A stretch of DNA of 31,367 nt, from NCBI GenBank assembly GCA_016937995.1, contig JAFGVM010000023.1, positions 1-31,367 on the forward strand. Reading direction: 5' to 3'. The DNA comes from Candidatus Delongbacteria bacterium. GTDB taxonomy: Bacteria; UBA4055. The position numbers and the translations under genes were made by a program. The notes below the pieces were generated by a model. It was not told where the DNA came from and did not search any database. It saw nothing but the letters and a program-made list of their open reading frames with translations. Below, piece by piece: positions 1-31,367 of this stretch; position 1 is the first letter of the stretch, and each line of letters starts with the position of its first letter.

Positions 1-350
1 TCATTGATCTCCATCTGATATCCAAAAAGCTCTTCATCATTTTCACCTATCAGATTACTATAAACTATCTCCTGAACCTCTTTTATCGGTTTTTCATCAT
101 CAAAAATTGCAAGAATATGAACTTCTTCTCTGGAATTTACTTCCATACCATAAAGAACACTCAGATCAATATTTTTCCCTGCTAAATTTGCGATACGGGT
201 ATTTTCTGATGAATTATGATCACAGATACATATAGCATCTAAACCAACTGACCTGGCTTGTTCAACTATAGCATTAGGTGTCATTTGTATATCACCGCAT
301 GGAGAAAGACATGTGTGAATATGAAAATCTGCTTTTATTTTTTTGAGCAT
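1..350 (-). CDS. PHP-domain metal-dependent phosphoesterase, truncated by window edge
   Basis: The first 116 codons are present; the 3' part lies outside the window. The N-terminus has the PHP signature: ADFHIHTCLSPCGD (His10, His12), then ICDHNSSEN (Asp44, His45), then GMEVNSREEVHIL (Glu70, His78), all expected metal ligands of the polymerase/histidinol-phosphatase fold. Family members hydrolyse phosphoester bonds, but the substrate cannot be told from this fragment. The ATG at 350 follows the stop of the upstream DRTGG gene by 16 bases, so it is the fourth gene of a minus-strand operon. The ribosome binding site is weak, which suggests translation aided by the gene upstream. From memory, small PHP proteins of this kind sit with DRTGG and RsbW-like genes near [FeFe]-hydrogenase genes in anaerobes; the relevant flank is not visible here. 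Confidence 0.85.
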   Translation of the reverse strand, partial: MLKKIKADFHIHTCLSPCGDIQMTPNAIVEQARSVGLDAICICDHNSSENTRIANLAGKNIDLSVLYGMEVNSREEVHILAIFDDEKPIKEVQEIVYSNLIGENDEELFGYQMEIN

Positions 351-366
351 TTAATAAACCCGAATG

Positions 367-705
367 TTAGCTGTTCCCGTGTATGCCCAATTCATATAAT
401 TTACCGACCAGTTCAAAAGTTTGAAGTTCAGTAGATAATATGGTAATGTTCTCTTCTATTGCTTTTTGGAGAGTAGTATCTTCGGGTTGTCTGTTATTTA
501 TGAGAATAATTGCCGACAGTCCCTTTAAATTTGCAACGGCTACAATATTTATATGGGTTTGGAGTGTTATCCAGATATTATCTTCTTCAGCATTTGCTAT
601 AACATCACTGAGTAGATCACTTGAATAACCACCACTTACTTCTTTATCCAGTTCTCCGGAAATAACCTTTAAATTAATCTTTTCAACAACTTCTTTTAAG
701 TTCAT
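367..705 (-). CDS. DRTGG-domain protein (second copy)
   Basis: A 112-residue protein that is a single DRTGG-type domain, the fold also found N-terminal in HPr kinase and in some phosphotransacetylases. It has the alternating strand/helix pattern and the family-like segments SSDLLSDVIANA and TILSTELQTFELVGKLYELGI. It is clearly related to the 120-residue protein at 1653-2015, which has the matching motifs SSDLMSDILAFG and IIVLSTKLTMFVSCGKLYSIGL. No catalytic motif is visible; a ligand-binding or partner-binding role is an inference. It lies 24 bases downstream of the CBS-GHKL gene with an AGGATAGG ribosome binding site before the ATG, so it belongs to the same operon. Function is unknown in detail. 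Confidence 0.8.
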   Translation of the reverse strand: MNLKEVVEKINLKVISGELDKEVSGGYSSDLLSDVIANAEEDNIWITLQTHINIVAVANLKGLSAIILINNRQPEDTTLQKAIEENITILSTELQTFELVGKLYELGIHGNS

Positions 706-729
706 TACGCCTATCCTATGTTTTTAGTT

Positions 730-1650
730 TTATTCATTAAGGTAAAAAACAAGATTCAGGGTAGTTCCTTTACCGACTACAGAATTCACTGTCATCTCAT
801 CACTGAACTTCTTCATGTTCGGAAGTCCCATTCCAGCACCAAAACCCAGTTCTCTTACCCATCCGGGAGCGTTCGAATAACCCGGTGTCATTGCTTTATC
901 AACATCTTCTATACCTGGTCCTTTATCCTCAAGGTTTACAGTTATTTTATCTGAATATACTCTTGCTGTAATTACACCTTTTTCAGTGTAGGAAACTATA
1001 TTGATCTCAGCCTCATATGTTGAAATTGTTACCCTACGTGTAATACTTGAAGACAGTCCGAGCTTTTTTAATGATTTTTTTAATCTTGTAGATGCATTTC
1101 CGGCTTTTTCGAAATTTCCTCCTTCAACATCATACTTCAGTTCTATACATATTTTATCGGCAATTAGGTCATTGATCAAACTTCTTGTGGAAAATTTATT
1201 TAAATGTTTATCATCGTACGCTATTTCTAATTTTTTTAAGATCCCCTTTATCGTATCGATCTTGGAAACCATTCCAACTATCTTACCATTTTCTCTTTCA
1301 AGTACAGGAAAACGGGTAAAATGATATTTGTCAAAATTTCTTACTGCATTTATTAAAGGCTCATCCGAAAATATTGTGATGACATTCTTTGTCATAACAT
1401 TTCCAACGATCTCATCTAAATTGCCGTTTTCCATGCACTCAACATAATCTTCAATACTTATTATGCCCACAAGTTGACCATTATCTGCAACTGGGACGCC
1501 TAAAATCCTTTTTTTTCTCAGGATCTCTCTTAAAGATTTCATTGATGTTGAGGATTCTATGGTAATAAAATTAACATCCATTGCATCCTTGACCCTCAAT
1601 TCATATGTCAATTCCTGGGTCTTACTTGTATCTTTTGTTGGATTATCCAT
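730..1650 (-). CDS. CBS-CBS-GHKL ATPase (anti-sigma factor/serine kinase-like regulator)
   Basis: A 306-residue fusion of two CBS domains (about residues 20-75 and 83-140) with a GHKL ATPase domain (about 160-305) of the RsbW type. The N-box reads YEAEINIVSY (Glu213, Asn217), the G1 box DKGPGIED (Asp242) and the G2 box GFGAGMGLPN (269-278). There is no histidine-containing dimerisation helix, so it is not a sensor histidine kinase; the domain resembles serine kinases that act on anti-anti-sigma or DRTGG-like partners. CBS pairs usually bind adenosine nucleotides, so an energy-state input is plausible (inference). It starts 2 bases after the stop of the upstream DRTGG gene with GAAGAG as ribosome binding site, a strong sign of one operon and probably one complex or pathway. 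Confidence 0.85.
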   Translation of the reverse strand: MDNPTKDTSKTQELTYELRVKDAMDVNFITIESSTSMKSLREILRKKRILGVPVADNGQLVGIISIEDYVECMENGNLDEIVGNVMTKNVITIFSDEPLINAVRNFDKYHFTRFPVLERENGKIVGMVSKIDTIKGILKKLEIAYDDKHLNKFSTRSLINDLIADKICIELKYDVEGGNFEKAGNASTRLKKSLKKLGLSSSITRRVTISTYEAEINIVSYTEKGVITARVYSDKITVNLEDKGPGIEDVDKAMTPGYSNAPGWVRELGFGAGMGLPNMKKFSDEMTVNSVVGKGTTLNLVFYLNE

Positions 1651-1652
1651 TT

Positions 1653-2015
1653 CTACTCTTCAAAAGTTAAATAACTGCAACCTTCAAGACCAATGCTATA
1701 TAATTTCCCGCAACTTACGAACATTGTGAGCTTCGTTGAAAGAACAATTATATCATCCCTTTCAGCTAATTTGATTATCATTTCATTGGGAATTTTACTC
1801 TGAACAAAACAAACCACTTTAATATCTGCAACATTTGCAGTGTTTATTGCCTGAATGTTGTTTAAGCTCGTTAATAGAATTGAATCGGGTTTTCCAAAAG
1901 CTAGAATATCACTCATCAGGTCAGATGAACATCCCAAAGCTATTTCCATTTCCGGATCATAATTATCCGTAAGCACGTCAGCTTCAAGTACCTCTTTTAT
2001 TTCTTTCAGTTTCAT
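1653..2015 (-). CDS. DRTGG-domain protein (first copy, operon leader)
   Basis: A 120-residue single-domain DRTGG protein and first gene of the minus-strand operon that continues to position 1. Its core (CSSDLMSDILAFG, IVLSTKLTMFVSCGKLYSIGL) matches the second copy at 367-705, so the operon carries two diverged paralogues flanking the GHKL kinase-like gene. The start ATG at 2015 is preceded by GGGTGAT. The paralogue pair could be alternative partners or substrates of the kinase-like protein; that is inference from order and spacing only. Confidence 0.8.
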   Translation of the reverse strand: MKLKEIKEVLEADVLTDNYDPEMEIALGCSSDLMSDILAFGKPDSILLTSLNNIQAINTANVADIKVVCFVQSKIPNEMIIKLAERDDIIVLSTKLTMFVSCGKLYSIGLEGCSYLTFEE

Positions 2016-2379
2016 TTTAAATCACCCGGAGTAGTTATACTTAATTTATTTTATTCAATTTGAATGTCTTCTTATTTTATCCATAACTGACATCATTCGT
2101 AATCCCAAATTCAACATTTATTATCAATCTCTTGACTGAACTATTGTGATATTTTTAACGATTTTCTAAATTAAATAATAAATTGCTTTTTTGCAATAGT
2201 AATTTATTTTAAGTATTCAGTTTTGATATATTTTGTGTTAATATTCTCAAATATCATATCCTATTCACAATTCATTCCTCATTATTTACCATTCATCCAT
2301 TTCAAATTGACTTTCAACTTAAGAATCGATAAATTAAATTTTTTGACATAATGAATATTATTTTAATTAAGGAGAGAAA
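2016..2379. other. AT-rich divergent intergenic region
   Basis: A 364-base stretch between the divergent DRTGG operon and tldD. It is very AT-rich, has no ORF with a ribosome binding site and no strong hairpin. It must hold promoters for both directions. One plausible plus-strand promoter is listed separately; no convincing minus-strand -35/-10 pair was found. Confidence 0.7.
2307..2335 (+). promoter_or_regulatory. candidate sigma70 promoter for tldD-tldE
   Basis: TTGACT (2307-2312), 17-base spacer, TAAATT (2330-2335), giving a predicted transcript start near 2342 and a leader of about 38 bases to the tldD ATG. The -10 is only four of six matches, so the call is tentative. Confidence 0.35.
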
Positions 2380-3744
2380 ATGTTTAACAGACTTAACGAG
2401 CTTATCAGTAAAGTAAATGCTGATTATGCTGATCTCAGGTACGAAAAAAAGATCGTAACCTCTATCTCTTTCAGAACAAGAGAGATAGATAACCTTAGTA
2501 AAAATTCAACAGACGGATTTGTTTTAAGGGTTCTAAAAAACGGTGGTTTTGCCACTGTAGCATTTAATAACATTGATGATGCTGATTTTGCTATCAACAA
2601 CGCAGTAACAAATGCAGAACTTTACTCTGAGAAAACAACCAAAAAAGTTAAGTTTGCACCTGCTCCAGTTGTCAAGGATGAGTTTATACCAGAACAGATA
2701 GAAGATCCGAGAAATATTTCGTTTGAGGAAAAACTTGAACTAATGAAGAAATACAATGAGATACTTCTTAAACCTGAAAAAGTTATCGCCACAGATCTTG
2801 GTTACGCTGAACTTTTCAGAGATAAGTGGTTCGTTAACACTGAAGGATCTGAGATACACGAAGAATTACTTACAACTAGACTCGGCGGATCAATAACAAG
2901 CAGTTATGGTAGTCAAAACCAGGATCTTCGAATAAAAGCCGGTGGGTCTAACGGATTCCAAAATGTAAGGAACCTTGAGAAATATATGGAAGGACGGGCT
3001 AAACTTGTTGTAGAACTTCTTGATGCTGAATCAGTGAAAGGAGGTACCTATGACTGTATTATTGATCCTACATTGACAGGTGTTTTCACTCATGAGGCTT
3101 TCGGACATTTTTCTGAGGCTGATATTACTGAAAACAGTCCTTCTCTGAGAGAAAAAATGAAGATCGGGACAAAGCTTGGAAACGGTATTGTGAATATTAC
3201 TGATAATGCTACTATTCCAAACCAGCTTGGACATTATAAATATGATGATGAGGGTGTCGCAGTTAGAAAGACCGTTCTGATGAAAAACGGAGTCCTTACC
3301 GGAAGGCTTCATTCAAGAAAAACAGCACACGAATTTGGAGAACCGATATCCGGACATATGATCGCTGAAGATTATAGATATGCACCTATTGTAAGAATGG
3401 GGACAATATTTATTGAGCCTACCGAGAATACAAAAGATGAATTATTCAAAACTTTGGGTAATGGTCTTTATCTTTGTGAAGGTAAAGGTGGTCAGACAAT
3501 GGGAGAAAACTTTACTTTCGGAGCTTCATACGGTTACATAGTTGAGAATGGTAAGATCAAAAAAATGGTTAAGGATCTTAATATATCAGGTAATCTATAC
3601 AATACACTGGCAGACATTTCAATGATCGGAAGTGATTTCGAACTGTCTAAAGTTGGAGGCTGCGGAAAAGGCCAGACGAACCTTAGATCATGCTACGGAG
3701 GTCCGCATATTCTAATTAAAAATCTTGTTGTGGGAGGTAAATAA
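2380..3744 (+). CDS. tldD: TldD/PmbA-family metalloprotease, TldD subunit
   Basis: A 454-residue protein matching TldD in length. It carries the metalloprotease motif HEAFGHFSEAD with His238, Glu239 and His242 (HExxxH), and the C-terminal GGCGKGQ segment with Cys428. In E. coli, TldD and TldE form a heterodimeric protease that acts on unfolded peptides, including the microcin B17 precursor and the CcdA antitoxin; TldD supplies the metal site. The start ATG at 2380 has an AAGGAGAG ribosome binding site. The stop codon overlaps the start of tldE by one base (TAATG), so the two are translationally coupled, which suits a 1:1 complex. No microcin-like peptide gene is visible nearby, so a general peptide-processing role is likelier. 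Confidence 0.93.
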   Translation: MFNRLNELISKVNADYADLRYEKKIVTSISFRTREIDNLSKNSTDGFVLRVLKNGGFATVAFNNIDDADFAINNAVTNAELYSEKTTKKVKFAPAPVVKDEFIPEQIEDPRNISFEEKLELMKKYNEILLKPEKVIATDLGYAELFRDKWFVNTEGSEIHEELLTTRLGGSITSSYGSQNQDLRIKAGGSNGFQNVRNLEKYMEGRAKLVVELLDAESVKGGTYDCIIDPTLTGVFTHEAFGHFSEADITENSPSLREKMKIGTKLGNGIVNITDNATIPNQLGHYKYDDEGVAVRKTVLMKNGVLTGRLHSRKTAHEFGEPISGHMIAEDYRYAPIVRMGTIFIEPTENTKDELFKTLGNGLYLCEGKGGQTMGENFTFGASYGYIVENGKIKKMVKDLNISGNLYNTLADISMIGSDFELSKVGGCGKGQTNLRSCYGGPHILIKNLVVGGK

Positions 3745-5036
3745 TGGAAAAATTATTGAATCAGATAAAAGATAAATTTGAACAGAGCGAAGTCTTTTTT
3801 TCAAGTTCAGAAGATGTTTCGGTCACTATTGCGAACGGAAAACTTGATGCTATCGAATCAAACAAGGAAAGTGGATACTCTGTTAGAACTTTTCATAAAG
3901 GTGTTGCAGGATTCGCATACAGTAACAAGATATCTGATACCAAGCCCATACTTGAAAGCCTTGATATAAGCTTAATTGGTAAAGTTGAAGGGAATGTTGA
4001 CCTTCCTGATCCTGCAGATCTACCTGATCTTAACACATATAACTCACAAATAGAAAAAGTTTCGAGTGATTCGATAAATGATATATGTGAAGATCTCTAC
4101 AAATTTATTAAAAATAATGTTGATGCAGAAATAACAACTTCCGGATGGAAATCTGTGACTGAAAAAAGACTTCTAAACTCAAAAGGTGTAGATTATAGTG
4201 GAAAAAGTTCTTCTTCAGGTCTATATGCGAGTATCGATTATCCAGGTGGTGGTGGAAGTCTCAATAAGGTTTTTAAAAGTAAATCAACACCTGAATACTG
4301 CGAAAAAGAAATATCTAAACTTATAAATATGTACAAAACCGGTTTAAACATTGTAAAACCCGAAGGTGGAAAGATGAAAGTTCTTTTCATGCCGAATACA
4401 GTATTTTCGCTTATATGGAGGCTTTATGCAGCTGCAAAAGCTGATGCTGTCGATCAGGGGGTTTCAGTTCTTAAAGAGAAGATCGGAGATAAAATATTCA
4501 GTGAGAAGATAACTATTTATAATGATCCATTGAATGATGAATTCCCGGGAGCTCAGGCTTTTGATGGAGAAGGTGTCGTCAATAAGAGAAATTATATTGT
4601 AGAAAATGGAGTATTCAGATCATTCTACGGAGATCTGAAATTCTGTAAAAAAATAGGTATTGAACCAACTGGTGGCTCAGCAAGAGGATCATGGAGGGGT
4701 CAACCATCCAGTTCGATGAGTGCTATGTATGTTGAACCAGGAGAGCACTCTTTGGAAGAGCTTATTGCAATGATGGACAAAGGAATCATAATCTTTGGAG
4801 TTCTTGGGGCTCATAGTGGTAATATACCTAATGGAGATCTTTCAATAGGTATAAATCCATGTTTCTATGTTGAAAATGGAGAAATCAAAGGGCGTGTTAA
4901 AGATTCTATGCTTGCAGGTAATGTATATGACATTATGAAAAATGTTCTTGCTGTTGGAAATAAATCTGAATCAGGTTATATGGTAACCAGCCCCCCAATT
5001 TTACTTGATAATATTAATATTGCTATCAAGCAATAA
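3744..5036 (+). CDS. tldE: TldE/PmbA subunit of TldD-TldE protease
   Basis: A 430-residue PmbA-type paralogue of TldD. It lacks the HExxxH motif, as TldE subunits do, and keeps the family core: the glycine-rich GGGGSLNKV region, the AFDGEGV segment near the middle and the C-terminal INPCFYVENGEIKGRVK and AGNVYDI segments. It would form the non-metal half of the heterodimer and shape the peptide cavity. The ATG overlaps the last base of the tldD stop and GGGAGG lies just upstream. A strong terminator follows 5 bases after the stop, so tldD-tldE is a closed two-gene operon. Confidence 0.93.
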   Translation: MEKLLNQIKDKFEQSEVFFSSSEDVSVTIANGKLDAIESNKESGYSVRTFHKGVAGFAYSNKISDTKPILESLDISLIGKVEGNVDLPDPADLPDLNTYNSQIEKVSSDSINDICEDLYKFIKNNVDAEITTSGWKSVTEKRLLNSKGVDYSGKSSSSGLYASIDYPGGGGSLNKVFKSKSTPEYCEKEISKLINMYKTGLNIVKPEGGKMKVLFMPNTVFSLIWRLYAAAKADAVDQGVSVLKEKIGDKIFSEKITIYNDPLNDEFPGAQAFDGEGVVNKRNYIVENGVFRSFYGDLKFCKKIGIEPTGGSARGSWRGQPSSSMSAMYVEPGEHSLEELIAMMDKGIIIFGVLGAHSGNIPNGDLSIGINPCFYVENGEIKGRVKDSMLAGNVYDIMKNVLAVGNKSESGYMVTSPPILLDNINIAIKQ

Positions 5037-5040
5037 TCTG

Positions 5041-5069
5041 AAAGGGTGCGAAATTTCGCACCCTTTTTT
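5041..5069. terminator. intrinsic terminator between convergent genes
   Basis: A perfect inverted repeat: AAAGGGTGCGA and TCGCACCCTTT around an AATT loop, followed by six Ts on the plus strand. On the minus strand only about three Ts follow, so it is strong for tldE and weaker for the convergent phosphatase gene. Confidence 0.93.
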
Positions 5070-5087
5070 GCTTCATCATATTTCATT

Positions 5088-5603
5088 TTATTCATCCCAA
5101 TTCAAAACAAACTGCCTCTGCTCTTCTGTCTCAGGACTTTCTTTTCCGTCACCCCGGAGAAGATGTATCTTTTCGAAAACATTCTCTTTAGTGGCCATTT
5201 TATGCCTTAACATATAACATCCTACAACCGTTCCGGTCCTACCGGTACCTCCGATACAGTGTAAATACACTGGTGTATCCTGCTTTAGATCTTTATCAAT
5301 CTTATCCAGTATTTTTTTCATAAGATCTTTATCCGGGATACCCATATCTTTTATTATGTATCGCGTGTGTTTAAGGTTATTGCAATGAATATCTTCAAAT
5401 TTTTCGCAATATTCACTATATATTGTCGTAAAATAATTTATCTCTTCATCTGCCTCAGTTAAATTGATCATCGATCTTATACCAAGGTCTGAAAGACTTA
5501 ACATCCTGTTTAAAATACTGGCCGCATTAAATCCTCCCGGATACATTCCGGCCATCAACTTTCCCTCAATAACCCAATAAGTGTTTTGAAATGGTAATTT
5601 CAT
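5088..5603 (-). CDS. dual-specificity/tyrosine protein phosphatase-like protein
   Basis: A 171-residue cysteine phosphatase. The P-loop is HCIGGTGRTG, with nucleophile Cys116 and Arg122 (HCx5R), and a likely general-acid loop is IKDMGIP with Asp86. The tail SPETEEQRQFVLNW is typical of small bacterial and eukaryote-like dual-specificity phosphatases. It has no signal peptide, so it is cytoplasmic. Substrates could be phosphotyrosine or phosphoserine proteins or a small phosphorylated compound; the sequence does not decide. It stands alone, convergent to tldE and divergent from the MFS gene. The ribosome binding site before the ATG at 5603 is weak. Confidence 0.88.
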   Translation of the reverse strand: MKLPFQNTYWVIEGKLMAGMYPGGFNAASILNRMLSLSDLGIRSMINLTEADEEINYFTTIYSEYCEKFEDIHCNNLKHTRYIIKDMGIPDKDLMKKILDKIDKDLKQDTPVYLHCIGGTGRTGTVVGCYMLRHKMATKENVFEKIHLLRGDGKESPETEEQRQFVLNWDE

Positions 5604-5696
5604 GCTTTGACGAACCTGCTTTTCATTATAATTCCCGATATATCCTTAATATAGTAAAAATATGGATAAAATACATTGATTATTTTGATATTAAAT

Positions 5697-5721
5697 ATTA
5701 CTTTCAGCGGTTGGAAGTAAT
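5697..5721. repeat. 9-bp inverted repeat upstream of the MFS gene
   Basis: ATTACTTTC (5697-5705) and GGAAGTAAT (5713-5721) form a 9-bp stem with one T-G pair and a 7-base loop, 33 bases before the MFS start. It could be an operator or a leader hairpin. There is no T-tract after it, so it is not a terminator. Confidence 0.5.
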
Positions 5722-5754
5722 GTAGGCTTATCAAAAAATATGGTAGTCCAGTAA

Positions 5755-6984
5755 GTGTTTAAAGATTTAACAAAAATACAAAAAAAAATAGTTTATGTTA
5801 TCCTGATAGCAACTTTTTTCAATGCAATTCTCATTGGACTTGGTCCATTAATGGATATTATAGCAACAAAAGCTTTAAGTGCGGCAGATTGGCAATTGAC
5901 ATTATTGACAATGATATGGCCTGTTACTAACTTCATATCCATATGGTGGGGTAAAATATTAGAAACAACTGAAAATAAATCAATATTTTACTGGATAGTA
6001 GCATTTTTTGGTAGGTTGATACTTGTTCTTGGTATCTGGGTGGTCACCATGAATGAATTCCTTGTCATTCTTGCAGTTTCATTCTCATTCAATTCTCTTT
6101 TCATCCCACTTTATAACAATTTGTTTCAAAAGCACTTCAATTCTGAAGTAAGAGGCAGGATATTCGGTATCACGATAAGTCTTTCAACTTTTATTGCGAT
6201 ATTGTTTTCTTATGTAGCCGGAAGGGTTCTCGACAGCGATGAGAATAGATTCAGAATTATTATGGTATTCGCAGGGATTTGCGGATTCCTTGGAACTGCA
6301 ATACTAAGTACATTTAAACCAGAGATCAAAACTAATTCAATAATTAAGAAATTCAGCTTAACAAAGATCTTCATTTCCCCTTTAAGTCGAACTTGGGAAA
6401 CTTTAAGATACAACAAAGATTTTAGAAATTTTGAAATTAATTTCACAATATACGGGATCGGATTCTTGATGGTTCTACCTTCTGTTCCTATATATTTGAT
6501 CGAAAATTTAAAAATGAATTATACATCAAGTTTTATTGCGAAAGCAATAATCGCACAGATAGGCCTGCTTCTATTATCACCTCTATTCGGTAAGATTCAC
6601 GGAAAATGGCATCCTCATTATTTCACCGCTATATCATTTATCACCTTATCTATTTTCCCTTTGACGCTTTATATCTCAAGCTTTATGTCTATCGAAACCG
6701 CTGTTATACTGGTTTTCGTAGCGTATTTCATTTATAGTTTTGGAATGGCAGGTGTGAATATTTCATGGAATATAAGCAGCATTTTTTTTGCCGGAGATGA
6801 AGATTCCTCAATGTATCAAAGCATTCATGTATCAGCTACAGGTATCAGAGGTTTACTGGCTCCATTATTTGGATTATCATTGTACAGATATTTCGGAATT
6901 AGGTTTGTTTTCCTCGTTTCGTTCATTTTTATCTTCTCCGGGGGAATTTTGAGTTATCTAAGCTATCTGAAAAAGAAGTCATAA
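5755..6984 (+). CDS. major facilitator superfamily transporter
   Basis: A 409-residue integral membrane protein with about twelve hydrophobic segments in two sets of six, separated by a basic cytoplasmic loop around residues 195-225. A loop before segment 5 reads RGRIFGI, like the conserved MFS loop motifs. The substrate cannot be predicted. The start is taken as GTG at 5755 because a stop codon lies immediately upstream in frame and the first membrane segment begins at about residue 12; no good ribosome binding site is visible, so the start or its initiation is unusual. It is monocistronic by position: the next gene has its own strong promoter and there is no clear terminator between. Confidence 0.85.
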   Translation: MFKDLTKIQKKIVYVILIATFFNAILIGLGPLMDIIATKALSAADWQLTLLTMIWPVTNFISIWWGKILETTENKSIFYWIVAFFGRLILVLGIWVVTMNEFLVILAVSFSFNSLFIPLYNNLFQKHFNSEVRGRIFGITISLSTFIAILFSYVAGRVLDSDENRFRIIMVFAGICGFLGTAILSTFKPEIKTNSIIKKFSLTKIFISPLSRTWETLRYNKDFRNFEINFTIYGIGFLMVLPSVPIYLIENLKMNYTSSFIAKAIIAQIGLLLLSPLFGKIHGKWHPHYFTAISFITLSIFPLTLYISSFMSIETAVILVFVAYFIYSFGMAGVNISWNISSIFFAGDEDSSMYQSIHVSATGIRGLLAPLFGLSLYRYFGIRFVFLVSFIFIFSGGILSYLSYLKKKS

Positions 6985-7011
6985 ATAGTGTAAAAATAAA
7001 AATATATTACC

Positions 7012-7040
7012 TTGACAAGCTACGGCATATATTTTATATT
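7012..7040 (+). promoter_or_regulatory. near-consensus sigma70 promoter for lipoprotein-LysM pair
   Basis: TTGACA (7012-7017), 17-base spacer, TATATT (7035-7040). The predicted start is near 7047, about 70 bases before the lipoprotein ATG. The match suggests high constitutive expression, as expected for an abundant envelope protein. Confidence 0.8.
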
Positions 7041-7116
7041 TAGCTTGATTTAATATGTTAGGAAAATAAATCTGTAAGTGAAAATTAATTTAAAAAATAA
7101 AGTTGTCGGAGGTAAA

Positions 7117-7371
7117 ATGTCATTGACAATTAAAAAATTGGCTTTATTGCTGTTGGTTTTGTCCTTTCTTTTCGCTGGATGTACAAGATACGCAAATGAA
7201 GATGAACTTAAAGTTCTGAAGGATACACAAGACGCTGCAAAAAAAGCACAAACAAAGTTGGCTACTGTTAAACAGGATAGAAGAAATCTTGAAAACAAAC
7301 TGGCTGATAAGGAAAAAGAACTGGCAGCAGCTAAAGAAGAAAAAGCCGCTGTAGAAAGTAGAATTAAATAG
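7117..7371 (+). CDS. small coiled-coil outer-membrane lipoprotein
   Basis: An 84-residue lipoprotein. The signal peptide ends in the lipobox LFAGC with lipidated Cys22. The mature part of about 63 residues is almost entirely a charged Ala/Lys/Glu coiled coil (from about residue 30 to the end), in the style of Lpp or other small structural lipoproteins, but there is no C-terminal Lys for peptidoglycan linkage beyond the final Ile-Lys. The start is set at ATG 7117 because GGAGGT precedes it by 4 bases; an upstream in-frame GTG at 7078 lacks a ribosome binding site and would spoil the signal peptide. The next gene encodes a LysM protein 31 bases downstream, suggesting a shared role in linking outer membrane and cell wall. 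Confidence 0.85.
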   Translation: MSLTIKKLALLLLVLSFLFAGCTRYANEDELKVLKDTQDAAKKAQTKLATVKQDRRNLENKLADKEKELAAAKEEKAAVESRIK

Positions 7372-7402
7372 GAACTTAAAACAAAAAGGAGTTTAATAAG
7401 AT

Positions 7403-8098
7403 ATGAAAAAAACATTACTATCACTTCTCATCTTGTCTTTTTTTGCTTTGAGTTTCGCGCAAGATAAAGTGAACTATGAAGAAGAATATCTGCCTAAGTT
7501 AACTAAGGCTCAAACAGATGTAGCCAACACAGAAGCTGAAATAGTTACTGAAGAAGCAAAATCTACTGAATTAAAAGGTAAGATCGAAGAAACTGATAAT
7601 GCTATCCAGACAACTTGGACTGAGATCTATACTTTGGTAGGATCAGATGATTCTGGTATTAAAGAATATCGTGATAACCTTAATGCTCTAGAGAATAAAG
7701 TAAGAAGTTTTGGAGCTTTACCTGCAGAAGAATTATACAAAAGAAGAGCTGAACTTGACGGTTTTCAATCAGAATTAGATCTGATGAGAGCGGATACTAA
7801 ATCAGCTTTAACAGAATTTGTGAATAAAATCGAAAGAATTGATCAAAAAATAAAATCTGTAAGAAGTTCTATAGTTGTCCCTTATGTTACTTCATATGTT
7901 GTTCAGAGAGGTGATAATCTTTGGAAGATCTCAGGAAAATCTGATATTTATGACGATCCTTTTAAGTGGACTGATATATACAAAGCTAACAAAGAAACTA
8001 TCAGCTCATGGCAACGAAAGTATAATGCAGTCTTGAAAGAAGGACAAGAAGAAGCAGATCTTATTTATCCTGATCAGGAATTTACAATTCCTAGGTAA
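7403..8098 (+). CDS. secreted coiled-coil protein with C-terminal LysM domain
   Basis: A 231-residue exported protein. It has a signal peptide of about 19 residues (cleavage after SFA, before Gln), a long helical coiled-coil region (about 25-155) and a C-terminal LysM domain (about 163-230) starting YVVQRGDNLWKISG and ending LIYPDQEFTIP. LysM binds the glycan of peptidoglycan; no catalytic domain is present, so it is a wall-binding structural or scaffold protein. An AAGGAG site precedes the ATG. It shares the strong promoter at 7012 with the lipoprotein and is followed by a terminator at 8155, so the pair forms a unit. Confidence 0.88.
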   Translation: MKKTLLSLLILSFFALSFAQDKVNYEEEYLPKLTKAQTDVANTEAEIVTEEAKSTELKGKIEETDNAIQTTWTEIYTLVGSDDSGIKEYRDNLNALENKVRSFGALPAEELYKRRAELDGFQSELDLMRADTKSALTEFVNKIERIDQKIKSVRSSIVVPYVTSYVVQRGDNLWKISGKSDIYDDPFKWTDIYKANKETISSWQRKYNAVLKEGQEEADLIYPDQEFTIPR

Positions 8099-8103
8099 AT
8101 AAT

Positions 8104-8131
8104 TTGATAGTTGAACATATTATTATATCAT
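8104..8131 (+). promoter_or_regulatory. candidate promoter for the pgpH-ybeY run
   Basis: TTGATA (8104-8109), 16-base spacer, TATCAT (8126-8131), each five of six matches. It would start transcription near 8138, upstream of the terminator-like hairpin, so the hairpin would lie in the pgpH leader. Confidence 0.35.
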
Positions 8132-8154
8132 GTAAATGTTATTAGTCGTTTCTT

Positions 8155-8184
8155 AGGTGCATACTTGTTATGCACCTTTTTTTA
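8155..8184 (+). terminator. intrinsic terminator after the LysM gene, or attenuator in the pgpH leader
   Basis: AGGTGCATA (8155-8163) pairs with TATGCACCT (8169-8177) over a 5-base loop, followed by a run of Ts. It ends only 17 bases before the pgpH ATG, leaving no room for a separate promoter after it. Confidence 0.88.
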
Positions 8185-8201
8185 CTTTAAAGGTGATGTC
8201 T

Positions 8202-10544
8202 ATGATTAAGAAGAATAAAAAGTATTTAATAAATATTTTCATGTTGTTAGCAGTTTCTGTTGCAATCACCGTTTTTTTACTACCCAAAGGTAAGATCAGT
8301 GAATTCTCCAACTATAAAATCGGATTGCTTGCACCTGAAAAAGTAATATCTCCGTTCGATTTTGAAATATTGAGAAGTGAAGATGAGCTGAAAGATGTAC
8401 GTTTTAAGATTAGATCAACAGTTCTCCCTATTTTTGTTTATTCTGACACTCTAAATTTGAGCCTTTACAGAAAATACGGTCAATTTTACAATAGCTTTGA
8501 AGATCTCAAAAAGAACAAGAAAAACCTTAAGAGCATTAAAGAAAAACTTGATTTTTATAATACAAAAAAAGACTCTCTCATAAAAAAAGATTCGATCGAC
8601 TACATTGCCAATAAAATGGCACTTGATTCAATTTTTTCTTCTTATAGTAAGCAATTTTCTACCGATGAATTAAATTTCAAGCAAAATTTCTTCATGGATT
8701 TCAATGAGCTGAACTCCTTACCTCTTTTATCAAATGTTGAATTCCGTAAAAAAGTCGGTTATTTTTTGAGAAGGCATATTAACGATCAGGTTTTAAATAT
8801 TTCCAAAAATTCTATCTTTAACAGAGAACTTGGCAAATTCATGATCATTACTCAAACCGACACTTTGATAAAAAATATTAACGATTACAATGATATTGAT
8901 AATAAAAATGAAGATAATTTAGATTTTTTAGTCAGTAATTATAATTCCGATGTTGATAACGATTCGTTAAAATATTGGAATAAAATAATAGCAAATTTTT
9001 CAAGACCGAACATTATCTATGACAAGATCTTGACCGAAAGAATGATACTTAAAGCTCAAAACGGTGTCCCTTTAGCAAGAGGATTGGTCAACAAAGGTGA
9101 AGAAATAGTCTCAAAGAATATGCTTATAACCAAGGATATTCATGACAAACTCCTATCCCTAGATAGAAAGATAAAAGAAAAATCGGAATTGGAAATTAAT
9201 AATAACTTTATCGGCAGCATTAATTTCAGAAATATTGGAGGTAAAACTTTACTATCAACTTTATTCTATGTAATATTGTTGTTGATGCTCTATTTCAACA
9301 GATCGGATTTTTTCTATAATTTTAAAAGAATGACCCTGATATTTTTGATGGTACTGATCCAGCTTTCTATTATATATTTCTCATCAAAATACATTGAAAA
9401 CTATTCCCCTTATCTGGTTTTAATGCCCGTTACTTCAATATTGATCGGTATATTTTTCGATATTAGAACAGCTTTTGTCGGAACTGTGATAATAACAATG
9501 CTTGGTTCACTTATTGTCGGAAATAGCTATGCCTTTGTGTTCATACCGATGTTTTCTGGTCTTTTCACTATGTATGGTGTAAACAAGATCAGAGATATTT
9601 TCCAATTCATTTATAAAACTTTTGTTTTTACGTTTCTTGGTCTGTTAATACCCGGTTTGGGATTCCAGCTACTTCTTACTACGTCCAATGATCAATTTGC
9701 CACGATTTTTCTTCATTGCTCGATCAATGCGGTAGTTACACCTCTTATAGCTCTGGCATTACTGTCATTGATCGAAATCGTCTTTAAGATCCCTACAGAT
9801 ATAACCTTACTACAACTTTCAGACATGTCCAGACCTTTGTTAAAAAAATTACAGATCGAAGCTCCCGGTACTTCACATCATAGTATTGTTGTGGGTAATC
9901 TGGCTGAAGCTGCTGCCGAAGCTATCAAAGCAAATTCTCTATTAGCAAGAGTAGGGGCATACTATCACGATATCGGAAAAACATTTAAACCTGCATATTT
10001 CGTTGAGAATCAAAAGAACATTGGAAATAAGCACGATAAAATGGCTCCCAATATGAGTGCGCTCATTTTATCCAATCATGTAAAGGAAGGAACAAAATTA
10101 GCGAATGAATATAAGCTTCCTGAAATTATTATTGATTTCATAAAGACGCATCACGGTACTTCCCGAATGGAATTTTTCTATAGCAAAGCTTTGACCCAGT
10201 TAAAAGATCCTGAAGAGAAAATAAATGAATCGATCTATAAATATCCCGGTCCAAAACCTCAAACCAAGGAAACAGCCATTGTAATGCTATCAGACATAGT
10301 TGAGGCAAAAAGCCGTACTGAAACGAATGCAAACATAGACCGCTTCAGACAAATTATTAATGAAATAATTTTAGAAAGGCTTCAGACTGGTGAGCTTGAT
10401 GAGTGTAATCTGAAAATAAATGAACTGAGCAAGATCAGAGAAGCTATGATTCCGGTATTGACAGGAATGTATCACTCCAGAATTGTATACCCGGATAAGA
10501 ATAAAGAACAACAGGAAATAGATAATTTAGATGAAAAAAATTAA
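8202..10544 (+). CDS. pgpH: 7TM-HD phosphodiesterase, PgpH family (probable c-di-AMP hydrolase)
   Basis: A 780-residue membrane protein with the PgpH/YqfF layout: an N-terminal membrane helix (about 8-27), a large extracytoplasmic domain (about 30-350), seven membrane helices (about 355-560) and a cytoplasmic HD domain. HD ligands include the HH of GTSHHSIV, His589-Asp590 in YHDIGK, and later His residues in SNHVKEG and THHGT. Characterised members hydrolyse cyclic di-AMP. The start is ATG 8202 after AAAGG; an in-frame GTG at 8157 lies inside the terminator hairpin and is unlikely. Its 3' end overlaps ybeY by 14 bases, the same pairing seen as yqfF-ybeY in many bacteria. No diadenylate cyclase gene is in this window. 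Confidence 0.92.
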   Translation: MIKKNKKYLINIFMLLAVSVAITVFLLPKGKISEFSNYKIGLLAPEKVISPFDFEILRSEDELKDVRFKIRSTVLPIFVYSDTLNLSLYRKYGQFYNSFEDLKKNKKNLKSIKEKLDFYNTKKDSLIKKDSIDYIANKMALDSIFSSYSKQFSTDELNFKQNFFMDFNELNSLPLLSNVEFRKKVGYFLRRHINDQVLNISKNSIFNRELGKFMIITQTDTLIKNINDYNDIDNKNEDNLDFLVSNYNSDVDNDSLKYWNKIIANFSRPNIIYDKILTERMILKAQNGVPLARGLVNKGEEIVSKNMLITKDIHDKLLSLDRKIKEKSELEINNNFIGSINFRNIGGKTLLSTLFYVILLLMLYFNRSDFFYNFKRMTLIFLMVLIQLSIIYFSSKYIENYSPYLVLMPVTSILIGIFFDIRTAFVGTVIITMLGSLIVGNSYAFVFIPMFSGLFTMYGVNKIRDIFQFIYKTFVFTFLGLLIPGLGFQLLLTTSNDQFATIFLHCSINAVVTPLIALALLSLIEIVFKIPTDITLLQLSDMSRPLLKKLQIEAPGTSHHSIVVGNLAEAAAEAIKANSLLARVGAYYHDIGKTFKPAYFVENQKNIGNKHDKMAPNMSALILSNHVKEGTKLANEYKLPEIIIDFIKTHHGTSRMEFFYSKALTQLKDPEEKINESIYKYPGPKPQTKETAIVMLSDIVEAKSRTETNANIDRFRQIINEIILERLQTGELDECNLKINELSKIREAMIPVLTGMYHSRIVYPDKNKEQQEIDNLDEKN

Positions 10545-10965
10545 TTTACTGGTCAACAATTTTACTAAAAGTAGAATTTGTAAAAGAAAAATATGGGATC
10601 AGATCCAGATATTTGAGGATCTTCATAAATGTAATATTTTATCACTCAGTATTTCGTTCATTCATGACGAAGAAATGACCGTGTTAAATCAGAAACATCT
10701 CAAACACAAAGGATCTACAGATATCATTACATTCAGTTATGATGATGATCTCACAAATCTGGACGGAGAAATAATTATTTGTGTTGATGAGGCAAAGAGG
10801 CAGGCCAGACAATATAAAGTCAAATTGATCAATGAGTTGAACAGACTCGTTTTTCACGGATTACTTCATATGATAGGTTACAAAGATAGATCCAAAGAGG
10901 AAAAGATCCGGATCCATCAGGCTGAGGATAAATTATTGAATGAACTGGAAGATCATAGATTATAA
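10531..10965 (+). CDS. ybeY: endoribonuclease YbeY (rRNA maturation factor)
   Basis: A 144-residue YbeY. The metal motif reads HGLLHMIGYKDRS: His109 and His113 are kept, but the third ligand of the usual HxxxHxxxxxH pattern is Asp119. From memory, GYKD is the form seen in Bacteroidetes-type YbeY, where Asp can serve as a metal ligand. The upstream strand STDIITFSY and EIIICVDEAKRQA are also typical. YbeY acts in 16S rRNA 3'-end maturation and ribosome quality control. The ATG lies inside the end of pgpH, so the two are coupled; a CorC-like gene follows, as in E. coli ybeY-ybeX. Confidence 0.92.
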   Translation: MKKINLLVNNFTKSRICKRKIWDQIQIFEDLHKCNILSLSISFIHDEEMTVLNQKHLKHKGSTDIITFSYDDDLTNLDGEIIICVDEAKRQARQYKVKLINELNRLVFHGLLHMIGYKDRSKEEKIRIHQAEDKLLNELEDHRL

Positions 10966-10971
10966 AATTTC

Positions 10972-10989
10972 TTGGGTATAGAGACCCAA
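10972..10989 (+). other. short hairpin between ybeY and the CorC-like gene
   Basis: TTGGGT (10972-10977) pairs with ACCCAA (10984-10989) over a 6-base loop, directly after the ybeY stop. No T-tract follows, so it may be an mRNA 3'-stabilising or processing hairpin rather than a terminator. Confidence 0.4.
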
Positions 10990-11028
10990 AAGATTATATT
11001 ACATTAATTAAAGAATAAGGAGAATTTG

Positions 11029-12327
11029 ATGGACGAAGTTCCACTGTGGGTGATACAAAGTATAGCTTTTATCGCTCTTTTGCCACTTAGTATGCTCTTT
11101 TCTGCTTCTGAAACTGCACTTATCAGTTTAACAGAAAATGAAATGAATGAGCTTAGGAACTCAAAAAATACAAAAGACCAAAAGATTTATAAATATCTGA
11201 CTGAAAACTCTGAGTTTTTACTGATCTCTTTGCTTTTGGGAAACACCATTGTAAATATAAGCATTGCAACCATAGCTGCTTTACTGACCCATAATTTACT
11301 GTTGGGAACTGTTTATGCTGGCTGGGGAATGTTCGTAGAGGTGTTTGTTGTTGGAATAATCATACTTTTATTTGGGGAGATCATACCAAAGTCGTATGCT
11401 ATAAGGAACAGATTATCTTTCAGCAGGAAAATATTCCCTTTAATAATGCTGTTCTACTCAATTCTTTATATTCTGACATACATCATTTCTAAGATAGTGA
11501 ATATTTTCATCGGTAAATTCAAGGGTGTTGAAGGAATTACCGCCTTTACTCGTAAAGACATTGAAAACCTTATGGAGGTAGGAGAAGAAGAAGGTGCTCT
11601 TGAGGAAGATGAAAAAAAGATGATAAACTCTATTTTTGAATTCGGTGAAACGACTGTTAAAGAGATCATGGTACCAAGAGTTGATATGAAATCTATTGAG
11701 GATCAGACCGCACTCCCTGAACTTTTGGAATTTATCAACACTAATAATTTCTCAAGGATCCCTGTATACAGTGAAAGCATTGATAACATTGTAGGTATCC
11801 TCTACATTAAAGACCTTTTGCATTACATGAATAACAAACATGAAAATGTCGAAATTAAAAATATAACACGGGACGTTACATTCATTCCTGAGTCAAAAGA
11901 TATCGGTGATCTCCTTAAAATGTTCCAGAAGGAAAAGATACATATAGCTATTGTTGTTGATGAATACGGAGGAACTGCCGGCATGATCACACTGGAGGAT
12001 ATTATTGAGGAGATAGTCGGCGAGATCCAGGATGAATTTGACACAGAAGACCAGTTATATAAGAAACTGAATGATAAAGTTTATGAGTTTGACGCGAAAA
12101 TACCAGTGGACGATATAAATGACATTTTGGGGATCAACTTACCTGAAGATGAGGATTATGAAAGTTTGGGTGGTTACCTTTATGATATCTTCGGTGAAGT
12201 TCCCGAGGTAGGTGATAAAAAAGATTCAATAGGACTTTCCTTTACGATACTGTCTGTATCTAAACAGAGGATAGGATGGGTAAAAATAGAAAAACTGGAA
12301 AAACAAGAGCAAGATCAAGAAAAATAA
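11029..12327 (+). CDS. CorC/HlyC-type membrane protein with CNNM and CBS domains
   Basis: A 432-residue protein in the standard order: an N-terminal CNNM/DUF21 membrane domain (about 1-190, with the early SASETALISLTENE motif), a CBS pair (about 205-325, starting VKEIMVPRVDM) and a C-terminal CorC_HlyC domain (about 345-425). Related proteins are implicated in Mg2+ or Co2+ efflux and resistance. The phrase VVDEYGGTAGMITLEDIIEEIVGEI is the hallmark end of the second CBS domain. The start is ATG 11029 with AAGGAG 6 bases upstream; a TTG one codon earlier is less likely. It lies between ybeY and tig on the same strand. Confidence 0.9.
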   Translation: MDEVPLWVIQSIAFIALLPLSMLFSASETALISLTENEMNELRNSKNTKDQKIYKYLTENSEFLLISLLLGNTIVNISIATIAALLTHNLLLGTVYAGWGMFVEVFVVGIIILLFGEIIPKSYAIRNRLSFSRKIFPLIMLFYSILYILTYIISKIVNIFIGKFKGVEGITAFTRKDIENLMEVGEEEGALEEDEKKMINSIFEFGETTVKEIMVPRVDMKSIEDQTALPELLEFINTNNFSRIPVYSESIDNIVGILYIKDLLHYMNNKHENVEIKNITRDVTFIPESKDIGDLLKMFQKEKIHIAIVVDEYGGTAGMITLEDIIEEIVGEIQDEFDTEDQLYKKLNDKVYEFDAKIPVDDINDILGINLPEDEDYESLGGYLYDIFGEVPEVGDKKDSIGLSFTILSVSKQRIGWVKIEKLEKQEQDQEK

Positions 12328-12340
12328 ACAAGGAGCATCA

Positions 12341-13603
12341 ATGAAAACAGAATCAACTGTTGAAAAAGGTTACAGAAAAATAATTAACTTTGAACTATCG
12401 GCAGATGAACTTAAAAATTACAAGGACACAGCTTTTAAAAAGTTCAGAACAACAGCAAAAGTAGACGGTTTTAGAAAAGGAAAAGTGCCTGAAAGTATTC
12501 TGAAAAGCAGATACAGTGCAAACATTGAAATAGAAGCTATTAACGAAGCAATAAACTCTTCATATAGCAATTACCTGATAGAGAACAAGATCTATCCTTT
12601 AGCAGATCCTGTGATAGAGGATATCGACCAGAAGGATGATTCCCTTAAATTTTCTGCCAAGATCGAGATAAACCCAGAATTCGAACTTCTTGACTATACA
12701 GGAATTGAGATCGAACATACAAATGTTACAGTAACAGATGAAGAAGTTGATCAGGTGATTGGAAAGATCCTGGACAAGCATGCCTCTCAAAAAGAAACAG
12801 ATGAACCCGTTGTAAAAGGCTCTATCGTGGACATTAAGATCAGGCCTTCCGGAAATGAAACATCTGAATGGGAAACAAAAACCATAGAAGTGGGTCTGTC
12901 AAACGATCAGATAGACAAAGAGCTTGAGGGAATGAAAAAGGGTGAAACTAAAGAAGTGAAATTTGACATACCTGCACAGGGAGATCATCCTGCACAATCG
13001 CTTAATTTCGACGTAATGGCAGATAAAGTATATGTCAAAATACTTCCTGAGCTAAATGATGAATTTGCACAAACTTATGACAAAAAATACAAAACTCTGG
13101 AAGAATTAAAAAAAGCTGTCAGGGAAGATATTTATAAGAATAAAACCAGTCAAAATGAAAATGCCATCTATGATAAATTTGCAAAAACAATCATAGATAA
13201 ACATGATAGTTTTGAAGTTCCTCCTTCAGTTTTAAACGGTTATTTGAATAATCTGATCGATAACGCTATCAAGCAGTACGGACCGGGAATGGATAGAAAA
13301 ATGCTTGAAGGTATCTACAGAGAAAATGCGGCTGTTTCACTAAAATGGGAATATATCCGTAGAAAAATAATAGAGAAAGAAAATCTAACTGTATCTGATC
13401 CTGATCTTGAAGATAAATTCAAAAAAATATCGGAGGATTCTTCAATTGATATTGACAAAGTTAAGCAATATTACTCTCCAAAAGAAAAACTTCAAATGCT
13501 CAGGGATGACATACTTGATAAAAAAGTTCGTGATTTTTTAAAGAGCAATAACACGGTCAAACTGGTTGATGAAATTAAAGAAGAAAGTACAGAAGACAAA
13601 TAA
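12341..13603 (+). CDS. tig: trigger factor
   Basis: A 420-residue trigger factor, the ribosome-bound chaperone that meets nascent chains at the exit tunnel. The ribosome-binding signature GFRKGKVP is at residues 43-50. The central PPIase-like domain (about 150-230) is recognisable by position but poor in typical FKBP active-site residues, so prolyl isomerase activity may be weak. The helical C-terminal domain covers about 245-405. The ATG is preceded by AAGGAG and lies 13 bases after the CorC-like stop. clpP and clpX follow, the widely conserved tig-clpP-clpX order. Confidence 0.93.
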   Translation: MKTESTVEKGYRKIINFELSADELKNYKDTAFKKFRTTAKVDGFRKGKVPESILKSRYSANIEIEAINEAINSSYSNYLIENKIYPLADPVIEDIDQKDDSLKFSAKIEINPEFELLDYTGIEIEHTNVTVTDEEVDQVIGKILDKHASQKETDEPVVKGSIVDIKIRPSGNETSEWETKTIEVGLSNDQIDKELEGMKKGETKEVKFDIPAQGDHPAQSLNFDVMADKVYVKILPELNDEFAQTYDKKYKTLEELKKAVREDIYKNKTSQNENAIYDKFAKTIIDKHDSFEVPPSVLNGYLNNLIDNAIKQYGPGMDRKMLEGIYRENAAVSLKWEYIRRKIIEKENLTVSDPDLEDKFKKISEDSSIDIDKVKQYYSPKEKLQMLRDDILDKKVRDFLKSNNTVKLVDEIKEESTEDK

Positions 13604-13618
13604 TAAACGGAGTATATC

Positions 13619-14203
13619 ATGCCTTTAGTTCCAATGGTAATTGAGCAATCAGGTCGAGGTGAAAGAGCATATGACATCTATTCCCTGCTGCTTAAACAAA
13701 GGATAATTTTTATAAATTCCGAGATAGAGGATAATATGGCCAGCCTGGTTGTTGCCCAGCTTCTTTATCTTGAGGCGGAAGATCCTGACAAGGATATTTC
13801 GTTATATATCAACAGCCCTGGTGGAGTTATCACTTCGGGACTGGCTATCTATGACACAATGAATTATATAAAACCTGATGTTACGACAATATGTATCGGT
13901 CAGGCAGCGAGTATGGGAGCCATACTTTTAACTGCGGGAACTAAAGGAAAGAGAATAGCACTTCCGAATTCAAGGATAATGATACATCAACCTCTCGGTG
14001 GTGCACATGGTCAGGCATCTGATATTCAGATAGCTGCTGAAGAGATAATCAAAGTTAAAAAGAAATTGAATGAGATCTTAAGCTCAACCACAGGAAAGTC
14101 TATAAGCAAGATCGAGAAAGACTCGGATAGAAATCTGTTCATGTCTGCCGATGAAGCTTTGAAGTACGGATTGATCGATAAAATTTATACGACTAACAAA
14201 TAA
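13619..14203 (+). CDS. clpP: ClpP protease subunit with Asn at the catalytic Asp position
   Basis: A 194-residue ClpP, essentially the mature core without a long propeptide. The nucleophile is Ser98 in GQAASMGA and the base His123 in MIHQPLGG. Aligning to E. coli ERDTERDRF, the acid position falls on Asn172 in EKDSDRNLF (codon AAT, 14132-14134). An Asn at this site is known in Listeria ClpP1, where the numbering is also Ser98/His123/Asn172. ClpP forms two stacked heptamers and degrades substrates unfolded by ClpX, encoded 15 bases downstream. CGGAG precedes the ATG. The protein is otherwise complete; whether a second clpP exists elsewhere cannot be seen. Confidence 0.93.
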
Positions 14204-14218
14204 ACGGATCTGATAAAA

Positions 14219-15466
14219 ATGACTAAGAAAACAAAAAGTGGTGACTTTTGCAGTTTCTGTGGAAGACCATCTGAGGAGATCGGAATGCTGATCTCAGGTA
14301 TGGATGCTATGATCTGTGATGAATGTGTAGATTATGCTCAAAGTTATCTGGATGAAATACAGGTCAAGGAACAGAAAGACAGCATCCCTGAAAAATTCCC
14401 TACTCCGAAAGAGATCAAAAATGAGCTAGATAAGTACGTTTTTGGACAAAATGATGTTAAAGTGGCTGTTTCTGTTGCCGTTTACAATCACTATAAAAGA
14501 CTTCATTCAAATTTAAAAAACAAAGATGAAAATGTTGAAATAGAAAAATCAAACATACTCTTCGTAGGTGCCACCGGAACAGGTAAAACTCTTATTGCCA
14601 GAACACTTGCCAGAGTTTTACATGTACCTTTCACCATTGCTGACGCTACAGTTCTGACTGAAGCGGGTTATGTGGGTGAAGATGTGGAGAATATCATTGT
14701 CCGTCTTTTACAGTCTGCTGATTACGATCCTAAATTAACTGAAACCGGTATTATATACATTGACGAGATCGATAAGATCGCGCGTAAGAACTCTAATCCT
14801 TCAATTACAAGAGATGTTTCAGGAGAAGGAGTACAGCAGTCATTGCTAAAGATACTTGAAGGAACAAAAGCTCAGGTTCCACCTAAGGGAGGAAGAAAAC
14901 ATCCTGAACAACCTTTAGTTGAAATTGATACCACTAATATACTTTTCATTTGTGGTGGTGCTTTTGATGGTATTGAAGATATCATCAGGCACCGGATCGG
15001 AGAAAAAAGCATTGGATTCGGATCTGACAAAGTTAATATCAAGGGAATGAACTATGATGAGATCCTTTCTAAAATAGCTTACGAAGATCTGTTCAAATTC
15101 GGTTTGATCCCTGAAATAATAGGAAGATTGCCGGTAGTTAAATCAATGCACCATCTTGATAAGAATGCTTTAGAACATATTTTGACAGAGCCAAAGAATT
15201 CAATTGTGAAGCAATATCAGAAATTATTTGAATATGAAGGTTGTAAGCTTGAATTTACCAAAGATGCAATTTCAGAGATCGCAAATCTGGCCATAGTAAG
15301 AAAGACCGGTGCAAGATCTTTAAAAAGTATTATCGAAGATACAATGAATGAGATCATGTTCGAATTACCGGATCATCCTGATACTAAGAAAGTAACGATA
15401 GACAAAGATATCGTCCTTGGTAATAAAAAAATTAAATTCGTAAAACCTAAGAAGAAGAGAAAATAA
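14219..15466 (+). CDS. clpX: ClpX ATP-dependent unfoldase
   Basis: A 415-residue ClpX. The N-terminal zinc-binding domain has Cys11, Cys14, Cys33 and Cys36 (Cx2C-x18-Cx2C). The AAA+ core has Walker A GATGTGKT (117-124), Walker B IIYIDEID (178-185), the pore loop GYVG (150-153) and the ClpP-docking IGF tripeptide (265-267). It recognises and unfolds substrates and feeds them to ClpP. The presence of the IGF loop shows it is meant to dock on a ClpP. The ribosome binding site (ACGGA) is weak and lies in the short gap after clpP, so coupled translation is likely. Confidence 0.95.
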
Positions 15467-15495
15467 TAACCTTAAAATAAGTCATGACTTAATAG

Positions 15496-15596
15496 AAACA
15501 AGTAGTTCAAGGAGGAAGAGGAATTGATAGATGGGAGCTTGCATGAAGCAAGTCACTTGAACAGAAATTCACATTCGACGAAGAAATACGAAGTTT
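15496..15596 (+). repeat. structured repeat element, copy A
   Basis: This ~100-base stretch between clpX and the thiamine pyrophosphokinase gene matches another at 28955-29052. Shared parts in order: AAAC, TTCAAGGAGGA, GAATT, three hairpins, and AAGTTT. Hairpin 1 is GCTTGC (15537-15542) with GCAAGT (15548-15553). Hairpin 2 is TGAA/TTCA around CAGAAA (15558-15571). Hairpin 3 is TTCG (15574-15577) with CGAA (15589-15592). AAAC (15496-15499) and GTTT (15593-15596) can close the whole. It may be a structured RNA, a leader or a repeat family. Confidence 0.55.
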
Positions 15597-15619
15597 ATTG
15601 GAAGGCATATGGAAAATAA
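15524..15619 (+). CDS. possible 31-residue leader peptide upstream of thiamine pyrophosphokinase
   Basis: A TTG-initiated ORF of 31 codons with an ideal ribosome binding site (AAGGAGG at 15509-15515, 8 bases before the TTG). It ends with KYEVYWKAYGK and its stop overlaps the start of the downstream gene by 11 bases. The product is basic and polar with aromatic residues near the end and matches nothing I recognise. It lies inside structured element A; the related element at 28955 has TTT in place of TTG and an early stop, so the ORF is not conserved between the copies. It could be a coupling leader ORF or chance. Confidence 0.3.
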   Translation: MIDGSLHEASHLNRNSHSTKKYEVYWKAYGK

Positions 15620-16370
15620 AACCGCTATTCTCGTTTTAAATGGAAAGGAATTCGACGCTAATTCCTTTAAGAAGATCTACAATGATCAGTTCATTATTGC
15701 TGTTGATGGTGGGATCAATCACATTTATAAATATTTTCCGGACATAACAGTTGATCTACATATAGGTGATATGGATTCATGCGAACAGTCGGCACTGGAC
15801 AATCTTTCTATTGCTAAAACGATGAAATTCCCAGTGGAAAAGGATTACTCTGACTATGATCTTGCTTTGGAGGAAACCCATGTTCTCGGATATAATAATG
15901 CTATTGTATTCGGTGCTTTTGGGGGTAGAAAAGATCATTTCATGTCTAATTTTGAGACAAGTGTTTATTTTGCCGGAAAGAGTTTAAGCAGGCAAACAAA
16001 AAACCTATTCTCTATTCTGCATAAAAACAAATCGTCCATACATGAGGAGATCTCTGAGGAGATCGAAGAAACTATCCCATGCTGTTTCTCTCCGGTCATT
16101 TTAATCGGTGAAAAAGAAAATATGTACTTTTTAAATTCTTCAACAAAGTTCAAATTTTCACCAAAGACCAGTATTTCTATTTTTGCCGGAAGTGATAAGG
16201 TAAAACATCTTACTATCAAAGGTTTTAAATATAGATTAATTGACACCGAGCTTTCACGAGACAACCCTCTCGGTCTAAGTAATTGCGCTGTTGATGACAC
16301 TCAATCCATAGAATTCACAAAAGGTGTTATCGTAGTTATTGAGAATAAAACAGTGGTCAGTGATCATTGA
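15609..16370 (+). CDS. thiN: thiamine pyrophosphokinase
   Basis: A 253-residue thiamine diphosphokinase, which transfers pyrophosphate from ATP to thiamine. Motifs in order: AVDGG, IGDMDS, EKDYSDYDLAL and GGRKDHFMSN (N-terminal catalytic domain), then a C-terminal thiamine-binding beta region ending in GLSN. Usual length is about 210-220 residues; the excess lies around residues 125-175, a Lys/Ser/Glu-rich insert between the two domains. The ATG follows GGAAGG. The last codons and the stop fall in a degenerate heptamer repeat (16351-16374), so the C-terminal VVSDH may be repeat-derived. It lies downstream of clpX behind element A and upstream of udp. Confidence 0.88.
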   Translation: MENKTAILVLNGKEFDANSFKKIYNDQFIIAVDGGINHIYKYFPDITVDLHIGDMDSCEQSALDNLSIAKTMKFPVEKDYSDYDLALEETHVLGYNNAIVFGAFGGRKDHFMSNFETSVYFAGKSLSRQTKNLFSILHKNKSSIHEEISEEIEETIPCCFSPVILIGEKENMYFLNSSTKFKFSPKTSISIFAGSDKVKHLTIKGFKYRLIDTELSRDNPLGLSNCAVDDTQSIEFTKGVIVVIENKTVVSDH

Positions 16371-16374
16371 CCAG
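16351..16374. repeat. degenerate heptamer repeat over the stop codon of thiamine pyrophosphokinase
   Basis: Units CAGTGGT, CAGTGAT, CATTGAC and a partial CAG, each one change from CAGTGAC. This is the reverse complement of the heptamer at 22602-22632. The arms TGGTCA and TGACCA also let it fold into a hairpin around GATC. Confidence 0.55.
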
Positions 16375-16441
16375 CAATTACCATTCTGTACAACATATTT
16401 TACTCTCTACCTCTGTGAGAAACTAAACTAAGGGATCCATT

Positions 16442-17194
16442 ATGAAATATCATATTAAATTAACCACAGAAATGTTAAAAGGTGCAACTCTTGCTATTTT
16501 GCCGGGCGATCCTGGAAGAGTGGAAAAAACTGCAAAATACATTGATCCCGGTGCAACTTTCCTTGCTAGTAACAGAGAATATACTTCATGGTTAGCTCAA
16601 ATTAACAACTCAAGTGTACTTGTTTGTTCTACTGGCATAGGTGGACCGTCTTTATCTATTGCAGTTGAAGAACTTGCTTCTCTTGGAATTAAGAATTTTA
16701 TTAGAATAGGAACGACCGGAGCAATTCAGTCACATATAGAAATACCTTCGATGATCATTACTACCGGAGCCGTTAGACTTGATGGTGCTTCAAAGCACTA
16801 TGCACCTGTGGAATATCCTGCTGTTGCCGATCTTGATCTTTCTAATGCACTTGTTTCAGCTACTAAAGAAAATAATATCCCTTATTATACTGGGATCACA
16901 GCTTCATCTGATACTTTTTATCCCGGACAGGAACGTTATGATACTTTTTCAAAATATGTTATCAAAGAATTTCAGGGATCACTTGAACAGTGGCAGAAAC
17001 TGAATGTTCTTAATTTTGAGATGGAAAGCTCTACCCTGTTCACTATTGCAAATGCCTTCGGATTAAAAGCTGCATGTATATCTGCTGTGATCGTCAACAG
17101 AACTAAGAATGAAACTCCTGATGATTCTATACTTGCACAAAGTGAAGAGAATTTGGCGAAGGTTATAAAAGTAGTTGTAAATTATATACATTAA
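16442..17194 (+). CDS. udp: uridine phosphorylase
   Basis: A 250-residue nucleoside phosphorylase of the NP-I family. Early GDPGRVEKTAK, the central STGIGGPSLSIAVEELASLG signature, RIGTTGAI, and FEMESSTLF near residue 195 match uridine phosphorylase rather than purine enzymes. It splits uridine with phosphate to uracil and ribose-1-phosphate for pyrimidine salvage. The ribosome binding site AAGGGA precedes the ATG. It is 71 bases after the thiamine pyrophosphokinase gene and ends the long plus-strand run; a structured non-coding region follows. Confidence 0.9.
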   Translation: MKYHIKLTTEMLKGATLAILPGDPGRVEKTAKYIDPGATFLASNREYTSWLAQINNSSVLVCSTGIGGPSLSIAVEELASLGIKNFIRIGTTGAIQSHIEIPSMIITTGAVRLDGASKHYAPVEYPAVADLDLSNALVSATKENNIPYYTGITASSDTFYPGQERYDTFSKYVIKEFQGSLEQWQKLNVLNFEMESSTLFTIANAFGLKAACISAVIVNRTKNETPDDSILAQSEENLAKVIKVVVNYIH

Positions 17195-17198
17195 AAAA

Positions 17199-17263
17199 AT
17201 ACGTCACTCGTAACGTATAGCCAACAAATTTACGCACGTTGTGCAAACTTCCACAACATTGGC
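17199..17263. other. non-coding region with nested inverted repeats
   Basis: In the 231-base gap after udp: ATACGT (17199-17204) with ACGTAT (17213-17218); GCCAA (17220-17224) with TTGGC (17259-17263) as an outer stem; within it GCAC/GTGC (17234-17244), competing with TTGTG (17239-17243)/CACAA (17252-17256). No T-tract follows and there is no ORF. A small ATGC/GCAT hairpin lies near 17299-17310. The local composition is richer in GC than the rest of the gap. Confidence 0.45.
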
Positions 17264-17425
17264 AAAATGTAACTGACTTTATCATCTATGGGTCCGAATG
17301 CTTTAGCATGATTTTAAATATTTCACTTCAATTGTAAATTAACTTTAGATATATAAATAGCTTGATTTTCTCTTCAAAGAGTCTGATTTTACTAAGGAAT
17401 TATAAAACATTGATCAAAGAGTTCT

Positions 17426-18454
17426 ATGAAAGTAATTATCCCCAAAGACCATCAACTTCATGACCCTATCACAATACTTGATGGATGGAACTTTATACCT
17501 GCCTTTGAGATAGCTTTAAGAGTAGATTCTATCTGTAACAAATTAAGATCAGGTTCATTTGAATTTTTACATTCTGGAGAATTTAGTGAGAGAACAGAAA
17601 AAGCTGCCAAAAGTACTCACAGTAAAAATTATTTTGATTTTCTATCATCTGTTTACCAAGAATGGAGTAAAACACAGGAACATGACAATGGAGTGATCCC
17701 ATACCACTTCAACCGGAATTCTGAAAACAAAAAGGATCTTGGGATAATTAACGAGGTCGGATTACATTCATATGACACCTGTACACCGATATTCAGACAC
17801 ACTTTCACAGCATCACTTAATTCAGTTGAATGTGCCTTAACCGCATCCGATCACATCCTAAGAGGAGATAAAAGTGTGTATGCCCTGTGCCGCCCCCCAG
17901 GACATCATAGCGGAAAAGAATTCTATGGTGGATTCTGTTATCTCAACAATTCTGCGATAAGTGCAAAATACATACTGGAAAAGACACAGGATAAAAAAAT
18001 TGCAATATTAGACCTTGACTACCATCACGGCAACGGTACACAGGATATTTTCTATGATACTAATGAAGTTCTATATGTATCTATCCATGCTGATCCTAAA
18101 TTTGACTATCCATATTCATGGGGAACAAAAAATGAGACAGGGACCGGCAAAGGTAAAGGATATAATATAAACCTGCCTTTAGACTTAGGATGTGATGAGA
18201 AAACTTATTTAAGTACCCTGGATACAGCAATAAGTAAAATCAATGAATTTTCTCCTGATTTTTTAATAATATCTCTGGGAGTTGATACTCATATAAATGA
18301 TCCTGTCGGAAGTTTTAAATTAAGCTTTGAATCTTTTACAAAAATGGGGTCCCGTTTCAAAAATTACAAAATACCTGTACTGATAGTACAGGAAGGTGGT
18401 TACGATCTTAATTCGATCGGGACATCTGTAAGCAATTTCTTATCTGAATTTTAA
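17426..18454 (+). CDS. histone-deacetylase-family acetylpolyamine amidohydrolase
   Basis: A 342-residue class of zinc deacetylase close in length and motifs to Mycoplana ramosa acetylpolyamine amidohydrolase. Catalytic His160-His161 lie in CRPPGHHSG; zinc ligands are Asp198 and His200 (ILDLDYHHGNGTQDIFY) and Asp287 (SLGVDTH); the transition-state Tyr326 is in EGGY. The C-terminal pattern DPVGSFKLSFESFTKMG is typical of that subgroup. It would remove acetyl groups from N-acetylputrescine, cadaverine or spermidine. The following polyamine genes support this over a lysine-protein deacetylase or acetoin-utilisation role. It has no strong ribosome binding site and no clear promoter; the next gene begins 96 bases on. 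Confidence 0.87.
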   Translation: MKVIIPKDHQLHDPITILDGWNFIPAFEIALRVDSICNKLRSGSFEFLHSGEFSERTEKAAKSTHSKNYFDFLSSVYQEWSKTQEHDNGVIPYHFNRNSENKKDLGIINEVGLHSYDTCTPIFRHTFTASLNSVECALTASDHILRGDKSVYALCRPPGHHSGKEFYGGFCYLNNSAISAKYILEKTQDKKIAILDLDYHHGNGTQDIFYDTNEVLYVSIHADPKFDYPYSWGTKNETGTGKGKGYNINLPLDLGCDEKTYLSTLDTAISKINEFSPDFLIISLGVDTHINDPVGSFKLSFESFTKMGSRFKNYKIPVLIVQEGGYDLNSIGTSVSNFLSEF

Positions 18455-18550
18455 CAGTTTTTATCACTTTTACTATGAAATTTTTTGTTGACTATTTTAA
18501 AATAAAAAAACATTTTTCCTTTCCATAACTAATTTTATATAGGAGTCAAA

Positions 18551-19960
18551 ATGAAAAATACATATTTTGACCTTGTTGAACAATCATTCTACTTTCCCCA
18601 GGAGGGTTTTGACCTTAACGAAGGTTATCTGACCTTTCACGGTGTTTCATTAAAATATTTGATCGATAAATACGGTACTCCATTGAGGCTATTTTATCTG
18701 CCAAAAATAGGAGATCAGATAAAAAAATCACGAAATTTATTTAACAGAGCCATTAAATCCATCGGCTATAAAGGCAAATATCATTTCTGCTACTGTACTA
18801 AATGCTGTCATTATCACCACGTAATAAGTGCAGCTTTGAAACATAACGTAAATCTTGAAACATCATCATCATTCGACATTGACCTTATACTGAGACTGTT
18901 AAAAAAGGGACAACTGACCAAGGACCGTATAATTGTTCATAACGGTTATAAGACTGATGACTATATAAAAAAGATATTGAGTCTTCAGGACATGGGATTC
19001 AATAATACAATAATTGTCCTTGACAGTATAACAGAACTGAAAAGACTTGATGATCTATCAGGTGATAAAAAGATCACTATAGGTCTGAGAATGGCCATAG
19101 ATGAAGAGCCTCAATCTGCTTATTATACATCAAGACTCGGAATCAATCATACTGAATTACTGGATTTCTACCGTGATGAAATTAAAGATAATAAAAAATT
19201 CATATTTAAAATGCTTCACTTTTTTGTTGATTCAGGTATAAAGGACAGTCTTTATTACTGGGGCGAGTTTAAAAAAGCTCTTAAACTCTACGTTGAGTTA
19301 AAAAAAGATGCCCCGAACCTGGATTCTCTGAATCTTGGTGGTGGTTTTCCTATAAGAAGCGGCATGGGATTCGAGTACGATTATGAATATATGATCAAGG
19401 AGATCGTAACTGGAATTAAGGATATCTGTTCAAATGAAGGTGTTGAAGAACCGGATATTTATACTGAATTCGGTAAATTTACTGTAGGTGAAAGTGGAGC
19501 TATTATCTTTAAAGTCATTGAGCAGAAACAACAAAATGATACTGAGAGATGGTATATCGTTGACAACAGTGTTATGAACACAATTCCGGATGCATGGTCA
19601 ATCCATGAAAAGTTTATTCTGCTGCCGATAAATAAATGGGATAATGATTATACAAGGGTCAATATCGGTGGTTTAAGCTGTGATCACTCTGACTATTATA
19701 ATTCTGAGGATCTGAATCAGCAAATATTGCTTCCTGAGTACGACAATGATGAAAAAGAACCACTTTATTTAGGTTTTTTTCATACTGGAGCTTATCAGGA
19801 TTCTATAAGTGGTTACGGAGGTATTAAGCACTGTCTTATACCATCACCTAAACATATCATAATTGATAGAGATGAAAAAGGTGACGTTATCGACCACATA
19901 TACAGAGATGAACAAAGTGTTGGTGATATGTTAAAAATATTAGGATATGAAGAGGAATGA
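18551..19960 (+). CDS. arginine decarboxylase, Bacteroidetes-type PLP (fold III) enzyme
   Basis: A 469-residue PLP-dependent decarboxylase of the alanine-racemase fold. The likely PLP lysine is Lys84 in YCTKCCH; the phosphate-binding and dimer motifs include LNLGGGFPI, TEFGKFTVGESGAI and a C-terminal FFHTGAYQDSISGYGGIKHCL. The layout, from an N-terminal DLVEQSFYFPQEGF to a C-terminal MLKILGY, matches the short arginine decarboxylases of Bacteroidetes as I remember them, about 200 residues shorter than E. coli SpeA. It would turn arginine into agmatine. AGGAG precedes the ATG. The stop overlaps the next start (ATGA), so it is coupled to the agmatinase-family gene. Confidence 0.88.
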   Translation: MKNTYFDLVEQSFYFPQEGFDLNEGYLTFHGVSLKYLIDKYGTPLRLFYLPKIGDQIKKSRNLFNRAIKSIGYKGKYHFCYCTKCCHYHHVISAALKHNVNLETSSSFDIDLILRLLKKGQLTKDRIIVHNGYKTDDYIKKILSLQDMGFNNTIIVLDSITELKRLDDLSGDKKITIGLRMAIDEEPQSAYYTSRLGINHTELLDFYRDEIKDNKKFIFKMLHFFVDSGIKDSLYYWGEFKKALKLYVELKKDAPNLDSLNLGGGFPIRSGMGFEYDYEYMIKEIVTGIKDICSNEGVEEPDIYTEFGKFTVGESGAIIFKVIEQKQQNDTERWYIVDNSVMNTIPDAWSIHEKFILLPINKWDNDYTRVNIGGLSCDHSDYYNSEDLNQQILLPEYDNDEKEPLYLGFFHTGAYQDSISGYGGIKHCLIPSPKHIIIDRDEKGDVIDHIYRDEQSVGDMLKILGYEEE

Positions 19961-20799
19961 AAACTTTTGGCGGAATAGAACAAAGGTACTCAGATTACGA
20001 GAATTCAAAAATATTTTTACGATCCATCCCTTACGATGGAACTTCAACATGGGGAAAAGGAGCGGATAAAGGTTTTCAATCTTTTCTCGAAGCTTCAGAA
20101 AATATGGAACTTTACGATATCGAAACTGATTCTGAAGTTTACAAAAAAGGTATACATATACTTCCCCCTATCAATGAAGATTCTTCTCCAGAAGATTTGT
20201 TCGAAAAAGTATACGAAAGTACTGTACAACTGCTTAAAACCGATAAATTTCTAACTTTTTTCGGTGGAGAACATTCTGTCAGCATTGGAATAATTAAAGC
20301 TTTCTACGAAAAATTCCCGGATATTACTATACTTCATTTTGATGCTCATGCTGACCTTAGACCTGAGTACAACGGATCGAAATATAATCATGCTTGTGCA
20401 GCATACGAGGCTTCTCAAAACACCAATTTAGTACAGATCGGCATACGATCCATGGATATTAATGAGAATAAATATTTAAACAGAGAAAAATGCTTTTTCG
20501 CTCAAGATATCTACAGGGATTCAACCTGGATGGACAAGGCGATCAATTTGCTCACTGACAAAGTTTACATTACTTTCGACCTTGATGCATTTGACCCCTC
20601 TATCATACCCGGGACAGGAACACCGGAACCTGGAGGTCTGGAATGGTATTCCACCTTGGAATTCTTGAAAAAGGTATTTGAAAATAAGAATGTACTTGGT
20701 TTTGATATTGTTGAACTCGCACCTATTGAAGGCTTACCTGCTTCGGAATTTCTGGTATCAAAATTATATTACAAAATGTTAAGCTATAAATTTAAATAA
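19957..20799 (+). CDS. speB: agmatinase-family ureohydrolase
   Basis: A 280-residue arginase/agmatinase-family enzyme. The dimanganese ligands are all present: His106 (GGEHS), Asp129, His131 and Asp133 (FDAHAD), Asp208 and Asp210 (TFDLDAFDP). GTGTPEPGG follows, as in agmatinases. It would release urea from agmatine to give putrescine; other ureohydrolase substrates such as aminopropylagmatine cannot be excluded. The ATG overlaps the decarboxylase stop by four bases, which supports agmatine as the substrate. The deoxyhypusine-synthase-like gene begins 13 bases downstream. Confidence 0.9.
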   Translation: MKTFGGIEQRYSDYENSKIFLRSIPYDGTSTWGKGADKGFQSFLEASENMELYDIETDSEVYKKGIHILPPINEDSSPEDLFEKVYESTVQLLKTDKFLTFFGGEHSVSIGIIKAFYEKFPDITILHFDAHADLRPEYNGSKYNHACAAYEASQNTNLVQIGIRSMDINENKYLNREKCFFAQDIYRDSTWMDKAINLLTDKVYITFDLDAFDPSIIPGTGTPEPGGLEWYSTLEFLKKVFENKNVLGFDIVELAPIEGLPASEFLVSKLYYKMLSYKFK

Positions 20800-20812
20800 A
20801 CAAGAGAATGCT

Positions 20813-21787
20813 ATGAAAAATAAAGGACCAGTTTCTAATTTTATTTTAGAACATTTCAAACATTTTAATGCAGCTGCTCTGATAGATGCTGCCCAAGGAT
20901 ACGAAAAACAATTGGAAGACGGCAAGAAAATGATGGTCACTTTAGCTGGTGCTATGAGTACAGCTGAACTTGGAAAGTCTTTGGCAGAAATGATAAGACA
21001 GGACAAGATCGCTATTATTTCATGTACCGGAGCAAATCTTGAAGAGGATGTTTTTAATCTTGTGGCACACGATTATTACAAACGTGTGCCGCATTACAGA
21101 GATCTTTCCCCAATCGATGAAAAAGAATTGCTGGATCACCATTTCAATAGAGTTACTGATACCTGTATACCTGAAGAAGAGGCAATGAGAAGAATAGAAA
21201 AACATTTGGTGGATCAGTGGTCTAAAGCATACAAAGAGGGAAAAAGATATTTCCCGCATCAGTTCTTTTATAATATTCTGTTAAGCGGACAACTTGAGAA
21301 AGATTACCAGATCGATCCTAAAGATTCATGGTTACTTGCAGCAGCTCAGAAAAATTTGCCGATAATTGTACCCGGATGGGAAGATTCCACATGTGGAAAC
21401 TTTTTTGCTGCACATTGTATAGAAGGCTTATTCGAACCTTCCGTAACTAGATCTGGAATTGAATACATGATGTTTTTAGCAAAATGGTATCAGGAAAATG
21501 TTGGAAAAGGTATCGGTTTCTTTCAGATTGGTGGTGGTATTGCAGGTGATTTCCCGATCTGTGTAGTACCTATGCTTCACCAGGACCTTCAACTTGATCA
21601 AATACCTGTCTGGTCATATTTTTGCCAGATAAGTGACTCCACAACAAGCTATGGTTCATACTCTGGAGCTGTACCTAATGAAAAGATCACCTGGGGAAAA
21701 CTGGAACCTGAAACTCCGAAATTTATAATTGAGTCGGATGCTACTATCGTAGCTCCATTAATATTTGCTTATTTATTAGGATGGTAA
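20813..21787 (+). CDS. deoxyhypusine-synthase-like aminoalkyl transferase
   Basis: A 324-residue member of the deoxyhypusine synthase family. The catalytic lysine aligns to Lys296 in ITWGK (human WGK), and the NAD region includes LAGAMSTAELG and SCTGANLEEDV. Bacteria lack eIF5A, so the eukaryotic reaction is unlikely; plausible roles are NAD-dependent aminobutyl transfer between polyamines, for example making homospermidine from putrescine. Its place directly after arginine decarboxylase and agmatinase, which would supply putrescine, fits that idea (inference). The gap to the next gene is zero: TAA is followed at once by ATG. Confidence 0.87.
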   Translation: MKNKGPVSNFILEHFKHFNAAALIDAAQGYEKQLEDGKKMMVTLAGAMSTAELGKSLAEMIRQDKIAIISCTGANLEEDVFNLVAHDYYKRVPHYRDLSPIDEKELLDHHFNRVTDTCIPEEEAMRRIEKHLVDQWSKAYKEGKRYFPHQFFYNILLSGQLEKDYQIDPKDSWLLAAAQKNLPIIVPGWEDSTCGNFFAAHCIEGLFEPSVTRSGIEYMMFLAKWYQENVGKGIGFFQIGGGIAGDFPICVVPMLHQDLQLDQIPVWSYFCQISDSTTSYGSYSGAVPNEKITWGKLEPETPKFIIESDATIVAPLIFAYLLGW

Positions 21788-22555
21788 ATGAAAAAATTTA
21801 AGTACGCTGTCGTAAGAAAACCTTCACAAAGTATGACCAATGGTCTAACTTCTGCTGATCTTGGCAAACCTGTATATGAAAAAGCTCTGGAACAACATTC
21901 GAATTATGTTGAAGCTCTAAAACAATGCGGTCTCTTAGTAAAAATTCTTGACCCCCGAGAAAAATTCCCTGATTCATGTTTCATTGAGGATATTGCAGTA
22001 TGTACTCCTCATTGTGCTATCATTACATATCCCGGAGCACCATCAAGGAACGGGGAAACTGACGGTATCGAGAAGATCCTGCAAAAATATTATACAGAAA
22101 TTGAAGAGATCATTTTTCCCGGAAATTTAGATGGTGGTGATGTAATGATGGTCGATGATCACTATTACATAGGATTATCTGAGAGAACAAATATTCACGG
22201 AGCAAATCAGCTTATTGCAATATTAGAAGATTATGGTATGACTGGATCAGTGGTTGAGATGAATGATATGCTTCATCTTAAGACCGGTATTAATTATATT
22301 GAGAATGGTAATTTCCTGGTGACAGGAGAATTCATTGATAATCCTTCTTTTGAGAAGATAAATCAATTGATCGTTCCTGAAGAAGAGGAATATGCCGCGA
22401 ATTCTCTCTGGATCAATGACACTGTTATCGTTCCTGAGGGCTATCCTAAAACAAAAAAAATGATCGAAGATCTCGGATACAGTATTATTGAAGTGGACAC
22501 TTCTGAATTCAGAAAACTGGATGGCGGATTGAGTTGTCTTTCACTTAGGTTTTAA
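21788..22555 (+). CDS. DDAH-like guanidine-modifying hydrolase
   Basis: A 255-residue protein of the dimethylarginine dimethylaminohydrolase/amidinotransferase superfamily. Motifs: DSCFIEDIAV (Glu67-Asp68), GNLDGGDVM, MLHLKTGINYI (His163) and GGLSCLSLRF with nucleophile Cys250. Pseudomonas DDAH has His162 and Cys249, nearly the same spacing. It would hydrolyse a guanidino group, classically dimethylarginine to citrulline. In this polyamine operon, a guanidino polyamine or arginine is also possible. It starts immediately after the deoxyhypusine-synthase-like stop, so it is coupled with it. No terminator is visible after it. Confidence 0.85.
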   Translation: MKKFKYAVVRKPSQSMTNGLTSADLGKPVYEKALEQHSNYVEALKQCGLLVKILDPREKFPDSCFIEDIAVCTPHCAIITYPGAPSRNGETDGIEKILQKYYTEIEEIIFPGNLDGGDVMMVDDHYYIGLSERTNIHGANQLIAILEDYGMTGSVVEMNDMLHLKTGINYIENGNFLVTGEFIDNPSFEKINQLIVPEEEEYAANSLWINDTVIVPEGYPKTKKMIEDLGYSIIEVDTSEFRKLDGGLSCLSLRF

Positions 22556-22601
22556 GTTTCAGGTTACAGAGGTTTGTACGAGACGCACATACAGGTTTTT
22601 T

Positions 22602-22632
22602 ACTGGTCACTGGTCACTGTCAACTGACAACT
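22602..22632. repeat. degenerate heptamer tandem repeat
   Basis: Units ACTGGTC, ACTGGTC, ACTGTCA, ACTGACA and a partial ACT. It lies between the DDAH-like gene and the yceD promoter. It has the same heptamer family, in opposite orientation, as the repeat at 16351-16374. Confidence 0.65.
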
Positions 22633-22642
22633 ATTTTCAAGC

Positions 22643-22671
22643 TTGACTTTTTTTATTATCAAGATTATATT
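22643..22671 (+). promoter_or_regulatory. sigma70 promoter for the yceD-rpmF-plsX-fab cluster
   Basis: TTGACT (22643-22648), 17-base spacer, TATATT (22666-22671). Predicted start near 22678, about 29 bases before the yceD ATG. The architecture is the same as the promoter at 7012. Confidence 0.75.
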
Positions 22672-22706
22672 TATGCCCTATTATTTGATTAACGGTATTT
22701 GAAGCT

Positions 22707-23219
22707 ATGAAGATTAAAATAGACCGATTAAAAGAAGGTGATAATCAGATCAGATTTGAAGAAGATTCGATCATGTCTCTGAATATTGAGGATTATGAGA
22801 TCGTTTCAGGCACCGGACTTACCTTGAATGTCATAAGGAACAATAGTTACTTACACATTACAGGTTCGAATAATATTACAGTGAAAGAATATTGTGACCG
22901 ATGCGGGGATGAATATACTCCCGATATCGAAATTGAAATAGACTATGTTTTCCATCTCGGAGATGAGAAAAGGGGTAATTCTGATAATCTTGAGATCATC
23001 AGACCCGAGGAAAATGACGGATATTTGATATTTGATCAATATTACATTGAAACTTTCTATCTGTCATTACCTTTAAAGAAACTTTGCTCCGGTAGTTGTA
23101 AAGGTCTTTGTTCTCAATGCGGAAAGAATCTGAATGAAGGACCCTGCACCTGCAGTAAGGATGAAACTATTGATCCACGATGGGAAAAATTGGCTGAAAT
23201 CGCAAAAAAGCAGAAATAA
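22707..23219 (+). CDS. yceD: YceD/DUF177 family protein
   Basis: A 170-residue DUF177 protein, the usual upstream neighbour of rpmF. Cys63 and Cys66 (CDRCGDE) and the cluster Cys127, 131, 135, 138, 147 and 149 look like metal-binding sites. The C-terminal ETIDPRWEKLAEI motif is a family mark. YceD-type proteins have been tied to 23S rRNA accumulation or processing, consistent with its place beside ribosomal protein L32. It starts with ATG about 29 bases after a strong predicted transcript start; the ribosome binding site is weak. Confidence 0.88.
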   Translation: MKIKIDRLKEGDNQIRFEEDSIMSLNIEDYEIVSGTGLTLNVIRNNSYLHITGSNNITVKEYCDRCGDEYTPDIEIEIDYVFHLGDEKRGNSDNLEIIRPEENDGYLIFDQYYIETFYLSLPLKKLCSGSCKGLCSQCGKNLNEGPCTCSKDETIDPRWEKLAEIAKKQK

Positions 23220-23229
23220 AAGAATTATC

Positions 23230-23271
23230 ATAAGCAAATAGCTTATAATATAAGATCAAGCCTGGGGCTTG
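23230..23271 (+). promoter_or_regulatory. two hairpins in the rpmF leader
   Basis: ATAAGC (23230-23235) pairs with GCTTAT (23241-23246), and CAAGCC (23257-23262) with GGCTTG (23266-23271). They fill the 77-base gap before rpmF and have no T-tract. They could act in processing or autogenous control by L32; this is inference. Confidence 0.4.
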
Positions 23272-23296
23272 TAATTAATAATCACGGAGAAACACG

Positions 23297-23479
23297 ATGC
23301 CAGTACCAAAGAGGAAAACCTCTAAAGCGAAAGCGAAATCAAGAAAGAACCATTGGAAACTAACAGCAAAAAGCACTGCTAAGTGTCCAAATTGCTCGGC
23401 TCCTGTTTTATCTCATAGAGTATGTCCTTCATGTGGATACTACAAGGGAAAAGCAGTAATTAAAGTCAAAGCAGACTAA
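23297..23479 (+). CDS. rpmF: 50S ribosomal protein L32
   Basis: A 60-residue L32 with the conserved MPVPKRKTSKAK start and a four-cysteine zinc ribbon (Cys30, Cys33, Cys43, Cys46), so this is the zinc-binding form. Full length for the family. CGGAG precedes the ATG. It sits between yceD and plsX, the common arrangement that links ribosome and membrane-lipid synthesis. A terminator follows. Confidence 0.97.
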   Translation: MPVPKRKTSKAKAKSRKNHWKLTAKSTAKCPNCSAPVLSHRVCPSCGYYKGKAVIKVKAD

Positions 23480-23487
23480 TCACACTT

Positions 23488-23533
23488 AAGCCACATACTA
23501 AATAAATTCAGTTTATAGGTCTGTGGCTTTTTT
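23488..23533 (+). terminator. intrinsic terminator after rpmF
   Basis: AAGCCACA (23488-23495) pairs with TGTGGCTT (23522-23529), with an inner ATAAA/TTTAT stem, then a run of six Ts. It would separate yceD-rpmF from the plsX-fab genes or limit read-through. Confidence 0.85.
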
Positions 23534-23551
23534 ATTTGTAAAAATCCGTAT

Positions 23552-23579
23552 TTGCTAAAGATCATAAAATTCATATATT
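23552..23579 (+). promoter_or_regulatory. candidate promoter for plsX
   Basis: TTGCTA (23552-23557), 16-base spacer, TATATT (23574-23579). It lies between the rpmF terminator and plsX, where a new promoter would be needed; the -35 is only four of six matches. Confidence 0.4.
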
Positions 23580-23617
23580 ATAATAATATGGATAATCCGA
23601 ATTAATCTGGGAACTTC

Positions 23618-24556
23618 ATGAAGATAGCTGTGAATCTTATGGGCGGAGATAATGCCCCCGGTGAAATCATTCTAGGCTGCAAAAAATATCTTGAATCTTA
23701 TCCAGAAGACACTTTATTAATGTTCGGGATAGAAAGCTCCGGTCAAGATCAAATCCTTAAAAATATCGTTGAATCAACTGATTCTGAATTTATAGTATCG
23801 GATACCTTTGTAGAAATGGATGAAAGCCCTCTGTCCATAAAGAAAGAAAAGAGCAATTCTGCAGTTGTTGACTGTATGAAATATTTAAAAGATGGCAAAG
23901 CTGATTGTGTTTTCACCTGCGGTAATAGCGGTGCTGCAATACTAAGTGCAATAGATATTCTTGGAATGCAGGCTGAACGATCCAATGTGGCTCTGATGTC
24001 ATTTATACCTGTTTATCAAAGAGACCCGGTTGGTCTGATCGATGTCGGTGCTTTAGGTAACAGGAACCTTGATTCTAAAACATATTTCGAATTAACCAAC
24101 ATGGCAGTTGAATTTTATAAAGGATTCTTTAAAAATAATGATCCTTCTGTTAAATTATTGAACATAGGTCTGGAATCTTGGAAAGGTACGGCTGAACATA
24201 AAGTACTTTACAATCTGCTTAAAGAAAATTTACCTGAATTTAAAGGTAATATCGAAGGTGACGGTATTCTCAGAGGTGATGCAGATATAATTATTTCTGA
24301 TGGATTTACAGGAAATATAATACTGAAACTTCTTGAATCAATGTATGAGCTTTTCATAAAAGATTTAGATAAAACTCATTGTAATAAATCAAATAATTTT
24401 TTACATTTTCTTGTCGAAGAATTCAACTATGAATCTTTAGGTGGAGCTCCATTACTTGGAATTAATGGAAAAGTTGTTCTGGGTCATGGTAAGTCTTCTT
24501 CAAAAGCTGTTTTTTCGGGATTGAAATTCTCAAAAAAATATGCGCAAATTAACTAA
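23618..24556 (+). CDS. plsX: phosphate acyltransferase PlsX
   Basis: A 312-residue PlsX, which makes acyl-phosphate from acyl-ACP for phosphatidic acid synthesis. The N-terminus MKIAVNLMGGDNAPGEI is the family signature, with FTCGNSGAAILSA and SDGFTGNIILKL later. It is slightly shorter than most PlsX proteins (about 320-350). The C-terminal GLKFSKKYAQIN lacks much extension. The ribosome binding site is weak. fabH follows 28 bases downstream. Confidence 0.93.
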   Translation: MKIAVNLMGGDNAPGEIILGCKKYLESYPEDTLLMFGIESSGQDQILKNIVESTDSEFIVSDTFVEMDESPLSIKKEKSNSAVVDCMKYLKDGKADCVFTCGNSGAAILSAIDILGMQAERSNVALMSFIPVYQRDPVGLIDVGALGNRNLDSKTYFELTNMAVEFYKGFFKNNDPSVKLLNIGLESWKGTAEHKVLYNLLKENLPEFKGNIEGDGILRGDADIIISDGFTGNIILKLLESMYELFIKDLDKTHCNKSNNFLHFLVEEFNYESLGGAPLLGINGKVVLGHGKSSSKAVFSGLKFSKKYAQIN

Positions 24557-24584
24557 ATTTTAATTTTCAATCGCAGGTGACTAT

Positions 24585-25601
24585 ATGTCAAAAAAACCAA
24601 CATTAAAAATCGTAGGAACAGGATCTTTCCTTCCCGATACGGTTGTAACAAATAAAGACCTTGAAAAAATAATGGACACCACTGATGAATGGATCACTCA
24701 AAGAGTAGGAATAAAGGAAAGAAGAGTTATTGGTGAAAGTGGATTATCAACATCGGATATGGCTACATTTGCCGGAAAAGCTGCAATTGAAGATGCAGGA
24801 CTTACTGCTGAGGATATAGATTGTATAATTGTTGCAACTATTACTCCTGACATGAACTTCCCGTCAACTGCTATTTTTGTACAGCAGAACCTTGGTGCAA
24901 AGAATGCTGCTGTTTTTGATGTTTCTGCTGCTTGTACGGGATGGATCTATGGAATGACTATCGCTGAAGGATTAATACTTTCAGGTAAATTTAAGAACAT
25001 TTTAGTAATCGGTGCTGAATTCTTAACTTCATTATCAGATATCAACGATCGTTCAACTTATGTTCTTTTCGGTGATGCTTCAGGAGCAGTTGTCGTCCAA
25101 CCTGCTGATGGAGATAGAGGTATGCTCGGGTCTTACATAAAGAGTAATGGTGACCTGGCTGATTTACTATGGTCTTACGGTGGTGGTACAAGAGTAAATA
25201 AAAAAGTATCTGATCAGGAAAAAATGTTTGACGAAAATGGAATTGATAAAAGATCAACGATAAGAATGGAAGGTAATAAAGTTTATAAATATGCCGTTAG
25301 GGCTATGATCGAATCAGCTGAAAAAGCAATGGAAGATGCACAGATAACTGAAGATGATATCGATATGCTTATACCTCATCAAGCAAATTCCAGAATCATT
25401 GATGCTATCGCAAAAAGAGTCAATATGCCTGATGATAAAGTGGTAAGAAATTTACAATACATGGGAAACACATCTTCAGCTTCTATTCCGGTCGCTTTAG
25501 ATCAAGTTAGAAAAGAAGGAAGATTGAAAGATGGAGATGTTCTTCTTGTTGCGGCTTTCGGTGGTGGATTTACCTGGGGCGGTTTGGTAATAAAAATGTA
25601 A
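24585..25601 (+). CDS. fabH: 3-oxoacyl-ACP synthase III (FabH)
   Basis: A 338-residue ketoacyl synthase III that starts fatty-acid chains from acetyl- or branched acyl-CoA and malonyl-ACP. The triad is Cys117 (SAACTGW), His265 (IPHQAN) and Asn295 (GNTSSAS). The N-terminal TDEWITQRVGIKERR is typical. A short insert around residues 176-222 (YIKSNGDLADLLWSYGG and the following Lys/Asp-rich stretch) resembles forms found in Bacteroidetes and related phyla. AGGTGA precedes the ATG. fabD starts 12 bases after its stop. Confidence 0.95.
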   Translation: MSKKPTLKIVGTGSFLPDTVVTNKDLEKIMDTTDEWITQRVGIKERRVIGESGLSTSDMATFAGKAAIEDAGLTAEDIDCIIVATITPDMNFPSTAIFVQQNLGAKNAAVFDVSAACTGWIYGMTIAEGLILSGKFKNILVIGAEFLTSLSDINDRSTYVLFGDASGAVVVQPADGDRGMLGSYIKSNGDLADLLWSYGGGTRVNKKVSDQEKMFDENGIDKRSTIRMEGNKVYKYAVRAMIESAEKAMEDAQITEDDIDMLIPHQANSRIIDAIAKRVNMPDDKVVRNLQYMGNTSSASIPVALDQVRKEGRLKDGDVLLVAAFGGGFTWGGLVIKM

Positions 25602-25613
25602 TTTGGAGTAATA

Positions 25614-26540
25614 ATGTCTAAAATAGCTTTTATATTTCCCGGTCAGGCTTCACAATACGTTGGTATGGGTCAGGACCTTTATGAAAAATATGAAATCGCA
25701 AAAATATATTATGATAAAGCTAACGAAATCCTCGGGTTTGATATAAAAAAAGTATCTTTTGAAGGTCCTTTAGAAGATCTTAAACAAACAAAGATCACTC
25801 AACCTGCAATATTTATTATGTCAGTTATACTTGATAAAATATTGAAGGAAAAAGGTGTAGCTCCTGTTATGACCGCAGGTCACAGTCTGGGTGAATACTC
25901 AGCTCACGTTTGTGCAGGAACAATGTCATTTGAAAATGCACTTGAAGTTGTAAAGCTTAGGGGTGCAGAGATGCAGAAAGCAGGAGAAGACAACCCTGGA
26001 ACAATGGCTGCGGTTGTTGGTCTTCAGGATGAAAATATAGTGATCGAAGCATGCAATGAAGCATCTGCAGCAGGTATTGTTCAGGCAGCTAATTTTAATT
26101 CTCCTGGTCAAACTGTTATCTCCGGATCTATAGAAGGTGTAAGGAAAGGAATGGAGATCGCTAAGGAAAAAGGTGCAAAGATAGTAAAAGAACTTGTTGT
26201 AAGTGGTGCTTTTCACTCGCCTCTGATGGCCTCTGCGGTTGAACCTCTTAAAAATAAGCTTTCTTCTGTTGAATTCAGCGCTCCTTCAATTCCAGTTGTT
26301 CCCAATGTTACTGCTCTGTCTTCTTCAGATAAAAACAACCTGAAAGACCTTTTAGTTGACCAGGTTATGTCACCGGTCAGATGGACTAAAACAATTGAGG
26401 AAATGATCTCAAAAGGTATCGATACATTCATAGAGGTTGGCCCGGGTAACGTTCTTCAGGGACTTGGTAAAAGAATATCTAGGGATGTTAAATTCCTGGG
26501 TGTGCAGAATGTTGAAGATATTGATAAATTAGAATTATAA
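25614..26540 (+). CDS. fabD: malonyl-CoA:ACP transacylase (FabD)
   Basis: A 308-residue malonyl transferase. FPGQASQYVGMG begins the protein; the nucleophile Ser91 is in GHSLGEYSAH; Arg116 in KLRGAEMQ would hold malonate; the catalytic His is in GAFHSPLM. It loads malonyl groups onto ACP for FabH and other ketosynthases. GGAG precedes the ATG. A terminator-like hairpin follows before fabG. Confidence 0.95.
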   Translation: MSKIAFIFPGQASQYVGMGQDLYEKYEIAKIYYDKANEILGFDIKKVSFEGPLEDLKQTKITQPAIFIMSVILDKILKEKGVAPVMTAGHSLGEYSAHVCAGTMSFENALEVVKLRGAEMQKAGEDNPGTMAAVVGLQDENIVIEACNEASAAGIVQAANFNSPGQTVISGSIEGVRKGMEIAKEKGAKIVKELVVSGAFHSPLMASAVEPLKNKLSSVEFSAPSIPVVPNVTALSSSDKNNLKDLLVDQVMSPVRWTKTIEEMISKGIDTFIEVGPGNVLQGLGKRISRDVKFLGVQNVEDIDKLEL

Positions 26541-26551
26541 ATATGACTTAC

Positions 26552-26580
26552 AGGGGACGGTTTATTTCCGTCCCCTCTTT
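26552..26580 (+). terminator. terminator-like hairpin between fabD and fabG
   Basis: AGGGGACGG (26552-26560) pairs with CCGTCCCCT (26568-26576) over a 7-base loop, followed by a T-rich tail. It ends about 18 bases before the fabG ATG, so it would act as an attenuator for fabG unless fabG has a promoter inside fabD. Confidence 0.8.
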
Positions 26581-26597
26581 ATTTACGGGGGTTGAGT

Positions 26598-27344
26598 ATG
26601 TTAAAAGATAAGGTTGCAATAATAACAGGTTCTGCAAGAGGAATTGGAAAAGCTATCGCTGAAGAATATGCCAAGAACGGAGCTAAAATAGTTATTTCAG
26701 ATATTTTACAGGATCTTGCTGATGAAACCGCTAAAGAGATCAGAGAAAAATATAATGTTGAAACTTTAGCGATCAAAGCTGATGTTTCCAAATTTGAGGA
26801 AGTTGAAGCTTTAGTTAACGGTACTATAGAGAAATTCGGATCAGTGGATATTCTTGTGAATAATGCCGGAATTACAAGAGATAATCTTATTATGAGGATG
26901 AGTGAGGATGAGTGGAATCTTGTGATCAATATCAATCTTAAAGGTGTTTTCAATTGTACTAAAGCAGTTACAAGACCTATGATGAAACAAAGAGCAGGCA
27001 AAATAATTAATATTACTTCTGTAGTCGGTCAAATGGGTAATCCGGGACAGATCAATTATTCTGCTTCAAAAGCAGGGGTTATCGGTATGACAAAGACTTC
27101 TGCCAAAGAACTTGGATCTAGGGGGATCAAAGTAAATGCAATTGCACCTGGGTTCATCGTATCTGAAATGACGGAAAAACTTTCTGATCAGGCAAAAGAC
27201 AGTTTAATAGCACTTATTCCAGCAAAGAAACTTGGGCAACCATCAGATGTCGCAAATGCAGCTGTATTCTTAGCCTCTGACAAAGCTGATTATATTACAG
27301 GGCAAGTCATCAATGTTGATGGTGGAATGGTAATGCAGGGGTAG
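26598..27344 (+). CDS. fabG: 3-oxoacyl-ACP reductase (FabG)
   Basis: A 248-residue short-chain dehydrogenase. The cofactor motif is TGSARGIG (10-17), NNAG is at 88-91 and the catalytic Ser141, Tyr154 and Lys158 are in place. The C-terminal YITGQVINVDGGM is typical of FabG. It reduces 3-ketoacyl-ACP with NADPH. The start is ATG 26598 after a GGGGG run at 26587-26591; a TTG two codons earlier is less likely. It sits behind a terminator-like hairpin. No acpP or fabF follows: the next gene is on the opposite strand. Confidence 0.93.
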   Translation: MLKDKVAIITGSARGIGKAIAEEYAKNGAKIVISDILQDLADETAKEIREKYNVETLAIKADVSKFEEVEALVNGTIEKFGSVDILVNNAGITRDNLIMRMSEDEWNLVININLKGVFNCTKAVTRPMMKQRAGKIINITSVVGQMGNPGQINYSASKAGVIGMTKTSAKELGSRGIKVNAIAPGFIVSEMTEKLSDQAKDSLIALIPAKKLGQPSDVANAAVFLASDKADYITGQVINVDGGMVMQG

Positions 27345-27352
27345 ATAAATAA

Positions 27353-27375
27353 AATTAGAATTTAGAAATTAGAAG
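27353..27375. repeat. short degenerate heptamer repeat after fabG
   Basis: Units AATTAGA, ATTTAGA, AATTAGA and a partial AG. It lies just before the shared terminator and has the same 7-base period as the unrelated heptamers at 16351 and 22602. Confidence 0.5.
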
Positions 27376-27377
27376 TG

Positions 27378-27404
27378 AAAAAAGGGAGCATATGCTCCCT
27401 TTTT
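27378..27404. terminator. bidirectional terminator between fabG and the HD gene
   Basis: A perfect palindrome, GGGAGCATATGCTCCC (27384-27399), flanked by six As and by Ts on the right, so it reads as a terminator on both strands for the two convergent genes. Confidence 0.93.
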
Positions 27405-27429
27405 CTTTATACTATCTATCTGCGAGAAA

Positions 27430-27981
27430 CTAGATCTTCAATCTATCTTTGAATGGTTCAAAAGTCATGAAGTCAGCGTGATGAACAACAAAAGCCTCAG
27501 TCGTTCTTTTTACCATATTACCTTCACCTGCGTGAGTTGCTATGATATGGCACACTTCAGCAGGAAGACCACACTCTTCTGCTATAGAAACACCGCTGAA
27601 AGGATGTCTCAAATATTTTCCATAGTTTCCCTGGACTGCTTTATTATTATCATCAAGAACATACTCTAACAATTTACCGACATCTGCTAAAATAGCACCT
27701 GAAATAAGAACATCCATATTAACAGGAAGTTCTCCGTGATAAAATTCATTGATCTTGTTACCGGCATCTCTTGCAATATGAACTACTGATCTCTTGTGGT
27801 CCATGAAAGTAACTTTCAGGTCAGGTCCGCAAAGAAGAGTAAAAGGTATCCTTCTAAGGTCATCTGGAGTTAAAACACTTCTTTCCAATGCCAATTCCCA
27901 TGTCTTCGCCGTTTTTTCTTTAAGCTCTTCATCTTTGATCCATTCCAATTCCGGCCAAAGATCTAAAACTACACTATTCAT
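27430..27981 (-). CDS. HD-fold protein with altered HD motif
   Basis: A 183-residue protein with the layout of an HD-domain phosphohydrolase: HKRSVVHIARDAG (His62, His68), ILADVGKLLEY (Ala99-Asp100), YLRHPFSG (His126), ATHAGEG (His150) and VHHADF (His168, Asp170). The usual His-Asp pair is Ala-Asp here, so one canonical metal ligand is missing. A nucleotide or other phosphoester substrate cannot be assigned. The start is taken as ATG 27981 because GGAG lies just upstream; an ATG four codons earlier lacks a ribosome binding site. It follows uppP by 42 bases on the same strand and ends at a shared terminator. Confidence 0.75.
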   Translation of the reverse strand: MNSVVLDLWPELEWIKDEELKEKTAKTWELALERSVLTPDDLRRIPFTLLCGPDLKVTFMDHKRSVVHIARDAGNKINEFYHGELPVNMDVLISGAILADVGKLLEYVLDDNNKAVQGNYGKYLRHPFSGVSIAEECGLPAEVCHIIATHAGEGNMVKRTTEAFVVHHADFMTFEPFKDRLKI

Positions 27982-28023
27982 TTTCCGCTCCATTAAATTA
28001 TTTTTATTTAATTGAATTCTATG

Positions 28024-28851
28024 CTAATACATCATTGCAAATACAGCTATTGCAATACAATACACTGCAAAAAAGTACATATTTGACTTTTTGATCATCC
28101 AAACTAATAATTTCAGACTGAAATATCCTGTGATCAAAGCCGTTACAAAACCAACCCCAAGAACAAACGGCTCAACACTGAATTCAACCTCCATGACATC
28201 TTTCAACCCAAGTAGAAACGCACCACCAATTGCAGGCAATGATAGTAAAAAGGAATATGAAGCTGCTGTTTCTTTGTCTATTGAAAGAAATTTCGCTGTT
28301 GATATAGTAGATCCTGACCTGGAAATACCCGGAATAATAGCTATCCCCTGAACAATACCAATTATGATAGAATCAAGAACTGATATCTGATCTATTTTCT
28401 TAAAAGCTCTTCTTTTAATTTCAAAGAAAATAAGCAATGTTGCAGTTACCAATAACGCAATTCCGACATAAAAAAGATTATCTGCCAACTTTTCTACAGC
28501 ATCTTTGAATGTAAGTCCAATAATAGCAGTCGGAATACTGCCGATGATGATCAGAACAAAAAATCTTGAATCTTTACTCTCAAAGAAAGATTTTTTAACA
28601 CCTTCACCTTTCAACAGATTTTTTATACCGTAAAAACCGCCCTTTATAATATCCTTGATCGTATTCCTGTAGAATATAACAACAGCTATCAGAGTAGCTA
28701 AATGAAGCAAAATGTCAAAAAACAAATTCGATTCAGTCTCTAATCCTGTTACTTTATGCAAAATTGCAAGATGCCCAGAAGAGGAAACAGGTAAAAATTC
28801 TGTTAAACCCTGAATAAATCCTAACAATGCTGATTTTAAAACTTCATCCAT
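28024..28851 (-). CDS. uppP: undecaprenyl-diphosphatase UppP (BacA)
   Basis: A 275-residue membrane enzyme with about eight hydrophobic segments. The family motifs are QGLTEFLPVSSSGH (Gln14, Glu18, His27) and PGISRSGSTIS with Arg178. It removes phosphate from undecaprenyl diphosphate so the carrier lipid can be reused for peptidoglycan and other surface polymers; loss or overexpression affects bacitracin response. Full length for the family. The ribosome binding site is weak (AGG before the ATG). Confidence 0.96.
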   Translation of the reverse strand: MDEVLKSALLGFIQGLTEFLPVSSSGHLAILHKVTGLETESNLFFDILLHLATLIAVVIFYRNTIKDIIKGGFYGIKNLLKGEGVKKSFFESKDSRFFVLIIIGSIPTAIIGLTFKDAVEKLADNLFYVGIALLVTATLLIFFEIKRRAFKKIDQISVLDSIIIGIVQGIAIIPGISRSGSTISTAKFLSIDKETAASYSFLLSLPAIGGAFLLGLKDVMEVEFSVEPFVLGVGFVTALITGYFSLKLLVWMIKKSNMYFFAVYCIAIAVFAMMY

Positions 28852-28954
28852 ATTTATTTACCTAATCTTTAAATTTTAATTTTAGTTTGTAATTCTATTT
28901 ATCTTTTTTAGGTTTAAAGCGGGATAAACCAAATTGTTATGTTTAAGAAATTAA

Positions 28955-29052
28955 AAACAAAGAAATTCAAGGAGGAGTCAGAATTTTTCAGTGAGTTTAC
29001 AGAAGTAAATGAATGCAGAAAATTCAGACTTTGAAGCAGAAATTCAAAGTTT
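28955..29052 (+). repeat. structured repeat element, copy B
   Basis: Related to copy A at 15496. TTCAAGGAGGA lies at 28966-28976. Hairpin 1 is GTTTAC (28995-29000) with GTAAAT (29005-29010); hairpin 2 is TGAAT/ATTCA around GCAGAAA (29010-29026); hairpin 3 is ACTTTGAA/TTCAAAGT around GCAGAAA (29028-29050). TTAAAAAC (28951-28958) pairs with GTTTTTAA (29049-29056), and GTTTAAG (28941-28947) with CTTAAAC (29059-29065), giving a long closing stem. It has the opposite strand sense to the neighbouring genes and ends 9 bases from the tRNA 3' end. Confidence 0.6.
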
Positions 29053-29074
29053 TTAAATCTTAAACCAATAATTG

Positions 29075-29148
29075 TGCATCTGACCGGGTTCGAACCGACA
29101 ACCTCAGGATCCGGAGTCCTGTGTTCTATCCAGTTGAACTACAGATGC
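29075..29148 (-). tRNA. tRNA-Arg (anticodon CCG)
   Basis: Reading the minus strand: acceptor stem GCATCTG/CAGATGC, anticodon stem CAGGA/TCCTG with loop CTCCGGA (anticodon CCG, for codon CGG), and T loop TTCGAAC closed by GTCGG/CCGGT with two wobble pairs. The discriminator is A. CCA is not encoded (CAA follows), so it must be added after transcription. It begins 10 bases after the tkt stop and could be co-transcribed with tkt. Confidence 0.95.
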
Positions 29149-29158
29149 AATTTTCAAC

Positions 29159-31159
29159 CTATTTATTCAGGTATTCTTTTATCCTGTGATATACCTTTTC
29201 TACCGTAAAACCATATTCATCCAATACCACATCACCCGGTGCTGAAGCTCCGAACTGATCTACACCAATGTTTAGGCCTTTGTTTCCAGTATATCTACAC
29301 CATCCGAAAGTTACACCTGTTTCAATGGATATTCTTTTTTGAATATCTGACAATAATACTGATCTTTTATATTCACAATCCTGCTCTTCAAATATATCCC
29401 AGCTTGGAATACTCACTACCCTTGTATTTATTCCATCAGCTTTTAACTTTTCGTAAGTCTCTATTGCAAGATTCACTTCTGAACCTGTTGCAAATATCAC
29501 CGCAACAGGATCATCAGAGTCGGCTATAGTGTAAGCACCTTTTTCTAATCCTTTTGCACAACCGTATTTTTCTCTGTCTACTGTTTGAATATCCTGCCTT
29601 GAAAGAACCAGTATATAAGGTGAATTAGCATTTTCCATCATATATTTCCATGCTGCACTCACTTCATTTGCATCTCCCGGCCTGATAACTTTAACTCCCG
29701 GCATTGATCTTACTGACATCAGTTGTTCTACAGGCTGATGAGTTGGACCGTCTTCTCCTACAGCTATAGAATCGTGAGTAAAAATATATATAACCGGTAT
29801 TTTACAAAGAGCTGCAAGTCTGATGGAAGGTCTCATATAATCAACAAATGAGAAAAATGTACTGGTAAACGGTCTTAGACTGCCGTGAAATGAGATACCG
29901 TTAGCTATTGCAGCCATTGCGTGCTCTCTGACACCCATTCTAATATTTCTACCTTTTTGAACCAAACCATCGAAATATCCGCCTTCTTTCAAGAAAATTT
30001 TTGTTGAGCAGCTAAGATCTGCATCACCACCGACCAGCCATGGCAATTTTGTTCCAACAGCATTCATAACTTTATGATTTGAAACTCTTGTTGCTAAAGA
30101 TCCGCCTTTCTCGAATTTAGGTAAGACTTCTGACCAGTTTTCAGGTAATTTCAACTCTGCATAATCTATCAGTTCTTTATACAGCTCAGGATACTGCTCA
30201 GAATAAATAATTCTCTTTTTATCCCATTCATCGTTTATTGAAATTGCTTTATCAATGACCTTTTTAAAATTATCTTTAACGTGACCGCTTATATAAAATT
30301 TCTTTTCCGGATCCATCTTAAGATTCTGCTTTGTTAATGCAGTTTCTACATCTCCAAGTGGAGATCCGTGTGATTTTTCGCTGCCTTGTTTATTTGGAGA
30401 ACCATATCCTATTGTTGTTTTTATTATGATCATTGTCGGTTGATCTGTTACAGATTTTGCTATTTTTATCGCTTCGCTTATCGCTTCAATATCCTCATCA
30501 CCATCTTCAACTCTTATTACATGCCAACCATAGCTTTCATATCTTTTCTTAACATCTTCCGTAAATGTAAGACTTGTAGGTCCGTCCAATGAAATATCAT
30601 TTGAATCATACAACATTATTAGCTTACCAAGCTTCATATATCCTGCTATAGATGCAGCTTCTGAGCTAATGCCTTCCATTAAACAACCATCACCTACAAA
30701 ACAGTATGTAAAGTGATCTATCAATTTTATATCAGATGTATTAAATTTATTTGATAACATTTTCTCAGCGATTGCCATTCCTACTGCATTTGCGGCTCCC
30801 TGACCTAAAGGTCCTGTAGTTGTTTCTACTCCTGCAGTATGCCCAAATTCAGGATGACCCGGTGTTTTGCTGTTCCATTGCCTGAAATTCTTTAGATCTT
30901 CAATACTGAGGTCATATCCACATAAGTGAAGTACACTGTACAACAAAGCACTTCCGTGCCCTGCTGAAAGAACAAATCTGTCTCTATTTAACCACTCCGG
31001 ATTTTTAGGATTGAATTTCATATGCTTTGACCAGAGAGCATAAGCCATAGGAGCAGCACCTAATGGCAATCCGGGATGTCCGGAATTTGCTTTATCTATT
31101 GCATCAATACTAAGTGTCCTGATAGTATTTACTGATTCCTGCTCAATATTCAGATCCAT
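29159..31159 (-). CDS. tkt: transketolase
   Basis: A 666-residue transketolase, full length. KANSGHPG with His28 near the start, the TPP/Mg2+ motif GDGCLMEG (from 156) through Asn187, and GVREHAM with the catalytic Glu in the pyrimidine domain are all present. It moves two-carbon ketol units in the non-oxidative pentose phosphate pathway and is TPP-dependent. A thiamine pyrophosphokinase is encoded elsewhere in the window, though far away. The tRNA-Arg follows directly. The ribosome binding site is weak (GGGAC before the ATG). Confidence 0.96.
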
Positions 31160-31367
31160 GATTTGTCCCGTTTTAATTATTTTTTATTAAATAACAGACA
31201 TAAATATAAGGTAAATAATTAAACATACTAAATTATTTTTTTAAATAAAAATAATAAAGAAGAGAAAAATTTTTTATGCAAAAGGATATTTAAAATTTTA
31301 TTGAGACATATGGTATAAATTAGATGGTAGCAACTTTAACTTCATAATTTTTACTTAGTTATTTCAA
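31160..31367. other. AT-rich upstream region of tkt
   Basis: A 208-base non-coding stretch up to the window end, very AT-rich. It should hold the tkt promoter, but no convincing -35/-10 pair stands out on the minus strand and no ORF is supported. Confidence 0.6.

Follow-up and report, generated by a model that had tools for sequence, protein, structure and literature searches.

Two hairpin elements of a Candidatus Delongbacteria genome as probable copies of an ERIC-like interspersed palindrome

Introduction

ERIC has for decades been treated as an enterobacterial repeat whose mobility is unexplained, and REP units, dispersed palindromes of 20-40 bp, are served by a Y1 transposase. The hosts from which ERIC has been described are Enterobacteriaceae and Vibrionaceae (PMC10969869, PMC2267715), and in Yersinia the repeat has an orientation-dependent effect on mRNA decay via an RNase E site (PMC2229807, PMC10969869). 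YPAL, also of Yersinia, carries 3-26 bp direct repeats, placed on or beside dyad-symmetry targets (PMC2229807), and bcr1 of the Bacillus cereus group is a dispersed structured repeat of ~150 bp, present in tens to 130 copies and located in UTRs (PMC6542083, PMC3446304). Reports of ERIC in Delongbacteria, Deferribacterota or Bacillota were not found in open-access text, and the core sequence of the elements described here, looked for in the text of the literature, returned unrelated primer matches only.

Here we analysed a stretch of 31,367 nucleotides from a Candidatus Delongbacteria bacterium, referred to as the window. A sequence-only reading of it had pointed to two related structured elements of ~100 nt, copies A and B, and had proposed a dispersed family under selection as a folded RNA or DNA hairpin. 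We conclude that A and B are probably copies of a non-autonomous, ERIC-like interspersed palindrome, a judgement that covers the whole explanation including its mechanism.

Results

Two related palindromes in the window

Copy A, including its outer stem, spans 15483..15611 (+ strand) and fully matches the covariance models R1 and R2 (positions 1-127/127); copy B, also delimited by a covariance-model match, spans 28942..29066 (+). Copy A sits between clpX (14219..15466, +; from the ORF list) and a thiamin pyrophosphokinase-like (thiN-like) gene (15609..16370, +) that starts just past it. Copy B lies between a uppP-like gene (28024..28851, -) and tRNA-Arg(CCG) (29074..29148, -), antisense to both, its end being 8 bp from the 3' end of the tRNA. 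The thiN-like and uppP-like genes rest on ORFs and orthologues, and all three protein genes were named by sequence recognition. Elsewhere in the window (18551-22555) a run of ORFs resembles putative genes for arginine decarboxylase, agmatinase, a deoxyhypusine-synthase-like and a dimethylargininase-like protein.

The motifs common to A and B occur in the order and places first reported, and with either of two scoring schemes none of 2000 dinucleotide shuffles reached the local alignment score of the two copies. The motifs hold as an ordered set; TTCAAGGAGGA by itself is ordinary, its 87 genome matches at <=1 mismatch equalling the reversed-pattern control, and the motif given as CAGAAAxTTCA is present but reads CAGAAATTCA in copy A, with no x. 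The hairpin GCTTGC/GCAAGT versus GTTTAC/GTAAAT with its two compensated pairs was described correctly and is part of the consensus: it forms the apical hairpin GCTTGC-ATGAA-GCAAGT in copy A (15537..15553, +), the counterpart of GCTTAC-ATAA-GTAAGT in ERIC, and GTTTAC-AGAA-GTAAAT in copy B (28995..29010, +). The second proposed hairpin, TTCG/CGAA versus TTTG/CAAA, corresponds to no consensus helix; in the family structure the 3' segment GAAATAC / GAAATTC pairs with the 5'-side GTAGTTC / GAAATTC. In copy A the consensus structure pairs the conserved 5' strand GAAACAAGTAGTTCAAGGAG (15495..15514, +) with the conserved 3' strand GACGAAGAAATACGAAGTTT (15577..15596, +). Thus two related structured elements are indeed present, but ~100 nt was too short, as the outer stem extends them to ~125 nt.

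Structure and covariation

The element is an imperfect palindrome of ~125 nt forming a single long hairpin, modelled over 127 positions without branch points. Read from base to tip, it starts with an outer stem that is variable and continues through RAAC/GTTY, a GA/GAA loop, the core helix GTA-G-TTC / GAA-A-TAC and an AA/GMA loop; next come two tandem G-A steps with a variable stem between them, and finally the apical stem. In an alignment of 133 copies (A3) 90.7% of the cells are paired, compared with 69.1% after shuffling, two-sided changes occur at all 31 of the 31 modelled base pairs, and the covariation score is 0.547 versus 0.173 for shuffled and <=0.128 for slid alignments. A second, largely independent alignment of 71 further matches (A4), the majority of them absent from model training, scored 0.606 versus 0.186 when shuffled. 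Both alignments were fitted to a model, which favours structure; the slid and shuffled controls nonetheless remain far off. Together with dozens of copies per genome found by the covariance models, this massive and compensated covariation supports the proposal of a dispersed family selected as a folded RNA or DNA hairpin; neither outcome named beforehand as contrary to the proposal, a lack of additional copies or stems without compensation, was observed.

G-U pairs outnumber A-C mismatches (203 versus 79), indicating that the + strand as defined is the strand that folds; the Clostridia MAG alone lacks this excess (14 G-U, 26 A-C). The excess is compatible with either RNA or single-stranded DNA as the folded form and does not tell between them. 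A reading of the - strand as an intrinsic terminator was dropped because no T run follows the element in the inspected copies.

Copy number and distribution

A blastn search with copy A yielded further copies in its own genome and in four relatives. A covariance model for genome search, built from 18 copies, counted at least 33 in this genome, 96 in the related genome G004, 19 in G002, 13 in G007 and 7 in G001, as well as 1-3 in each of a further five or six family genomes; two family members and eight genomes from other families yielded none. By a DNA pattern scan we located the same element in Rossellomorea, Anaerobacillus, Cytobacillus, Clostridia MAGs, Denitrovibrio and a Deferribacteraceae MAG, whose whole genomes hold 2 to 42 copies each (42 in the Deferribacteraceae MAG, 36 in a Clostridia MAG). 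The hosts hence represent at least three phyla, Delongbacteria, Deferribacterota and Bacillota, outside the Gammaproteobacteria. Pattern matches in Pedobacter and in one viral contig are unlike the element and were taken as chance, and one Anaerobacillus copy found no match among plasmids and phages by blastn.

In Anaerobacillus and Cytobacillus the element resides in rRNA operons, directly before the 23S gene and in sense. Between paralogous operons of one Bacillaceae genome the inner stems differ while the flanks are identical (L162 5400-7760, L348-L356), and a search of these paralogous operons for an empty site found none, every readable spacer carrying the element. A Clostridia MAG (L164, L168, L298-L302) contains tandem arrays of 2-4 copies ~150 bp apart, and one copy (L205:1144-1307) has an additional insert of ~37 nt in which a portion of the copy's stem and apical sequence recurs. 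Set against these elements by description, bcr1 differs in being TTTAT-linked and reported as restricted to its group.

Relation to ERIC

The elements share with ERIC (IRU, RU-1; 127 bp) the length, the single long imperfect hairpin and the central GGAGCTTAC..GTAAGTGAC hairpin, and like ERIC they are intergenic in nearly every case, occur in tens of copies and need no ORF. The ERIC-type central conserved hairpin AGGAGCTTACATAAGTAAGTGACT is present in them, and we take their apical hairpin to resemble published ERIC primers. Covariance-model matches are reciprocal. Model R2, trained without Enterobacteria, recognises genuine ERICs from E. coli, Citrobacter, Proteus and Klebsiella and aligns with them in register. 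Of its seven matches in the set at E<=10, six were full-length and in register and the seventh was a partial match to an ERIC; the ERIC copies of Pantoea and Rahnella were missed. Its sole match in 100 kb of K-12 was the single true ERIC there, between ybhI and ybhJ. This K-12 copy is antisense to two + strand genes. The converse model, R3, was trained exclusively on seven enterobacterial ERICs and gave 21 matches in 1.19 Mb of non-enterobacterial DNA, 20 of which coincide in place and strand with the elements described here. Within the window R3 ranked copy B first (E 3.9e-6; it was also the fourth best match of the 1.19 Mb) and copy A second (E 0.012), these E-values being rough.

With the apical hairpin removed, similarity to ERIC reached a mean z of 1.06 for the 3' arm and 0.43 for the 5' arm (controls -0.25 to 0.24). 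ERIC carries TA at its termini; here 0 copies had TA immediately beyond the stem at both ends, and the outermost pairs are TA/TA in 4 of 144. Because of the modest arm similarity and the lacking terminal TA we call the elements ERIC-like rather than ERIC, from which they also differ in their freely varying outer stems, their core helix and their host phyla.

Several copies in G004 are extended on their 5' side by TGAGRTTGCCTTAAAAAG. They lie between direct repeats, 14-25 bp long, which often are the terminator hairpin of the preceding gene. We read these repeats, from their sequence, as target duplications; they are clear in a few young G004 copies only and have been lost from most copies. Such long, variable repeats at terminator hairpins recall YPAL (RU-2), a likeness of description rather than sequence, as YPAL with its 168 bp is longer than the element.

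Repeats of this kind, closer to YPAL than to ERIC (PMC2229807), would suit a separate, previously undescribed family of mobile hairpins that converged on ERIC only in the apical hairpin GGAGCNTAC..GTANGTGA, as would the weak likeness of the remaining arms and the missing TA termini. We consider such convergence unlikely, though worth serious attention: the reciprocal matches are full-length and strand-specific, the 3' arm exceeds its controls, and length and single-hairpin architecture equal those of ERIC.

Gain, retention and genomic position

No gap separates clpX from thiN in G001, and the shorter one of G002 (L034) holds, where this genome carries copy A, a different and unrelated short perfect hairpin, GACGTACTAATAGTACGTC. 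Judged from these gaps, copy A is a recent, lineage-specific insertion. Copy B has counterparts in the corresponding gap of both G001 and G002, the stems differing by compensated changes, and, on the same kind of comparison, is an old resident beside tRNA-Arg that is conserved across the genus (three species).

Nearly all copies are intergenic; ERIC, too, is intergenic, and at gene ends it is in many cases co-transcribed. Counted by genome, 16/30, 9/24, 8/12 and 6/16 copies, and 8/64 in G004, have their 3' end directly against the stop codon of a convergent gene. The element tends to lie at gene 3' ends. Recurrent neighbours across phyla are groEL, clpX, rpsI and atpE; clpX adjoins a copy in Denitrovibrio too, and the gene beside the Bacillus copy is presumably atpE, judging from gene order. 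Copies at the 3' end of groEL occur in Denitrovibrio and in four genomes of the Delongbacteria family (L171/L288, L176, L144, L145, L213). The recurrence could be due to an insertion preference for the ends of highly expressed genes or to selection.

GC skew measured locally on the folded strand was negative for 12/12 copies in Denitrovibrio, 16/16 in the Clostridia MAG, 22/24 in the Deferribacteraceae MAG and 23/30 in this genome, and for 30/64 in G004, i.e. without bias. Three of the five genomes tested thus put the folded strand on the C-rich strand (50/52 copies, the effective number being lower since the Clostridia copies are partly tandem). In the Deferribacteraceae MAG the skew stays negative in nearly all windows whose coding mostly shares the strand of the element, so that gene direction does not explain the bias. 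The leading strand is usually G-rich, and if this holds here the lagging-strand template is the complement of the folded strand. On this premise copies are mostly oriented against the replication fork in several genomes, G004 not among them; copies A and B have the minority orientation of their genome.

Compensated stems, conserved internal loops, G-U exceeding A-C, and recurrence beside groEL, clpX, rpsI, atpE and rRNA across phyla are also what a structured functional RNA would display, acting as a regulator or mRNA stabiliser selected at gene ends rather than moving as a repeat. This reading is improbable in view of a copy number that ranges from 0 to over 96 inside one bacterial family, the lack of copy A in sister species and the direct repeats that flank copies; moreover, in G044, G045 and G048 transcription of most copies would run against the fork, head-on, and antisense to their neighbours.

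Still less probable, in our estimate, is that the paired changes stem from template-switch correction of quasi-palindromes, the hairpin itself being under no selection. Core-helix changes in A4 are mostly two-sided, with wobble intermediates almost absent, as such correction would produce, but it would also erase mismatches, and the GA/GAA and AA/GMA loops as well as the G-A mismatch are kept across phyla.

Candidate mobilising genes

No Rfam model, that of HEARO included, matched the elements at gathering or E-value thresholds; what Rfam did report was rRNA, tRNA and T-box leaders, together with terminator hairpins matched by chance. Y1 transposase genes are absent from the copy-rich genomes G004 and G045, which sets the elements apart from the REP/RAYT system despite their likeness as dispersed palindromes, and RVT_1 reverse transcriptases are absent from G045, G044, G007 and G002; the presence of neither gene follows copy number. 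The IscB RRXRR domain gave no match, and its control gave none either. Among 380 neighbouring ORFs no recurrent gene family of the Y1, IscB or reverse-transcriptase kind was found. In this genome (G000) the only reverse-transcriptase match (C40:8710-9348) is separated by ~570 bp from the element at C40:9922.

Descent from an IS200/IS605, REP (Y1 transposase), IscB/HEARO or reverse-transcriptase element, with which the hairpins, the lack of an ORF and the replication-linked orientation bias would agree, is accordingly very improbable. Y1 transposase and RVT_1 were dropped as drivers on account of the carriers that lack these genes, and HEARO/IscB, given the missing Rfam match, is probably not a driver either.

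Discussion

We observed dispersal, high copy number, lineage-specific gain, long retention at some sites, hairpin constraint and strand bias, and the most economical account of them is a non-autonomous hairpin element that is recognised as a folded single strand. An enzyme of the host or of an element would recognise this strand and copy the unit, most easily at replication forks, and insertion would occur near stop codons and terminators, where it is harmless. Copy A would be such an insertion, between clpX and thiN. Within a transcript the element may act as a strong hairpin that changes the stability of the mRNA 3' end, by analogy with ERIC in Yersinia. Tentatively, and with more doubt than confidence, one may go further and regard ERIC as a single offshoot of an ancient class of mobile hairpins that spans several phyla, moves via a folded single strand at the fork, is oriented by replication and not by genes, and uses a host enzyme shared by all these phyla.

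No Rfam family covers the elements, which therefore escape annotation pipelines based on Rfam. The high-copy relatives in Delongbacteria, Deferribacterota and Bacillota provide new material for finding the common machinery. The mover must exist in all carrier genomes and need be neither a Y1 transposase nor a reverse transcriptase, and the replication-linked orientation offers a concrete, testable clue to it.
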